64,000 nt of DNA from Nitrosomonadales bacterium (GTDB taxonomy: Bacteria > Pseudomonadota > Gammaproteobacteria > Burkholderiales > Gallionellaceae). The notes beneath the pieces are model-generated. The model was not told the DNA's origin. It saw only the letters and a program-made list of their open reading frames with translations, and searched no databases. Shown here one piece after another: positions 1 to 64,000 of the stretch (position 1 is its first letter; each line of letters opens with the position of its first letter). A program made the translations under genes and the position numbers. Where the stretch lies: assembly GCA_016218415.1 (NCBI GenBank), contig JACRED010000035.1:24365-88364 (forward strand), read 5' to 3'.

Positions 1-278
1 TCACCGCCGCGTTCGACCAGGACGTGTCGCTGGTTTTTCTGGACGATGGGGTATACCAGTTGAAGAAGGGCCAGCAGACCAAGGGCATCGAAACCAAGAA
101 CTTTTCGCCCGCCTATCGCGCGCTGGAAGGCTACGACATCGAGAAACTGTATGTTGAAAAGGAATCGCTGGAAGCGCGCGGTCTCAGCGAGGAGGATCTG
201 CTGGTGGACGTCACCGTGCTGGGGCGCGCCGAGATGGGCGAGTTGATGGACCAGCAGGACGTGGTCTTGAGTTTCTGA
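1..278 (+). CDS. dsrF: DsrF (TusC family), 3' part only
   Basis: This is the C-terminal part of a DsrE/F-like protein, open at the left edge of the window and read from position 3. DsrF with DsrE and DsrH forms the cytoplasmic DsrEFH (TusDCB-like) hexamer that relays sulfane sulfur to DsrC. The visible part shows the family core VSLVFLDDGVYQL near the left edge and ends in a typical TusC tail (GELMDQQDVVLSF). About 45 N-terminal residues are probably missing. It is followed after 14 bases by dsrH in the standard dsr order, which supports the call. The active cysteine of the complex lies in DsrE and would be outside the window. Confidence 0.9.
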   Translation, partial: TAAFDQDVSLVFLDDGVYQLKKGQQTKGIETKNFSPAYRALEGYDIEKLYVEKESLEARGLSEEDLLVDVTVLGRAEMGELMDQQDVVLSF

Positions 279-292
279 GGGGGAATCGATAC

Positions 293-589
293 ATGTTGCA
301 TATCATCAACAAATCCCCGCTGACCCATAGCGCGCTGGAAAGCTGCTTGCGCGTTGCGCAGTCTGGCGAGATCCTGCTGATCGAGGACGCGGTCTATGCA
401 GCCACATCGGGCAACGCGTTCGAGGGTAAGATTCGCGAGGCGATGGGGCGCTTCAAGGTATATGTCCTGCAGCCGGACCTTGAGGCGCGCGGACTGGCAG
501 ACCGTATCATCGCGGGCGTCTCGCCTGTCGATTACGGCGGTTTTGTCGATCTCGCCGCGGCCAATAAAAACTGCCAATCCTGGCTTTAA
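293..589 (+). CDS. dsrH: DsrH (TusB family sulfur relay subunit)
   Basis: The 98-residue protein begins MLHIINKSPLTHSALESCL, the usual opening of DsrH/TusB, and carries the conserved GEILLIEDAVYAA stretch near residues 25-37. In sulfur oxidisers it is the third subunit of the DsrEFH sulfurtransferase that hands sulfur to DsrC. A cysteine sits near residue 18, and this part of the family has been linked to sulfur handling. The start is preceded by GGGGGA about 7 bases upstream. It lies between dsrF and dsrC, the canonical order in Allochromatium-type clusters. Confidence 0.93.
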   Translation: MLHIINKSPLTHSALESCLRVAQSGEILLIEDAVYAATSGNAFEGKIREAMGRFKVYVLQPDLEARGLADRIIAGVSPVDYGGFVDLAAANKNCQSWL

Positions 590-613
590 CTTGTATCTAT
601 AAGGAGAATGACG

Positions 614-949
614 ATGTCCAATATCGAAGTGAACGGAAAATCCTACGAAACAGACGAAGAGGGTTATCTCGTCAATCTTGCGGATTGGAATACCGATGTC
701 GCCAATTACATCGCGAAAACCGAGAACGTCGACATGACGGACCAGCACTGGGAAGTGATCAATTTCCTGCGCGAGTATTTCGAGGAATACCAGATCGCTC
801 CGGCGGTTCGCGTGCTGACCAAGGCGATCGGCAAAAAACTCGGTGCCGACAAGGGCAACAGCGAGTATCTGTACGGCCTGTTCCCCTACGGTCCGGGCAA
901 GCAGGCGTGCAAGATCGCGGGTCTGCCCAAGCCTACCGGCTGCGTATGA
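614..949 (+). CDS. dsrC: DsrC sulfur carrier (TusE family)
   Basis: DsrC is the soluble substrate carrier of the pathway. Its two C-terminal cysteines bind a sulfur atom as a trisulfide that is oxidised by DsrAB and handled by DsrMKJOP. The 111-residue protein has both: Cys99 in GKQACKIAGL and the penultimate Cys110 in PTGCV, ten residues apart as in functional DsrC rather than simple TusE. An ATG six bases upstream (608) is possible, but the Shine-Dalgarno AAGGAG at 601-606 is only one base from it and seven from 614, so 614 is preferred. It lies between dsrH and dsrM. Confidence 0.95.
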   Translation: MSNIEVNGKSYETDEEGYLVNLADWNTDVANYIAKTENVDMTDQHWEVINFLREYFEEYQIAPAVRVLTKAIGKKLGADKGNSEYLYGLFPYGPGKQACKIAGLPKPTGCV

Positions 950-970
950 TCCCCTGATGGTTCCGGCCCG

Positions 971-1696
971 ATGAGCGCGCTGTTTGCAATCCTGTTTTAT
1001 GTTGCGACCCTGCTGCTTGTCGTCGGGCTGCTGTATCGCATCCGCACTTACGCCGGCACGCCGGCTCCGCTGAAGATACCCACCACGCCCGCGCCGACCA
1101 CAACCGGTGGCGTGGTGTTGCGGATGACGCGCGAGGTGGTGTTCTTCGAGAGCCTGTTCAAGGCGAACCTGTGGACGTGGGGCCTGGGCTGGCTGTTCCA
1201 TGCCAGTCTGGTGCTGGTGCTGTTGCGTCACCTGCGTTATTTCACCGAGCCCGTCTGGGGCTGGGTCGCGTTCATCCAGCCGTTTGGCATCTATGCGGGC
1301 ATCACCATGTTGTTCGGCTTGTGCGGGTTGTGGGCGCGGCGTCTGTTCGTCGAGCGCATCCGCTACATCTCCACCCCGTCCGATCACCTGATGCTGCTGT
1401 TGCTCATCGCCATCGCCGCATCCGGCCTGATGATGCAGTTTGTCGCGCATACCGATGTGATCGCGGTCAAGGGTTACTTCCAGGGGTTGATGCACCTCAG
1501 CGTCCAGCCCCTGCCAGCAGACGCGATACTCGTGCTGCACCTGTTGTCGGTGGTCATACTCATGGCGATATTCCCGGTCAGCAAACTGCTGCATGCGCCG
1601 GGCGTCTTTTTCTCGCCGACCCGCAACCAGAAGGACGATCCGCGCGAGAAACGCCACATCGCCGCCTGGGCGAAACAACTGGAATCGGAGAATTAG
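971..1696 (+). CDS. dsrM: DsrM, membrane cytochrome b subunit
   Basis: This 241-residue integral membrane protein is the NarI-like heme b subunit of the DsrMKJOP complex. It carries electrons across the cytoplasmic membrane between the quinone pool or periplasm and DsrK. About five hydrophobic segments are visible, the first at residues 3-22. Histidines in the membrane parts (WLFHASLVLVLLRH near residues 76-89 and VLHLLSVVILM near 183-193) are candidate heme ligands. The stop codon is two bases before dsrK. No strong ribosome binding site precedes the ATG, so translational coupling to dsrC is likely. Confidence 0.93.
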   Translation: MSALFAILFYVATLLLVVGLLYRIRTYAGTPAPLKIPTTPAPTTTGGVVLRMTREVVFFESLFKANLWTWGLGWLFHASLVLVLLRHLRYFTEPVWGWVAFIQPFGIYAGITMLFGLCGLWARRLFVERIRYISTPSDHLMLLLLIAIAASGLMMQFVAHTDVIAVKGYFQGLMHLSVQPLPADAILVLHLLSVVILMAIFPVSKLLHAPGVFFSPTRNQKDDPREKRHIAAWAKQLESEN

Positions 1697-1698
1697 GC

Positions 1699-3228
1699 AT
1701 GGCCGATATCACCGCACCCGCTTACCGCATCATTCCCATCATCCCCGCGCTGAAGCCGGGTGCGATGGAAGGCAAGGGGCCGTTCGTCGCCAGCGACAAG
1801 ATCAACGAGGCGATCGGTTTCCCCGGCCAGCTGGTGGAAGACTGGCATGATCGCGCCATTGCCAAGATGGGCGAACTGCTGGGCAAATATCGCTCCCTGA
1901 AGGTGTTCATGGACGCCTGCGTGCATTGCGGCGCCTGTTCTGACAAGTGTCACTATTTCATCGGCACGCAAGATCCGAAGAATATGCCGGTGGCGCGCCA
2001 GGATCTGATGCGCAGCGTGTATCGCCGCTATTTCACCCTGCCGGGGAAAGTTTTTCCGAAGCTGGTCGGTGCGCGCGATCTGACACGCGAAGTGCTCGAC
2101 GAATGGCACAACTATTTCCACCAGTGTTCAGAGTGCCGCCGCTGTTCGGTGTTCTGTCCGTACGGCATCGATACCGCCGAGGTCACGATGGCCGCGCGCG
2201 AGATTCTGGATACCGTGGGTTACGGCCAGAAATATTCCAACGAGATCATCGGCAAGGTGCACAAGATAGGCAACAACCTCGGCCTGCCCGGCCCGGCGCT
2301 GAAAGACACGCTGGAGGGACTGGAAGAGGATGTGAAGGAGGCGACCGGTATAGACGTGCGCTTCCCCATCGACGTGAAGGGCGCGGAAGTGCTGCTGATC
2401 ACCCCTTCCGCTGACTTTTTTGCCGAGCCGCATATCGACAGCCTGATCGGTTATGCCAAGGTGTTCCACGCCACCGGCACTAGCTGGACGCTGTCCTCGA
2501 TGTCTTCCGAGGCGGGCAACTTTGGCATGTTCATCGGCAACTACGAGCAGCTGCGCAAGATCGCCCTGCGCATACGCCAAGCCGCGCTGGAACTGGGCGT
2601 GAAGCGCATCGTGGTCGGCGAATGCGGCCATGCCTGGCGGGTCGCCTACAGCTTCTGGAACACGCTGAGCGGGGTGGGCGAGGGCGCCGACCCCAACGAC
2701 CAGTTTGCGCAAATGCTGCAAAAGCAGCTCGACCATCGCTACAGGCAGCCGTCGCATATCTGCGAGTTCACCTGGGACATGATAGAACAGGGCGCGCTGT
2801 CGTTCGACAGGGAAGCCAACGACAAGCACATCATCACTTTCCATGATTCCTGCAACGTGGCGCGCGGTTCCAGCATGGGCGGTTACCCCGGCGGCCAGTT
2901 CGACATCCCGCGCAACATCATCAAGGCGGTCGCGAACAATTTCGTCGAAATGGCGCCGAACACCACGCGCGAGCAGACCTTCTGCTGCGGCGGCGGCGGC
3001 GGCCTGTTGACCGACGATCTGCTGGACCTGCGCGTCAAGGGCGCGCTGCCGCGCATGGAAGTGCTGCAACAGGTCGCGGACGAACACGGCGTCAATTTCA
3101 TGGCGACCATCTGCGCCATCTGCAAGGCGCAGTTCACCAAGGTCATGCCCATCTACGGATTCGACCGCAAGATGGTGGGCGGTGTGCACCAGCTGGTCAG
3201 CAATGCGATCAAACTGGGCGACAAGTAA
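1699..3228 (+). CDS. dsrK: DsrK, HdrD-like iron-sulfur subunit
   Basis: The 509-residue protein is the cytoplasmic catalytic subunit of DsrMKJOP and is thought to act on the DsrC trisulfide or disulfide. Two [4Fe-4S] motifs are seen: CVHCGACSDKC near residue 75 and CSECRRCSVFC near 145. They are followed by CCG-type motifs of heterodisulfide reductase HdrD: ECGHAWR in the middle and TFCCGGGGGLL near residue 430. The frame stays open far upstream inside dsrM, but the start MADITAPAYRIIP at 1699, two bases after the dsrM stop, matches the family. Confidence 0.95.
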   Translation: MADITAPAYRIIPIIPALKPGAMEGKGPFVASDKINEAIGFPGQLVEDWHDRAIAKMGELLGKYRSLKVFMDACVHCGACSDKCHYFIGTQDPKNMPVARQDLMRSVYRRYFTLPGKVFPKLVGARDLTREVLDEWHNYFHQCSECRRCSVFCPYGIDTAEVTMAAREILDTVGYGQKYSNEIIGKVHKIGNNLGLPGPALKDTLEGLEEDVKEATGIDVRFPIDVKGAEVLLITPSADFFAEPHIDSLIGYAKVFHATGTSWTLSSMSSEAGNFGMFIGNYEQLRKIALRIRQAALELGVKRIVVGECGHAWRVAYSFWNTLSGVGEGADPNDQFAQMLQKQLDHRYRQPSHICEFTWDMIEQGALSFDREANDKHIITFHDSCNVARGSSMGGYPGGQFDIPRNIIKAVANNFVEMAPNTTREQTFCCGGGGGLLTDDLLDLRVKGALPRMEVLQQVADEHGVNFMATICAICKAQFTKVMPIYGFDRKMVGGVHQLVSNAIKLGDK

Positions 3229-3252
3229 TCATTACATTGGAGGCAGGACGAC

Positions 3253-5220
3253 ATGTCAGCAACAACAGAAACCCCGCAAAAAATCACGTTCCGTCGTTAC
3301 AAGGACGGCGACACCAGCGTAGGCCGTCTGAGCGACAAGATCTTTCAGGCCAGCCATACACATAAATGTCCCACCTACATCCAGTCCACGCCACCCTGCC
3401 AGGGCAGCTGCCCGGCGGGCGAGGACATCCGCGGCTACCTGGCTATCGTGCGCGGTACGGAAAAGCCGCCGATCGGCGCCGACGGCAAACCCGCGATGTC
3501 CTGGCAGGAATATGCCTGGCGCCGTCTGACCGAAGCCAATCCCTTCCCGTCGGTGATGGGGCGCGTGTGCCCTGCGCCGTGCGAGACCGGATGCAACCGC
3601 AATGCGCTGGAAGATCATGTGGGCATCAATTCCGTGGAGCATTTCCTCGGCGAATACGCGATCGCCAACAATCTCGGCTATCACAAGACCGCCGGGCCAA
3701 CCGGCAAGAAAGTGGCCGTCATCGGCGGCGGGCCGGCCAGCCTTTCCTGCGCCTATCAACTGGCCTTGAAAGGGCATGAGGTGACGGTGTTCGACGAACA
3801 CGAACATCTGGGCGGCATGATGCGTTACGGCATTCCCGGCTTCCGCACCCCGCGCGACGTGCTGGATGCGGAGATCAGGCGCATCACCGATCTGGGCGTC
3901 AACACCCGGATGAAATGCCGCGTGGGCACCGACATCACGCTGGAACAGATACGCAGGGAGTTCGACGCGGTGTTTCTGGGCATGGGCGCGCAGGCGGGGC
4001 GCGCATTGCCTGTCGCGGACAGTGTCGCGCCCAATGTGGTGACGGCGACCGCCTTCCTCAAGGCATTCAATGACGGACGTCTCCAGCATGTCGGCAAGCG
4101 CGTCGTGGTGGTCGGCGGCGGCGATACCTCCATCGACGTGGCGACGGTCGCGCGCCGTCTCGGCCATCTGGAACATTCACAGCCGACCGAATTCGAACTG
4201 GCGATCACCGGGCAGATGGCGCACGACGTGGCGGAAGCTTCGGTCAAACAGGGCGCCGAAGTGACGCTGACATCTATCTTCAACATCGACAAGATGCAGG
4301 CCAACAAGCACGAGATCGAGCAGGCGCTCGCCGAAGGCATCGCGATACGCGGCAGCCTGGTGCCGATCGGCATCGTGCGCGATGCCGGCGGGCGCGCCAC
4401 CGCGCTGCGCGTCAGCCAGTGCGAAGCCACCATGGCGGGCGGCAAGCTCGACGTGAAGACGATCGCGGGCACCGAGCAGGACATCCCCGCCGATCTGATC
4501 GTGTCCGCGATCGGGCAGGCCGTGGATTTCACCGGGCTGGAAGAATTCAACAACGGCAAGGGCGCGGTTTCGACGGATCGCAACTATGTGGTGGCCGGGC
4601 AGAAGGGTGTGTTCGCCGGCGGCGACATCATACGTCCGCATTTGCTGACCACGGCGATCGGCCACGGCTCGATCGCGGCGGATGGCATCCACAATTACCT
4701 GATGGGCAAGGATCTGGAGAAGCGCCCCAAGATCGATGCGCATCAGTTTGACCTGATGCGCAAGATGATGGAGAAGGGGCTGGAAGTGAAGGAGACGCAC
4801 GAGCCGTTGCGCGGCACCGACCGTTCCAATGTCGCGGTGCACAACTTCGACAACCGCTCCGACCGCTATGTGATCCCGCATGACAAACTGTTCCTGGGCC
4901 ATTTCTCCGTGGTCATGCGCAACAAACGCAACATCATCACGCTGAATAAAGACTCCGCGCTGGGCAATTTCCAGGATCGGCTGGGCGTGCTCGATGAAAA
5001 GCAGGCGGTGGATGAAGCCAAACGCTGCATGAGTTGCGGCATGTGCTTCGAGTGCGACAACTGCGTGGTGTATTGCCCGCAGACTGCGGTGTTCCGCGTG
5101 AAGAAGAATCAGGCGACACTCGGGCGTTATGTCGATACCGATTACAACAAATGCATCGGTTGTCATATCTGCGCGGATGTGTGCCCGACCGGATACATCC
5201 AGATGGGCCTGGGCGAGTAA
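3253..5220 (+). CDS. dsrL: DsrL, NAD(P)H:acceptor oxidoreductase
   Basis: DsrL is an iron-sulfur flavoprotein of the GltD type that serves as electron partner of DsrAB, passing sulfite-forming electrons to NAD(P)+. The 655-residue protein has an N-terminal cysteine cluster (CQGSCPAGEDI near 50 and CPAPCETGCNRN near 110). An FAD-binding GGGPASLSCAYQL lies near 157 and a second Rossmann motif VVGGGDTSIDVATV near 282. The C-terminus carries two ferredoxin clusters (CMSCGMCFECDNC near 595 and CIGCHICADVCPTG near 635). A Shine-Dalgarno GGAGG lies at 3240-3244. Its presence is typical of oxidative (sulfur-oxidising) Dsr systems. Confidence 0.95.
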   Translation: MSATTETPQKITFRRYKDGDTSVGRLSDKIFQASHTHKCPTYIQSTPPCQGSCPAGEDIRGYLAIVRGTEKPPIGADGKPAMSWQEYAWRRLTEANPFPSVMGRVCPAPCETGCNRNALEDHVGINSVEHFLGEYAIANNLGYHKTAGPTGKKVAVIGGGPASLSCAYQLALKGHEVTVFDEHEHLGGMMRYGIPGFRTPRDVLDAEIRRITDLGVNTRMKCRVGTDITLEQIRREFDAVFLGMGAQAGRALPVADSVAPNVVTATAFLKAFNDGRLQHVGKRVVVVGGGDTSIDVATVARRLGHLEHSQPTEFELAITGQMAHDVAEASVKQGAEVTLTSIFNIDKMQANKHEIEQALAEGIAIRGSLVPIGIVRDAGGRATALRVSQCEATMAGGKLDVKTIAGTEQDIPADLIVSAIGQAVDFTGLEEFNNGKGAVSTDRNYVVAGQKGVFAGGDIIRPHLLTTAIGHGSIAADGIHNYLMGKDLEKRPKIDAHQFDLMRKMMEKGLEVKETHEPLRGTDRSNVAVHNFDNRSDRYVIPHDKLFLGHFSVVMRNKRNIITLNKDSALGNFQDRLGVLDEKQAVDEAKRCMSCGMCFECDNCVVYCPQTAVFRVKKNQATLGRYVDTDYNKCIGCHICADVCPTGYIQMGLGE

Positions 5221-5582
5221 TGAGGTTGCTTGCAGCCCTGATGATCTTTCTGTGCATCCCTGTTGCCTGGGCCGGGCAAACGTATACGCCCAAACTGGAC
5301 ATCGGCAAGGGCGGCCAGTGCGTGGAAGATCCGCAGTCTATGCGCAAGAATCACATGCACCGGCTCAAGCATCAGCGCGACGAGACCGTGCACAAAGGCA
5401 TACGCGACGACAAGTACAGCCTGAAGAATTGCATCGAGTGCCATGCAAGCACCAGGGACGACAGCGTGATCGGACGCGCGGACAGTTTCTGCGAGGGTTG
5501 CCACCGCTACGAAGCGGTCAAGATCGATTGTTTCGAATGCCATTCCAGCAAACGAAAAACCGTATTGGGAAAACGCGAATGA
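5220..5582 (+). CDS. dsrJ: DsrJ, periplasmic triheme cytochrome c
   Basis: The start ATG overlaps the dsrL stop codon by one base. The 120-residue product has a signal sequence (MRLLAALMIFLCIPVAWA) and three heme motifs: CIECH, CEGCH and CFECH. DsrJ is the periplasmic triheme cytochrome of DsrMKJOP. One of its hemes has an unusual His/Cys ligation in characterised homologues, and Cys40 (GGQCVEDP) may be that ligand here; this last point is inference. The 3' end overlaps dsrO by four bases (ATGA). Confidence 0.95.
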   Translation: MRLLAALMIFLCIPVAWAGQTYTPKLDIGKGGQCVEDPQSMRKNHMHRLKHQRDETVHKGIRDDKYSLKNCIECHASTRDDSVIGRADSFCEGCHRYEAVKIDCFECHSSKRKTVLGKRE

Positions 5583-6295
5583 GCGACACGAATGTACAGC
5601 GCAGGCAGTTCCTGAAAACCTCGGTCGGCGCCGCGGCTGTCGCGATCGCACCGGGGATGTTGCTGTTTGATATGGCGCACGGCAAGTCCGAGGCTGTTTC
5701 CAGCAAGGTGCGCTGGGGCATGCTGATCGATACCGCGAACTGCGCGGACGGCTGCAACGATTGCGTGACCGCTTGCAACAAGGAAAACGGTTTGTCGGGA
5801 GGCTTGAGCCCTACCGACTCGCAGTGGATACGCAAGGTCGAACTCAAAGACATGCGCAGCGGACGCGAAGTGTCACTGCCGATGATGTGCCAGCACTGCG
5901 AACATCCTCCCTGCGTGGATGTCTGCCCGACCGGCGCCTCCTTCAAACGCGCCGACGGCATCGTGCTGGTGGACAAGCATATTTGCATCGGCTGCCGCTA
6001 CTGCATGATGGCCTGCCCTTACAAGGCGCGCTCGTTCGTGCACGAGCCGCTGCACGACCAGAAGCCCGATGTGCCGCGCGGCAAGGGCACGGTGGAAAGC
6101 TGCACGATGTGCGTGCATCGCGTGGACAACGGCCAGCAGCCGGCCTGTGCCGAAGCCTGCCCGAACAAGTCCATCCTGTTCGGCAATCTCAACGATCCGG
6201 ACAGCGAGATATCCAGAAAGATACGCACGGTCGCCTCCACCCAGGTGCGCGCCGATCTCGGCCTGAATACCGGCATCCGTTACCAGGGGATATGA
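5579..6295 (+). CDS. dsrO: DsrO, periplasmic ferredoxin-like subunit
   Basis: The 238-residue protein starts with a twin-arginine signal (RRQFLKTSVGAAAVAIAPG) and contains four cysteine clusters of the NrfC/PhsB type: CADGCNDCVTAC, CQHCEHPPCVDVC, CIGCRYCMMAC and CTMCVHRV...CAEAC. It is the periplasmic multi-[4Fe-4S] subunit that links DsrJ to the quinone-interacting DsrP. The frame is open upstream inside dsrJ, but the Tat signal fixes the start at 5579. It overlaps dsrJ by four bases and dsrP by four bases. Confidence 0.95.
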   Translation: MSDTNVQRRQFLKTSVGAAAVAIAPGMLLFDMAHGKSEAVSSKVRWGMLIDTANCADGCNDCVTACNKENGLSGGLSPTDSQWIRKVELKDMRSGREVSLPMMCQHCEHPPCVDVCPTGASFKRADGIVLVDKHICIGCRYCMMACPYKARSFVHEPLHDQKPDVPRGKGTVESCTMCVHRVDNGQQPACAEACPNKSILFGNLNDPDSEISRKIRTVASTQVRADLGLNTGIRYQGI

Positions 6296-7482
6296 ATAAT
6301 ATGGCCAGCCATTCTCCATTGCGGTTCAAGAACCGGCTCTTCTATGCGCTGCTCGCGGCGGGCGGACTGGTTGTGCTGATGGGGGCATATGCGGTGCATC
6401 TGATGGAGGATCAGGGCCATATCATCACCGGCATGAACAACCAGATCGTCTGGGGTGTCCCGCATGTGTTCGCGATATTCATGATCGTCGCGGCATCCGG
6501 CGTGCTGAACGTCGCCTCGATCGGTTCGGTGTTTGGCAAGACGATATACAAGGTCAGGGCGCCGCTGGCCGGCCTGCTGTCGATCGCGCTGCTGTCGGGC
6601 GGTCTGACCGTGCTGATGCTGGACTTGGGCAGACCGGAACGCGTCATCGTCGCCGCGACCCATTACAACATCACCTCGGTGTTCGCCTGGAATGTGCTGC
6701 TGTACACCGGCATGTTCTCGCTGGTGGTCATCTATCTGTGGACGATGATGGAGCGGCGCATGAATCCGTGGTCCAAGCCGGCCGGCCTCGCGGTGTTCGC
6801 CTGGCGTTTCATACTCACCACCGGCACCGGCCTGATCTTTGCCTTTCTGACCGCGCGCCAGGCCTACGGCTCGGCTCTGTTGCCGCCGATGTTCATCGTG
6901 CTGTCGTTCGCATGGGGGCTGGCGGTGTTCCATGTGGTGCAGACCGTGATCTATGCGTGGAACGAGAAAACGCTGGACCCGGCGATCCTGCAGCGCAAGA
7001 AAAACCTGCTCGGCGTGTTCGTCATCGGCTCGCTGTACATGGTCGCCACCTACCACATGACCAATCTGTATTTTGCGCATCAGACCGGTTTTGAACGTTT
7101 CATCCTGCTGGACGGCGGTGTCTACCCCGGCCTGTTCTGGTGGGGCTACATCGTGTTCGGCAACTTGCTGCCCCTGCTGCTGATCTATGTTCCCGGCCTG
7201 GGCAAGACCCGATGCGTCATGGCGGCTTCGTTACTGGCCATACTGGGAGGCTTTGCGCTGCTGTATGTGTTCATCATCGGCGGACAGGCCTATCCGCTCA
7301 ACATCTTCCCCGGCTACCAGGCCAGCAGCAGCTTCGGCGACGGGCAGATCGCCGCTTACCAGCCCTCGCGGTACGAATTCATGCTGGGTTTTGGCGGCCT
7401 GGCGATCGCCTTCATCATCACCACGGTCAGCGTGCGGGTGTTGAATTTCATGCCGCAGGACAAACCCTACATCGCCGATTAA
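6292..7482 (+). CDS. dsrP: DsrP, NrfD-type quinone-interacting membrane subunit
   Basis: This 396-residue polytopic membrane protein of the NrfD/PsrC family has about ten hydrophobic segments and is the quinone-interacting membrane subunit of DsrMKJOP. The start is taken at 6292, overlapping the dsrO stop (ATGA); a second ATG at 6301 would remove only three residues. Family-typical features include the long aromatic-rich helices and the conserved stretch LDLGRPERVIVAATHYN near residues 104-120. It is followed 17 bases later by dsrN. Confidence 0.94.
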   Translation: MNNMASHSPLRFKNRLFYALLAAGGLVVLMGAYAVHLMEDQGHIITGMNNQIVWGVPHVFAIFMIVAASGVLNVASIGSVFGKTIYKVRAPLAGLLSIALLSGGLTVLMLDLGRPERVIVAATHYNITSVFAWNVLLYTGMFSLVVIYLWTMMERRMNPWSKPAGLAVFAWRFILTTGTGLIFAFLTARQAYGSALLPPMFIVLSFAWGLAVFHVVQTVIYAWNEKTLDPAILQRKKNLLGVFVIGSLYMVATYHMTNLYFAHQTGFERFILLDGGVYPGLFWWGYIVFGNLLPLLLIYVPGLGKTRCVMAASLLAILGGFALLYVFIIGGQAYPLNIFPGYQASSSFGDGQIAAYQPSRYEFMLGFGGLAIAFIITTVSVRVLNFMPQDKPYIAD

Positions 7483-7499
7483 CTGCGCCGGAAGCTGCC

Positions 7500-8906
7500 A
7501 TGAATCGAATGCTCATTTCGGCAGCACATAAATCCTCCGGGAAGACCATGGTCAGCATCGGCCTGTGCGCCGCGCTGAAAGCGCGCGGCCATGTCATCCA
7601 GCCGTACAAGAAAGGCCCGGACTACATCGACCCGATGTGGCTCAGCCAGGCGTCGGGGCGTGCCTGCCGCAACCTCGACCTGTACCTGATGGAGCGCAAC
7701 GAGATCGTCGCGACCTTCGCGCGCCACGGCGCGGAAGTGAATCTGGTCGAGGGCAACAAGGGCCTGTATGACGGTCTCGCACTGGACGGCAGCAACAGCA
7801 ACGCCGCGCTGGCGAAGCTGCTCGACCTGCCGGTGTTTCTGGTGATCGACGCGCGCGGCATGACGCGCGGCATCGCGCCGCTGATCCTCGGCTACCAGGC
7901 GTTCGACCGCGACATCGATATCGCCGGGGTGATCCTGAACAATCTCGGTGGATCGCGGCACGAAGCCAAGCTGCGCGCCGTTATCGAGCATTACACCGAT
8001 GTGCCGGTGGTCGGTGCTATCCATTACGACGAGCAGCTCGGCATCATCGAAAGACATCTCGGCCTGATGCCCAGCAACGAATCCCTTACGGCTGCCGCCA
8101 AGATCAAGCAGATAGCCTCTGCCATCGCGGAACAGGTCGATCTGGACAAGCTGCTCGTGCTGTCGCAGAAACCGCCGTTGAATGTTCCGCGCGCGGTCGT
8201 CGTCAGTCCCGCAACTTGCGGAGACAAGGTGCGCATAGCCATCGCGCGCGACCGCGCCTTCGGCTTCTATTACGCGGACGACCTGGATGCGATCGAGGCG
8301 GCGGGAGCGGAGTTGGTGCCGTTCGATACCCTGCGCGACGCGCATCTGCCGGAAGTGGACGGGCTGTACATCGGCGGCGGTTTTCCCGAGACCTGCGCCG
8401 CCGAACTTGAAGCGAATACGACGCTGCGTGCCGGGATCAAACAGGCCATCGAGAGCGGCTTGCCGGCCTATGCCGAATGCGGCGGCCTGATGTACCTGTC
8501 GCGCAGCATCACCAGTCAGGGGCGCGGCTACACTATGGTCGGCGCGATCCCGGGCGACGTGATGATGCACGACAAACCCATAGGCCGCGGTTATGTCCAT
8601 CTGCAGGAAGACGTGGGGCATCCCTGGCCGCGCCCGGATATGCCCGCGAAGCAGATCAGGGCGCACGAGTTCCATTATTCCAGTCTGGAGAATCTACCGG
8701 ATGACATCCGCTTCGCTTACCATGTCGAGCGCGGCTACGGAGTCAACGGCGAGCGGGACGGTATCGTCCTGCACAATCTGCTGGCTTCCTACACGCATCT
8801 GCGCACCATAGGCAGCTGTTATTGGGCCACCCGCTTCGTTGCCTTCATACGGCAACGAATGGACCAGCAAGAACAACCGGCACCATCCAGAGAACAGGCA
8901 ATATGA
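7500..8906 (+). CDS. dsrN: DsrN, cobyrinate a,c-diamide synthase-like amidase
   Basis: DsrN is a CbiA/CobB-type glutamine amidotransferase. In dsr clusters it is believed to amidate siroheme to the siroamide form used by DsrAB. The 468-residue protein has an N-terminal P-loop-like AAHKSSGKTMVSIGL (residues 8-22) and the KKGPDYIDP substrate motif near 39. The C-terminal class I amidotransferase domain has its nucleophile Cys327 in AECGGLMYL and a late His in HEFHYSS. The frame is open upstream, but the MNRMLISAAHKSSGKT start 17 bases after dsrP is the family start. It could be misread as a cobalamin gene, but no other cobalamin genes are near. Confidence 0.92.
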   Translation: MNRMLISAAHKSSGKTMVSIGLCAALKARGHVIQPYKKGPDYIDPMWLSQASGRACRNLDLYLMERNEIVATFARHGAEVNLVEGNKGLYDGLALDGSNSNAALAKLLDLPVFLVIDARGMTRGIAPLILGYQAFDRDIDIAGVILNNLGGSRHEAKLRAVIEHYTDVPVVGAIHYDEQLGIIERHLGLMPSNESLTAAAKIKQIASAIAEQVDLDKLLVLSQKPPLNVPRAVVVSPATCGDKVRIAIARDRAFGFYYADDLDAIEAAGAELVPFDTLRDAHLPEVDGLYIGGGFPETCAAELEANTTLRAGIKQAIESGLPAYAECGGLMYLSRSITSQGRGYTMVGAIPGDVMMHDKPIGRGYVHLQEDVGHPWPRPDMPAKQIRAHEFHYSSLENLPDDIRFAYHVERGYGVNGERDGIVLHNLLASYTHLRTIGSCYWATRFVAFIRQRMDQQEQPAPSREQAI

Positions 8907-9505
8907 CACAGCAACAATTTGAGGCGGCCATTGCGGCTTTCGACCGGGCCAATGCGGAAGATACGAACAGGGAAACGGCCGACGGCAGGGAATCCCCCAA
9001 GGAACTGCTCTACGCGCAACGCATGACCGAGATGCAGCAGCGCTACGCCCCCGAGGCATCGGAGGCGGTCCGGCTCGCGGTGCGCGCCCAGCACATCCAG
9101 CGCTGGAAGATTCCGCGCGGCAACTACACGATGGACAAACCGGGCTACATGTTGTGGCGCACCACGCTTTACAAATTCCATGCGGACACCGCCGGGAAGC
9201 TGATGCAGGAGGCGGGTTACGATGATGACATGATCGCCCGCGTCAAAACCATCGTCGGCAAGAAGGAGCTCAAGACCAATCCGGAGACGCAGATGATGGA
9301 AGACATCGTCGATCTGGTGTTCATCGAGCATTACATGACCGGCTTCGCCAATCAGCACCCCGAATATGACGAAGCGAAGTGGATACTGATCATCAAGAAG
9401 ACCTGGAACAAGATGTCGCCGCGCGCGCATGAATTCGCGCTGAGCGGCAAGATCAAGTTGCCGGAGGCGCTGGTGCCTTTGATTTTGAAGGCGGTGAAAC
9501 AATAA
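8903..9505 (+). CDS. DUF4202 family protein
   Basis: The 200-residue protein overlaps the dsrN stop by four bases, so it belongs to the same transcript. It matches my memory of the DUF4202 family, whose members occur near sulfur-oxidation genes. It is mostly helical, with a histidine/aspartate-rich middle (AQHIQRWKIPRGNY near residue 57 and EDIVDLVFIEHYM near 133) reminiscent of HD-like metal sites; that comparison is inference. It has no signal peptide and no transmembrane segment. In this cluster it takes the place where dsrR and dsrS stand in Allochromatium. Function unknown. Confidence 0.75.
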   Translation: MTQQQFEAAIAAFDRANAEDTNRETADGRESPKELLYAQRMTEMQQRYAPEASEAVRLAVRAQHIQRWKIPRGNYTMDKPGYMLWRTTLYKFHADTAGKLMQEAGYDDDMIARVKTIVGKKELKTNPETQMMEDIVDLVFIEHYMTGFANQHPEYDEAKWILIIKKTWNKMSPRAHEFALSGKIKLPEALVPLILKAVKQ

Positions 9506-9510
9506 AAGCT

Positions 9511-9579
9511 TATCCGCAGATTACGCAGATTGATGTCCGGTGTTGGTTTAATCTTGCGTAATTTGTGCAATCTGCGGAC
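9511..9579. repeat. Imperfect inverted repeat between DUF4202 gene and cysG
   Basis: The 94-base gap holds TCCGCAGATT (9513-9522 region) and its complement AATCTGCGGA (9569-9578), with a further partly complementary inner part (ACGCAGATT against AATTTGTGC). The motif CCGCAGATTACGCAGATT resembles a short intergenic sequence I have seen in many bacterial genomes, but I cannot count copies here. It could form a weak stem-loop that separates the dsr transcript from cysG. Confidence 0.6.
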
Positions 9580-9599
9580 AAAGGATTTCAAGAATACAT

Positions 9600-10979
9600 A
9601 TGGACTATTTACCGATCTTTGTGAATGCACGGAACAGGCTTTGCCTCGTCGTGGGCGGCGGCGAAGTCGCCAAACGCAAGGCTGGCGTGCTGCTGGACGC
9701 GGGCGCGAGAGTGCGCGTGGTCGCGCCGCAGATCGAGGCGGGGCTGGCGGCGCTGACGCGCGTCGAAAGTGTCGTGGCGCGTTTCGAGGCAAAACATCTC
9801 GATGGCGTGACGCTGGTCATCGCCGCGACCAGCGACCGTGAAGTCAACAGGCAAGTCTCGGAACTGGCGCAGGCGCGCAATATTCCGGTCAACGTGGTGG
9901 ACGATCCCGGGCTGTGCTCTTTCATCATGCCCGCGATCCTCGACCGCTCTCCGCTAATGGTCGCATTCTCCAGCGGCGGCGCGTCGCCTGTGCTGACGCG
10001 CATGATGCGCGGCAAACTGGAGATGATGATCCCGCAGAACTATAGCCGCCTGGCCGCGTTTGCGGAGCGCTTCCGCGAGCAGGTTAAAAAGCGTGTCACC
10101 CATCCGGCCAAGCGCCGCATCTTCTGGGAGAACGCGCTGGACGGCGTGGTTGCCGAGAAGGTGCTGACCGGCGACGAGGCCAGTGCGGAAGCGATGTTGC
10201 AGCAGATGCTTGCAAGCGAGGACAACATCGTGCGCGGTGAAGTCTACCTGGTTGGCGCGGGTCCCGGTGATCCCGACCTGCTGACATTCCGCGCACTGCG
10301 CCTGATGCAGAAGGCCGACGTTGTGGTGTATGACAACCTGGTTTCCAAACCCATCGTCGAAATGACCCGGCGCGATGCGCAGCGCATCTATGTCGGAAAA
10401 AAGCGGGATGACCATACGCTGCGCCAGGAAGAGATCAACGATCTGCTGGTGCGACTGGCCAAGGAAGGCAAGCGCGTGCTGCGCCTCAAAGGCGGCGACC
10501 CGTTCATCTTCGGGCGCGGCGGCGAGGAGATCGAGACGCTGGCGGCGGAAGGCATCCCGTTCCAGGTAGTTCCCGGCATCACCGCGGCGTCCGGCGTGGC
10601 TTCTTACGCGGGTATCCCGCTGACCCATCGCGACCATGCGCAGTCCTGCATCTTCGTCACCGGCCATCTGAAAGACGGCACGATGAACCTGGACTGGGAT
10701 GCGCTCGCGCGACCCAGGCAGACCGTCGTGGTTTACATGGGATTGCACGGTCTGGATATCCTGTGCGCGGAACTCGTCAAACATGGTCTGCCTGATACCA
10801 CGGCCATTGCCATCGTGCAGCAGGGCACCACGCAGAACCAGCGCGTCATCACCGGCACGCTGGCGACGCTGCCGGGCATCGCGGAGCGCGAGAAGCCTCA
10901 GGCGCCGACGCTCATCATCGTGGGCGGTGTCGTCACCCTGCGCGACAAGCTGTCCTGGTTCCATCCGCAGGGGTCTTAA
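9600..10979 (+). CDS. cysG: Siroheme synthase CysG
   Basis: The trifunctional enzyme makes siroheme from uroporphyrinogen III. The N-terminal half (residues 1-200) is the NAD-dependent precorrin-2 dehydrogenase/ferrochelatase domain with [16 protein letters not shown] near residue 17. The C-terminal half is the SAM-dependent uroporphyrinogen methyltransferase, with [19 protein letters not shown] near 216, [17 protein letters not shown] near 294 and [21 protein letters not shown] near 323. At 459 residues it has the usual length. Position just after dsr suggests it supplies siroheme for DsrAB. A weak Shine-Dalgarno (AAAGGA) is about 13 bases upstream. Confidence 0.95.
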
Positions 10980-11008
10980 TCGCAGTTCAACAACCAACAG
11001 GGAGAAGC

Positions 11009-11917
11009 ATGATGCCGGGAATGACGATCAGAAGTGTGTTGCTGTCCGCAGTGTTTATGTTCAGTGGCACCAGCGCGCTGGCTGCCGATGCGATACTCAA
11101 GCCCTTCGTGCTGGGTTCTAAGGGCGCGGGCACGGTGGCGGAGAAGGCTGAACAGGTGAAAGCGGCGTTGGCGGCGGGAGGCTTTACCGTGGTGGGCGAT
11201 TACGTGCCCTATGCCGATGCGGAAATCCTGGTCGTCACCAGCGACGAGCTGAAGAAGAATGCGGCGGAGTCCGAGCATGGCGGATTCGGGGCGATACAGA
11301 GGGTCGCGATCACCAGCGCAAAGAACGAGGTGCAGGTGAGCTACACCAATCCCGTTTACATGTCGCACGTCTATCGCATGAAGGGCGATTTGAGCGGCGT
11401 CTCGGCCGGGTTGGCGAAGGCGCTGGGCAGGGTGGAAGAATTCGGCGCGAAGGGCATGACCGCAGCGCAGGCGCGCAAATATCACTACATGATAGGCATG
11501 GAATATTTCGACGAGCCGGATGTGCTGGCCGAATACGCCAGCTATGAAGAGGCGGTGCAGGCGGTGAACGCGAAATTGTCCGCCAACAGGAACGGCGTCA
11601 GCAAAGTCTACCGGGTGGATGTGCCCGGCAAGCAGGAGAGCGTGTTCGGCGCCGCGCTGAAGGGTGCGACCGAGGCCGACAAAAACATGGACGACCGTTT
11701 CATCATGAGCGAGATCGATTTTCGCGATGTGAAATCCACCGCGCATCTGCCCTACGAGGTGCTGGTTTCCGGCAACAGGGTGTATGCGCTGTATGCGCGC
11801 TTCCGTATCGCGATCAATTTTCCGGATCTGAGCATGATGGGCAAGAACAGCTTCATGAACATCATGAAGTCACCGGATGCGATTCGCGATGCGTTGAGGA
11901 ATGCGGTGCAGAAATAG
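11009..11917 (+). CDS. Conserved periplasmic protein of unknown function
   Basis: I do not recognise a named family. The 302-residue product has a signal sequence (residues 5-26, ending SALAADA) and a strong Shine-Dalgarno GGGAGAA before the ATG. After the signal come a short repeat-like alpha/beta module (GFTVVGDYVPYADAEILVVTSDEL) and a region with VYRMKGDL and GMEYFDEPDVLAEY. Two adjacent ATGs allow starts at 11009 or 11012. No cysteines, heme motifs or transmembrane helices follow the signal. It lies between cysG and petA, so a link to sulfur or electron metabolism is possible, but this is only positional. Confidence 0.7.
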   Translation: MMPGMTIRSVLLSAVFMFSGTSALAADAILKPFVLGSKGAGTVAEKAEQVKAALAAGGFTVVGDYVPYADAEILVVTSDELKKNAAESEHGGFGAIQRVAITSAKNEVQVSYTNPVYMSHVYRMKGDLSGVSAGLAKALGRVEEFGAKGMTAAQARKYHYMIGMEYFDEPDVLAEYASYEEAVQAVNAKLSANRNGVSKVYRVDVPGKQESVFGAALKGATEADKNMDDRFIMSEIDFRDVKSTAHLPYEVLVSGNRVYALYARFRIAINFPDLSMMGKNSFMNIMKSPDAIRDALRNAVQK

Positions 11918-11966
11918 CGGCTGCTGCGGCAGCCGGATTGTTTTGACTTACTGATCGGGTGGTGAA

Positions 11967-12479
11967 ATGGGCGACAGCAATGTTCCGGATAGCACCGGTA
12001 GACGTGATTTTTTGATCAGGGCGACTGCTGTCGTGGGCGGGGCGGGGGTGGCGGCGACTTGCGTGCCGTTCGTCGCCAGCATGAATCCCAGCTCCGATGT
12101 GCTGGCGAAGGCGGAGACCGAGGTCGATCTCTCGGACATCACGCCGGGCGCGATGCGCACGGTCGCCTGGCAGGGCAAGCCGGTGTTCATCCTGCGCCGC
12201 ACGCCCGAGCAGATCGCGGCGTCGGCCGCTTCCGCCGGGGGCCTCGATCCCGAGCCGGACAGCAGGCGCGCACAAAAACCGGAATGGCTGGTCGTGATCG
12301 GCGTGTGCACCCACATGGGTTGCGTGCCGAACAAGGAGGGGCCGGGTTGGGTATGCCACTGTCACGGCAGTCAATACGATGATAGCGGTCGTGTCCTGCG
12401 CGGCCCCGCACCGAAAAACCTCGAGGTTCCCCCCTACCGCTTTGCGGCGGAGAACAAGATTGTCATCGGCACAACCTAG
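11967..12479 (+). CDS. petA: Ubiquinol-cytochrome c reductase Rieske subunit
   Basis: The 170-residue Rieske protein has an N-terminal Tat-like anchor (RRDFLIRATAVVGGAGVAATCVPFV) and both cluster-binding boxes: CTHMGC near residue 113 and CHCHGSQYDDSGRV near 130. It is the high-potential [2Fe-2S] subunit of the bc1 complex that takes electrons from quinol. It is first in a petABC operon, nine bases before petB. A Shine-Dalgarno GGTGG precedes the ATG. Confidence 0.96.
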   Translation: MGDSNVPDSTGRRDFLIRATAVVGGAGVAATCVPFVASMNPSSDVLAKAETEVDLSDITPGAMRTVAWQGKPVFILRRTPEQIAASAASAGGLDPEPDSRRAQKPEWLVVIGVCTHMGCVPNKEGPGWVCHCHGSQYDDSGRVLRGPAPKNLEVPPYRFAAENKIVIGTT

Positions 12480-12488
12480 GAGGCCATC

Positions 12489-13745
12489 ATGCCCCAACGC
12501 ATCATCAAATGGCCAGCAGGTGTAATCAAATGGATAGACCAGCGCTTCCCGCTGACCAGCTTCGTCAAGCACGAACTGACCGGCTATCCCACGCCGCGCA
12601 ACCTCAGCTACTGGTGGAACTTTGGCTTTCTCGCCGGTTTCGTGCTGGTGCTGCAAGTGGCCACCGGCATCTTCCTGGCGATGCATTACAAGGCGGACAT
12701 CGCGCTGTCTTTCGATTCCATCCAGCACATCATGCGCGACGTGAATTACGGCTGGCTGTTGCGCTACATGCATTCGACCGGCGCATCCGCTTTCTTTCTG
12801 GTGATTTACATCCACATGGCGCGCACTTTATATTACGGTTCTTACCGTGCGCCGCGCGAATTATTATGGTGGACAGGGCAAGGCCTGTTACTGCTGCTGA
12901 TGGCGACCGCATTCATGGGCTATCTGCTGCCGTGGGGCCAGATGTCGTTCTGGGGCGCGACGGTGATCACCAATCTGTTCCGCGCGACGCCGTTCGTCGG
13001 CGATCAGGTGGTGATCTGGCTGCGCGGCGATTACACCGTGGGCGACGCCACGCTGACGCGCTTCTTTGCCTTGCACTACCTGATGCCCTTCCTGATCATC
13101 GGCGCGGTAGTGGTGCATCTGGTGGCGCTGCACTCAGTGAAGAGCAGCAATCCCAGCGGCATCAATCTGGCCGACAAGGACAACATCCCGTTTCATCCCT
13201 ATTTCACCGCCAAGGATTTTTACGGTCTGGGAGTGTTCCTGATCGTGTACAGCGTGTTCGTGTTCTTCATGCCTGACAGCCTGATCGAACCTGCCAACAA
13301 CATCCCGGCCAATCCGATGCAGACGCCTAACCACATCGTTCCAGAATGGTATTTCCTGCCGTTCTACGCGATCCTGCGCTCGGTGCCTAACATGGTCGGC
13401 GGTGTCGTGGCGATGGGATTGTCGGTGATGGTGTTTGCCTTCATGCCCTATCTGGACCGTTCGCGCATTCCCGGCGGCGCCCACTTCCGCCCGATGTACC
13501 GGGTATTGTTCTACGTCTTCCTCGCCGACATGGCAGTGCTGGGATATGTCGGCTACATCCCGCCGACCGAGACATCCATTCTGGCCGGACAGATTGCCAC
13601 GCTGATATATTTCACGCTGTTTCTGCAGCTGCCGTTCGTGTCCAAAGCGGAGGAGCGCTGGCTCATCAAACGCGGCCTGCCGCCCGAACTGGAAGCGCTG
13701 ATCGCAAGCGAGGCGCACGAAAAGACCAAAAGGGGCAAGCGATGA
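12489..13745 (+). CDS. petB: Cytochrome b of the bc1 complex
   Basis: The 418-residue multispan cytochrome b has the four heme-ligand histidines in the second and fourth helices (region [21 protein letters not shown] near 95, and FALHYLMPF with VVVHLVALH near 195-215). The Qo-site motif PEWYF lies near residue 285 in [16 protein letters not shown]. It is the full-length fused form with eight transmembrane helices. AGGAGG at 12478-12483 is a strong ribosome binding site. It overlaps petC by four bases. Confidence 0.97.
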
Positions 13746-14383
13746 AAAGGCTGCTGACTATCCTGGCGTTATGCGGCATCGCTTCATTGCTGCACGCGTC
13801 TGAAATGGAGCTGGAAAAGGTCACGGTGGGCACTGATGTGCAGACGGTGGGGCGCGGTGCGGAAGCAGTGATGAATGACTGCCATTCCTGCCACAGCATG
13901 AAGTACATCAGATATCGCGACCTGGTCAACTTTGGCATGGACAGGCAGAAAGTGGATGGCTGGCGCGGCGATCTGTCTCTGGATGCGCCGTTGCTGGCGC
14001 AGATGCCGGAAAGCGATGCGGCGCAGGCATACGGCAAAGCCCCGCCCGATCTGAGCCTGATGACCAAGGCCCGCGAAGGCGGAGTCCGCTATGTATATTC
14101 CTACCTGCTCGGTTATTACCTTACCCCGGAAGGGATGCCGGGCAACCACTATTTCCCCGAGACCAAGATGCCGGACGTGCTGGGTATCAGCGGTGTGACG
14201 GAAGGCGCGCAGCGCACCGAGCTGCAGGGCAAGGCGCGCGACATCGTCTCCTTCCTCGCCTGGTCGGCCGATCCGCACGAGCAGGAGCGGCACCGGCTGG
14301 GCTATTACGTGATCGCCTATCTGCTGGTGCTGACCGTGCTGCTGTACCTGGTCAAGAATCAGGTCTGGTCGGGGCTGAAATAA
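13742..14383 (+). CDS. petC: Cytochrome c1 of the bc1 complex
   Basis: The 213-residue protein has a signal sequence ([20 protein letters not shown]) and one c-type heme site CHSCH near residue 44 ([16 protein letters not shown]). The distal methionine is probably in the ETKMPDVLG region near 142. A C-terminal membrane anchor ([22 protein letters not shown]) follows. It receives electrons from the Rieske protein and passes them to soluble cytochromes. It overlaps petB by four bases. Confidence 0.96.
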
Positions 14384-14404
14384 ACTTTCGGAATGAGGTG
14401 CGAT

Positions 14405-14794
14405 ATGAAAAACGGAATCTTGCAGTGCGTCGCAGTGCTCGCGGCGCTGTTGTTTTGTGCGCCGGCCTTTGCTGCGCCGTTGCAACTGAAAACCAGCTTC
14501 AAGCGGGATGTGCAGCCTGTCATCCATGACTATTGCCTGAACTGCCACGAACCCGGCGGCAAGGGCTATGAGAAAAGCGGGCTGGATATGCGAACCTATC
14601 AAAGCCTGATGAAAGGGACCCGGTTCGGCGCTGTCATCAAGCCGGGCGACAGTTTCACCAGCATCCTGATCCAGGTGGTCGAGGGGCGCGTCCATGCCTC
14701 CATCAAGATGCCCTATGGCATGAGCGGCGGGCTGGCCAGGGATAAGGTCGAGCTGCTGAAGAAATGGGTGGATCAGGGCGCACTGGACAATTGA
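14405..14794 (+). CDS. Small periplasmic c-type cytochrome
   Basis: The 129-residue protein has a signal peptide (residues 1-23, ending APAFA) and one heme motif CLNCH near residue 45, followed by the EPGGKGYEKSGLDM loop seen in Planctomycete-type cytochrome c domains. A methionine in KMPYGMSGG may be the distal ligand. The nearest start (14393) lacks a ribosome site; GAGG at 14395-14398 and the signal peptide both favour 14405. Directly downstream of petC, it could be an electron acceptor of the bc1 complex; this is inference from position. Confidence 0.85.
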   Translation: MKNGILQCVAVLAALLFCAPAFAAPLQLKTSFKRDVQPVIHDYCLNCHEPGGKGYEKSGLDMRTYQSLMKGTRFGAVIKPGDSFTSILIQVVEGRVHASIKMPYGMSGGLARDKVELLKKWVDQGALDN

Positions 14795-14844
14795 GTGTTG
14801 CCCGCGACTTGAAATGGAAGGCAATTTGAAAAGGAAGGCGATTT

Positions 14845-15417
14845 ATGACTACGGGATTATTTGAGGCGGTGAAAGCGGGCGATGTCAGCCGGGCGCAGCA
14901 GATATTGGCGGCGGGCGCCGACGCGAACAGCCGTGATAGCGATGGCGCCACGCCGCTGATGGCGGCCGCGCATTCTGGCAACCTGGCGATGGTCCGGGCA
15001 TTTATAGCCGCGGGCGCGGATGTCAATGCGAGCGACGAGCGCGGCTGGACGGCGCTGGCCAAGGCGACTTACAACCATGAACTGAAACGCGGTTTTGCCG
15101 ATGTGGCGCAAGCCCTGATAGCCGCGGGCGCCAATATCGAAGCGGCGATCAGCTACGGCGTCCGCCCGCTGATGCTGGCTGCAGGCTACGGCGAAACGGC
15201 TGTGGTCGAGACATTGCTGGAAGCCGGTGCCGAAGTCACCGCGCGCAACGAGGGCGGACTCACTGCGCTGATGATGGTCAAGCAGAAACACTATATCGAT
15301 GTGATCAATCTGTTGCATCAAGCCGAGCAATTGGCCGGTGTCGGCGAGGGCAGTTGCTCGACCAAGCATGCGCCGGGATCGAATGTGGTGACTTTTCTGA
15401 AACCGACAGGCAAATAA
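14845..15417 (+). CDS. Ankyrin repeat protein
   Basis: The 190-residue protein is built from about five ankyrin repeats with the typical GADANSRDSDGATPLMAAA and GADVNASDERGWTAL turns. It has no clear signal peptide, so it is probably cytoplasmic. The C-terminal 30 residues (GEGSCSTKHAPGSNVVTFL) are not ankyrin-like. Ankyrin repeats bind other proteins; no partner can be named. It is followed five bases later by a small unknown gene and probably shares its transcript. Confidence 0.88.
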   Translation: MTTGLFEAVKAGDVSRAQQILAAGADANSRDSDGATPLMAAAHSGNLAMVRAFIAAGADVNASDERGWTALAKATYNHELKRGFADVAQALIAAGANIEAAISYGVRPLMLAAGYGETAVVETLLEAGAEVTARNEGGLTALMMVKQKHYIDVINLLHQAEQLAGVGEGSCSTKHAPGSNVVTFLKPTGK

Positions 15418-15422
15418 CAGCC

Positions 15423-15650
15423 ATGCCCTATTTCATATACAAGGTCACCGAATTTCCGATCCGCCAGCTGGAGAAACTGGGGCGGCACGATGCTTATCGC
15501 GACGCCTCGAACCGCGCCAAACAATTGCGCGGCGAACTGCCCGGCGATGCGGCATGCGTCATCAAGGTGATGTTCGCCGAAACGGAATTCGATGCCGAAG
15601 ACCTGCTCAACCAGGTGCGCGTGGCGGCACCCGAGCCCGGCGATGACTGA
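15423..15650 (+). CDS. Small conserved protein of unknown function
   Basis: This 75-residue acidic/basic mixed protein begins MPYFIYKVTEFPIRQLEKLG. The start was chosen five bases after the ankyrin gene stop; the frame extends upstream but overlaps that gene. It has one cysteine (DAACVIKVMF) and no signal or membrane segment. I recall similar small proteins beginning MPYFVYKI in sulfur-oxidising bacteria, but I cannot name a family. It probably belongs to the 14845-16085 operon. Confidence 0.7.
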   Translation: MPYFIYKVTEFPIRQLEKLGRHDAYRDASNRAKQLRGELPGDAACVIKVMFAETEFDAEDLLNQVRVAAPEPGDD

Positions 15651-15656
15651 GCCGAA

Positions 15657-16085
15657 ATGGACGAGAACGCATACCGGCAGGTTCTGTCCACCGCTATTGC
15701 GCGCCCCTGTCCTTTCGAAAAATCCATCCTGACCCGTTGCGTCACCTGCTCGCTGGCCGAGAAGCACAGCGTCGCCGAGCGGGAAGTCGTCGCGTGCAGC
15801 GACGAGGCGAGTCTTGAACGCTGCGTGGAGCTGCACGATGCGTTGCGGCACAGCTTCGCTTTTGCGCTGCATCGCAGGGATACCGCAGATCCGTTGACCC
15901 ATGCGCAGGAGATGCGGGTGCAATGCGGTGGACTGAAGGGATTGCAGTTCGCGCTGGACCGTGGATCGGAGGTGATCGACGTGGCGGCTTTGGTGTCGCG
16001 TGCGCGGCAGGAGTATGGCGGATGGGCGGGATTTCCGTATGAGCAGATTGTGCAGTGGGCCGCCGGGAACTACCGTCCCAGATAG
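15657..16085 (+). CDS. Cysteine-containing protein of unknown function
   Basis: The 142-residue protein carries six cysteines. C18, C28 and C31 form PCPFEKSILTRCVTCSLAEK, and others are at about 47, 56 and 90. The C-x9-C-x2-C pattern near the N-terminus could bind iron-sulfur or zinc; this is inference. No signal peptide is present, so a cytoplasmic location is likely. It lies six bases after the preceding small gene and about 70 bases before the Fe-S carrier gene apbC. I do not recognise the family. Confidence 0.7.
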   Translation: MDENAYRQVLSTAIARPCPFEKSILTRCVTCSLAEKHSVAEREVVACSDEASLERCVELHDALRHSFAFALHRRDTADPLTHAQEMRVQCGGLKGLQFALDRGSEVIDVAALVSRARQEYGGWAGFPYEQIVQWAAGNYRPR

Positions 16086-16156
16086 TTTGATATATACCCG
16101 ACAAATTCAGTCGGTTGGTTTAAAATCACGATTCGAATCATCAACAGGAGCAGGTA

Positions 16157-17251
16157 ATGAGTTTTAGCGATACAGATGTGCAAGGCGCGTTGAAAAATTT
16201 GATCGATCCGAACACCAAAAAGGATTTTGTCAGCGGCAAGTCGGTGAAGAACATCAAGGTCAGCGGCAGCGATGTCTCGCTCGACATTCTTCTCGGCTAT
16301 CCGGCGAAGAGTGTGTGGGGCGAGATCAAGTCCATGGTCGAGGCGCATCTGAAGAGCGCGCTGCCCGGCGTCGGCAAGGTCGAGGCGAATGTCAGCAGCA
16401 AGGTCGTGCCGCATGCGGTGCAGCGCGGCGTGAAGCTGGTGGAGGGCGTGAAGAACATCATCGCGGTGGCGAGCGGCAAGGGCGGCGTGGGCAAATCCAC
16501 CACGGCGGTGAACCTGGCGCTGGCGCTGGCCGCCGAGGGCGCGCGTGTCGGCGTGCTGGACGCCGACATCTACGGTCCATCGCAGCCGACCATGCTGGGC
16601 ATCACCGGCCAGCCGGTGTCCAAGGACGGCAAGTCGATGGAGCCGATGAACAATCACGGCATACAGGCGATGTCGATCGGCTTCATGATCGCAGGCGACG
16701 ACACGCCGATGGTGTGGCGCGGCCCGATGGTGACGCAGGCGCTGGACCAGTTGCTGCACCAGACGCGCTGGGACAACCTGGATTATCTGGTGGTGGACCT
16801 GCCGCCCGGCACCGGCGACATCCAGCTCACACTGGCGCAGAAGGTGCCGGTCACCGGCGCGGTGATCGTGACCACGCCGCAGGACATTGCGCTGATGGAC
16901 GCGCGCAAGGGACTCAAGATGTTCGAGAAGGTCGGCATCAAGATCGTCGGTATCGTCGAAAATATGAGCACGCACATCTGCTCGAAATGCGGTCACGAGG
17001 AACACATCTTCGGCGCGGGCGGCGGCGAGAAGATGTGCGCCGACTATGACGTGGAATTCCTCGGCGGCCTGCCGCTGGACATCCGCATCCGCGAACAGGC
17101 GGACTCGGGCAATCCGACCGTGGTCGCTGACCCCGACGGCAACATCGCGAAGGTGTACAAACAGATCGCGCGCCGCATCGCGGTCAAGGTCGCCGACATG
17201 GCGCAGGATCACAGCGCGGCGTTCCCCAAGATCGTGGTGCAGAACACCTGA
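16157..17251 (+). CDS. apbC: Iron-sulfur cluster carrier ApbC/Mrp
   Basis: The 364-residue P-loop ATPase of the Mrp/NBP35 type transfers Fe-S clusters. Residues 1-85 form a MIP18-like (DUF59) domain. The deviant Walker A GKGGVGKSTTAVNLALAL lies near 108, DADIYGPSQPTMLG near 133, and the cluster-binding CSKC near 275. AACAGGAGCAGG upstream gives a good ribosome site. It is a housekeeping gene but fits the Fe-S demand of the neighbouring Dsr and bc1 genes. A strong terminator follows. Confidence 0.95.
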   Translation: MSFSDTDVQGALKNLIDPNTKKDFVSGKSVKNIKVSGSDVSLDILLGYPAKSVWGEIKSMVEAHLKSALPGVGKVEANVSSKVVPHAVQRGVKLVEGVKNIIAVASGKGGVGKSTTAVNLALALAAEGARVGVLDADIYGPSQPTMLGITGQPVSKDGKSMEPMNNHGIQAMSIGFMIAGDDTPMVWRGPMVTQALDQLLHQTRWDNLDYLVVDLPPGTGDIQLTLAQKVPVTGAVIVTTPQDIALMDARKGLKMFEKVGIKIVGIVENMSTHICSKCGHEEHIFGAGGGEKMCADYDVEFLGGLPLDIRIREQADSGNPTVVADPDGNIAKVYKQIARRIAVKVADMAQDHSAAFPKIVVQNT

Positions 17252-17298
17252 GGTGACGGCGCGGTATCGCCGCGCCTGGAAACCATTGCGGAGTATTG

Positions 17299-17330
17299 AA
17301 TAAAGCGCGGCCAGTCCGCGCTTTATTTTT
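17299..17330 (+). terminator. Rho-independent terminator after apbC
   Basis: A perfect 12-bp stem AATAAAGCGCGG / CCGCGCTTTATT with a five-base loop is followed by a T-rich tail (TTTTTG). It ends apbC transcription. The stem is symmetric enough that it may also stop the minus-strand reductase gene, which ends at 17340. Confidence 0.9.
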
Positions 17331-17339
17331 GTCCAGCGG

Positions 17340-17915
17340 TCAAATGGCAGGCGCGCGCGATGTGTTGCCGGCAGGCAGTACTTCGTACCTGAGCTGAACC
17401 AAGCCGTTCTCGGAAGCGGTCGCGTCGATCAGGCGCAACGGTTGCTCGATGTCCATCCGGCCAAACAGCGGGATGCCACCGCCAAGCAGGATGGGGATAT
17501 GGGTGATCGTGATCTCGTGGATCAATCGCGCCGTCAGGAACCGCTGGATGGTGATGCCGCCATCCACATACACATGCCTTTTCCCTTCCGCAGCCAGCCG
17601 CCGGACGATAGCCTCGGGCGCTCCGGAATCGCCCCTGACCTTGCCGTGCAAATGATCCGGAATTTTGATTGTTCTGCTGGAAAGCACGATGACATCGGTG
17701 CCCTCATACGGCCAATCCCCGAAGGTGAGCGCTTTTTCAAAGGTGTTGCGGCCCATGACCAGCGCGTCGACCGAGGAGATGAAGTCGTTGTAATTCAGGC
17801 CATTCAAATTCGAGCCTGAATATTCGGGCCGGGCAAGCCAGTCGATATCATTTCCGGCGCGTGCAATGTAACCGTCTATGCTGGCCGCAATATAAACAGA
17901 GCATTTGATGTTCAT
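17340..17915 (-). CDS. Dihydrofolate reductase-like (RibD C-terminal domain) protein
   Basis: The 191-residue protein has the RibD_C/DHFR-like fold: VYIAASIDGYIARAGNDIDWL at residues 7-27, DALVMGRNTFEKAL near 50-63 and VYVDGGITIQRFL near 115-127. Such proteins bind NAD(P)H and reduce pteridine- or riboflavin-type substrates; many are uncharacterised YyaP/YwjB-type enzymes. The neighbours are unrelated, so no pathway is assigned. It faces apbC tail to tail. Confidence 0.88.
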   Translation of the reverse strand: MNIKCSVYIAASIDGYIARAGNDIDWLARPEYSGSNLNGLNYNDFISSVDALVMGRNTFEKALTFGDWPYEGTDVIVLSSRTIKIPDHLHGKVRGDSGAPEAIVRRLAAEGKRHVYVDGGITIQRFLTARLIHEITITHIPILLGGGIPLFGRMDIEQPLRLIDATASENGLVQLRYEVLPAGNTSRAPAI

Positions 17916-17948
17916 CGCTACCCTTTCGTTGCGACACGGGTCATCGCA

Positions 17949-18494
17949 TCATTGCGTTGTGCGACGCTGCTTGCGTGCGTGCCATTTCCACATCACCGCC
18001 AGCCGCCAGGCGATGCGCACCGCGAAATAACCGGTAATCGAAAGAATAATCGCGAGCAGCGGCAGGCCGAACAGGATAGGCTTGCCCATCGCGATGAACC
18101 AGTCCCACAATGCGCCGGCCCAGTTGTGCCAGTGGATTTTCGGAAACGATAAATGCACCTTTGCATTGCCGCTGTGCTCACCGCTAATCCAGGCGCCGAT
18201 CTCATAAGCGACGACGTATAGCGGCAATATCGTGAACGGGTTGGTGTATAGCGTCGTGAAGGCGGCCACCGGCAGATTGACGCGGAACAATATCGCCAGC
18301 AGTGCGGCGGAGATCATCTGCAACGGGCCGGGGATCAGGCCGCAGAACAGGCCGATCGCCACGCCGCCCGCCACCGAGCGGCGATGCAGATGCCACAGGT
18401 TGGGATGGTGCAGCCAGCCGCTGAACGGCCTGAGCCATCGGTGGCTCTTTACCGTCTCGTGGTGCGGCAGGAACTTGCGGAACAGTTTGCGCAT
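17949..18494 (-). CDS. DUF2062 family membrane protein
   Basis: The 181-residue protein begins MRKLFRKFLPHHETVKSHRWL and has the DUF2062 core LWHLHRRSVAGGVAIGLFCGLIPGPLQM near residues 33-60, followed by two or three further hydrophobic helices (to about 165). Family members are small inner-membrane proteins of unknown function. It is transcribed divergently from comEC across a 30-base gap. Confidence 0.88.
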   Translation of the reverse strand: MRKLFRKFLPHHETVKSHRWLRPFSGWLHHPNLWHLHRRSVAGGVAIGLFCGLIPGPLQMISAALLAILFRVNLPVAAFTTLYTNPFTILPLYVVAYEIGAWISGEHSGNAKVHLSFPKIHWHNWAGALWDWFIAMGKPILFGLPLLAIILSITGYFAVRIAWRLAVMWKWHARKQRRTTQ

Positions 18495-18523
18495 AGGCGG
18501 ATTGTAGCCGCATGGTTTAATCT

Positions 18524-20941
18524 GTGCGTATGGTTATCTTCACGGCATTTTTCACGCTGGGTGTATGGCTGTTGCAACAGCAGCCGGTGCTGCCGGATTT
18601 CGGCTGGGCATGGCTGCTGCCCGGCTTGCTGCTTGCAATAGTGATTCCCGAGAAAATATGGGTCATGCGACTTGTGCGCAACTTGCTCCTTGCAACATTC
18701 GCCCTGGGGCTCGGTTTCTATCACGCCGCCTGGCAAGCCGAGCAGCGCCTGTCCACCGTCCTTGCCAGCGAATGGCAGGGACGCGATATCGAGGCGGTCG
18801 GTGTGGTCGCCGAGCTGCCGCGCCCCCATGAACACGGCCAGCGCTTCCGCTTCGATGTGGAGCGTGTGCTCACGCCGGGTGCCGATGTGCCGCGTCACGT
18901 TTATCTCAGTACCTATCTGGAGAAGAAAGCGGAACCGCTGTCATTGAAAGCCGGAGAGCGCTGGCAGCTCACGCTGCGCCTGAAACAGCCTCACGGCAGC
19001 AGCAATCCGCACGGCTTCGATTTCGAGATGTGGGCGCTGGAAAACGACATCCGCGCGGTGGGCTATGTGCACAACAAGGGCAACAACATCCGCCTCGATG
19101 AACAGGCCGACGGCTTTGGCTATCGCATCGAGTCCTGGCGCGAGGCGGTGCGTGACAAATTCAACAGCGTGCTGGGCGACGCACCCTATGCGGGTGTCTT
19201 GGGGGCGCTGGCTATCGGCGATCAGGGCGGCATCTCCGCCGCGCAATGGCAGGTGTACACCCGCACCGGGGTCAATCACCTGATGAGCATCTCCGGCCTG
19301 CACATCACCATGCTCGCCAGCCTGGGCTTTGCCGTCACTTACTGGCTGTGGCGGCGCAGCACCCGGCTGACGCTGCGGCTACCGGCGCGCAAGGCCGCGG
19401 CGCTGGTCGCATTGCTGGTGGCACTCGGCTACGCGCTGCTGTCCGGCTTTGGCGTGCCCGCGCAGCGCACCGTGTTCATGGTCGGCTCGGTTGCCGTTGC
19501 GCTGTGGCTGAACCGCAATTTTTCGCTCGGGCAGATACTCGCCATCGCGCTGCTCGGCGTATTGATACCCGATCCCTGGGCGGTGATGTCGCCGGGCTTC
19601 TGGCTGTCGTTTGGCGCGGTCGTGCTGATCCTGTATGTATCTGCACACAGGATTGGTGTGGCACATTGGCTGGTGCAATATGCCACCGTGCAATGGGCGA
19701 TGACCATCGGCCTGATACCGCTGTTGCTCGGCCTGTTCCAGCAGGTGTCGCTGGTCTCGCCGGTCGCCAACGCGATCGCCATTCCGCTGGTCAGCCTGAT
19801 CGTCGTCCCGCTCACGCTGCTCGGTGCGGCATTGCCGCTGAATGCGCCGTTGTGGCTGGCGCATACCGTGATGGGCTGGACGATGGTGTTTCTGGAATGG
19901 CTGAACGCTTTGCCGCAGGCGGTATGGGTGCAGCACGCACCGCCGACATGGAGCGTGATTGCGGGCGTGCTGGGCGTATTGCTGATCCTCGCGCCGCGCG
20001 GCTTTCCGGCGCGCTGGCTGGGTGTGTTGCTGCTGTTGCCGATGTTCCTCAACACCCCGGAGTCACCTGCGCACGGCACGGTGAAGCTGGTCATCTTCGA
20101 TGTCGGGCAGGGCCTGGCGGTTGCCGCGCAGACAAGTAACCACGCGCTGCTTTACGACACCGGCCCGGATTTTAGCGGCGATACCGACAGCGGCAACCGT
20201 ATCATGATCCCCACGCTGCGGGCGCTGGGTATTGCCGAACTGGACGGCCTGATCCTCAGCCACGACGACATCGACCACACCGGCGGCGCGGCCTCGGTGA
20301 TGCAGGCCATGCCGATAGGCTGGGTGGCGTCATCGCTATCACTTGATGATCCTGAAACCGTTCGCCCTGAGCTTGTCGAAGGGTCGGGAGTCTTTGACGC
20401 GCTCAGGGCGAACGGGCTGATAACGGAATTGGCGAAGCGGCAAACACGCCCCTGCCGCGACGGAGATAACTGGGAGTGGGACGGCGTGCGCTTCGAAGTT
20501 CTGCATCCCGCCGCCGGTGAAATCGATTCGGCAAAGGTTCACGACAACGACCTCGGCTGCGTGCTGCGCATCAGCGCAGGCGACAGGCGCATTCTGCTGA
20601 CGGCGGACATCGAAAAGAATACCGAACGCAGGCTGCTAAAAGTCCACGCCGACAAACTGGCCGCCGACCTGCTGGTCGTCCCGCATCACGGCAGCAAGAG
20701 TTCATCCACGGCAGAATTCGTCGCCGCCACACAGCCGGACTACGCCGTGTTCACCGTCGGCTACCGCAACCGCTTCGGCCATCCCAAGCGGGAAGTGGTG
20801 CAACGTTATGCCGACAGCGGCGCGGAGTTGCTGCGCTCGGACGAGGACGGCGCGATCCTGGTCGAGATGAATGGGCAGGGATTAAATGTGGAGCGTTACC
20901 GCAAGATTCACCGGCGTTACTGGACGCATATGCCGTCGTGA
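18524..20941 (+). CDS. comEC: DNA internalisation protein ComEC/Rec2
   Basis: ComEC forms the inner-membrane channel for single-stranded DNA in natural transformation. The 805-residue protein has an N-terminal membrane part with a DUF4131-like domain, and the ComEC core (GVLGALAIGDQGGIS and LMSISGLHITML near 240-265). A C-terminal metallo-beta-lactamase domain starts near 522 (VIFDVGQGLAVA), with LSHDDIDHTGG near 582 and VPHHGSKSSS near 720. The start is GTG 18524 or ATG 18530; neither has a clear ribosome site. Inside the nuclease-like domain about 20 residues are encoded by a palindromic repeat (20359-20414). The frame stays intact. Confidence 0.94.
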   Translation: MRMVIFTAFFTLGVWLLQQQPVLPDFGWAWLLPGLLLAIVIPEKIWVMRLVRNLLLATFALGLGFYHAAWQAEQRLSTVLASEWQGRDIEAVGVVAELPRPHEHGQRFRFDVERVLTPGADVPRHVYLSTYLEKKAEPLSLKAGERWQLTLRLKQPHGSSNPHGFDFEMWALENDIRAVGYVHNKGNNIRLDEQADGFGYRIESWREAVRDKFNSVLGDAPYAGVLGALAIGDQGGISAAQWQVYTRTGVNHLMSISGLHITMLASLGFAVTYWLWRRSTRLTLRLPARKAAALVALLVALGYALLSGFGVPAQRTVFMVGSVAVALWLNRNFSLGQILAIALLGVLIPDPWAVMSPGFWLSFGAVVLILYVSAHRIGVAHWLVQYATVQWAMTIGLIPLLLGLFQQVSLVSPVANAIAIPLVSLIVVPLTLLGAALPLNAPLWLAHTVMGWTMVFLEWLNALPQAVWVQHAPPTWSVIAGVLGVLLILAPRGFPARWLGVLLLLPMFLNTPESPAHGTVKLVIFDVGQGLAVAAQTSNHALLYDTGPDFSGDTDSGNRIMIPTLRALGIAELDGLILSHDDIDHTGGAASVMQAMPIGWVASSLSLDDPETVRPELVEGSGVFDALRANGLITELAKRQTRPCRDGDNWEWDGVRFEVLHPAAGEIDSAKVHDNDLGCVLRISAGDRRILLTADIEKNTERRLLKVHADKLAADLLVVPHHGSKSSSTAEFVAATQPDYAVFTVGYRNRFGHPKREVVQRYADSGAELLRSDEDGAILVEMNGQGLNVERYRKIHRRYWTHMPS
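20359..20414. repeat. REP-like palindrome inside comEC
   Basis: A perfect 14-bp inverted repeat, CGTTCGCCCTGAGC at 20359-20372 and GCTCAGGGCGAACG at 20401-20414, is separated by 28 bases. Its left part with CTTGTCGAAGGGTC is a motif I know as an abundant intergenic repeat in Proteobacteria. Here it is translated in frame as TVRPELVEGSGVFDALRANG within the ComEC metallo-beta-lactamase domain. Confidence 0.88.
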
Positions 20942-20990
20942 TGATAAAGATGCCCGATCAATAATGACCAGCGATGTCGTTGAATGAAAC

Positions 20991-21004
20991 TAACAAATTT
21001 GTTA
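20991..21004. promoter_or_regulatory. Perfect palindrome before the toxin-antitoxin genes
   Basis: TAACAAATTTGTTA is a perfect 14-bp palindrome ending ten bases before the toxin start codon. HigA-type antitoxins repress their own operon by binding such sites, so this is a likely autoregulatory operator. Confidence 0.6.
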
Positions 21005-21014
21005 CTATCTGCAC

Positions 21015-21338
21015 ATGAGCTACACCATCAACTACTACAGTGAAGCGCTGCAAGCTGAGATCATGTCTTTGCCCGCCACGTTACAGGCGCGCTATATCGG
21101 GCTGACTGCAAGAATGATGGTGTATGGCGCAAATCTCGGGCAACCGCACACCGAAGCCTTCGGCGACGGATTGTTCGAATTGCGGCTGAAGGGAGCTGAA
21201 GGAATTGCGCGCGTGTTCTATTGCACGCTGGTTGGCCGGCAGATCATCATGTTGCATTGCTTCGTCAAGAAGTCGCAGAAGACGCCGGTCAAGGAACGCA
21301 AGATTGCAGAAAAGCGAATGAAGGAGATAAAGTCATGA
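21015..21338 (+). CDS. RelE/HigB-like toxin (phage Gp49-like family)
   Basis: The 107-residue basic protein has the RelE/HigB fold signature: LPATLQARYIGLTARM near 20-35, LFELRLKGAEGIARVFYCTLVGRQIIMLHCFVKKSQKTP in the C-terminal half, with the Arg/Tyr/Lys/His residues typical of ribosome-dependent mRNA interferases. Gene order is toxin first, antitoxin second, with a four-base overlap (ATGA), the HigBA arrangement. It sits at the edge of an AT-richer accessory region. Confidence 0.9.
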   Translation: MSYTINYYSEALQAEIMSLPATLQARYIGLTARMMVYGANLGQPHTEAFGDGLFELRLKGAEGIARVFYCTLVGRQIIMLHCFVKKSQKTPVKERKIAEKRMKEIKS

Positions 21339-21664
21339 AAACTAAAACCGTGAAGCCAAAAACCGCGAAAACCAAAGTCCTGACCCACGAGAAAATGGTC
21401 GCCAAAATGTTGAAAGACCCTGCGGTGCGCGCCGAGCACGAGCGGCTGAACCGCGAAGAATTTGCCATCCTCGACGAAATACTCGCTGCACGTCGCGAAG
21501 CCGGGCTGACACAGGCGCAGATAGCCGAACGCATGGGCACCCAGGCCCCCGCCATCGCGCGACTGGAAAGCGCCCTCGCCAGCGGCAAGCATTCGCCCAG
21601 CCTGAGCACCCTGCGTAAATATGCCGCAGCATTGGGTAAGCGAGTAGAGGTGCATCTGGTTTAG
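21335..21664 (+). CDS. XRE-type antitoxin (HigA-like)
   Basis: The 109-residue protein has a lysine/threonine-rich N-terminus (MKTKTVKPKTAKTK) and a C-terminal helix-turn-helix (ILAARREAGLTQAQIAERMGT...AIARLES near residues 48-80), ending RVEVHLV. It should neutralise the upstream toxin and repress the operon. AAGGAG at 21320-21325 gives its ribosome site inside the toxin gene. Confidence 0.9.
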   Translation: MKTKTVKPKTAKTKVLTHEKMVAKMLKDPAVRAEHERLNREEFAILDEILAARREAGLTQAQIAERMGTQAPAIARLESALASGKHSPSLSTLRKYAAALGKRVEVHLV

Positions 21665-21689
21665 CGTGCGGGGACGGGAGAGTCACATG

Positions 21690-21726
21690 AAAAAATAGAC
21701 GACCTGTTGGCCGCCTATTTTGTTTG
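21690..21726 (+). terminator. Likely terminator after the toxin-antitoxin pair
   Basis: AAAATAGACGACC and GGCCGCCTATTTT form a 13-bp stem with two mismatches and a short loop, followed by TGTTTG. The A-rich left side makes it potentially bidirectional. Confidence 0.55.
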
Positions 21727-21939
21727 AGGTCTGTCCCTGAGGCCTTTCGGTAACAACTACTGGGGGCAGGGCACCAATCTTTCACGTTAGTGATGATGTG
21801 GCAAAATCAATGGGACACCGTCCCCAAGTCGTTTACTCGGAGTGGTTCAAGTACATTTCGATACACAGGTGCGTTTCGTTATAGTACATTCCGTTTTGCA
21901 CAAATCGGCAGTTATTTAGCATATCTACAAGGTGGTTTT

Positions 21940-22566
21940 GTGAGCCAAAGCTCTGATACAGAAATTCGGAAAGCCTTTCATGCGCAAAAGCTTAAGGACT
22001 ACCACAATTGTCAAAATACTATTGTGATAGATGAGCTTGGTCTTATTCATGGAAGAAATCGTATTGATATCGCCGTTTTCAATGGATGCCTCCATGGCTA
22101 TGAAATCAAGAGCGCAAAAGACAACCTAGAGCGATTCCCCGATCAGCTGTCTGTTTATAGAGAGTGCTTGGAAAAACTAACATTTGTAGTCGCGCCAAAC
22201 CATTTGGAGGTGGTTTTTTCCATGTCTCCCCAATGGTGTGGAGTATTGTTGGCCGAAAAGGGGCCGCGTGGAGGTATTTCCTTTTCGACTATTCGACGCG
22301 CGCAAAAGAATCCCGAAATTAATCTAGTGTCATTTGCTCACTTGCTGTGGAAGAACGAAGCGATAGAGTTGCTTGGTAAGCTAGGTATTGAACGAGATAA
22401 ACAGAAAGTATCAAGATCTGAACTGTATAAACAACTGACCCAGCTAGTTTCAATTGATGAATTGTCAGTATGGGTTAAAGAGCAATTCATGAAGCGTGAA
22501 ACGTGGCGAGTTGCTCCACAACTTTTACAAGATGGTGGCTCACTCCAACTTGCTTCCAGACAGTGA
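21940..22566 (+). CDS. sce7726 family protein, PD-(D/E)xK nuclease-like
   Basis: The protein resembles the sce7726 family of accessory regions. It has the restriction-nuclease pattern VIDELGLIHGRNRIDIAVFNG...GYEIKSAKD: E, then D in RIDIAV, then E-x-K in EIK, near residues 35-65. This suggests a DNA- or RNA-cleaving fold, though activity is not shown. The frame opens at 21790, but the family-like part begins at a GTG (21940) preceded by AAGGTGG, giving 208 residues. It converges with and overlaps the beta family gene by 80 bp. Base composition is AT-richer than the flanking genes. Confidence 0.75.
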   Translation: MSQSSDTEIRKAFHAQKLKDYHNCQNTIVIDELGLIHGRNRIDIAVFNGCLHGYEIKSAKDNLERFPDQLSVYRECLEKLTFVVAPNHLEVVFSMSPQWCGVLLAEKGPRGGISFSTIRRAQKNPEINLVSFAHLLWKNEAIELLGKLGIERDKQKVSRSELYKQLTQLVSIDELSVWVKEQFMKRETWRVAPQLLQDGGSLQLASRQ

Positions 22567-23563
22567 GATTCCCCGTACCTTCAGCCCCAGACAATGTATC
22601 GCTAATTCTCTTATCACCGCTCGAATAGCCACTTCCGCACCAGTGCACAGAATCTACAATTGATTGGCAGTGCACAGTCATTTGAGACTCATTGCCCCTA
22701 AATGCCGTCCCTTTTGGAACAAACCAAACGCCATCGCCTGTGTAAACAATTTTTCCTGCCGGTTTAACGTGGCGCATATCTAGCTCCAAAAACTCTGGTG
22801 ACTCGATTGCGTAATCACCGAATGAAGGGACTCTGATGCCTTTCAAATCAGTGGCTAGTTGTTGATACAAACCCCATTCGTGCCTCGTTAATTCACCACC
22901 CGGCTTTTTAATTGCAGAAAGCTGCACTGACGTGGCCGCCAACGTAAGAGATCTAAAATTGTTTAGGTCTGCGATCTTTCCTATTGCATTTGTTAAAGCC
23001 TTGGAAAAGGCAGGATAGGGCTCAAACGATTTTGGCTGTTCCAAGTCAATCACAAGATCAACTTGCGAGAAATTCAAACCAAGATAATGCACCAGTCCCT
23101 GCATTTTTGAATTTAGCTCAATGCTCATTAACTCTGGCAATGTAATCCTGATGCAAACACCAATCTTATCTTCGTTAACAATATGTTTTACTAACTTAGT
23201 AAACTCTTCAGTTCTGGATAACTTGACGACTGGAACTGCAATACAGCCGTTTTTCCTTAGCTCTGCAAAGATAAAGTCGATAACTCTCGCACCACCATCC
23301 ATGGATGCAGACTCAAGACTATTATGAATGTCGATGAGAGCTTTTCTTTTCCCCCATTTTGCAAGGAGGCGCTTCGGAAAAGTTTCTACGTGCTCCTGCA
23401 CTGTCTTCTTCGGTCGCGTCTCTTCAAAGTCATACTCCACAGGTGGAATTACTATCAAAGGTACGATAAAGCTTTTCTTTTCCTCATCAAGCCGTGACAA
23501 GGCTTGGTATTCCCCCTGCCTCCATTTCAAAATAGGTACATAGTGACTTACTGTTATGGTCAT
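22487..23563 (-). CDS. Beta family protein (sce7725-like)
   Basis: The 358-residue protein matches the beta family (Pfam Beta_protein), often annotated next to sce7726. It starts MTITVSHYVPILKWRQGEYQAL and shows PLIVIPPVEYDFEE, LVIDLEQPK and a C-terminal WCGSGYSSGDKRIS region. The overall layout suggests an alpha/beta barrel-like fold, but the biochemical function is unknown. It overlaps the upstream protease-regulator gene by four bases and the convergent sce7726 gene by 80 bp at its 3' end. Confidence 0.8.
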   Translation of the reverse strand: MTITVSHYVPILKWRQGEYQALSRLDEEKKSFIVPLIVIPPVEYDFEETRPKKTVQEHVETFPKRLLAKWGKRKALIDIHNSLESASMDGGARVIDFIFAELRKNGCIAVPVVKLSRTEEFTKLVKHIVNEDKIGVCIRITLPELMSIELNSKMQGLVHYLGLNFSQVDLVIDLEQPKSFEPYPAFSKALTNAIGKIADLNNFRSLTLAATSVQLSAIKKPGGELTRHEWGLYQQLATDLKGIRVPSFGDYAIESPEFLELDMRHVKPAGKIVYTGDGVWFVPKGTAFRGNESQMTVHCQSIVDSVHWCGSGYSSGDKRISDTLSGAEGTGNLTVWKQVGVSHHLVKVVEQLATFHAS

Positions 23564-24828
23564 GATGTCTGCCCAATAATCTTCCGTACTTCTCCATGCC
23601 CTAGTAGGTTATTGAGAATGGTGTAGTTATTGCGCTCCTTCCTGATACGACCAGCAAGAATACTTGGGTGGACTCCAAGATTATGCGCATCTACTTCAAC
23701 AGATTCTTCTGAGAGAGAAAACTTCGATAAGCACAATTCCCAAGCCTCGGGAGAGATAAGATGATTTAGGGCGAATTCGTCAGCGTCTTTCTCGATTTCA
23801 TCATTCTGCGAGCTCTTCTCTTCATCAAAAAAGTCCATATGAAGAGAATCAAACAGATGCAAAAATACATGCCCCAATTCGTGGAGTAGCACAAACCAGA
23901 AATTATCTAAGCGATCATATCGGAGAGTTAACGCAATTACTGGGTTGCCAGACTCGGCAAGCATCGCAGCACCATCTAGATAAGTGCCCTTAAGATGCTC
24001 TTCAATGACTAGTATTATTCCCTTTTCAGCGAGAAAATTTCGCACTTTAACTGGCGCGTCCAAGGCGGTAGATAGTTCAACAAGGCTGCTGATCCAAGTA
24101 TCCCTAAAGTCAAACTCACGGGCTATTTCCCCCTTCTGAATTTCTGTTTTAGCTTTTTGTAAGACGCGAGCTTGCCATGCTAATAACGAATATTCGTTAG
24201 GTGAATTTTCGCCATGAAACTTCTTGCGATGCAAAGCTGAGACGAACTGTGGCCCGGCTGTTTGTTCAAAGAAATTCTTGGCTGCCTGAATAGGAGATGA
24301 TTGACCACTCAGGGATAACCATCCTTTTGAGATCATCTCTTTTAGCGGAAATTTTTCCCAGTCAACCGAACTTGAATCTTTCCACGCAAAAATGGAGTTC
24401 GCGGCGACGCTTTCAGCGCCACCCCAAACACCTCGAATGCTTACACCTAAAATCTCTGAAACTTGGATTAATCGGGATAAGCTGGCTCCCATGTAATTTG
24501 TTGCCTCATAACGCTGAATTTGTTGTGCTGTCATCTCAAGTGCACTGCCCAAATCTTTTTGAGACATACCTTTGGCTATTCGAGCCTGAATAAGTATGCG
24601 CGGGAGCATGCTGAGATCAGAACATTCTGTAAATTTCGTATGGCCTTCTTTCAGCAGTTCGAATTCAGTAATTTCTGCTTCTACATCGGAAATTTGGCTC
24701 TGAAGAGCATCAAACTGAGCCTTTACAAGCCATGATGGCTCGTTAGCTTTTTTCAATTCATCAAGAGACGCACGAAGTTTATTCATTTGAGTAATTGAAA
24801 CTTTGTACTGCACCTCGTTGTAAATCAT
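23560..24828 (-). CDS. XRE helix-turn-helix protein with ImmA/IrrE metallopeptidase
   Basis: The 422-residue protein has an N-terminal coiled region (residues 1-65), an XRE helix-turn-helix (ARIAKGMSQKDLGSALEMTAQQIQRYE near 82-108) and a C-terminal ImmA/IrrE protease with the zinc motif HELGH near residue 316 and a downstream acidic DADEFA zinc ligand region. Such proteins cleave or sense regulators and often control mobile or defence genes. It lies in the middle of a three-gene minus-strand operon with four-base overlaps on both sides. Confidence 0.9.
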   Translation of the reverse strand: MIYNEVQYKVSITQMNKLRASLDELKKANEPSWLVKAQFDALQSQISDVEAEITEFELLKEGHTKFTECSDLSMLPRILIQARIAKGMSQKDLGSALEMTAQQIQRYEATNYMGASLSRLIQVSEILGVSIRGVWGGAESVAANSIFAWKDSSSVDWEKFPLKEMISKGWLSLSGQSSPIQAAKNFFEQTAGPQFVSALHRKKFHGENSPNEYSLLAWQARVLQKAKTEIQKGEIAREFDFRDTWISSLVELSTALDAPVKVRNFLAEKGIILVIEEHLKGTYLDGAAMLAESGNPVIALTLRYDRLDNFWFVLLHELGHVFLHLFDSLHMDFFDEEKSSQNDEIEKDADEFALNHLISPEAWELCLSKFSLSEESVEVDAHNLGVHPSILAGRIRKERNNYTILNNLLGHGEVRKIIGQTS

Positions 24829-25304
24829 GGCTGCACTCCTTTATTAGCAACAAAGGATTCATTTCTAAGATCGATCAATACAATTCCTTTAGGTAAGCCC
24901 GTATGACGGTCGGTTTGGAAAAAATCTATAAACGTTTTGCCCGGAGAGGCGAGAAATCCAAAAGGAAACAATTCGCCTTTGAATTTGATCTTTTGGTTTT
25001 GCCGTTTATTCGTGAAATCCAAAAAGACGGGGTCCAACAAAGTTGGATTAACACCAGTTGGATCCCAGCACGCATCGTAATCGCTAGGACAAGGTTTACC
25101 TGTAACGTAGCTGCCATCCAAATATAAAAGCGGACATCCGGCAGCAGAAAGCTTTTCCGCTGCTGCCACCAAGCCCGCAAATAATTCCCTTCGGTACAGC
25201 GTTGTCGCAAAAGTAGCTTCTACCTCCGCAAGAGATGCAGAGTGAATTCCAGGTGGCAGAACTTTCCAAGGACTGGAAGCAAGGTCTTCAAGATTGGGTA
25301 TCAT
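24825..25304 (-). CDS. DUF6932-like, nucleotidyltransferase-like protein
   Basis: The 159-residue protein begins MIPNLEDLASSPWKVLPPGIH. The longer frame to 25418 adds 38 residues that look non-coding and cross a palindrome, so 25304 is preferred. It contains YLDGSYVTGKPCPSDYD near residues 62-78, resembling the GS-x10-D-x-D motif of minimal nucleotidyltransferases. The C-terminal half (KGIVLIDLRNESF) follows. I associate it with DUF6932, seen beside defence genes. It is first in the operon. Function unknown. Confidence 0.75.
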   Translation of the reverse strand: MIPNLEDLASSPWKVLPPGIHSASLAEVEATFATTLYRRELFAGLVAAAEKLSAAGCPLLYLDGSYVTGKPCPSDYDACWDPTGVNPTLLDPVFLDFTNKRQNQKIKFKGELFPFGFLASPGKTFIDFFQTDRHTGLPKGIVLIDLRNESFVANKGVQP

Positions 25305-25306
25305 GG

Positions 25307-25324
25307 CACAACAATAATGTTGTG
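25307..25324 (-). promoter_or_regulatory. Inverted repeat at the head of the DUF6932-XRE operon
   Basis: CACAACAATAATGTTGTG has perfect 7-bp arms around a 4-base spacer and ends two bases before the start codon. Such a site is a natural operator for the XRE protein encoded second in the operon. Confidence 0.6.
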
Positions 25325-25549
25325 TTGCTGTTAAGTCAAGGTATTTATGATATTTATTTAATGAAATTATTATGAATAGGTTAAAGGTGGCATCGCAATA
25401 TTCCTCAGCGCCACCCATTTAACGAATCAACAATCAGTAATAATCAGAGAAAGGAACTAAACGGACCAGGCACGGATTTCCCCGGATTTTTACAAGATGC
25501 GCTCACCCCCGGTATTGCTGAGGGGTGGCAAACCGAGATGGGTTTGTGC

Positions 25550-26269
25550 TCAGTGCAGCGTAGTCGGCGCGCCGCAACACTTCTTGAACTTCTTGCCGGA
25601 GCCGCAAGGGCAAGCCTCGTTGCGGCCGGTCTTGTTGCTGGTGACCGGCATGCCTCCCGGTTGTGCCATGCGTTCATCGGTCGCCGCTTCGCGCTGTTCG
25701 CGGAAGTATTCGTGCAGCATCGATACCCTTTCCGCGATGGACTCGTAGGCGCCCTGTGTGGCGCGCTTCATGTCCTTGCTCTTTTTCAGCAGATCCCAAC
25801 CCGCTTCAGTGCCCAGCAACACCATCGGTGAAACCAGTTCGGGGCGATCATTGAACACCGCATCCCACGGTTCGTTGAACACGGTCGCCCCGAGCATGAA
25901 GCCCATGCACCATCCTTCCGCATCGAAGAACTCGCTGCCGTCTTCCTGTGCCAGTGTGAAGAACAGCGGCTCGTACTGGTCGCTCTCTATCGCTTCCAGT
26001 ACGCTGTTGTAGTGGCGCATGATCAGGCCGAGGATGCGGTTGCCGGTATCCATGGTCGTGAATAAGGGCTCGTTCACACCTTTTTCGGAGTCCCATATCC
26101 AGCGAAAATATTCGCTGGGCTTGATGAGCTGGGGATGCAACACCAGTGAGGCGAAGAAACCGTCCAGCATCGAGATGTCCATCGCGTTTTCCGGCATGTC
26201 GTCCGATAACAGGAAATTATCCAGCTCGTCGAGCTCGTTGTCGTTCAGCGCTTGCGGGGTGTTATGCAT
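25550..26269 (-). CDS. UPF0149/YecA family protein with SEC-C motif
   Basis: The 239-residue protein has a helical UPF0149 domain (ELDELDNFLLS...MDISMLDGFFASLVLHP near residues 12-50 and GWCMGFMLGA near 118) and a C-terminal zinc-binding SEC-C motif (GRNEACPCGSGKKFKKCCG near 215-233). SEC-C tails bind zinc and often contact ribosomes or nucleic acid. Compositionally it belongs to the core genome again, marking the right side of the accessory island. Confidence 0.9.
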   Translation of the reverse strand: MHNTPQALNDNELDELDNFLLSDDMPENAMDISMLDGFFASLVLHPQLIKPSEYFRWIWDSEKGVNEPLFTTMDTGNRILGLIMRHYNSVLEAIESDQYEPLFFTLAQEDGSEFFDAEGWCMGFMLGATVFNEPWDAVFNDRPELVSPMVLLGTEAGWDLLKKSKDMKRATQGAYESIAERVSMLHEYFREQREAATDERMAQPGGMPVTSNKTGRNEACPCGSGKKFKKCCGAPTTLH

Positions 26270-26318
26270 GATAGTCTCGCCTGGAAATAAGCTGGTGTGA
26301 GGTGGCGCGAAAAATAGT

Positions 26319-26738
26319 TTAGCCGCGCGTGTTCGACTGCGTATCGAAACGGGTCAGGTCAACCAGCGGCGCAGGCTGCCAGCCCGGCTTACTGTGCTCG
26401 GCGACGACGTTGGTGAAGATGCCGCCGCGCACATAGAACTTGGCGGTCAGGCGCATGAAGCGCGGGTGGGTGGCGGCGACTAGGTCGTCGAGGATGCGGT
26501 TGGTGACGTCCTCGTGGAAATGCCCTTCGTTGCGGAACGACCACATGTAGAGCTTGAGGCTTTTCAGCTCGACACAATGCTGGTCGGCGATGTAGTCGAG
26601 GATCAGCGTGGCGAAGTCGGGCTGGCCGGTCTTGGGGCACAGACAAGTGAACTCCGGGATCTCCATATGGATGTGGTAATCCCTTGCGGGCTGCGGATTG
26701 GGGAAGGTTTCCAGTATTTTCGAGGGTTGTGTCGTCAT
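26319..26738 (-). CDS. queF: NADPH-dependent preQ0 reductase QueF
   Basis: QueF reduces 7-cyano-7-deazaguanine to preQ1 in queuosine biosynthesis. The 139-residue short form has the catalytic Cys in [14 protein letters not shown] near residues 30-43, the NADPH motif [20 protein letters not shown] near 57-76 and the tail [12 protein letters not shown]. It is divergent from smc. Confidence 0.95.
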
Positions 26739-26799
26739 TTTGTGCCAGCTTCCGCTTCGGTTAGAATAGGCGCAATTATAACGTTAAGACTGTCTCCAA

Positions 26800-29700
26800 T
26801 TGCGTCTCTCCCAGATCAAGTTAGCCGGTTTCAAATCCTTCGTCGATCCCACGCACATCGCGCTGCCGGGGCAGATCGTGGGCGTGGTCGGCCCGAACGG
26901 CTGTGGCAAGTCGAACGTGATCGACGCGCTGCGCTGGGTGCTGGGCGAATCCAAGGCTTCCGCGCTGCGCGGCGAGACCATGCAGGATGTGATCTTCAAC
27001 GGCTCCAGCAAGCGCAAGCCGGTATCGCGCGCCAGCGTGGAACTGGTATTCGACAACTCGCTGGGCAAGGCTGCCGGGCAGTGGTCGAGCTACGCGGAAA
27101 TCTCGATCAAGCGCGTGCTGCAGCGCGACGGCGATTCCAGCTACCACATCAACAACCAGCACGTGCGGCGCAAGGACATCACCGACATCTTCCTCGGCAC
27201 CGGGCTGGGGGCGCGCGCCTACGCGATCATCGAACAGGGCATGATCTCGCGCATCATCGAGGCCAAACCGGAAGAGCTGCGCATCTTCCTCGAGGAAGCG
27301 GCGGGCGTTTCAAAATACCGCGACCGCAGGCGCGAGACCGAATTGCGCATCGGCGACACGCGCGACAACCTGCTGCGCGTTAGCGACATTTTGCAGGAAC
27401 TGGAAAAACAACTGGTGCATCTGGGCGCGCAGGCCGAAGTGGCAAAACAATACCGCGCGCTGGAAACGCAGCGCGATACCACGCAGCGCCTGTTCTGGCT
27501 GGTGAAAAAGCAGGAAGCCGAAGCGCAGCGCGTGCGCTATGCGCAGTCCACCGAAAAGACCCGCAACGAGCTGGAAGCCGAAACCGCGCGCCTGCGCGAC
27601 ATCGAGAGCCAACTGGAAACTGCGCGCAGCGGGCATTACCAGCTTTCCGACACTCTCCACGTCAAGCAGGGCGAGCTGTACACCGCGAATGCCGAGATCG
27701 CGCGGCTGGAACAGCATATCAAGCACGTTGCCGACCAGCGCCAGCGCATGACGCAGCAACTTGCCAACACCGAGAAGCAGATCGAGCAGCAGAAGCACCA
27801 GCGCCAGGGCGTACACACGCTGCTGGAGCATTGGCAGCGCCAGCAGGAAGGCGCCGGAACCAAGGTTGCCGAGGCCGAGCAGGTTGCGGCAAGCGAAGGG
27901 GAGAAGCTGCCGCAGGCCGAAGACGCCGCGCGCGCCGCGCAGGACAGACACAACGCATTGCAGCGCGAACAACTGCAATTGCAGCAGCAACTGCAATTGG
28001 CCGACACGCAGCGCGCCAATCTGCAACGCAATATCCAGCAAATGGAGTCGCGCCGTTCGCGCCTGCTGCTGGAAAAGGACAATCTGCCGGGCGCCGACAG
28101 CGGCGCACTACAGCAGGCACAGCAGCAGGTGGCCGAACTCGAAATGGAACGCGCCGAACAGGTCGAGAAGCTGGCGCAGTTGCAGGAGCAATTGCCGCAG
28201 GCGGATACGCAGCGCCGCAACCAGCGCGAATCGCTACAACAGCAGGAGCGAATACTGGCGCAGACCGAGGCGCGCCTGCACGCATTGCAGCAGTTGCAGC
28301 GCCAGATCGACAGCGACAAGAACCTGAACGCCTGGCTGCAACAGCACCAACTGGATACCTTGCCGCGCCTGTGGCAGGCGATACGCATCGAGAACGGCTG
28401 GGAAGACGCGCTGGAAGCCGTGTTGCGCGAGCGCCTGAACGCGCTGGCCCTGCCGTCGCTGGATGCGGCTGCCGCGTGGAGCGATGCGCCGCCGGCAAAG
28501 ATCGCGATGTATTCGCCATCCGGCAATGGGCAGACTCATAACACTGTCGCACAGTGGAAGCCGTTGCTGGACTACGTGCAATGCACGGATGCGCAAGCAC
28601 TGCCCGCGATGCGCGACTGGCTGACCAACGTGTATGCCGTGGCGGACGTTGCACAGGGTTATGCGCAACGCGCGCAATTGCCGGCGGGCGGCTGGTTCGT
28701 CACTCCGCAGGGGCATCTGGTCGGCGCGCACAGCGTGCTGTTTCACGCGCCGGACACCCAGTTGCACGGCGTACTGGCGCGGCAGCGCGAGATCGAGAAG
28801 CTTGAGCTGGAGTTGGCCGAGCAAAATCGCAATGCGGAATATTCCCGCGAGCAGGTTGCGCAGGCAGAGCAGCAGTACCAGTCCGTCGAGATGCAGATCG
28901 CGCCGCTGCGCACCGCCGGTAACGAGTTGCAGCAGCGTTTGCACGGCATGCAGATGAACATCCTCAAGCTCACCCAGGCGCACGAACGCAGCGTCGAGCG
29001 CGCCGCGCAGATCGGGCGCGAGATGCAGGAAGTCGCCGAGTTACTGGTCGCCGAGCAAAGCCAGCAGGGCGGCATAGACGAGCAGATGGCGAACCTGCGC
29101 GAACAGATCGCGGCTTCCTATGCGCAGGTGGACGAGGCGCATCGCCATGCCAACGCTCAGGACCTGGCTTTGCGCGAGCAGCGCAGCCGCGCGCAGCATG
29201 CGCAGCACGCGTTGCAGGAGGCGCGCTTCTTTGTCAAAACCTGCGCGGAAAAGATCGCCGATTTGCAGCACAACATCCAGCAAATCACCGAGTCGCAGGC
29301 GCAGTTCGAACTGAACCTGACGCAACTGCGCGCCGACCTGTCGGTCAGCGAGGACGATACCGCGCAACAACAGTTGCAGACCGCGTTGCAGTCGCGTCAG
29401 GTTTGCGAGCAGGCGCTGGCCGAGGCGCGCAACATCCTGGAAAACGCCACGGTCACTATGCAAAAGCAGGAGCAGGAGCGGCTGGCCTGCGAGCACAAGC
29501 TGAACCCGCTGCGCGACAAACTCAACGAGCTGACGCTCAAGGAACAGGAAGCGCGTTTGCATTTCGAACAGTGGTCCGAGCAATTGCAGGGTATCGATGA
29601 ACAGGTGCTGCTGCCGTTACTGGAGGCGGGCAACAACAAACCGAATGTGCTGCAAAGCGAATTGAACCGGCTGAACACCGATATCGAAGCGCTGGGTGCG

Positions 29701-30318
29701 GTGAACCTCGCGGCGCTGGAAGAATTACAGGCGGCGACCGAGCGCAAAGCCTACCTGGATGCGCAGGCGAAGGATCTGAACGAGGCGATGGCGACGCTGG
29801 AAGACGCGATACGGCGCATCGACAAGGAGTCGCGCGAGTTGCTCATGGACACCTACAACCAGGTCAACCAGCACCTGTCCGAAATGTTCCCCGTGCTATT
29901 TGGCGGCGGCGAGGCGAGACTGGTGCTGACCGGTGAAGAGATACTCGACAGCGGCGTGCAGGTGATGGCGCAGCCGCCCGGCAAGAAGAACAGCACGATC
30001 CACCTGATGTCGGGCGGGGAAAAAGCGCTGACCGCCATCGCGCTGGTGTTTTCGCTGTTCCAGCTCAATCCCGCGCCGTTCTGCCTGCTCGACGAGGTGG
30101 ACGCGCCGCTGGACGACACCAACACCGAGCGGCTGTGCGCGCTGATCCAGAAGATGGCGCAACACACCCAGTTCATCTTCATCAGCCACAACAAGATCAC
30201 GATGGAGATGGCCAAGCAGCTGGTCGGCGTGACGATGCAGGAGAAGGGCGTGTCCAAGGTGGTGGCGGTGGACATCGAGGAAGCCTTGCGGATGCGCGAG
30301 GAAACGGTGGCCGCGTAA
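26800..30318 (+). CDS. smc: Chromosome segregation ATPase SMC
   Basis: The 1172-residue SMC has Walker A GPNGCGKSN at residues 31-39, long coiled coils (about 170-500 and 680-1000), a hinge near 510-660, the ABC signature LMSGGEKAL near 1070 and Walker B FCLLDEVDAPLDD near 1094. With ScpAB it condenses and segregates chromosomes. The start is a TTG (MRLSQIKLAGFKSFVDP); no ATG fits the conserved N-terminus. The first coil is unusually rich in glutamine and arginine. Confidence 0.96.
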   Translation: MRLSQIKLAGFKSFVDPTHIALPGQIVGVVGPNGCGKSNVIDALRWVLGESKASALRGETMQDVIFNGSSKRKPVSRASVELVFDNSLGKAAGQWSSYAEISIKRVLQRDGDSSYHINNQHVRRKDITDIFLGTGLGARAYAIIEQGMISRIIEAKPEELRIFLEEAAGVSKYRDRRRETELRIGDTRDNLLRVSDILQELEKQLVHLGAQAEVAKQYRALETQRDTTQRLFWLVKKQEAEAQRVRYAQSTEKTRNELEAETARLRDIESQLETARSGHYQLSDTLHVKQGELYTANAEIARLEQHIKHVADQRQRMTQQLANTEKQIEQQKHQRQGVHTLLEHWQRQQEGAGTKVAEAEQVAASEGEKLPQAEDAARAAQDRHNALQREQLQLQQQLQLADTQRANLQRNIQQMESRRSRLLLEKDNLPGADSGALQQAQQQVAELEMERAEQVEKLAQLQEQLPQADTQRRNQRESLQQQERILAQTEARLHALQQLQRQIDSDKNLNAWLQQHQLDTLPRLWQAIRIENGWEDALEAVLRERLNALALPSLDAAAAWSDAPPAKIAMYSPSGNGQTHNTVAQWKPLLDYVQCTDAQALPAMRDWLTNVYAVADVAQGYAQRAQLPAGGWFVTPQGHLVGAHSVLFHAPDTQLHGVLARQREIEKLELELAEQNRNAEYSREQVAQAEQQYQSVEMQIAPLRTAGNELQQRLHGMQMNILKLTQAHERSVERAAQIGREMQEVAELLVAEQSQQGGIDEQMANLREQIAASYAQVDEAHRHANAQDLALREQRSRAQHAQHALQEARFFVKTCAEKIADLQHNIQQITESQAQFELNLTQLRADLSVSEDDTAQQQLQTALQSRQVCEQALAEARNILENATVTMQKQEQERLACEHKLNPLRDKLNELTLKEQEARLHFEQWSEQLQGIDEQVLLPLLEAGNNKPNVLQSELNRLNTDIEALGAVNLAALEELQAATERKAYLDAQAKDLNEAMATLEDAIRRIDKESRELLMDTYNQVNQHLSEMFPVLFGGGEARLVLTGEEILDSGVQVMAQPPGKKNSTIHLMSGGEKALTAIALVFSLFQLNPAPFCLLDEVDAPLDDTNTERLCALIQKMAQHTQFIFISHNKITMEMAKQLVGVTMQEKGVSKVVAVDIEEALRMREETVAA

Positions 30319-30327
30319 CGCATTTAT

Positions 30328-30345
30328 CCGGATAGCATCCGGTTT
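30328..30345 (+). terminator. Weak terminator candidate after smc
   Basis: CCGGAT-AGC-ATCCGG forms a 6-bp hairpin ten bases after the smc stop, followed only by TTT. It lies between smc and the convergent AsmA-like gene. Confidence 0.4.
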
Positions 30346-30396
30346 CCGGTGGTACCCGAAGGCCGGTCTGCTACCCTGCCATATTTGAAACGAAGG

Positions 30397-33300
30397 TTAT
30401 TGGCGTGCAGCGCGTAACCACGGGCTGTCTATCATCCCGCCGATTTTCAGATCGACAGGCCCCATGCTTTCCTGTAAGGATAATCTGGCATTAATACTTC
30501 CGGACAACTGGCGCTTTTCGATATCCAGCTCGGCGGATGCATTCAATACATCGGTGGTGATCTTCACTTGCCTGAAATGATAGGCGTTGTTGGCGAACGC
30601 AATGGCACCTGAGAAATCCTTGAAATGCGTCCTGCCGCCGGGCAGATGATCCTTGCTCTTCAGGCGCGCGGTTTCGACGATATCCATGCCGTTGATCGTT
30701 CCACCGCTGGCCGTGAAGTTGCCGTCCAGCACTGCGGAATTCGCCAGCCCGGCCAGGTCTGACGATGTCATTTTGAAGTGCGCCAGACCGGCGACATTCC
30801 CGTCCAGCAGGCTGTTCAGTTGTTTCATTGCGATGGTTTTTGCAGTGAGCGTTCCCTGTGCCCGCCAGCCGGAACGCCAATTGATGCTGGCATTTCCTTG
30901 CAGAGCGCCTTCTGCAATCCGGGCGTCGTAATCGCTGATGATCAGCTCGTTATTGTTCAGTTCGCCTTTCGCATTCAGATCGTCGAATACCCAGTTGGGC
31001 AACAGCGGCAACGCGCTGCCGTGCACCGATATGGCGATTTGCAGCTTGTCCTCGGGCGTGACATTGATGCCCAGCGTATATTTTCCCGAGTTCGCGCGCA
31101 GATTTGCTTGGGTGAATTTGCTGGCCGGATTGAAATTGATTTCTCCTTCTATGCCGGTCAATTCAAAGGCGTCCGCATCCAGTGTCCCCTGGCTGATTAC
31201 CATGCGACCGACCGGATACTGGCTGTTGGCGGCCAGTTTCTGCAACCATGCGGAGACATTCTGTAATCCTTTGCCGCTGACCTTCACGTTTTGCATCACG
31301 ACGCTGTCTATGGGTTTTTTCTCGTCAAACAGACCCGAGAAGGAAAAATTCAGTTGCGCCTGTGCCGCCTGGAATTGTTTGACTTCCCCGATATAAACCT
31401 CGCCCAGATCCAGACGGGGTGTGGGCAGTATCCTTCCCGACAGATATCCGATATGGACAGGCTGATTGATGCTTTCGGACAGCATTTTCTCGACCTTGGG
31501 CATGTAGTCGCGCATCGGCATGAAGTAGGGAACGGCAAACAATGCAGCCATCAGCAACACCAGCAGGACGATGCCCAGTTTGAGCATCAGACCCACAAGT
31601 TTTCCCCAGGCAAACGGCTTGCGGCTTACTCGCGCTATCGGGGCGACAGGCGTCTTTTCGGCAGCAGGGTGTTCGGGTTGATGCAGGACTCTCTCGGCAT
31701 TGGCCTTGGCTGCTTCCAGTGCACGCTGTTCGGCTTCAGCCCAGACCTTGGCTTGTTCATCTGCCAGTTTTTTGGCCTGCGCTTCTGCCGCTATGCGCTC
31801 TTCGGCGGGGATGTGCTCCGGCTCTGCGCGTTTGGGCTGCGCATGGTCGGGTTTGTGCACGGCCGGTTTGTTGGTTGTGGGTGGAGGTGGTGCAGGCTGC
31901 CCCGCTGTGATGTGTGCGGCGTCGCCTGGATGTTGAGCGGGGGCGGCTTGATGATCCGGGACCTGGTTTTTCTGTGCTTCAACAACTGGCTGCGGTGCAT
32001 CGACCTGGAACGAATCAAAAGAAAACGAATCCGGTTTTTTTGCGTGAACCGTTCCGGGAGCTTCCGCGCTCCCGGTTGATTTCTCACTGGGTGCGGTGTG
32101 TGTTTGGGGGGCGTCGACTTGAAACGCGTCGAAAGCGAATGCGCCAGGCTTGCCTGCGGGCGCGGCGGCGGCACCCACTGCGGGTTGAAAGGCGGCCTGC
32201 TGACTGGCCAGTGTTGCAGCATCGGCATGTGCCTGGGCGGCTTCCTGCTCCTTGGCAGTGTGTTCTGCGGCAATGTGTGCTGCCTTTTCTTCTTCAGCCT
32301 TCATGCGGGCAAGTGCCCTGGTTTCTGCTTCCAAGCGTGCCTTGGCTTCCAGTTCCGCTCTTGTTTTTGCCGCTTCCAGTTCCGCCTGCATTTCTGCTGC
32401 TTCCCGTTCGGCCTTGATGCGAGCGGCTTCGGCCTGCTGCCGTTCCATGGCGACAGCTTCCAGACGCAGTTTTTCCTCGTGCTCGGCTTTCAACCGAGCC
32501 GCCGCCATTTCTTCGTGCAGCCGCTGGGCCTCTTGCTCCGCTTTTAATCGGGCGGCTTCCTCCTCCGCCTTGGCGCGGCGCGCTGACTCTTCACGGAGTC
32601 TGGCAGCCTCCTGCTCCGCCTTGTGCAGGATAGCCGCAGCTTCCTGCTGGGCTTTAATTTTGGCTTCTTCGCGTTCCCGTCGGGCTTTTGCGTCGGCTTC
32701 CTGTTGGGCCTTTAATTCGGCTTCTTCGCGTTCCCGTCGGGCTTTGGCCTCAGCTTCCTGTTGAGCCTTTAATTTGGCCTCTTCGAGTTCCCGCTTTGCT
32801 TTGGCCTCGGCTTCCTGCTGAGCTTTTAATCTGGAGGCTTCCTGCTCCGCTTTTAAACGCGCGACTTCCTCAGCCTTGGCGCGCCGCACCGACTCTTCAC
32901 GGAGTCTGGCAGCTTCCTGCTCCGCTTGGTGAAGGATGGCTGCAGCTTCCTGTTGAGCTTTCAGCTTTGCGGCTTCGAGTTCCTGCTTCGCTTTGGCCTC
33001 GGCTTCCTGCTGCGCTTTCAGCTTTGCGGCTTCGAGTTCCTGCTTCGCTTTGGCCTCGGCTTCCTGCTGCGCTTTCAGTTTTGCGGCTTCGAGTTCCTGT
33101 TTCGCTTTGGCCTCGGCTTCCTGCTGCGCTTTCAGTTTTGCGGCTTCGAGTTCCTGCTTCGCTTTGGCTTCGGCTTCCTGCTGCGCTTTCAGTTTTGCTG
33201 CTTCGAGAGCCTGCCTGGCTTTGGCCTCTGCTTCCTGTTGAGCTTTCAGCTTTGCGGCTTCGAGCTCCAGTTTCGCTTTGGCTTCAGCTTCCTGCCAGGC

Positions 33301-33765
33301 TTTTAATTTGGCAGCTTCCAGTTCCTGCTTTGCTTTGGCCTCGGCCTCTACCTTCATTTTTTCTGTGTTTGCTGCGGCCTTGTGTGGGTCGGCAGTCTGC
33401 GATTGTGGTGGCGTGGCGCTAAATCCAGACATGAAATCCAGCTCGCCCCCATCATCATCGACCGCTTGGGCTTTTTGCGGGGTGGCCATTTTGAGGGGAG
33501 CTGACATCTTGGGGGGGGTAGATATTTTCGGAGCGATATGAACCCTGGTTGTATCCTGAACGAACCCACCCTTTTCCAGTTCCTGAAACAATGCGTCCAG
33601 ATTGGCGCGCAGGCTGGGCGCCACACGCTTGCTGATTTCGCCAAAAGTGGCTGCCCCATCCACCATCAGCAAAGCGCGCTTCACATCGCCGGCCAAGTGC
33701 GTAGTTTTGCTATGCGCCTCATCCTCGCCCTTGCTGGTCCTGACAAAAATCGCCTTGTTATCCAT
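30397..33765 (-). CDS. AsmA-like protein with N-terminal winged-helix-like domain and long coiled coil
   Basis: The 1122-residue protein combines several parts. Residues 1-75 (AIFVRTSKGEDEAHS...HLAGDVKRALLMVDG...FGEISKRV) look like the small helical domain seen at the start of some betaproteobacterial regulators. A charged Ala/Glu/Lys/Gln repeat region (about 140-510) is predicted to be a long helix or coiled coil. A variable Pro/Ala region follows (to about 720). One membrane helix lies near 735-755 (LGIVLLVLLMAALFAVPYF). The C-terminal periplasmic part is AsmA-like (PVHIGYLSGRILPTPRLDLGEVYIG and later FKMTSSDLAGLANSAVLDGNFTASGG). AsmA proteins act in envelope lipid transport or biogenesis; the large cytoplasmic arm is unusual. 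Confidence 0.8.
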   Translation of the reverse strand: MDNKAIFVRTSKGEDEAHSKTTHLAGDVKRALLMVDGAATFGEISKRVAPSLRANLDALFQELEKGGFVQDTTRVHIAPKISTPPKMSAPLKMATPQKAQAVDDDGGELDFMSGFSATPPQSQTADPHKAAANTEKMKVEAEAKAKQELEAAKLKAWQEAEAKAKLELEAAKLKAQQEAEAKARQALEAAKLKAQQEAEAKAKQELEAAKLKAQQEAEAKAKQELEAAKLKAQQEAEAKAKQELEAAKLKAQQEAEAKAKQELEAAKLKAQQEAAAILHQAEQEAARLREESVRRAKAEEVARLKAEQEASRLKAQQEAEAKAKRELEEAKLKAQQEAEAKARREREEAELKAQQEADAKARREREEAKIKAQQEAAAILHKAEQEAARLREESARRAKAEEEAARLKAEQEAQRLHEEMAAARLKAEHEEKLRLEAVAMERQQAEAARIKAEREAAEMQAELEAAKTRAELEAKARLEAETRALARMKAEEEKAAHIAAEHTAKEQEAAQAHADAATLASQQAAFQPAVGAAAAPAGKPGAFAFDAFQVDAPQTHTAPSEKSTGSAEAPGTVHAKKPDSFSFDSFQVDAPQPVVEAQKNQVPDHQAAPAQHPGDAAHITAGQPAPPPPTTNKPAVHKPDHAQPKRAEPEHIPAEERIAAEAQAKKLADEQAKVWAEAEQRALEAAKANAERVLHQPEHPAAEKTPVAPIARVSRKPFAWGKLVGLMLKLGIVLLVLLMAALFAVPYFMPMRDYMPKVEKMLSESINQPVHIGYLSGRILPTPRLDLGEVYIGEVKQFQAAQAQLNFSFSGLFDEKKPIDSVVMQNVKVSGKGLQNVSAWLQKLAANSQYPVGRMVISQGTLDADAFELTGIEGEINFNPASKFTQANLRANSGKYTLGINVTPEDKLQIAISVHGSALPLLPNWVFDDLNAKGELNNNELIISDYDARIAEGALQGNASINWRSGWRAQGTLTAKTIAMKQLNSLLDGNVAGLAHFKMTSSDLAGLANSAVLDGNFTASGGTINGMDIVETARLKSKDHLPGGRTHFKDFSGAIAFANNAYHFRQVKITTDVLNASAELDIEKRQLSGSINARLSLQESMGPVDLKIGGMIDSPWLRAARQ
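32940..33350 (-). repeat. 57-bp tandem repeats in the AsmA-like gene
   Basis: About seven near-identical 57-bp units encode AKAKQELEAAKLKAQQEAE (19 residues) in tandem. Diverged copies continue to about 32640. The DNA identity between units is high, so the copy number is likely to vary between strains. Confidence 0.9.
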
Positions 33766-33986
33766 GCTTCATTCTAACTGATAGTGTGATCGGTTTGTAA
33801 TTGTAAATCACCCCGTTACGCTGCTCCGGTATGAACTGCTGCCGGCAACCGCAGCATGAGCATAATTGCCGGTAGACGGATCAATCAAAGACCAAGCAAT
33901 TATATTTTGCGTCCGCACACTCGCCAAGCACAGTTGGGGCCCGGTCTTAATTTTGGGTTGGGCGCGCCTCGCTTTGTGCGAAGAGG

Positions 33987-34015
33987 TTGATATGGTATGC
34001 CGCTTCATGGATAAT
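33987..34015 (+). promoter_or_regulatory. Sigma70-type promoter of tRNA-Leu
   Basis: TTGATA (33987-33992) and GATAAT (34010-34015) are separated by 17 bases and lie 16 bases before the mature tRNA 5' end, close to the consensus. Confidence 0.75.
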
Positions 34016-34031
34016 GCGCCCCCTTAAGCAA

Positions 34032-34118
34032 GCCGGGGTGATGGAACTGGTAGACGTGCCGGACTCAAAATCCGGTGCCAGAGATGGCGTGGGGGTTCGA
34101 GTCCCCCCCCCGGCACCA
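34032..34118 (+). tRNA. tRNA-Leu (anticodon CAA)
   Basis: An 87-base class II tRNA with encoded CCA. The acceptor stem is GCCGGGG/CCCCGGC, the D arm contains GGAACTGGTAGAC, and the anticodon stem CCGGA/TCCGG closes the loop CTCAAAA (anticodon CAA). A variable arm and a T arm GGGGGTTCGAGTCCCCC follow. The 3' end is the integration site of the element to its right. Confidence 0.96.
34096..34118 (+). repeat. Left attachment repeat (tRNA-Leu 3' end)
   Basis: TTCGAGTCCC and GGCACCA here match the copy at 39191-39207. The tRNA copy contains six additional C residues in between (nine against three), which the tRNA needs for its T and acceptor stems. Confidence 0.8.
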
Positions 34119-34256
34119 CGCAGCAGGTTACCGCAAACCAGCGGAGACCAACACAGACAGGCCATTCCAGCGTTTTTCTGTTTTTTCACACAAGTCTAGT
34201 TTTAGTCCAAAAAGGTCTATTTCGGCCTCCGTTTGGTCACAGTTTGGTCACGATTT

Positions 34257-35282
34257 ATGATCGACTGGGTGACCGCCATCCTTCCATGCAATCACTCCGA
34301 AGCAATTAACGGAGGTCGAATCGCTTGCATCTCTCCTGATGGTGAAATCGAATGGCAGGTCGAAAAAAAACAGCAAGTCTTTGGCTCTCACGAATCCAAC
34401 ATCAGCATCAAATCCAACAGCGCAGACTATCTGTATTTTGACGGCAATCCATCCAAGTGGCTCCAAGGCCATAACCTGTTCGGCTCTGACAACCTCATCG
34501 CACTTATGGAACACGTCATGCACCGCCTGATACCGCTTCTAAAGCTTTCTCCCACCCTAGGTGATATCGAGGCATGGAAAACGGGCAACTATGATCTAAA
34601 ACGCGTGGATTGCACGGCCATGTGGAGTTTGCCAATTCGTGCCGATGTTCGCTCATGGCTACGCGCTGCCGAATTCCAATCAAAGAGTCGCCATGGTCGC
34701 CCAGTAACGAGAGGCGGCACACTTTATTTCGGCCAACATTCGCGGCGCTGGTCTATCAAGTTTTATTCCAAGGGCGATGAACTGGAAGCAACAGGGAAAG
34801 GGCACAAGTTGCCCTATGAAATTCTTCACCGTGACAACCTGATGAAGTGGGCAGATAATAAGCTCCGTGGCGAGTTGACGCTGCGCAGTATCCAGCTCAA
34901 GGAGCTCGAATTAGACCGCGCCAGCAATTGGACGGAAACCACACCGATTGAACGCCTGATGACCTACATAGAGAGTTTAGACATGGCCGAACAATTCAGT
35001 CTTACCCCTGCAATTCTTGATGATCTGCCCGCTCGATTGATTGCAGTTTACAAACTCTGGAAAGATGGAGAGGACTTGCGCGGCATGTATCCCAAAGCCA
35101 CGTTCTATCGCTATCGCAGCGAGTTCCTCAAGCATGGAATAGACATCGCCATTCGTCAGCCATCAACGCCTGATAATGTCATTCCATTGATTCGAGTATT
35201 GCGCCCAGAGGCGATTGAACAAGTTCCAGATTGGGCGATTGGCACATCGCTTTACTTCGATACAAAATTAAAACTGGCTTGA
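34257..35282 (+). CDS. Phage/plasmid replication protein, II/X family
   Basis: The 341-residue protein begins MIDWVTAILPCNHSEAINGGRI and has the SPDGEIEW motif, as in gpII/gpX-type replication initiators of filamentous phages, which nick double-stranded DNA for rolling-circle replication. The frame starts at 34233, but MIDW at 34257 fits the family. Just upstream (34231-34251) the sequence GTTTGGTCAC occurs twice in tandem with an 11-base period, a possible binding site. It is the first gene after the tRNA. Confidence 0.88.
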   Translation: MIDWVTAILPCNHSEAINGGRIACISPDGEIEWQVEKKQQVFGSHESNISIKSNSADYLYFDGNPSKWLQGHNLFGSDNLIALMEHVMHRLIPLLKLSPTLGDIEAWKTGNYDLKRVDCTAMWSLPIRADVRSWLRAAEFQSKSRHGRPVTRGGTLYFGQHSRRWSIKFYSKGDELEATGKGHKLPYEILHRDNLMKWADNKLRGELTLRSIQLKELELDRASNWTETTPIERLMTYIESLDMAEQFSLTPAILDDLPARLIAVYKLWKDGEDLRGMYPKATFYRYRSEFLKHGIDIAIRQPSTPDNVIPLIRVLRPEAIEQVPDWAIGTSLYFDTKLKLA

Positions 35283-35372
35283 GGTTCGGAATTGCTCTTG
35301 GTGCGCCCAAAGAGATGAAACCGGGCACTGGGAAATTGTTTTGCGGCCACCTTTAACAGCATCAAATTACGC

Positions 35373-36860
35373 TCAAAGAATCTGTAAGGATTTAAAAAGG
35401 CCCCGATGAACTACCACCCTCTCATTAAAATTTAGCCTTGCTTCTCGATTCTGATATCGAAACACATAGCGCCCCATCCTGGGATTGTTGCCAATTACAC
35501 TGAATAAATAGAGTACTTGTAAAACGAACTTCACATTTTTTTCCTTAATAAACCCATTTGTCACCTGTGACAAATAGGCATTTTCAATTTCAGCTATTGA
35601 AAAGTTCCATTTTCTAAGCTGAGATATTGCGTCAAATATATTTGAGATATCAGGGAGTATCGCAAATAATTCGTCAGTGAATTCCTCTCTTAGATAATTT
35701 GAAAAAGCCTTATCAACCTTTTTAATTATCTCCGGCGTAATTATTTTTTTCCCATCAGCTGCCTCAGCGCAATTTTGAAGATAGACTACAAAATCACGGG
35801 GACGTAATAACGTACTTCTCGAAATAAAATCAAATGTATTGATTTTGTTTCTTTGCCTACTGCCCATTCCAATTAGCTTGATCCCGAAAACGCGTTTCCA
35901 TGCTTCCTCGAAAGAAAGTACATTTTTACAATTGGGATCGATCGCTCTGGAAAGGCGGAAGGCAATTACCTTCTTCAGCTTTTCTTCATCCCAATTTAAA
36001 TCAACCCTAAAATCTCCCCACTTATTCTTGTCTGCATCCTGAACAAGTTCATAAATATCATCTCGAAGAAAAATGACTGGATAGATTTTGGGACCATCAT
36101 GATTTGAGAAATTCATTCGGACATCTTGCACTGCCTTAAATAGACTAGTGATTAATGATGAATATTGCTGATACTGTTCAGTATTTATTACATCTCGATA
36201 ATCTTCGTCTAATTCATCAAACAAGACGTAGTAAGTTGCCGTCCCAGCATTCTGCATAACTAGATCTTCTAGAAGATCAACATATTCGATCCAGTTTTCT
36301 GGCAAAGTACCTTGTTTCGATACTTTAAAAGATAAGCCGAATAATGAAACTCCAAATTCCTTTCCTATCCATTTATTGATTCTGCGACTTAACGAGGTAT
36401 TGTCATCATATAGTTGTGACAATTCATTTTTAACAGTTACATCAACAGCCTCATTTTTCAGCATTAAACGGCAAATTGTGCTGTAAATTAAAAATTTCCA
36501 AAGCGTTATATATTCATTAGGAGCGGTATATTTCTGATTCTTTTTAGAATAAAGCTCATTAAATGGAAAGTTTTTGAAACTTAACTTCTCGGCAAATACA
36601 TCATATTTTTTTTGCCTATTAAAATATTCGCAAAGAGCTGTTTTACCAGCTCCCTTTCTTCCGATAACAAAATACTTATCCCCTCTTGCTATTTGGTCGA
36701 CTTCTTTTACATGCCAGAAGTATCTGTCATTATCTTCCGCTTTGCCCTCACGTTTCCATGTGGCAATTTCTTGAATTAAAATTTTATCAACATGGGAGGC
36801 GTCCAATTCTTCTAGCTCTTCAGACACAATTGTCAAATCCGAAAAGGTTTGTTCGGTCAT
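35373..36860 (-). CDS. P-loop ATPase of the Sll1717 type
   Basis: The 495-residue protein has Walker A GRKGAGKT at residues 67-74 and a Walker B-like YYVLFDELDEDYRD near 215. An Sll1717-like arrangement follows (YPVIFLRDDIYELVQ, then LRPRDFVVYLQNC near 340). Such ATPases are scattered in accessory regions and some occur near defence genes; no activity is assigned. A TTG at 36872 could extend it by four residues, but GGAG is correctly spaced for ATG 36860. It is strongly AT-rich relative to its surroundings and points opposite to the other element genes, consistent with cargo. Confidence 0.82.
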   Translation of the reverse strand: MTEQTFSDLTIVSEELEELDASHVDKILIQEIATWKREGKAEDNDRYFWHVKEVDQIARGDKYFVIGRKGAGKTALCEYFNRQKKYDVFAEKLSFKNFPFNELYSKKNQKYTAPNEYITLWKFLIYSTICRLMLKNEAVDVTVKNELSQLYDDNTSLSRRINKWIGKEFGVSLFGLSFKVSKQGTLPENWIEYVDLLEDLVMQNAGTATYYVLFDELDEDYRDVINTEQYQQYSSLITSLFKAVQDVRMNFSNHDGPKIYPVIFLRDDIYELVQDADKNKWGDFRVDLNWDEEKLKKVIAFRLSRAIDPNCKNVLSFEEAWKRVFGIKLIGMGSRQRNKINTFDFISRSTLLRPRDFVVYLQNCAEAADGKKIITPEIIKKVDKAFSNYLREEFTDELFAILPDISNIFDAISQLRKWNFSIAEIENAYLSQVTNGFIKEKNVKFVLQVLYLFSVIGNNPRMGRYVFRYQNREARLNFNERVVVHRGLFKSLQIL

Positions 36861-37416
36861 CGATATCTCCAATGGTTTTACAAAAATATTATTTTGCTAA
36901 GCGCAAAATATCCCCGGTCAAGTTACGCGGGGGGCTATAAATACATAATCGGCAATTTAGCAGCAAAACCCCCTACACACCATAGGAACTATCTCCGAAG
37001 CCCCCGCCGTGTTCTTAACGGCACTTGTTATCCGTCTCCGCCTTACCAAATATCCGCATCAGCCGACGCCGCGCAGCGGAAACAGGAGGGGCTTTCTGGT
37101 GTGGATTTTGGTCAGTATGCGCCGCCAGTTAAGGCCGAAGGCAACTACCCTCCTGCAAGTTGGTTTTTGGTGAGTTATACACGGCATGAATTCAATCTAG
37201 CGCTTCATTGATCGCCAAGTCACAACCGAGCACCGGACGGACGGTGGCGCAGCCGCCGCCCGCCCGTAGCGCAGGGTGTGAAAGTGCGTATAGGTGATAC
37301 TGCACTTTTGTCTCATTTTGAGACTATCACCCCAAATTCCAGAAAAAACCGAAGCCCAAGACTGGTTGTTGAAGTCCCCTTAATGGAGTATCGTTCCAAT
37401 ACCTTGGGAGGCCACA
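36861..37416. other. Long intergenic region of the element
   Basis: The 556 bases between the ATPase and the next gene hold no convincing gene. A frame at 36849-37211 lacks a ribosome site and family features. The right part contains several inverted repeats, listed separately. It may contain the replication origin and the promoters of the divergent genes; this is inference. Confidence 0.6.
37281..37331. promoter_or_regulatory. Nested inverted repeats in the element
   Basis: GGTGATA (37293-37299) pairs with TATCACC (37325-37331) and encloses GTCTCA/TGAGAC (37310-37315, 37319-37324). AAAGTGC/GCACTTT (37281-37287, 37302-37308) offers an alternative stem. Such structure suits a protein-binding operator or an origin. 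Confidence 0.6.
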
Positions 37417-37803
37417 ATGACCATATCTGAAGAAAAGCGCATCCAAATCAATCGAAGCAAACTTACTCCCTTATCTGCCGAAAAGCTGAAACAACTGCAA
37501 GAAGTTGAGCTGGAAGCAATAGCCCGGTTTTCAGGTGCACTTGATGAGTTGGAAACTGCGATCGGCTTTCTCCATATTGGCTTTCAGTTTGGATGGAAAC
37601 CTCTTGCCTTGACCCATAGCAAAAAGACTTTTCGTAAATATGAAGAAATACTAGGCGTCGATCTCAAAGAGCTGCTTCCTGAAACAACGCCAGCCTCAGA
37701 CCGGCACAGGGGTTACTCTATAGCCAAAAAGCTATCCAATTTCTGGAAGGTTGTTAATGGTGAAGAGAAAATAGATCACAAGAGGGAAATCAGCCCAAGT
37801 TAG
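37417..37803 (+). CDS. Unknown protein of the element
   Basis: The 128-residue protein begins MTISEEKRIQINRSKLTPLSAEKLKQL. It has no signal, membrane helix or recognised motif. GGGAGG at about 37406-37411 is a good ribosome site. It lies upstream of the excisionase and integrase genes and could be a regulator or accessory recombination factor, but I cannot support a specific role. Confidence 0.65.
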   Translation: MTISEEKRIQINRSKLTPLSAEKLKQLQEVELEAIARFSGALDELETAIGFLHIGFQFGWKPLALTHSKKTFRKYEEILGVDLKELLPETTPASDRHRGYSIAKKLSNFWKVVNGEEKIDHKREISPS

Positions 37804-37866
37804 TGGGACTTGACATTCCATCCGAAAATCTCCAATATGGGATATCACGTCCCATCAGGGGGTTTT

Positions 37867-38046
37867 ATGAAGTGGGTTCTAATCAAAAAAGTCGTTGAGT
37901 TAATCGGCTATACTGAAGATGCCATTCGCGCCAAGATCAAAAAAGGCGTGTGGCTTTGTGGCATTCACTGGACCAAAGCACCTGACGGCCGCATCTTGTT
38001 CAATATCGAGGCTATACAGCTATGGATAGAAAACAAGCAGGTGTAA
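37867..38046 (+). CDS. Excisionase-like DNA-binding protein
   Basis: The 59-residue protein (MKWVLIKKVVELIGYTEDAI...KKGVWLCGIHWTKAPDGRILFN...IQLWIENKQV) is a small winged-helix protein like excisionases that direct the integrase. The frame opens at 37810, but ATG 37867, preceded by GGGGG, gives the usual start. It overlaps the integrase gene by 25 bases. Confidence 0.82.
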   Translation: MKWVLIKKVVELIGYTEDAIRAKIKKGVWLCGIHWTKAPDGRILFNIEAIQLWIENKQV

Positions 38047-39182
38047 GGGCTAAAAGCGCCAAGGGCATCGAGATTGATTTCTACTATCAAGGCAAACGCT
38101 GCCGCGAGACTATCAAGCTCCCACCCAATAAGGCCAATCTCAAATTTGCTGCTGATAAACGCTCAGCCATCCACCATGAAATAGCTATTGGCACATTTAA
38201 CTATGCCGAGCATTTTCCGAATAGTCGCCACGCTTCCACCCTCGGCAAACTGACCAATAAAACGGTTGGTGAGGCATTGGAAGACTTTCTCCAGAACACG
38301 CAAAGAAAATACGAAGCCAGCACACTGCGCGGCTACAAGAGCGCAATTTATTACCACCTCATACCTGCATTTGGTGACACCCCAATTCGCAAGATGACTA
38401 CCAGCGGCATCAAGGAATGGATGAATAGCTTGCCGATTTCGGGCAAGCGCATTAACAATGTCCTGATCCCCTTGCGCATCGTGTTAAGCGATGCTTATCT
38501 GGATGGACTAATCGACAGCAACCCTGCCGACCGGGTAAAAAATGTTCCGCATCGCTACGATGAACCGCAGCCATTCAAACCGGATGAAATGCGCCTGATT
38601 CTGGAAAACTGCACCCCGCAAACCCGTAACCTTTTCCAGTTCGCATTCTGGTCTGGTTTGCGCACATCCGAATTGATTGCCCTTGAGTGGGGCGACATTG
38701 ATTTCGAAAAGGGAGTCATCCGCGTTAGTCGCGCCAGCGTCAAACGAATCACGAAGCAACCAAAAACACATGCCGGAAAGCGGGAAGTCTTGATTCTTCA
38801 ATATGCGCTCGATGCATTGGAACGCCAGAAAGCGTTCACTTTTGCGCTTGGAGGCCAGATTTTTCACAATCCAAAAACAAACAAACCTTGGGATACTGAC
38901 AACCAGATTCGTGAAAGGGCATGGCTTCCGGCGATAACTGCCGCAGGCGTAACCTACCGCAACCCTTATCAAACACGGCACACCTATGCTAGTATGCTTC
39001 TTTCCGCTGGTGAGAACCCGATGTGGGTTGCCCAGCAGATGGGTCATGCCGATTGGGCTATGATTCGTAAGCGTTATGGGCGTTGGAAACCGGAAGTCGA
39101 TAAGACGGCTGGGAGCAGAGTAACACTGCAATGGTCACAGAATAGTCACGGTAGTCGCCAACTACTTGATTGTTCGCCATGA
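38022..39182 (+). CDS. Tyrosine recombinase (integrase)
   Basis: The 386-residue phage-type integrase has an N-terminal arm-binding domain (IEIDFYYQGKRCRETIKLP), a core-binding domain (EALEDFLQNTQRKYEASTLRGYKS near 88) and a catalytic domain with Arg214 (SGLRTSELIALEWGDI), Arg319-His320 in TRHTYAS and the nucleophile Tyr352 in RKRYGRW. It ends eight bases before the right attachment repeat. It should integrate the element into the tRNA-Leu gene. Confidence 0.93.
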   Translation: MDRKQAGVRAKSAKGIEIDFYYQGKRCRETIKLPPNKANLKFAADKRSAIHHEIAIGTFNYAEHFPNSRHASTLGKLTNKTVGEALEDFLQNTQRKYEASTLRGYKSAIYYHLIPAFGDTPIRKMTTSGIKEWMNSLPISGKRINNVLIPLRIVLSDAYLDGLIDSNPADRVKNVPHRYDEPQPFKPDEMRLILENCTPQTRNLFQFAFWSGLRTSELIALEWGDIDFEKGVIRVSRASVKRITKQPKTHAGKREVLILQYALDALERQKAFTFALGGQIFHNPKTNKPWDTDNQIRERAWLPAITAAGVTYRNPYQTRHTYASMLLSAGENPMWVAQQMGHADWAMIRKRYGRWKPEVDKTAGSRVTLQWSQNSHGSRQLLDCSP

Positions 39183-39190
39183 GTGATACT

Positions 39191-39207
39191 TTCGAGTCCC
39201 GGCACCA
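39191..39207 (+). repeat. Right attachment repeat
   Basis: TTCGAGTCCCGGCACCA repeats the 3' end of tRNA-Leu (34096-34118) and lies directly after the integrase stop, marking the right boundary of the element. Confidence 0.85.
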
Positions 39208-39261
39208 AATTCCCAGGACATTTGATGTCAACCGAACTGATGTGGGGCGCGTTATGGCCTG

Positions 39262-39276
39262 TGACACGTAGTGTCA
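39262..39276. promoter_or_regulatory. Short inverted repeat before the Ala/Lys-rich gene
   Basis: TGACAC-GTA-GTGTCA is a perfect 6-bp hairpin or operator located 35 bases before the next start codon. A protein-binding site is possible; no regulator can be named. Confidence 0.4.
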
Positions 39277-39311
39277 TAAAACGTCTATCAACCACAAATA
39301 TGGAGTTCACA

Positions 39312-39548
39312 ATGAGCAAACTGTTGTCCGTACTGATCGCTGCCGTATTCGCTGCCGTTTCTTTCTCTGCTGTTGCTGCTGATGCAGCGCCTGCCAAAGC
39401 CGCAGCTCCTGCCGCTGCTGCAGCGCCTGCCGCCAAGGCTGCCCCTGCCGCCAAGGCAGAAGAAATGAAAGAAGACGCTGCCAAGCCTGCCAAGAAATCC
39501 AAAAAACACAAGAAGTCCAAAAAAGCTGCTGACGCTGCCGCCAAGTAA
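39312..39548 (+). CDS. Small Ala/Lys-rich exported protein
   Basis: The 78-residue product has a signal peptide (MSKLLSVLIAAVFAAVSFSAVA) followed by an almost pure Ala/Pro/Lys sequence ending SKKHKKSKKAADAAAK. ATG 39312 has GGAG six bases upstream; an ATG at 39300 lacks this. The composition recalls acid-shock (Asr-like) and other basic periplasmic proteins common in Betaproteobacteria. Function unknown. A strong terminator follows, so it is monocistronic. Confidence 0.8.
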   Translation: MSKLLSVLIAAVFAAVSFSAVAADAAPAKAAAPAAAAAPAAKAAPAAKAEEMKEDAAKPAKKSKKHKKSKKAADAAAK

Positions 39549-39568
39549 TTTGGCGCAGGTCTGAAGAA

Positions 39569-39592
39569 GGCAGGGGCGACCCTGCCTTTTTT
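39569..39592 (+). terminator. Rho-independent terminator after the Ala/Lys-rich gene
   Basis: GGCAGGG-GCGA-CCCTGCC is a perfect 7-bp stem with a four-base loop, followed by TTTTTTATTT. Confidence 0.93.
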
Positions 39593-39609
39593 ATTTGTAC
39601 AATACCGAT

Positions 39610-40056
39610 ATGATCTGGAAACCTAATGTCACCGTTGCCGCAGTCATCGAGCGCGACGGGAAATTTTTGCTGGTTGAAGAGGAAACTTCACAAGGTTTGC
39701 GCTTCAATCAACCTGCTGGCCATCTCGAAGCCGGAGAATCGCTGCTGGCAGCCGTGGCGCGGGAAACACTGGAAGAATCCGCTTATCGATTTATCCCGCA
39801 ACATTTGCTCGGTATCTATCGCTGGCATTCCGCCGAGTCGGACACAACTTATTTGCGCTTCGCCTTCACCGGCACCATTGCCGGCCACGAGGCCGGCCGG
39901 CAGCTCGATAAAGGTATCTTGCAAGCCGTATGGCTGACCGCAGATGAAATTCGCGCCACGCAGGCGCGCCACCGCAGTCCGCTGATCTTGCGTTGCGTGG
40001 AAGATTATCTTGCGGGCAAGCGCTATCCGCTCGATATACTGGTGCACTATGGGTAA
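39610..40056 (+). CDS. nudJ: Nudix hydrolase, NudJ-like
   Basis: The 148-residue protein has the Nudix box [23 protein letters not shown] near residues 37-59. NudJ acts on HMP-PP and nucleoside phosphates, and in enterobacteria it precedes mnmA as here, overlapping it by eight bases. ATG 39610 ([24 protein letters not shown]) is preferred over 39595. Confidence 0.88.
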
Positions 40057-41122
40057 AAAAGTCGTTGTCGGTATGTCAGGCGGGGTGGATTCTTCGGTTA
40101 CCGCACTGTTGCTCAAGCAGCAGGGCTACGACGTGGTCGGCCTGTTCATGAAGAACTGGGAGGATGACGACAACAGCGAGTACTGTTCGTCACGGCAGGA
40201 TCTGCTGGACGCGGTATCTGTCGCTGACACCATAGGCATTCCGATTGAAGCGGTCAATTTCGCCAAGGAATACAAGGACAGGGTGTTCAGCTATTTCCTG
40301 CGCGAATATCAGGCAGGACGCACGCCCAATCCGGATATTCTGTGCAACTCGGAAATAAAATTCAAGGCGTTTCTCGACCATGCCATCGGCATGGGTGCGG
40401 ATGTCATCGCCACGGGGCATTACGCCCAGGTGCGCGAACAGGACGGCCTGTACCAGCTGCTCAAGGCGGATGACGGCAGCAAGGATCAGAGCTATTTCCT
40501 GCACCGTTTGAATCAGGCGCAGCTCTCAAAATCGCTGTTCCCGCTGGGCAAACTGTTGAAGTCCAAAGTACGCGAGATTGCCGAACAACACGGTTTGCCC
40601 AACCATGCCAAGCGCGACAGCACTGGCATCTGTTTCATCGGCGAGCGCCCGTTCCGCGAATTTCTCAACCGCTACCTGCCGACTCAGCCCGGCGAGATGA
40701 TGACGCCGGAAGGGAAGGTGGTCGGGAAGCATCAGGGGTTGTCCTTCTACACCATCGGTCAGCGCCAGGGTCTGGGTATCGGCGGCGCCAAAGAAGCTAC
40801 CGGGGAGCCGTGGTTCGTCGCAGCCAAGGATATGTCGAACAACCGTCTGATCGTGGTGCAGGGGCACGACCATCCCTTGCTGCTCAACGCGGGTCTGGAT
40901 GCGCTGGAGCTGCACTGGATCAGCGGCCACAAACCTGACATCACACGGGCTTATGCCGCGAAGACGCGTTACCGCCAGCAGGATGCTTCCTGCCGTATCG
41001 CGCTCACTGCGGGCGATGCGGCGCACTTCACTTTCGACGAAGCGCAGTGGGCAGTGACGCCGGGTCAGTCGGTCGTGGTGTACGATGGCATCATCTGTCT
41101 GGGTGGTGGCATCATCGACTAA
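40049..41122 (+). CDS. mnmA: tRNA-specific 2-thiouridylase MnmA
   Basis: MnmA thiolates U34 of tRNAs for Lys, Glu and Gln, using sulfur relayed by the Tus system. The 357-residue protein has the PP-loop SGGVDSS at residues 10-16 and two catalytic cysteines, Cys99 ([11 protein letters not shown]) and Cys195 ([12 protein letters not shown]). The frame extends upstream but [12 protein letters not shown] at 40049 is the family start. It overlaps nudJ by eight bases. Confidence 0.96.
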
Positions 41123-41148
41123 ACAAAGCAATCTCGGGATCAATCACC

Positions 41149-42207
41149 ATGTCCAACTTGACCGAACTCAGTCCGGAGATCATCCGTTTGCTGCTGGTGC
41201 TCGCCGCCACCATCGCGGCGCATGTTCTCGCGCGGCGCGCGTTGCGGCATGCCGAGAGTGTCGCGGCACGCACCAACAACATCTGGGACGATGCGCTGAT
41301 CGCAGCGGCACGGAAACCGCTGCCGGTATTGATCTGGTTAACAGGCATTTCCTTCTCCCTGCATCTGATCCATCGGCAAACCGGCGAACAACTGCTCGAA
41401 TATCTGGCCCCGGTGCGCAATATCAGCGTCGTGCTCTGCATCGCCTGGTTCCTGTTCGCACTGATCCGGGAAATTGCGGACAACGTGGTTGCCGCACATA
41501 TCCGGGTCGGAGAGGAGGTGGATCGCACCACAGTAGACGGCCTGAGCAAGGTCTCGCGCATCATCGTGCTGGTGGTTGCCGCGCTGGCGGTGATGCAAAC
41601 GATGGGGTTCAGCATCTCCGGCGTGCTGGCTTTCGGTGGCATGGGCGGTATCGCAGTCGGTTTCGCAGCCAAAGATTTGCTGGCCAATTTTTTCGGCGGT
41701 TTGATGGTGCATCTGGATCGCCCATTCAACGTGGGTGAGTCGATACGTTCACCGGATCGTCAGATCGAAGGCAGGGTGGAGCATATCGGCTGGCGGCAAA
41801 CCATTATCCGTTCGCCCAATATGACGCCGATCTATGTCCCCAATTCGCTGTTCGCTTCCATCGTGGTGGAAAATCCATCGCGCATGTCTCACCGCCGCAT
41901 CCGCGAAACCATAGGCTTGCGTTATGATGATCTGGACAAGACAGTCGCCATCGTCGAAGAGGTGAGGTCGATGTTGGAAGCGCACCCGGAAATCGACACT
42001 GAACAAGCCGTAGTCGTCGCCTTCGATCAATTCGCCGATTCATCGCTCAACTTCGTCATTCAGGCTTTCATCAAGACTACCGACCTGGCTAGGTTCCATG
42101 CGGTCAAGCAGGATATTTTGCTGGCGGTGTCGCACATCATTGTCAGGCATGGCGCCGAATTTGCATTTCCTACGCGCACGTTACACCTGCATCAGGCAAC
42201 AGCGTAA
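41149..42207 (+). CDS. MscS-family mechanosensitive channel
   Basis: The 352-residue protein has four hydrophobic segments in the N-terminal half. The MscS pore helix and beta domain follow (GVLAFGGMGGIAVGFAAKDLLANFFGGLMVHLDRPFNVGE near residues 161-200) and then the C-terminal cage (RRIRETIGLRYDD). It would release solutes on osmotic downshock. The start at 41149 was chosen because the longer frame overlaps mnmA; the longer frame is its shadow. Confidence 0.93.
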   Translation: MSNLTELSPEIIRLLLVLAATIAAHVLARRALRHAESVAARTNNIWDDALIAAARKPLPVLIWLTGISFSLHLIHRQTGEQLLEYLAPVRNISVVLCIAWFLFALIREIADNVVAAHIRVGEEVDRTTVDGLSKVSRIIVLVVAALAVMQTMGFSISGVLAFGGMGGIAVGFAAKDLLANFFGGLMVHLDRPFNVGESIRSPDRQIEGRVEHIGWRQTIIRSPNMTPIYVPNSLFASIVVENPSRMSHRRIRETIGLRYDDLDKTVAIVEEVRSMLEAHPEIDTEQAVVVAFDQFADSSLNFVIQAFIKTTDLARFHAVKQDILLAVSHIIVRHGAEFAFPTRTLHLHQATA

Positions 42208-42235
42208 TCCTGCGCCGGAGCATGCTTTCACGTAA

Positions 42236-43639
<1,404 letters not shown>

Positions 43640-43694
43640 CCGGGGGGGGCTGCTCCGTTCATGTTGTAACGCCGCCGGATTTTTCCTGCATGCC

Positions 43695-44516
43695 TCAGAA
43701 TTTTATCGGAGGGGCAGTGGGCCGGTCCGCAGTGATCGGGCGCAGAGTGGGGTTTTGCGCCGTCACACTGCCGGGTGCCACATCCTGTTCCTGAATTGCA
43801 TTATCCACTACCGACCCTGTACGTCCGGATTCCCCGGTTGGCGTTCCCTTGGTTTCCAGGGCCGGCGATGGCGCGGCAGTAAAGATGTTGAGGTTGATCG
43901 GTTGCAGTTGCGGTACCTGGTTGGCATCTGCGGCAAAACCCATCTGGTTGGGCAGGATATTGATGGTGCCTTTGTCCGTGGTTAAAACGGTTTCGCCCAC
44001 ATTCACCTTGTTGTATGTGCCGGTTGGCGTGGTTTTAGCCAGCTCGCTGTCAGCAACCACCACGAAGGTTTCATGATCCGTACCGCGCACGCCGATGGTC
44101 GATCCGGCCGTGGTGATACGGTAATTGGCCTTGTGCTTTTGCCCGACCAGTCCGGTTATCGAGCGGAATCCGCCCCTCAGCAAAGAAAAGAAACTCTTGT
44201 CGTTTTCAGATTCTTCGCCCGAGAATACGAAGCTGTCGAATTTCAGTTGGGAGTCGGGACGCACCGCGATCATGCCGCCGTCGAGCATCCTGATCTGTAC
44301 TGAAGCATTTTTTGCCGTTATCACAGTATCGCTTTCATGCACCGCATCACCCTTTTGCAGGATTCGGGTTTGTTTTGCCGTATTGGCGATCTGTACCAGT
44401 CCCTTCACGAATTGAACGTGCCCGGCTATCCCTGCGTAAGACAACTGGCTGAACAACAGCAGAAATGCCGCCAAAAAGATACCCGGAAAAGCAGTGAAAT
44501 ATTTTGCGGTTTTCAT
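43695..44516 (-). CDS. FecR domain protein
   Basis: The 273-residue protein has a signal peptide (residues 1-28) and a FecR-like beta domain (GLVQIANTAKQTRILQKGDAVHESDTVIT...VQIRMLDGGMIAVRPDSQLKFD near 37-95, then TTAGSTIGVRGTDHETFVV near 137). Here FecR is probably a periplasmic structural domain rather than an anti-sigma factor, since no sigma factor is adjacent. It is last in the riboswitch-headed operon, 24 bases after the TPR-barrel gene. Confidence 0.88.
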   Translation of the reverse strand: MKTAKYFTAFPGIFLAAFLLLFSQLSYAGIAGHVQFVKGLVQIANTAKQTRILQKGDAVHESDTVITAKNASVQIRMLDGGMIAVRPDSQLKFDSFVFSGEESENDKSFFSLLRGGFRSITGLVGQKHKANYRITTAGSTIGVRGTDHETFVVVADSELAKTTPTGTYNKVNVGETVLTTDKGTINILPNQMGFAADANQVPQLQPINLNIFTAAPSPALETKGTPTGESGRTGSVVDNAIQEQDVAPGSVTAQNPTLRPITADRPTAPPIKF

Positions 44517-44540
44517 GATTACACCTCCACACAGAAAACA

Positions 44541-45965
44541 TTACCGAAATTCTCGGCGAACAGTCAGTGATACTGCCATCCGGTCATAGCCGTAAATGGT
44601 GATATTGGAGTCGTTCCTGACATAGGTGAGCTGCGGGCGCAGCGTCCACAGCGTGTCCCAATGCCATTCCGCGCCCAGCCTCAGGTCATACAGGCGATCA
44701 TGGCGCTGACGCAAAAAGTAGTAGTTGGCCTTGCTGTAATCGCCGGTTTGCAACCCCGCGCTGGCGAACAGCGTCGTTCTCTCACCGAGGGCCGTCTGGC
44801 TGCCTACGCGAAATCCGCTGTAGCGTTTCCCGCCATCGTTGCGTCCGCCGCCCGGGCTGGCCACAGTGATGATAGGCGAAACATCCTTCTCGGTACCGTA
44901 ATGCACGCTGGCGGATAGGGATGACTGTCCATCAGTCAATGCATGCAGCCAGCCCAACCCAATGGCCAGTTGATCGATATCATTCGGTTGCATCACCGCG
45001 TCTGCAAAGCGATATTGCACGGATTGTGCAAATATGTTCATCTGGTTGGCGGGACTGAACACATGGCGTAACTCGCCTTTCATTCCGCTGGCATCGCTAT
45101 TGCGTGAGCCATCCAGATCGGATTGGCTGCCCAGCATACTCACGCGTATTCTGTCAGCCCTGGATGCAAACATGACGCCCGCACGCGCATCCAGCACAAG
45201 CGTATCAAATTGATTGTGGGTGTTGTTGCTGCGTTGCCTTGCATCGATGCCCGTGTAGATGCCCCAGTTTCCATTCAGGCGAAAGTCGATTTCACCGCCC
45301 GCCGCCACTGTATAAAAACTATCAGGCACTTTTACGTTGCTTGGGTCCAGCGTGGCCGTGCTTGCAAACTGATCAACGAATATCTGTTGCTGGCCGGTAG
45401 AGCTGTTGATGTTGCTGTCATGGCCGATGGAACCTTCGATGTAGCCCGCGAGGCGCATTCGTTTGCCTTCTCGTTGTGCGTCGATCGCGTCAAGATATTG
45501 CTGAATATTTGCGCGTGCAGCTTTTGAGGGATTTTGTCCCAGGGCGACCGAAAATTCTGTTCTGGCGCGCGGCAGGTCGCCCAGTTGATACAGGGCGCGC
45601 GCCATGTCCAGTCGTGCGGCGAATAAATCTGGATTCACAGCCAGCACACGCTCGAAAGCAAACGTCGCTTTGTCTGGTTTGCCGCTGTCCAGCGCAGCGA
45701 TCCCGATCAAATAATCGAAGCGCACTTCGCCTGCATGTTCGAATTCGAGCGGTTCCAGCAAAGCATAGGCATCGGCAGGCCTGCCGTTTTTGATCCATGC
45801 CTCTGCATCGTTTAGTAATTTCTCGTAGTCAGCATTGGTCATCGGCTTCTGGACTGTTTGCCCGGCACGCTGACGTTCATTCTGCTCAGCAGCTTGCGCA
45901 CAGGCTCCGTTTGTTGCCGTTAGTGCGAACACGAGCAGGCAGATTGCTGGTTTTGCTAGTTTCAT
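44541..45965 (-). CDS. TPR protein with C-terminal outer-membrane beta-barrel
   Basis: The 474-residue protein has a signal peptide (MKLAKPAICLLVFALTATNGACA). TPR units follow (YEKLLNDAEAWIKNGRPADAY, then KATFAFERVLAVNPDLFAARLDMARALYQLGD near residues 45-150). From about 185 on there is an alternating-residue barrel region of the SLAM/DUF560 type (YIEGSIGHDSNIN), ending YDRMAVSLTVRREFR. A longer frame to 46184 is antisense-like extension across the upstream gene; the signal peptide fixes 45965. Barrel proteins of this type help move or display surface proteins; the adjacent lipoprotein is a possible client. Confidence 0.85.
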   Translation of the reverse strand: MKLAKPAICLLVFALTATNGACAQAAEQNERQRAGQTVQKPMTNADYEKLLNDAEAWIKNGRPADAYALLEPLEFEHAGEVRFDYLIGIAALDSGKPDKATFAFERVLAVNPDLFAARLDMARALYQLGDLPRARTEFSVALGQNPSKAARANIQQYLDAIDAQREGKRMRLAGYIEGSIGHDSNINSSTGQQQIFVDQFASTATLDPSNVKVPDSFYTVAAGGEIDFRLNGNWGIYTGIDARQRSNNTHNQFDTLVLDARAGVMFASRADRIRVSMLGSQSDLDGSRNSDASGMKGELRHVFSPANQMNIFAQSVQYRFADAVMQPNDIDQLAIGLGWLHALTDGQSSLSASVHYGTEKDVSPIITVASPGGGRNDGGKRYSGFRVGSQTALGERTTLFASAGLQTGDYSKANYYFLRQRHDRLYDLRLGAEWHWDTLWTLRPQLTYVRNDSNITIYGYDRMAVSLTVRREFR

Positions 45966-45984
45966 CAGATTTTTCGTGCCGATA

Positions 45985-47631
45985 CTAGTGCGTGTGGGAT
46001 GCATCGTGATGGCACTTGGGGCCGTCATCGTGGTCAGCGTGACTATCTTCCTCATGTGTATCGCTGCTGTGCTTTGATGAGTGGTCGTTATGGTTCTCCG
46101 CATCGTTGTGCGACTCTGTCTCAGACGTTTCATGATCGTCTGCACAGGCTGCCGGAGCGGGTCCGGACGAGGGTGCCGGTGCATTGACTGGCGGGGGCGC
46201 CGGTGCGGGAGCGGGCGCAGGAGTTGGGGCGGGGGTTACCGCGACCGGTACGGGCAGGGTGAGTGTCGCTCCTACAGGATAGGCATAGGAAACCGCATTT
46301 GATGCGACGCCGTAGTCATAGACAAATGCGCTGTAGGGTGCAGAGCCCAGCAACGTATGCACTCCGGCGGTGACCGGGATGGTGCCTGCGGAATAGGTGC
46401 CGGCGCCGCCTATCGGGGTGAAGAGCGCGGGGTTGACCGCTACATTGTCCAGTTTCATGTTGGCAAGGGTGGCTGTTTCGGTGACTACATTCAAAAATGC
46501 CCCGGGTGTCCCTGCAAGCCCATACACACCGAAAGTGGAATCGGTCACGCCCTTTTCGGCCTGTGTGACGGCGGTGGGTGTGACCAGAACCATGCTGGGA
46601 TCGCCTTTGGCCGAAACATCATCCGCATAGCCGTGCATGAATTGGGCTACCAGTACCGGATTGTTGGACACGAACTCTCCGGCTCCGGTCATGATGACAT
46701 CGGCGAACTGACCGGCGTTCAATGTTGCGGCAACCAAGCCGGCGGGCATGGTGGTAATGGTAGTGCCGTTTTGAGATGCCAGGACTCGCACCGTATAGCG
46801 GTCGCGGCCGCTGAACGGCAGGGTGTGATAGGTCTTGCCCCAGACCGATGCGTCGGGGAGCTGCTCGACGATATAGTCGCAATAGCCAACCCCTGATGCG
46901 GGAACTTCTGCGCAGCGGTGTCCGCCGAAAGCCGCGATGGGTTTGTCGGATGTCACAAGCGTGCCGGTCATGTCGGCATTGGCCGGATTCGAAAGCTGGT
47001 AGGTTTCACCAATATTCAGCAAAACCGTAAATGCGGTTCCAGCCGGCCTGGTTGAGCCCGCAGCGGTCGGCGTGATGGTGACCGTGGTGCTGTTCTGGGT
47101 GGCGACCACGGCGAATTCCGAGCCGCTGTACCGGGCGCTGGCGAAAGACATCACATAGTAATTTGTTCCGAGAGCGGCTGTTGGCAAGGCCAGATAGCCT
47201 TCTGCTGACGTGGGATTCTCCGAAATCACATGTACCGAGACCGGAGCAAGCGCGGTGACGTGTATCCCTTTTGTTTCAACTGTTTCGTTGCTTGTCAGCA
47301 CAACAGCCGGATCCAGTGTGACTATGGTTTCACCGCCGGCAGCTACGGAAAAAGGAGTGATCACGCCGTTAAAGGACACTACACCCGTAGTTGCGACTGC
47401 TGCGGCTATGACCAGCCTGTTGGTGACGGGCGTGTTGTTGCACATGGCGGCGTTACTGACGCAAAGATGGTCGGGAAGCGTCAGAAAGAAATCCGTTCCT
47501 GTCGAAGTGACTACCGCCGGGGGGAGCTGGGTGGATGCCGAGGAATTGACTCCGCCACCGCCACATCCAGTCAGCAACAGAATTGTCAGCAGCAGTCCAC
47601 TCTGAACAAGCTTCGTACTTTCTGAACGCAT
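45985..47631 (-). CDS. IgGFc-binding-like surface lipoprotein with His-rich tail
   Basis: The 548-residue protein has a lipoprotein signal (LLLTILLLTGC, Cys23). A domain resembling the IgGFc-binding N-terminal domain follows: TDFFLTLPDH near 47, VISENPTSAEGYLALPT near 135 and a repeated NGTTITTMPAG style, with GGHRCAEVPASGVGYCDYIVEQLP near 238. A Pro/Ala spacer (470-495) leads to a His/Asp/Glu-rich C-terminus (HETSETESHNDAENHNDHSS and beyond). AGGAG is six bases before the ATG. It is the first gene under the c-di-GMP riboswitch, pointing to adhesion or biofilm roles; binding to IgG is not implied. Confidence 0.85.
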   Translation of the reverse strand: MRSESTKLVQSGLLLTILLLTGCGGGGVNSSASTQLPPAVVTSTGTDFFLTLPDHLCVSNAAMCNNTPVTNRLVIAAAVATTGVVSFNGVITPFSVAAGGETIVTLDPAVVLTSNETVETKGIHVTALAPVSVHVISENPTSAEGYLALPTAALGTNYYVMSFASARYSGSEFAVVATQNSTTVTITPTAAGSTRPAGTAFTVLLNIGETYQLSNPANADMTGTLVTSDKPIAAFGGHRCAEVPASGVGYCDYIVEQLPDASVWGKTYHTLPFSGRDRYTVRVLASQNGTTITTMPAGLVAATLNAGQFADVIMTGAGEFVSNNPVLVAQFMHGYADDVSAKGDPSMVLVTPTAVTQAEKGVTDSTFGVYGLAGTPGAFLNVVTETATLANMKLDNVAVNPALFTPIGGAGTYSAGTIPVTAGVHTLLGSAPYSAFVYDYGVASNAVSYAYPVGATLTLPVPVAVTPAPTPAPAPAPAPPPVNAPAPSSGPAPAACADDHETSETESHNDAENHNDHSSKHSSDTHEEDSHADHDDGPKCHHDASHTH

Positions 47632-47695
47632 TGAAACACTCCTGAATACAGAATTTAATGTGTGCCAAGAGTGATGGATTCAGACTGAATAGAGA

Positions 47696-47712
47696 TACGG
47701 TTGAACACCGTA
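47696..47712 (-). promoter_or_regulatory. Hairpin after the riboswitch aptamer
   Basis: TACGGT-GTTCA-ACCGTA (minus strand) forms a 6-bp stem directly after the aptamer and 65 bases before the start codon. The following bases (TCTCTATTC) are only mildly U-rich, so it could be a weak terminator or part of an antitermination switch. Confidence 0.5.
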
Positions 47713-47790
47713 CCGCAGTCCCGCTACCATAGATTCCCTTAGGCCGGTGACTTTGCGTCCTTACCTTTCGATAAGTTTGCCAAGTGAGCG
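47708..47790 (-). ncRNA. Class I cyclic-di-GMP riboswitch (GEMM-I)
   Basis: Read on the minus strand, the leader holds the GEMM-I hallmarks in order: GGCAAAC (near 47775-47781); a 6-bp stem CTTATC/GGTAAG capped by a GAAA tetraloop; GGACGCAAAGTCACCGG; and CCTAAG (47738-47743) with TATGG (47727-47731), which is the 11-nt GAAA receptor. GGTAGCGGGACT follows. It lies in the 302-base gap between the lipoprotein gene and radC and must control the 47631-43695 operon. The rest of the gap (47791-47933) should hold the promoter, but I see no clear -35/-10 pair. Confidence 0.93.
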
Positions 47791-47933
47791 CAGAATAGTG
47801 GATGACCCAAACTACGGTCAATTCGTGACCGACAAGTGGTTGAAAATCCGGACAAGTGGCTGTTGGGTTTTCGTCAGATCATTGAATCAAGCCATTTCGG
47901 GCGTGATGGTCCAGGCGAAATATCGTCACCCGG

Positions 47934-48608
47934 CTAAATTAAGCCCTTCTCCGCGAACGACAGCGTGTGTCCCGCCGCGACGACGAAATGATCCAGCACA
48001 CGCACGTCTACCAGCGACAATGCCTGCTTCAGCGCATCGGTGAGCATCCGGTCCGATTGACTGGGTTCGGCAACCCCGGAAGGATGGTTGTGTGCCAGGA
48101 TCACTGCGGCGGCGTTGTGTGCCAGTGCGCGCTTCACCACTTCGCGCGGATATACGCTGGTCTGGCCGAGTGTGCCGTGGAACAACTCTTCCGACGCGAT
48201 CACGCGGTGCTGGGTGTCCAGAAAGAGGACCAGGAAAACCTCCTGTTGTCGCCCGCCGAGCAACAGCTGCAAATAGTCGCGCACTGCGCGAGGCGTATTC
48301 AGCGCGTCACCGCGCTGCATTTCTTCTTTCAGCGCGCGCCGCGACATCTCCAGCACCGCCTGTAACTGCACAAACTTCGCCTGCCCCATGCCCTTGGTTG
48401 CGCAGAAATCGGCCTCGCTGGCAGCGACCAATTGAGTGAGGTTGCCGAAACGGGTCAGCAGTTCGCGCGCCAGATCCACTGCGCTCTTGCCGGTTACGCC
48501 GGTGCGCAGAAAGATCGCGAGCAGTTCCGCATCGGAAAGAGAGGCTGTGCCGCGCTGGAGCAGTTTCTCGCGCGGTCGTTCGCCTTCGGGCCAGTCTGTA
48601 ATCGCCAC
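47934..48608 (-). CDS. radC: RadC family JAB1/MPN protein
   Basis: The 224-residue protein has the opening [19 protein letters not shown], a helix-hairpin-helix region ([16 protein letters not shown]) and the JAMM metal site (HNHPSG near residue 173, with following SQSD). RadC-like proteins are of uncertain function, with a link to recombination or plasmid biology. The frame extends to 48650, overlapping the divergent coaBC start; GTG 48608 gives the usual family start and length. Confidence 0.9.
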
Positions 48609-48641
48609 CGCAACCACTTTCTTGTTAAGATGCGCGGCATT

Positions 48642-49916
48642 ATGGAACAAACCCAGACAAAGCGCATCGTGCTCGGTATCACCGGTGGCATCGCCGCCTA
48701 TAAGGCGGCGGAGCTGGCGCGCCTGCTGGTGAAGCAGGGTATTTCAGTGCAGGTGGCGATGACCGAGGCGGCTTGCCATTTCATCACGCCTGCGACGATG
48801 CAGGCGCTCACTGGCCGTCCGGTGCTGGTGGACCAGTGGGACGCGGCGGATAACGGCATGGCGCATATAGCCGCCAGTCGCGTCGCCGAGGCTATCGTGA
48901 TCGCTCCGGCCACGGCGGATTTCATCGCCAAGTTGGCGCATGGTCTGGCAGACGACCTGCTGTCCACAATGTGCCTCGCACGCGATTGCCCGTTGCTGGT
49001 GGCACCGGCGATGAATAAACAGATGTGGGCGAATGCTGCCACGCAGCGCAATGTCAGGCAACTGATCGCCGATGGCGTGCAGGTGCTGGGGCCGGATAGC
49101 GGTGTGCAGGCCTGCGGTGAAGAGGGCATGGGCCGGATGCTGGAGGCGGAACAACTGGTCAAGGACATCATGGACTTTCTGCGGAACGGAAAATCAGCTG
49201 GCACGGTTTCCCCGATACCGGATATTTCTGTTCGGGCCCATGAGAAGGAGCCGTCCCAACCGCAGACCAGAAAACTGTCCGGCAAGAAAATCCTGATAAC
49301 CGCAGGGCCGACTTATGAGGCGATAGACACGGTGCGCGGCATCACCAACCGCAGCTCGGGCAAGATGGGTTATGCCATCGCACAGGCTGCGCTGGAAATG
49401 GGGGCGCAAGTCACGTTGATATCCGGCCCCACTGCGATCACTAAACCCCAGGGGGCGCAAGCTGTGGATGTGCAAAGCGCAGCACAGATGTTCGATGCCG
49501 TGAAACAGCATTTGGCCGGTTGCGACATTTTCATCAGTGTGGCGGCGGTGGCGGATTATCGCGTCGCGCATCCCAGTGCACAGAAGATCAAGAAGGGTTC
49601 GGGTAATCTCACGCTGGAACTTGAGCCCAACCCGGATATCCTGGCGTATGTTGCAAACTTGCCGAATCCGCCGTTCTGTGTGGGTTTCGCCGCCGAGAGC
49701 GAGAATCTCGCCGAATATGCCGAGCAGAAGCGCCGAGCGAAAAAATTGCCGTTGCTGGTCGGCAACCTGGTGCAGCAGGCTATCGGCAGCGACGACAACG
49801 AACTGGTGTTATTTGATGACAGCGGCAGACAGACTCTTCCGCGCGCCGACAAACTCACGCTGGCAAGACTATTGATGCAGCGTATCGCACAACGCAAGAA
49901 AGGAGCGCTTCAATGA
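48642..49916 (+). CDS. coaBC: Phosphopantothenoylcysteine synthetase/decarboxylase
   Basis: The bifunctional CoaBC makes 4'-phosphopantetheine in coenzyme A synthesis. The 424-residue protein has an N-terminal flavin decarboxylase domain ([18 protein letters not shown] near 12-29, and [10 protein letters not shown] near 121-130). The C-terminal CTP-dependent synthetase domain has [28 protein letters not shown] near 215 and VAAVADYRV near 300. ATG 48642 or 48630 are both possible. It overlaps dut by four bases. Confidence 0.96.
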
Positions 49917-50368
49917 AACACATCCCTGTAGACGTCAAAATCCTCGACCCGCGCCTGCATGAAAACATGCCGGGTTATGCGACCGCCGGCTCGGCCGGAA
50001 TCGATTTGCGCGCCTGCATCGAGCACAATATGGTGATCCAGCCCAAACAGTGCGAACTCATCCCGAGCGGGATCGCCCTCCATCTGGGCAATCCGGGTTA
50101 TGCCGCAATGATTTTGCCGCGCTCAGGACTCGGGCACAAGCACGGCGTCGTGCTGGGCAACCTGGTCGGATTGATCGATTCGGATTATCAGGGGCAGATA
50201 TTCGTTTCGCTGTGGAACCGCAGCCAGATTCCCTTTACGCTGATGCCGATGGAACGCATGGCGCAGCTGGTGATCGTGCCGGTGATGCAGGCAAAGTTCA
50301 ATATCGTGGAAGAGTTTCCGCTCAGCGAGCGCGGTAGCGGCGGGTTTGGCAGTACCGGCAAACACTGA
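49913..50368 (+). CDS. dut: dUTP diphosphatase
   Basis: The 151-residue trimeric dUTPase shows the five family motifs: SAGIDLRA near residue 24, [10 protein letters not shown] near 65, [13 protein letters not shown] near 81, a motif IV region, and [10 protein letters not shown] at the C-terminus. The coaBC-dut pairing is common in Proteobacteria. Ribosome site AAGGAG lies at 49900-49905. Confidence 0.97.
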
Positions 50369-50374
50369 GCGACT

Positions 50375-50971
50375 TTAGCCGCGCGCGATCACAGCCTCGA
50401 TTTCGGCGAAAGTGTGAGCCAGTTCGAAACTTTGAACCTGGGCGCCCAGCTGACGGGCGATTTGGGTGATGGAGAATAATCCGCACACGGATTGTTTGCC
50501 ATCCGCGCTTTCCGCCACGACCAATGCGTGCTGTCTGTGGGATTTCTTCAGGCTGGCGACGATTTGACCGACGAGCGCATTCTTCACATCTTCAATTTTC
50601 AGCACTTCCAGTTCACGCTGGGTGGTCATGATGTCACGCACCATAATGTCGGCATGGGTTCCGCCCATGTTTTGCAGGAAATGCATCGGTTTTTCTCCCA
50701 ACACATCGCTTGCCGTCAGCAGTCCTGCCACTTGATCATTGTCATCCAGCACCAGCAAAGTGCGCACGCCATAGCGGATCATTTTGGCGTTGGCCTTGTC
50801 CATCGAAGTTTTGGCGCGCACACTGATGACCGACACCTTGTTCAGATCAGTCATTACGCTGGTGGCAGGGTCGCTCAACTTGACCCGTTCCGGCAATGTC
50901 TGAACCGGGCGCGAGAATGTCGAGCCGGTTTTCAGTGGGATTGATTGAAGCGGGCCGTATTCTTTGATCAT
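50375..50971 (-). CDS. CBS domain protein
   Basis: The 198-residue protein carries two CBS domains: one near residues 35-95 (VMTDLNKVSVISVRAKTSMDKANAKMIRYGVRTLLVLDDND) and one near 110-175 (IMVRDIMTTQRELEVLKIEDV). It has no catalytic domain. CBS pairs bind adenine nucleotides and act as energy sensors. It converges with dut across a six-base gap; no partner enzyme is adjacent. Confidence 0.9.
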   Translation of the reverse strand: MIKEYGPLQSIPLKTGSTFSRPVQTLPERVKLSDPATSVMTDLNKVSVISVRAKTSMDKANAKMIRYGVRTLLVLDDNDQVAGLLTASDVLGEKPMHFLQNMGGTHADIMVRDIMTTQRELEVLKIEDVKNALVGQIVASLKKSHRQHALVVAESADGKQSVCGLFSITQIARQLGAQVQSFELAHTFAEIEAVIARG

Positions 50972-50999
50972 GGATATCTCCTGGGATGGCTGATTTAAA

Positions 51000-51512
51000 T
51001 CACCTGTAAGCGTGCTGCAGGTGTGAGGCGCTATATTTGGACACGGGCAAGTAACTTGCCAATTCGTTAAGCGCCATCGTGTATACCTCGCGCTTGAATT
51101 CGATCACGGCGTTAATGTCCAGCCAGTAATCGTTCCAGCGCCAGGCATCGAATTCTGGATGCGAACTGGCGCGCAGGCAGACATCACAATCACGACCGAC
51201 CAGGCGCAACAAAAACCATATCTGCTTCTGTCCGCGATAACTGCCGCGCGATTCGCGCTTGCTCCAGCTTTGCGGAACCTCGTAGCGCATCCATTCACGG
51301 GTGCGCCCGAGTATTCGCACATGTTCCGGCATCAAGCCAACTTCTTCGTGCAACTCACGGTACATCGCCTGTTCCGGGGTTTCGCCGTGCTGTATGCCGC
51401 CTTGCGGAAATTGCCAGGCATGTTGCCGCACCCGCTTGCCCCAGAACACCTGATTCCTGTCATTCGTGATGATAATGCCGACATTCGGGCGGTAGCCGTC
51501 TCGGTCGATCAT
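51000..51512 (-). CDS. rppH: RNA pyrophosphohydrolase RppH
   Basis: RppH removes pyrophosphate from mRNA 5' ends and so starts decay. The 170-residue protein opens [27 protein letters not shown] and has the Nudix box [23 protein letters not shown] near residues 38-60. It is divergent from proS, a common betaproteobacterial arrangement. Confidence 0.96.
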
Positions 51513-51656
51513 TTGTCACTCTACTCGTTAATTTCAATGTTTTGATTCTTTCACATTTCCACAACGTTGGAAAGCGTATCGTGTCCCGGCATACCGGACT
51601 GGCTGCATTCACTGTAAAATCACAAGCTCAATTTTCTCAATCAGGTAGCTTTCATC

Positions 51657-53357
51657 ATGCGCGTTTCACAATTTTTTATCTCCACCCTCAAAGAGGCGCC
51701 GTCCGAGGCCGAACTGCCCAGTCACAAGTTGATGATGCGCGCGGGCTATATTAAAAAACTGGCCAGCGGGCTGTACACGTGGATGCCATTGGGTTTGCGC
51801 GTGTTGCGCAAAGTGGAAAACGTGGTACGTGAAGAAATGGATCGTAGCGGCGGCATCGAGTTGCTGATGCCCGCAGTGCAACCCGCCGAACTGTGGCAGG
51901 AGACTGGGCGCTGGGAGGTGTTCGGTCCGCAGATGCTGAAGATTAAGGACAGGCACGACAATCTTTTTTGTTTCGGCCCCACCCACGAGGAAGTGATCAC
52001 CGACATCGCGCGCCGCGAGATCCGCAGCTATCGACAGTTGCCGGTCAACTTTTACCAGATACAGACCAAATTCCGCGATGAGGTACGCCCACGTTTCGGC
52101 GTGATGCGCGCGCGCGAATTTATGATGAAAGACGCCTACTCGTTCCACGCGGACTTTGCGAGTCTGGAGCAAACCTATAGCGTTATGTACGATACCTACA
52201 GCCGCATCTTTACCCGCCTGGGCCTGCAATTCCGCGCGGTGGCGGCGGATACCGGCGCGATAGGCGGCAGCGGCTCGCACGAATTCCATGTGCTGGCGGA
52301 TGCCGGCGAAGACGCGCTGGCCTACTGCCCGGTTTCGGATTACGCGGCGAACGTGGAGCTTGCGGAGGCGGTCGCGCCAGGTGCACCTCGCGCTGCCGCG
52401 ACACAGGATATGCAGAAGGTCATTACGCCCGGCCAGAAGACCATCGAGGAGGTCGCTGCATTCTTCAACACGTCTACGCAGAATGTATTGAAGGCCATCG
52501 CGGTGGTAACCCACGAGAACGAGTTCGTGCTGCTGCTGTTGCGTGGCGATCACCAGTTGAACGAGATCAAGGCTGGCAAGGTGCTGGGCGAGTTCCGCTT
52601 CGCTAGCGATGACGAGATCCATCGCAACATGAACTGCCGTGCCGGATACATCGGCCCGGTGGGCAGCAAGGTGCGCATGCTGGCTGATCGTTCCGCCACC
52701 GCGCTGAGCGATTTCATCTGCGGCGCGAATGACGACGGCTTCCATTACACCGGGGTGAATTTCGGTCGCGACGTGCATCTGGATGAAGCCAGTGTGCATG
52801 ACCTGCGCAACGTCATCGCGGGCGACCCGTCTCCGGACCGCATGGGCACGCTGGAAATCTGCCGGGGCATCGAAGTCGGGCACATCTTCCAGTTGCGCAC
52901 CAAATATGCCGAGGCGCTGAAAGCAACATACCTGGACGCGCAGGGCAAGGCGCAGATCATCGAGATGGGTTGCTACGGCATCGGTGTGTCGCGCATCGTC
53001 GCCGCTGCAATCGAGCAGAACTTCGACGAGCGCGGCATCACGCTGCCCTCCGCGATGGCGCCGTTCCAGCTCGCCATCGTGCCGATAGGTATGGGCAAGA
53101 GCGAAGCGGTGCGCAACGCGGTCGAGCATCTCTACGCGGATTGCCGGGCGGCGGGGATAGAGGTGTTGCTGGATGATCGCGACGAGCGTCCCGGCGTGAT
53201 GTTCGCCGATATGGAACTGATCGGTATTCCGCATCGCATCGTGGTTGGCGACCGCGGTCTGAAGGAAGGCAACGTGGAGTATCAGGGGCGGCGCGATGCA
53301 GCCGCCCAAAGCATTCCCTTGCAAAACGTGCTGGAGCTCGTAGAATCAAAACTATGA
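51657..53357 (+). CDS. proS: Prolyl-tRNA synthetase
   Basis: The 566-residue class II synthetase of the bacterial (ProS type 1) form has motif 2 and 3 regions ([26 protein letters not shown] near residue 137), the YbaK-like editing domain (about 240-380) and the anticodon-binding C-terminus. It charges tRNA-Pro and edits mischarged alanine. ATGA overlap couples it to the lytic transglycosylase gene. Confidence 0.97.
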
Positions 53358-54046
53358 AAAGGCCAAATACAAGGGGCAGGGAACAGGGAGCACGTGAAAA
53401 TCACCGCTCCGCTTTTTGCTTGCCCCTTGCTTCCTGTTCCTTGCTCCTCGCAGCCGGCCTGCTGTTCACATCCACAGCACATGCCGGCGCGCAGGTCTAC
53501 CAGCCCCTTTCTGCCAGTGTGCGCGCAGTGTTGCATCGCAGCGTGTCGGATCAGGCCGCACCGAAGCTTGCGTTCACCACCCAATATGAGGCCGATTTCT
53601 GGCTGAACGAGATGTCGCGCCGCATGCAAAAACGCATGCCGGATATAGAGTACCGCACGGACTTCCTTAAAACCGTCCATTACGAGGCCATGCGTGCCGG
53701 GCTTGATCCGGAGTTGGTGCTCGGTCTGATCGAAGTGGAGAGCCGCTTCAACAAGTACGCCGTGTCCAAAGTTGGTGCGCGCGGCTATATGCAGGTGATG
53801 CCTTTCTGGATCAAGGAAATCGGCACGGAAGAACACAACCTGTTTCATTTGCGCACCAACTTGCGTTACGGCTGCACCATCCTGCGCCACTATCTGGATG
53901 CCGAAAAAGGGGACTTATATCGCGCCCTGGGGCGCTATAACGGCAGTCTGGGCCAGTCAAAATATCCCAATCTGGTGCGTGCCGCATGGCGCAACAACTG
54001 GGTGTTGCCGCGCCGCGCGGCCAACAGCTACGTGTCTGTTAATTGA
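53354..54046 (+). CDS. Lytic transglycosylase (SLT domain)
   Basis: The 230-residue protein has an unusual basic N-terminus ([20 protein letters not shown]) before a hydrophobic signal ([20 protein letters not shown]), then an SLT domain with catalytic Glu in [28 protein letters not shown] near residues 128-155 and [10 protein letters not shown] near 196. It cleaves peptidoglycan. The start overlaps the proS stop by four bases. The coding region 53373-53448 forms a large hairpin repeat. Confidence 0.88.
53373..53448 (+). repeat. Inverted repeat in the transglycosylase signal region
   Basis: The 21-base arm at 53373-53393 (GGGGCAGGGAACAGGG...) pairs with 53428-53448; all three differences are G-T pairs, so the RNA stem is continuous. 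It begins 19 bases after the start codon and encodes residues 7-32 of the product. Confidence 0.8.
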
Positions 54047-54530
54047 GCTGTTTGTTTTTGATGTAAGCCTCGACACTCGCGCGTGTCACTTCCCCCGCCT
54101 GATAGCTTACCTGTTCGCCGGTAGGCGCATACATATAGCTGACCGGCAGCACATCTACCGCCCCGATCTGCGCAGCAAGCTTGCGATTGCCCATCACCAC
54201 CGGGTAGGTGATTCCATGCGCCCTGGCAAAGTCGGCGACCTTGGCGCTGGAACCCGATTCCATGGCAATGCCGATCACAACCAGATCCTTGTCCTTGTGG
54301 GCGTTGTGCAGGTTTGACAGCTCGGGGATTTCATTCAGGCAGGGCGGACACCAGGTTGCCCAGAAATTCACCAGCACCCATTTTCCCCGGTAATCCGCCA
54401 GACGATGTGTCTTGCCTTGCATGTCTTCCAGCACAAAATCTTCCGCTTGCCCGAATACCGGCAGGGTCAGGAACAGCCCTGCCATGAGCAGGTGCAACAA
54501 TCTAATGGCCGTGCTTTTCTTCGGGGGCAT
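54039..54530 (-). CDS. TlpA-like thioredoxin family protein
   Basis: The protein has a signal-like segment (LLHLLMAGLFLTLPVFGQA), a TlpA/ResA-type thioredoxin domain with NFWATWCPPCLNEIPEL (CPPC active site) and the cis-proline loop DVLPVSYMYAP. It would reduce periplasmic disulfides, for example in cytochrome c maturation. Several ATGs exist: 54530, 54539 or the upstream frame to 54575. The exact start is unsure because it overlaps the yqhA-like gene. It converges with the transglycosylase gene. Confidence 0.88.
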   Translation of the reverse strand: MPPKKSTAIRLLHLLMAGLFLTLPVFGQAEDFVLEDMQGKTHRLADYRGKWVLVNFWATWCPPCLNEIPELSNLHNAHKDKDLVVIGIAMESGSSAKVADFARAHGITYPVVMGNRKLAAQIGAVDVLPVSYMYAPTGEQVSYQAGEVTRASVEAYIKNKQLN

Positions 54531-55083
54531 CTTCGGCATGCGCCGTATCATTGCCGGAACCATGTTCGGAGGCATGGGTGAAATACAGCGCCAGCGCGAT
54601 GAGCGCGATACTTGCGCCCAGATAAACCAGATCCAGCGGCGTGCTCAGGTGCATGTTCAATGCTTCCTCGAACAGCGTGACGATCAGGATCATCAGGATC
54701 ACCTTGGCGAGGCGGGACTTCAGGTCATCCAGATTATTGATCACCAGGATCTTGCTGGAGGATTTGCTGCCATGGGCTTGGTCGATGTCGCTGATGAACA
54801 ATTCATACAGTCCCAGCGAGAAGATCAGCATCACAGTGGCCAGCAGATAACCGTCCACCACTTCCACGATATGGGAGACCGTGCTGTCATGCAAGGCCTT
54901 GCGCACTTCTTCGGTCATGCCGGAATCCGCATAGTGCAACGCATGGGCGAACAAGTTCATCACGTCCACGGTGGCCATGTAGAAAATTGCGACGCCGGAC
55001 AGCAGGCTGCCGATCACCGCCGTCAGTATCATGAAACGACTGTTCCACAACGCTCCTTCAAACAACTTTTCGAACCACTTCAT
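54502..55083 (-). CDS. YqhA/UPF0114 family inner membrane protein
   Basis: The 193-residue protein has three or four transmembrane helices (residues 17-38, 78-97, 126-146 and 150-168) and the family stretch VEVVDGYLLATVMLIFSLGLYELFI. The C-terminal tail (GNDTAHAEDAPEEKHGH) is acidic and His-rich. Function is unknown. It overlaps the downstream TlpA-like gene start, so the two are likely cotranscribed. Confidence 0.9.
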   Translation of the reverse strand: MKWFEKLFEGALWNSRFMILTAVIGSLLSGVAIFYMATVDVMNLFAHALHYADSGMTEEVRKALHDSTVSHIVEVVDGYLLATVMLIFSLGLYELFISDIDQAHGSKSSSKILVINNLDDLKSRLAKVILMILIVTLFEEALNMHLSTPLDLVYLGASIALIALALYFTHASEHGSGNDTAHAEDAPEEKHGH

Positions 55084-55147
55084 AAGTTACTCCCAAACAA
55101 TAAAAACGCCGCGCATTAAAGCTTATTGGACCCGTCAAGGCAAGCAC

Positions 55148-56987
<1,840 letters not shown>

Positions 56988-56994
56988 GGTGTCC

Positions 56995-57693
56995 ATGAAC
57001 AATGCCCACGAAGCCAGGCTGATGTTGCGCGCCCACCGCTACGGTGTGCTCAGTACCCTGTCGAAAAAATTCGACGGCTATCCGTTCGGCTCGATCACGC
57101 CGTATCTGGCGGATCAGGACGGCAGCCTGCTGATACTGATCAGCACGATAGCCGAACACACGAAGAATATTCTGCACGATCCCCGCGTCAGCCTGATCAC
57201 GCATGATCAGCGCGATCAGCATATCCAGACGCAGGGGCGCGTTACCGTGGTCGGCAATGCTGAGCAGGAGCCGGACCGGGAACGCGCCGGATCACGTTAT
57301 TTGCGCTATTTTCCCGAAGCGCAGGCTTATTTTGCGATGCATGACTTCTCTTTCTACCGCATCCGTCCGCTGGCGATCAGGTATATAGGCGGATTTGGCC
57401 GCATCCACTGGGTGGATAAGGAAAATTACGCGGTGCAGCCCTACCCTTTGATCGGGCAGGAAGCCGATGTGATCGCGCATATGAATTTGGATCATCTGGA
57501 TACGATGCGCAATTACTGCCAGCACGTGCACCAATACACCGCGCTGGATGTCGAGATGCTGGGCATGGATCTGGACGGCTTCGATATACGCGCCGATGAC
57601 AGGGTGCTGCGGTTTGATTTCCCGCATCCGGTAATGGATGCACAGCAGGCGCGGGCAGCGCTGGTTGAAATGGCGCGTGCCGCCAAACACTAG
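56995..57693 (+). CDS. HugZ-like heme/flavin-fold protein
   Basis: The 232-residue protein has an N-terminal pyridoxamine-5'-phosphate oxidase-like split barrel (RYGVLSTLSKKFDGYPFGSITPYL near 15-38, and RVSLITHDQRDQHIQTQGR) and a C-terminal DUF2470 domain (AHMNLDHLDTMRNYCQ near 162). HugZ proteins degrade heme or bind flavin. It lies right after wrbA, a redox-stress pairing. A terminator follows. Confidence 0.88.
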   Translation: MNNAHEARLMLRAHRYGVLSTLSKKFDGYPFGSITPYLADQDGSLLILISTIAEHTKNILHDPRVSLITHDQRDQHIQTQGRVTVVGNAEQEPDRERAGSRYLRYFPEAQAYFAMHDFSFYRIRPLAIRYIGGFGRIHWVDKENYAVQPYPLIGQEADVIAHMNLDHLDTMRNYCQHVHQYTALDVEMLGMDLDGFDIRADDRVLRFDFPHPVMDAQQARAALVEMARAAKH

Positions 57694-57728
57694 CGCAGGG
57701 GCATGATTTATAGCGCCCCTGCGGTTCA
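57694..57728 (+). terminator. Terminator after the HugZ-like gene
   Basis: CGCAGGGGC and GCCCCTGCG form a perfect 9-bp stem around a 12-base loop, beginning at the stop codon; TTCAACTTTT follows, a weak T tract. It may serve both converging genes. Confidence 0.65.
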
Positions 57729-57748
57729 ACTTTTGAAATTGAAAGCGG

Positions 57749-58471
57749 TTAGAAGCGGAATCCGAACTTGATCGAGGTCGATGCGGCTGCACCGGTCTTG
57801 TCATATTCCGCGGCAAAATTCATCAGTCCGAAGTTAAGGTTGGCGCCTACGAACGTCTTGGCCTGCTGGAAACTTTCTTTCTTCAGTCCGGGTATCGTCG
57901 AATCCGGCGCGCTATCGGTCCAAACCCTGCCTACGCCCGCATACGGGGTCAGCATCGCAAATCCCTTGGAGATCGAAACATCCAGACTTTTGGTGTTGAA
58001 CGAGAATTTATCCACACCGCTCAAACGGGTCATCGCGCCGCGAACCGCGATAGCAGGCATGGCCATGCCGCCTTCGAGTATGGCATAGCGGAGTTCGCCG
58101 CCGATGAGGGTGATATTGGTGGTTGGTACGGCGGAATAAAAGGCGGCAACGTCGATGCCCAGCGGCAAGCCCTTGTACACATGCAGTTTGGGTACGATCA
58201 GGCTTTTGACCGAACTGTTTCCGGTTGCGGTGGCCATGCTTTTCGCTTCTGTCGAGGAGACTTCCACGCCCAGATCAAATCCGGTAATGCCCAGCGGTTC
58301 CGCAGGCGTGACAGCTTTATAGCTCAATGCCGAACCCAGATCCTCGGAGAATTTTTTAAAATCGGCCTGGGCGGCAGCGCCAGTGAAGTTGGTCAGATTG
58401 ATTTTATTGGCTGCAAATGCCGGTTGCGCAATACAACCCATGACGCAAGCCAATGCCAAGTATTTCTTCAT
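57749..58471 (-). CDS. Outer-membrane-like protein of unknown function
   Basis: The 240-residue protein has a signal peptide (MKKYLALACVMGCIAQPAFA) and a beta-strand-rich body with alternating residues (GLPLGIDVAAFYSAVPTTNI, ELRYAILEGGMAMPAIAVRGAMTRLSG) ending KFGFRF, the terminal Phe typical of outer-membrane barrels. I do not recognise the family. It lies between hugZ and pst genes and appears monocistronic. Confidence 0.75.
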   Translation of the reverse strand: MKKYLALACVMGCIAQPAFAANKINLTNFTGAAAQADFKKFSEDLGSALSYKAVTPAEPLGITGFDLGVEVSSTEAKSMATATGNSSVKSLIVPKLHVYKGLPLGIDVAAFYSAVPTTNITLIGGELRYAILEGGMAMPAIAVRGAMTRLSGVDKFSFNTKSLDVSISKGFAMLTPYAGVGRVWTDSAPDSTIPGLKKESFQQAKTFVGANLNFGLMNFAAEYDKTGAAASTSIKFGFRF

Positions 58472-58680
58472 GTGAGTAGCTCCTTAGATTTTGATTGTTG
58501 ACGATTTACGCTGCACAGCCATGCCGTACTGTCGTCAGGATAGCGCAATTCCTGTCAAAGTGTACACAGGAAATGTGTGTCTTGGGGCCGTGTCCGGTTA
58601 ACCGAATCTGCCAGTTATGTAGTGGCTACAGCCGCCGCTTCGCGGCTTGACATTCGCAAAGCTCATGTTGGCTTACGCCG

Positions 58681-58722
58681 CTATATCACCGGACGATTTA
58701 GCCAAATCGCCCGGTGATATAG
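58681..58722 (-). terminator. Long hairpin overlapping the pstB stop codon
   Basis: A 12-bp stem CTATATCACCGG/CCGGTGATATAG, one mismatch and a further 6 bp CGATTT/AAATCG close a four-base loop (18 of 19 pairs). The 5' side lies in the last pstB codons, including its stop at 58698-58700. No T tract follows, so it may protect the mRNA end rather than act as a classical terminator. Confidence 0.6.
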
Positions 58723-59492
58723 TCTTCAGTTTCCTTGCGTTTGGGATTGGTGAACACGGTGCTGGTATCGCCGAATTCGATCAGGTCTCCCAGGTACATA
58801 TAGGCGGTGAAATCGGAGACGCGCGCCGCCTGCTGCATGTTGTGGGTGACGATGACGATGGTGAAATCCTCCTTCAGCTCGTCGATCAGTTTTTCGATGT
58901 GCGCGGTGGAGATCGGGTCGAGCGCCGAGGTCGGTTCGTCCAGCAGCAGCACCTGCGGTTTGACGGCGATGGCGCGGGCGATGCACAGCCGTTGCTGCTG
59001 TCCGCCGGACAGGCCGGTGCCGCTCTGCTTGAGCTTGTCCTTGGCCTCGGTCCACAACGCGGCCTTGCGTAGCGCCCATTCGACGCGCTCGTCCATGTCG
59101 TTCTTGTTGAGGTTCTCGTACAGTTTCACGCCGAACGCGATGTTGTCGTAGATCGACATCGGGAACGGGGTGGGTTTTTGGAACACCATGCCGATCTTGG
59201 CGCGCAGCATGTTCAGATCCTGTTTTTTGTCCAGGATGTTGGTGCCGTCCAGCAGGATTTCGCCGGTGGCTTTCTGCTTCGGGTAAAGCTGGTACATGCG
59301 GTTAAAGGTGCGCAGCAGCGTGGATTTCCCGCAACCGGAAGGGCCGATGAACGCGGTCACCATTTTCTCGGCGATGCTCAGGTTGATGTCTTTGAGCGCG
59401 CGGTAATTGCCGTAATAAAAATTCAGGTCCTTGACCACTATTTTCGGGTCGATGATTTTCGGGTTGGCGGTGGTTTCAGCGTTCATTTGCAA
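58698..59492 (-). CDS. pstB: Phosphate ABC transporter ATP-binding protein
   Basis: The 264-residue ATPase of the high-affinity phosphate importer has Walker A GPSGCGKS at residues 50-57, signature LSGGQQQRL near 160 and Walker [14 protein letters not shown] near 181. It is last in the pstSCAB order; phoU is not seen. An ATG two codons downstream (MNAETT) is an alternative start. Confidence 0.97.
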
Positions 59493-59524
59493 GCCTTGTG
59501 AATGAGCATTGTTAGGGCCATATA

Positions 59525-60379
59525 TTAATGAGTCGTGGCGCTTTGCCGGAACAGCACGCGCGCCAGGATATTCAGCGTCAGCACGCTCAGGGTGATCAGC
59601 AAGGCGCCCGCCCAGGCGAGATGCTGCCAGTCCTCATAGGGGCTCATCGCGAACTGGAAGATCACGACCGGCAGGTTGGCCATGGGTTTGTCCATGTCGC
59701 TGTTCCAGAACTGGTTGTTCAGTGCGGTGAACAGCAACGGTGCGGTCTCTCCGCTGATGCGCGCGATGGCCAGCATCACGCCGGTGATGATCCCCGCACG
59801 GGCTGCGCGCAGCGTGACAAAGTTGACGATCTTCCATTGCGGCGCGCCGAGGGCGGCTGCCGCTTCGCGCAGCGTGGTCGGCACCAGGCGCAGCATATTT
59901 TCGGTGGTGCGGATCACGATGGGTATGACGATGATCGACAATGCCAGCGCCCCCGCCCAGCCGGAGAAATGCCTGACGTGAATGACATAGATTTCATACA
60001 CGAACAGGCCGATGACGATGGAAGGGGCCGACAGCAACACGTCATTGATGAAACGGGTGATCGGCGCCAGCCAGCCGCGGTGGCCGAATTCGGCCAGGTA
60101 GGTACCGGCCAGAATGCCGATGGGCGTGCCAATCAGCGTGCCGACCAGCGTCATCATCAGGCTGCCCGCAATGGCGTTGAGCAGCCCGCCGGTGCTGCCC
60201 GGCGGCGGCGTCATGTGCGTGAACACCGCCGGTGCGAGCGCGGGCAGGCCGTTCTCCAATAGCGTCCATAATATCCAGCACAGCCAGAACAGGCCAAATG
60301 CCATGGCCAGCACCGATATGATCAGTCCTGCCGCATTGATGATGCGGCGGCGTGTATAGAGGTTCACCATGGGGGTCAT
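59525..60379 (-). CDS. pstA: Phosphate ABC transporter permease PstA
   Basis: The 284-residue membrane protein has six hydrophobic helices and the permease EAA-like loop ([26 protein letters not shown] near 165-190). With PstC it forms the phosphate channel. It overlaps pstC by four bases. Confidence 0.96.
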
Positions 60380-61347
60380 GCCGCCTTCCCTTCGCGCTGC
60401 CCCAGCTTGTAGAGCATGTAGCGGGCGATCGACAAGACCACAAAGGTGATGAAGAACAGGATCAGGCCAAGCTCGATCAGCGATGCAGTGTAGATATCTC
60501 CGACGGCTTCGTTGAACTCGTTGGCGAGCGCAGAGGAAATGCTGTTGCCGGGCATCAGCAGCGACTTGCTGATTTCATGGGCATTGCCGATCACAAAGGT
60601 GACCGCCATGGTCTCGCCGAGCGCGCGCCCCAGCCCCAGCATGATGCCGCCCGCGACACCCACCTTGGTATAGGGCAGCACGACGTTCCACATCACTTCC
60701 CACGTGGTTGCGCCCAACCCGTAGGCGGATTCCTTGAGCAGTGTGGGCACCACATCAAACACATCGCGCATCACCGAACTGATGAACGGGATCACCATGA
60801 TCGCGAGGATGATGCCGGCCGTCAGTATGCCGATACCCATGGGCGGTCCGGAAAAGAACGGGCCGAGATAGGGCATGGTGCCGATATGATCGTTGATCCA
60901 CGGCTCGATATGGTCGGCGAACAGCGGAGCGAACACGAACAATCCCCACATGCCGTAGATGATGCTGGGAATACCCGCCAGCAGTTCGATCGCGATACCG
61001 AACGGGCGGCGCAAAATGCGCGGTGAGAGCTCTGTGAGGAAGAGCGCGATGCCGAAGCTGACCGGTATCGCGATCAGCAGGGCGATGCTGGAGGTGACCA
61101 GGGTGCCGACGATCGGGATCAGCGCGCCGAACTGGTCGTTGACCGGATCCCACTCCGAACTGGTCAGGAAGCCGAAACCGAACGCGTGAATGGCGGGCAT
61201 GCTGCCCGTGATCAGCGATGCGATGACGGCGGCGAGCAGGGCCAGTACGGCGAATGCGGAGACGCGCGTCAGATTGCGGAACAGCACATCGAACAATGCT
61301 TGCCGCTTAAGTCGTGCGTCGCGTAAAAACGTCGTCGGCATGGTCAC
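60376..61347 (-). CDS. pstC: Phosphate ABC transporter permease PstC
   Basis: The 323-residue permease has the PstC features [21 protein letters not shown] near 37-57, [19 protein letters not shown] near 129-147 and [28 protein letters not shown] near 204-231. It is downstream of pstS after a terminator-like hairpin. Confidence 0.96.
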
Positions 61348-61374
61348 TCAATTCTCATGAAGTAAAAAAGATAA

Positions 61375-61393
61375 CGGGGGCTGTTAACCCCCG
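61375..61393 (-). terminator. Terminator or attenuator between pstS and pstC
   Basis: On the minus strand CGGGGG-TTAACAG-CCCCCG forms a 6-bp GC stem followed by TTATCTTTTTT. It lies 25 bases after the pstS stop, so most transcripts may end after pstS, giving more binding protein than transporter. Confidence 0.75.
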
Positions 61394-61417
61394 AGATTAT
61401 ATCTTAGTCGTACCGGC

Positions 61418-62467
61418 TTATTTCATTAACGGTTTTCCGGATGCATCCTTAACTTGAGCTTTCCAAGCGTTGCGGATCATCGTCACGACGTTGGCGGGCA
61501 GCGGCACATAATCCAGGTCGGAAGCCATCTTGTCGCCGTTGGCGTAGGCCCAGTCGAAGAACTTCAAAACTTCTTTGCCGGATTCCGCTTTTTCCTGTGC
61601 CTTGTACATCAGGATAAAGGTGGCACCGGTGATGGGCCAGCTGTCCTTGCCCGGCTCGTTGGTCAGGATTTCATAGAAGCCCTTGTCGGCATCCCATTTT
61701 GCGTTGGCAGCGGCAGCTTTGAAGTTGTCCGCTTCCGGCTTGACGAAATGGCCATCGCGGTTCTTCAGTTGAACGTAGGCCATCTTGTTCTGCAAAGCAT
61801 AAGCGTATTCCACATAGCCGATGGATCCCTTGATACGCTGCACGTAGGAAGCGACGCCTTCGTTACCCTTGCCGCCGGTGCCGACAGGCCATTCAACGGC
61901 AGAGCCGGCGCCAACGCCGCGCTGCCAATCCAAGCTGACTTGGGAGAGGTATGTGGTGAAGATGAAGGAGGTGCCAGAACCGTCGGCACGGTGCACCACG
62001 GTGATGGTCGAATCGGGAAGATTCATGCCCGCATTGTCAGCCGCGATGCGCGGATCGTTCCATTTGGTGATCTTGCCATGATAGATATTGGCCAGCACTT
62101 CGCCGGTCAGCTTCAGTTGCCCAGGGGTAATACCTTCCACGTTGATGACCGGCACGACACCACCAATCACAGTCGGGAATTGCGTCAAGCCGAGAAGGCT
62201 CAATTCTTCTGGCTTTAACGGAGCATCAGAAGCGCCGAAATCCACGGTTTTGGCCTTGATTTGTTTGATTCCGCCGCCGGAACCGATGGACTGGTAGTTC
62301 ATGCCCACACCTGTTTGCGCCTTATAAGCTTCCGCCCACTTGGCGTAGACCGGATAGGGGAAGGTCGCGCCTGCGCCGGTGATGTCGACTGCCTGACTTG
62401 TACACGCGTAGACCGCCACAGTGGCGGCAGCGATGCCGGTGATGAGCTGTTTGAGTTTGCTGTTCAT
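61418..62467 (-). CDS. pstS: Phosphate ABC transporter substrate-binding protein PstS
   Basis: The 349-residue periplasmic phosphate-binding protein has a signal peptide (residues 1-25, ending TSQAV) and the family motifs DITGAGATFPYPVYAKWAEAY near 28-48, SIGSGGGIKQI near 61 and VHRADGSGTSFIFTTYL near 158-174, where phosphate-binding residues lie. It heads the pst genes and is preceded by a Pho box. Confidence 0.97.
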   Translation of the reverse strand: MNSKLKQLITGIAAATVAVYACTSQAVDITGAGATFPYPVYAKWAEAYKAQTGVGMNYQSIGSGGGIKQIKAKTVDFGASDAPLKPEELSLLGLTQFPTVIGGVVPVINVEGITPGQLKLTGEVLANIYHGKITKWNDPRIAADNAGMNLPDSTITVVHRADGSGTSFIFTTYLSQVSLDWQRGVGAGSAVEWPVGTGGKGNEGVASYVQRIKGSIGYVEYAYALQNKMAYVQLKNRDGHFVKPEADNFKAAAANAKWDADKGFYEILTNEPGKDSWPITGATFILMYKAQEKAESGKEVLKFFDWAYANGDKMASDLDYVPLPANVVTMIRNAWKAQVKDASGKPLMK

Positions 62468-62546
62468 GTTTTCTCCAAAGTATTAAGTACGTTGCAGTTG
62501 CTTTTTGTGCGGCCAATAAACCAAATAACGCCTTGTTGCGGAGCGC

Positions 62547-62580
62547 ATGTTAGGGGGATTGTATTACAGGATTATTACAG
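62547..62580 (-). promoter_or_regulatory. Pho box and -10 element before pstS
   Basis: On the minus strand CTGTAAT-AATC-CTGTAAT (62580-62563) is two exact 7-bp repeats with a 4-base gap, the layout of the PhoB box (CTGTCAT-N4-CTGTCAT). TAACAT (62552-62547), ten bases downstream, fits the -10 position of PhoB-activated promoters. This implies induction of pstS under phosphate limitation. Confidence 0.88.
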
Positions 62581-62971
62581 CGCATCCCCGAAAATCAGAA
62601 ATGCGGGTACCGGCTACTCTTTGGGCGGGTTTGAGCAGATATTTTAGCCTCTGAAACAGGAAAGCGGAAACTGCTATGCGTTATCGCTGCACTTCTCGCT
62701 CAATCTCCATCACAAAAAACGGAATTCATTTGCCTGTAACAAACAACACTTACCATCCTGACCAGATGTCACGGTATTGATGGGAGCGGGTGAGATTTTT
62801 GGTGCTCGCGCGGTTTCAGGGATTTGCCACGGACCGGGCATTGCTGGCAAGTATCAGAAGTATGCTCGAACAGGTAATCACATAAACAGCGCAGGAAACC
62901 GGCGCGCATGAAATCAATGTGCCGGTACAGGACGAAGCAGCAGCACAAACCACTATTCATGGAAACTTCAT
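62581..62971. other. Intergenic region before the chemoreceptor gene
   Basis: The 391 bases between the pstS promoter and the chemoreceptor start contain no convincing gene; a 63-codon minus-strand frame at 62769-62960 has no family features. I found no clear promoter, riboswitch or terminator in it. GGAAA about eight bases before 62972 is a weak ribosome site. Confidence 0.5.
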
Positions 62972-64000
62972 ATGTTCAAGTTCAAGAATGTCACCATTAA
63001 ATTCAGGCTCATTGTGGTGGTGGCCAGCATGTCTGTCATGTTACTGATCATAGGCAGCATGGGGCTGTTCGGCATGGGCAGGGCCAATGAGGAAATGCTG
63101 GCCATGCACAAGAACAGCGTGCTTCCCGCGCAGCAACTTTCCGAAATTCAGAGATTGCTGTTCAGAAGCCGGATGCGTATTGCCGATCCTTTGGTGAATC
63201 CTTCGTCAGGGGGTATCCAGCAGAGCACTGCCGAAGTGGAACAGAATATTGAAGAAATCAACAAGCTGTGGGAGTCATACCTGTCCAATGAGTTTCTATC
63301 CCGGGAAGACAAAAATCTGACAGAAACCTTTTCTGTGGCCAGAAGCGTGTTTGAGGAGGATGTCCTTAAGCCGACCATGGCTGCGCTCCGCGCCAACAAT
63401 CTTGCTTTGGCCGACCAGATATTGTGGGAGAAGGTTGACCCGGTCTATAAGGCGGTGGACGACGCCTTGCAGGCATTGATGCAGATGCAGACCGATGATG
63501 CCCGGCAGACCTATGCTGATTCGGTCGGCCGCTTTGAAAATACCCGCAACATTGCCATCGCATTGATTGCGGCAGGCATTGCGCTGGCCTTGTGGATGGG
63601 CGTTGCCCTGATCCGCGCGATCACCCGCCCCCTGGAGCAGGCGTTGAGGCTGGCCGGTGCGGTTGCGCAGGGCGATTTGACCCAGCATATCTCGGTGACT
63701 TCCCGGGATGAAATCGGCCAACTGCTGCAAGCGCTGAAAGACATGAATGACAGCCTGGCCGGCATCGTTTCCGACGTTCGCGGCAGCACCGACTCGATCA
63801 CCACCGCCTCGCAGGAGATCGCGGCGGGCAACAGCGACCTGTCGCAGCGCACCGAAGAGCAGGCATCGAGCCTGGAAGAAACCGCCTCGAGCATGGAACA
63901 GCTGACCTCGACGGTGCGCCAGAACGCCGAGAACGCGCGGCAGGCCAACCAGCTGGCCAGCAACGCCTCCGACATCGCCGTCAAGGGCGGGCGGGTGGTG
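62972..64000 (+). CDS. Methyl-accepting chemotaxis protein, 5' part
   Basis: This open frame runs off the right edge (343 residues visible). It begins MFKFKNVTIKFRLIVVVASM with a transmembrane helix at about 10-35 and a four-helix-bundle ligand domain (about 36-185). A second helix follows (about 190-212, ALIAAGIALALWMGVALI), then HAMP (ITRPLEQALRLAGAVAQGDLTQHI near 215-240) and the start of the signalling domain (SLEETASSMEQLTSTVRQNAENARQANQLA). It is a Tar/Tsr-type receptor; the ligand is unknown. Confidence 0.93.
   Translation, partial: MFKFKNVTIKFRLIVVVASMSVMLLIIGSMGLFGMGRANEEMLAMHKNSVLPAQQLSEIQRLLFRSRMRIADPLVNPSSGGIQQSTAEVEQNIEEINKLWESYLSNEFLSREDKNLTETFSVARSVFEEDVLKPTMAALRANNLALADQILWEKVDPVYKAVDDALQALMQMQTDDARQTYADSVGRFENTRNIAIALIAAGIALALWMGVALIRAITRPLEQALRLAGAVAQGDLTQHISVTSRDEIGQLLQALKDMNDSLAGIVSDVRGSTDSITTASQEIAAGNSDLSQRTEEQASSLEETASSMEQLTSTVRQNAENARQANQLASNASDIAVKGGRVV

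Follow-up and report, generated by a model that had tools for sequence, protein, structure and literature searches.

The described systems that resemble the present locus most closely are PD-lambda-2 and P4 gop-beta-cII, both of which are reported to stop phages (Vassallo et al. 2022, PMC9519451; Rousset et al. 2022, PMC9122126). The account of PD-lambda-2 describes protection against lambda vir and a component B that is toxic when present alone and from which component A rescues (PMC9519451). For the COG2856-XRE three-component toxin-antitoxin modules, a proteolytic release has been proposed (Makarova et al. 2009, PMC2701414), and PDC-M63AB, a two-gene PADLOC candidate, gave no measurable defence in one published phage test. 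Within the window, which is the whole 64,000-nucleotide stretch of DNA analysed here, we find a four-gene cassette that shares parts with these systems and that we judge, with slightly better than even confidence, to be a conserved, likely mobile unit and likely a toxin-antitoxin-type abortive-infection system with DUF6932 in the toxin slot.

The genes of the cassette and their convergent overlap are located as follows:

21940..22566, plus strand: sce7726-family protein, 208 aa from GTG, a relative of P4 cII and predicted PD-(D/E)xK-type nuclease
22487..23563, minus strand: beta-family protein, 358 aa, predicted TIM barrel
23560..24828, minus strand: XRE regulator fused to an ImmA/IrrE (M78) metalloprotease, 422 aa
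24825..25304, minus strand: DUF6932 protein, 159 aa, predicted minimal nucleotidyltransferase
22487..22566, opposite strands: 80-nt 3'-3' overlap of the beta and sce7726 coding sequences

The unit runs in the order DUF6932, XRE-ImmA, beta, with 4-nt overlaps at both junctions (DUF6932/XRE and XRE/beta), and is joined by the convergent sce7726 gene, whose opposite-strand 3' overlap with beta measures 35–83 nt in all 10 loci examined, the window included. The sequence-only reading had described four AT-rich genes that form a compact convergent unit, and this description holds, since all four frames are intact at the coordinates it gave and the G+C content is 0.42–0.44 at 22–25 kb, as against ~0.60 before the cassette. 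Besides the window, 15 of the loci fetched show this four-gene layout (12 once near-copies are removed), and one of these (L006) is broken; the conserved co-occurrence on which that reading turned is therefore found beyond the window, and a unit unique to the window is ruled out. Purifying selection acts on all four genes, with dN/dS values of ~0.09–0.15 relative to L001 at a dS above 1, i.e. near saturation. Because the layout recurs and dN/dS is this low, the unit represents more than a chance arrangement. The distances of the four proteins correlate in all six pairs (r 0.73–0.92, permutation p ≤0.0005, 10 loci). A correlation of this kind is also expected from linked genes of common descent. 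Left out of the selection and co-divergence test were L012–L014 as near-copies of L010, L004 because its contig ends within DUF6932, L005 because its beta appears frame-shifted, L006 as a broken unit and L016 because of its split beta.

The hosts of the four-gene unit span alpha-, beta- and gammaproteobacteria. Within the genus of the window, the distribution is patchy: among 76 genomes, sce7726 is present in two, beta in three and DUF6932 in five (four over the cut-off), and the three occur together in two, namely that of the window and G811, which is the same assembly as L002 (200 identical bases) and is therefore not an independent case. Among 369 genomes of the class, DUF6932 is present in five and beta in eight, and the two lie side by side in that of the window and in G179; the PD-Lambda-2_B model matched in 131 of the 369, and this tally was set aside because many matches are partial, often covering model positions 1–125 only. 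DUF6932 is present in 17 of 398 genomes of the phylum, and of 18 places in the phylum, our own included, five have an XRE partner (our own, L095, L099, L100 and L106). At the remaining 13 places, no XRE partner was found by the searches used, and PF22014 alone is therefore no marker of the cassette. Searches of viral contigs with single cassette proteins returned no relative; those with alignments returned L029–L031, with L029 and L031 representing a single contig.

The motifs named by the sequence-only reading, EIK and HELGH, are both recovered. The sce7726 protein matches NF033832 (7.5e-46) and the PADLOC cll model, the cII of gop-beta-cII (1.4e-25), and contains the EIK motif that had been pointed out. 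Residues E32, R41, D43, E55 and K57 are invariant in all 16 sce7726/cII proteins, P4 cII included, and in each of them D43, E55 and K57 fit the D...ExK catalytic pattern of PD-(D/E)xK nucleases, such that sce7726 is predicted to be a nuclease of this type. The beta protein matches PF14350 Beta (1.3e-73), a family that also includes P4 beta, as well as the PADLOC models PD-Lambda-2_C (4.9e-47) and, more weakly, beta (1e-05). Its predicted structure matches a TIM barrel, a match too general to name an activity, and a PDB sequence search returned two marginal matches only (E 0.02–0.026). The XRE-ImmA protein matches PF06114 M78 (3.2e-08) and PF01381 HTH (3.3e-08) as well as PADLOC PD-Lambda-2_B (1.6e-81, over residues 149–419), and a PDB sequence search with it returned nothing; the HExxH motif, here HELGH as previously noted, is present in 23 of the 24 XRE-ImmA proteins examined. 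DUF6932 matches PF22014 (3.8e-30), and neither a PDB relative at E 0.1 by sequence nor a paper on the family in the literature searched was found. Minimal nucleotidyltransferases carry the pattern hG[GS]-x9-13-Dh[DE], to which the DUF6932 of the window conforms (G64 S65 x9 D75 x D77), and the GS-x9-DxD motif is invariant in 39/39 and 55/55 aligned sequences, most of them at least 55% identical to that of the window. This intact motif suggests that DUF6932 is a minimal nucleotidyltransferase; its predicted fold is weakly similar to that of MNT. The motifs, the N-terminal domain of the regulator and the elements upstream of DUF6932 lie at the following positions:

23869..23883, minus strand: HELGH zinc-protease motif of XRE-ImmA (residues 316–320), HExxH intact
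24595..24828, minus strand: N-terminal domain of XRE-ImmA (residues 1–78), predicted DUF6932-binding part
25074..25115, minus strand: predicted catalytic motif G64 S65 - x9 - D75 x D77 of DUF6932, invariant
25308..25323, unstranded: predicted palindromic operator ACAACATTATTGTTGT, immediately 5' to DUF6932
25311..25339, minus strand: promoter-like TTGACT-17-TATTGT, second hexamer inside the putative operator

The palindrome ACAACN6GTTGT has a single match in the window, the putative operator of DUF6932, and this 16-mer is the only match at ≤1 mismatch in the 2.5-Mb assembly. Of 26 DUF6932 loci, 17 carry ACAACN6GTTGT ahead of the DUF6932 gene (14 of 23 when L012–L014 are set aside), as against none of the nine HigB loci; indeed, all 18 copies found in 284 kb fall within the 17 operator-bearing DUF6932 loci. 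Promoter-like sites in the region do not exceed the number expected by chance, and TTGACT-17-TATTGT was placed by the operator; a TTGAC is seen at the corresponding place in several relatives. The one pointer to a possible autoregulation is the conserved palindrome. A profile of the N-terminal XRE domain, built from six seeds, is found in 19 of 20 clusters partnered by DUF6932 (15 of 16 without the seed clusters) and in none of the eight partnered by HigB, suggesting that this domain is the part that would bind DUF6932. Thus, operator and N-terminal domain are two findings that, at the level of sequence, appear to bind DUF6932 to the XRE regulator. In addition, DUF6932 is tied to the XRE part rather than to the protease: its partner is a short XRE protein in L027 (172 aa), L028 (172 aa) and L111 (137 aa), and elsewhere another type of XRE-ImmA, downstream of which lie DUF4186 and a radical SAM protein. 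When the XRE N-terminus was compared by profile with that of the 300-aa DUF6932 partners, the match was unconvincing (probability 15%, E 0.0018, a single comparison).

The toxin-antitoxin pair that had been seen next to it is present, consisting of a Gp49-type RelE-like toxin and an HTH antitoxin at 21015–21664, but the link looks coincidental: the toxin was not found in L001–L007, and the pair is therefore taken as a separate neighbour. It was also considered as the missing PD-lambda-2_A and rejected, being of another family, on the other strand and without a match to the A model. The protein at 25550–26269, which a PDC-S12 match (5.1e-46) suggested as a further member, is a UPF0149/SEC-C protein and was excluded because it is seen in two genus relatives in stretches without a detected cassette gene. 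By PADLOC, defence genes neighbour two of the four cassettes scanned: beside L010 are the Gabija protein GajB (1.3e-175) and a reverse transcriptase of the DRT type (1.7e-155), and beside L006 a type I restriction enzyme and AbiEi/AbiEii. None was found beside L009 or in two proteins ~10 kb from the unit of the window. A QueF match is present in 57 of 61 genomes (our own included), and QueF and SMC are adjacent in all 20 genus relatives fetched. Since neither ComEC, UPF0149 nor cassette genes were detected in these QueF-SMC stretches, no clean empty site is demonstrable; direct repeats of note flanking the cassette were not found.

We suggest a model in which XRE-ImmA would bind the palindrome over the promoter, repressing DUF6932-XRE-beta, while its N-terminal domain would keep DUF6932 inactive. 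On infection, which the TIM-barrel beta protein probably helps to sense, the ImmA protease would be switched so that the hold of XRE is lost, and DUF6932, once free, would modify an RNA or protein of the cell with a nucleotide, stopping growth before phages are released. The predicted nuclease sce7726, presumably expressed from a promoter of its own, may attack phage nucleic acid or adjust the alarm. A bolder version, which we put forward tentatively and at somewhat less than even confidence, is that DUF6932 represents a new class of toxin-antitoxin effector, a minimal nucleotidyltransferase caged by the XRE N-terminus, and that DUF6932, HigB and gop are exchangeable heads on one alarm chassis, which would consist of the XRE-ImmA protease, the TIM-barrel protein beta and the sce7726 nuclease encoded convergently to it.

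The assignment of DUF6932 as the effector has to be weighed against its reversal. MNT antitoxins add a nucleotide to HEPN toxins, and XRE-ImmA could likewise be the harmful component with DUF6932 as the antitoxin that restrains it, for instance through nucleotide transfer onto XRE-ImmA. We consider this unlikely, because the short XRE proteins with which DUF6932 pairs lack the protease and the conserved link goes to the XRE N-terminus and HTH; as the only recognisable enzyme in these pairs, DUF6932 is favoured as the effector. It is also rather improbable that sce7726 is an independent neighbour and that DUF6932-XRE-ImmA-beta functions without it. The gene lies on the opposite strand without an operator copy, and often none is found by tblastn in XRE-ImmA-beta loci lacking DUF6932 (L007, L017, L018, L116, L117 and L119). 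However, among the 16 DUF6932-XRE-ImmA-beta loci as fetched, 15 have sce7726 converging on beta, and in the remaining one (L016) it lies beyond an insertion. It likewise faces P4 beta, Rac-SA53 beta, the beta of L118 and L120 and that of one HigB-type locus; moreover, the strongest correlation of distances among the six pairs is that between sce7726 and XRE-ImmA (r 0.92).

A different purpose is conceivable, in that the unit may serve chiefly the persistence of the mobile DNA carrying it, by addiction or repression, and phage defence would then be secondary or lacking altogether. Plasmids carry some of the copies, among them pEm1132a of Sinorhizobium meliloti 1132, others are close to integrases or recombinases, and ImmA/XRE pairs are described as regulators of mobile elements (PMC2701414). 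The failure of PDC-M63AB in the phage test may, by analogy with this weakly similar candidate, also count against the defence reading. Set against this, the frames on either side of L001 resemble ordinary genes on visual inspection, and the cassette shares beta and sce7726 with two systems reported to stop phages (PMC9519451, PMC9122126), making persistence as the main role a doubtful prospect. Through the matches to PD-Lambda-2_B, PD-Lambda-2_C and cII, the defence role proposed from the sequence gains more support than the sequence-only reading could give it, and an abortive-infection system with DUF6932 as the likely toxin remains the reading we prefer.

Among the described systems, PD-lambda-2 shares with the cassette a single operon in which a small gene precedes an XRE-ImmA-type peptidase fusion and a beta-family protein; indeed, the XRE-ImmA of the window is recognised as component B and the downstream beta as component C. 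In contrast, the first gene of the cassette is DUF6932 instead of a HigB-like protein: none of the eight window proteins matches PD-Lambda-2_A even at E 1, whereas the HigB proteins of L019 and L020 match it (7.1e-50 and 1.4e-19). The XRE protein also bears another N-terminal domain and the operon another operator, and the convergent sce7726 that accompanies DUF6932 loci is found in one of three HigB-beta loci (L115). P4 gop-beta-cII has both beta and cII/sce7726 in common with the cassette, facing each other 3' to 3', but the two beta proteins are only ~20% identical and gop is replaced by DUF6932 and XRE-ImmA; accordingly, the gop model has no match in the eight window proteins, while P4 gop itself matches it at 4.8e-70.

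The COG2856-XRE modules resemble the cassette in having an XRE-protease fusion whose operon also contains a small gene of toxin type, but the fusion partners given in the description of these modules are RelE and PIN, with no nucleotidyltransferase and no mention there of beta or sce7726 (PMC2701414). MNT-HEPN pairs also comprise a small nucleotidyltransferase. MNT carries a GS...DxD motif, as does DUF6932, whose predicted fold is weakly similar, but the partner of DUF6932 is an XRE protein rather than HEPN. The A model of PDC-M63 matches DUF6932 weakly (4.8e-07), and PDC-M63 is probably another DUF6932 clade, but no model for its second gene matched any of the eight window proteins. The label 'undescribed' in the sequence-only reading is therefore only partly right, as all families but DUF6932 are known from systems already described, whereas the combination and DUF6932 in the first slot, replacing HigB or gop, are what is new. 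DUF6932, a family of unknown function, would thereby gain a likely role, and the N-terminal domain together with the operator provides a sequence signature for defence finders that could catch a variant missed by any PD-lambda-2 rule demanding a HigB-type A gene. Two separately described anti-phage systems have a common chassis that the cassette links, and, should the toxins prove swappable, PD-lambda-2, P4 gop-beta-cII and the present cassette would form one modular defence superfamily.

The cassette lies in an AT-rich part of the window (42–44% G+C at 22–25 kb versus about 60% alongside), which is flanked on one side by a ComEC-like gene, named by eye from the sequence, and a Gp49/HTH toxin–antitoxin pair, and on the other by a UPF0149 gene and a QueF gene. 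It comprises:

25304–24825, minus strand: DUF6932, a predicted minimal nucleotidyltransferase; frame intact
24828–23560, minus strand: XRE-ImmA, a regulator fused to a metalloprotease; frame intact
23563–22487, minus strand: beta; frame intact
21940–22566, plus strand: sce7726, a predicted PD-(D/E)xK-type nuclease; frame intact

The intact frames and family matches bear out the coordinates and gene families that the sequence-only reading assigned to a candidate undescribed defence cassette. Consecutive minus-strand genes (DUF6932/XRE-ImmA and XRE-ImmA/beta) overlap by 4 nt, and the 3′ ends of sce7726 and beta overlap by 80 nt on opposite strands. Twelve residues, including E32, R41, D43, E55 and K57, are invariant in all 16 sce7726/cII proteins, that of P4 among them, and HExxH is present in 23 of 24 XRE-ImmA proteins. 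The sole exception, the orphan L015, has a DUF6932-type N-terminus with HQLGH replacing HELGH; no DUF6932 was detected near it, and it is probably decaying. The adjoining Gp49/HTH pair (21015–21664), a Gp49-type RelE-like toxin with an HTH antitoxin, is separate from the cassette.

The contig protein search returned seven loci, five of which, from records titled Sulfuricella, Gallionella, Methyloprofundus, Halomonas and Rhodobacter, hold the four genes in the cassette layout, with DUF6932 cut off by the contig end in L004 and beta apparently frame-shifted in L005. In L006 the unit is broken up, with other frames interposed among the pieces, and the distant L007 contains just XRE-ImmA plus a weak beta. 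The cassette is also found on plasmids of Sinorhizobium, Agrobacterium, Rhizobium and Marinibacterium (L009–L014), on one IMG/VR contig (L029) and in genomes G179 and G658, bringing the fetched loci other than the window to 15, of which 12 remain once the near-copies L012–L014 are dropped. In all 15, sce7726 is convergent with beta, and the 3′ ends overlap by 35–83 nt in all ten loci examined. Distances among the cassette proteins correlate (r 0.73–0.92), and comparison with locus L001 yields dN/dS of about 0.09–0.15, with dS above 1. Among 76 genomes of the window's genus, sce7726 occurs in two, beta in three and DUF6932 in five (four above the cut-off), all three coinciding only in the window's genome and in G811, the assembly of L002. 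Given this recurrence and patchy spread, the cassette counts as accessory and seems to travel as one block; it is real, conserved and probably mobile. In a 16th locus, on an Acinetobacter plasmid (L016, NZ_CP014478.1), beta is split by an insertion carrying blaNDM-1, sce7726 lies past the insertion, and Tn7-like transposition genes are close by.

Immediately upstream of DUF6932 lies a palindromic candidate operator, ACAACATTATTGTTGT, which a promoter-like site overlaps. This 16-mer occurs once in the assembly, even with up to one mismatch allowed, and its pattern, ACAACN6GTTGT, occurs once in the window, as it also does in 7 of 100 shuffles. Among 26 DUF6932 loci, 17 (14/23 without L012–L014) carry the pattern at most 60 nt ahead of the gene, in hosts that range from alphaproteobacteria and betaproteobacteria as far as cyanobacteria. 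None of nine HigB loci has it, these being PD-lambda-2-type loci with a HigB-like A gene in the first slot. All 18 copies within 284 kb of loci fall in the 17 positive loci. In addition, a profile of the XRE N-terminus (first 78 residues, seeded with six window-type proteins) matches 25 of 26 DUF6932-partnered but 0 of 10 HigB-partnered XRE proteins at a limit of at least 15 bits, which was chosen after seeing the scores (lowest accepted 15.3, top HigB score 0.3). Clustering at 70% identity gives 19/20 versus 0/8, and 15/16 versus 0/8 without the seed clusters. Four XRE-ImmA proteins have no accompanying A gene; only that of L015 has this domain, but a diverged form may be present in the others (L007, L017 and L018), since tblastn alignments extend into their N-termini. 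A recurring operon of DUF6932, another XRE-ImmA (about 480 aa), DUF4186 and a radical SAM-like protein, known from plasmids of cyanobacteria and alphaproteobacteria and from a single genome (L023–L026, L106), carries ACAAC-N6-GTTGT upstream in four of five cases. Judged from sequence, the constant link is between DUF6932 and the N-terminus and HTH of XRE, with the other parts exchangeable, and the operator, N-terminal domain and varied pairings together point to a tie between DUF6932 and XRE.

For XRE-COG2856 fusions next to RelE or PIN toxins, Makarova et al. 2009 proposed that the protease cleaves the XRE repressor, which may itself be the antitoxin (PMC2701414). Applied to the cassette, this would have XRE-ImmA shut the promoter down and restrain DUF6932 until the protease is switched by an infection cue that beta perhaps senses. 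Modification of an RNA or protein by DUF6932 would follow, halting the cell, and sce7726 would contribute nuclease activity. By analogy, we propose this scheme as the likely mechanism. The roles could be reversed, with XRE-ImmA harmful and DUF6932 restraining it as an antitoxin, as favoured by the PD-lambda-2 experiment, in which B is toxic by itself and the HigB-like A rescues (PMC9519451). However, DUF6932 also occurs with short XRE proteins having no protease domain (L027 and L028, 172 aa each; L111, 137 aa), and we regard such a reversal as rather improbable. A frame resembling an ImmA protease by eye lies near L111 on the opposite strand, making it a weaker protease-free pair. Because of these pairings, DUF6932 is a better toxin candidate than XRE-ImmA.

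DUF6932 is broader than the cassette, its XRE partner being missing at 13 of 18 places across the phylum, at 12 of which it precedes a protein of 302–334 residues. A second DUF6932 clade (L094, L096–L098, L101–L104, L107–L110, L112) stands directly ahead of such a protein, possibly as a two-gene system of some kind; the one partner tested, from L097, matched nothing in Pfam or PADLOC. The PDC-M63 A model matches DUF6932 weakly, and the two-gene candidate PDC-M63AB gave no defence in E. coli NILS69 (PMC12409345), which counts against a defence role for the cassette. In searches covering few subscription papers or bioRxiv preprints, PD-lambda-2 features in five papers and gop-beta-cII or PDC-M63 in two, DUF6932 is unmentioned, and the titles and abstract openings of seven papers on nucleotidyltransferase/ImmA/XRE toxin–antitoxin phage defence do not name the cassette.

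A PADLOC scan of eight proteins near four cassettes identified GajB of Gabija and a DRT-type reverse transcriptase beside L010, and a type I restriction enzyme, AbiEi and AbiEii beside L006; one L009 protein and two window proteins at 34–37 kb had no match. The window stretch at 34032–39182, likely a filamentous-phage prophage, encodes a G2P replication protein (34233–35282; PF05144, 2e-63) and a phage integrase (38022–39182), is AT-rich at 35–37 kb and adjoins a tRNA-Leu.

Among the PADLOC models, XRE-ImmA matches PD-Lambda-2_B (1.6e-81), beta matches PD-Lambda-2_C (4.9e-47) and sce7726 matches cII of gop-beta-cII (1.4e-25), while neither PD-Lambda-2_A nor gop is matched by any of the eight window proteins compared. 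PD-lambda-2 blocks lambda vir and requires C for defence (PMC9519451), and gop-beta-cII stops lambda and P1 (PMC9122126). Beta and cII of P4 are convergent, as are beta and sce7726 here. Thus, the cassette unites relatives of B and C of PD-lambda-2 with the beta/cII pair of gop-beta-cII, both of them proven systems. The HigB type can also have cII-like companions, as in L115 (G321), where PD-lambda-2-like HigB-type genes accompany a convergent sce7726 gene. The cassette is very likely a relative of these proven anti-phage systems, from which it differs in having DUF6932 in place of gop or HigB; the DUF6932 slot, the matched XRE domain and the operator are new.
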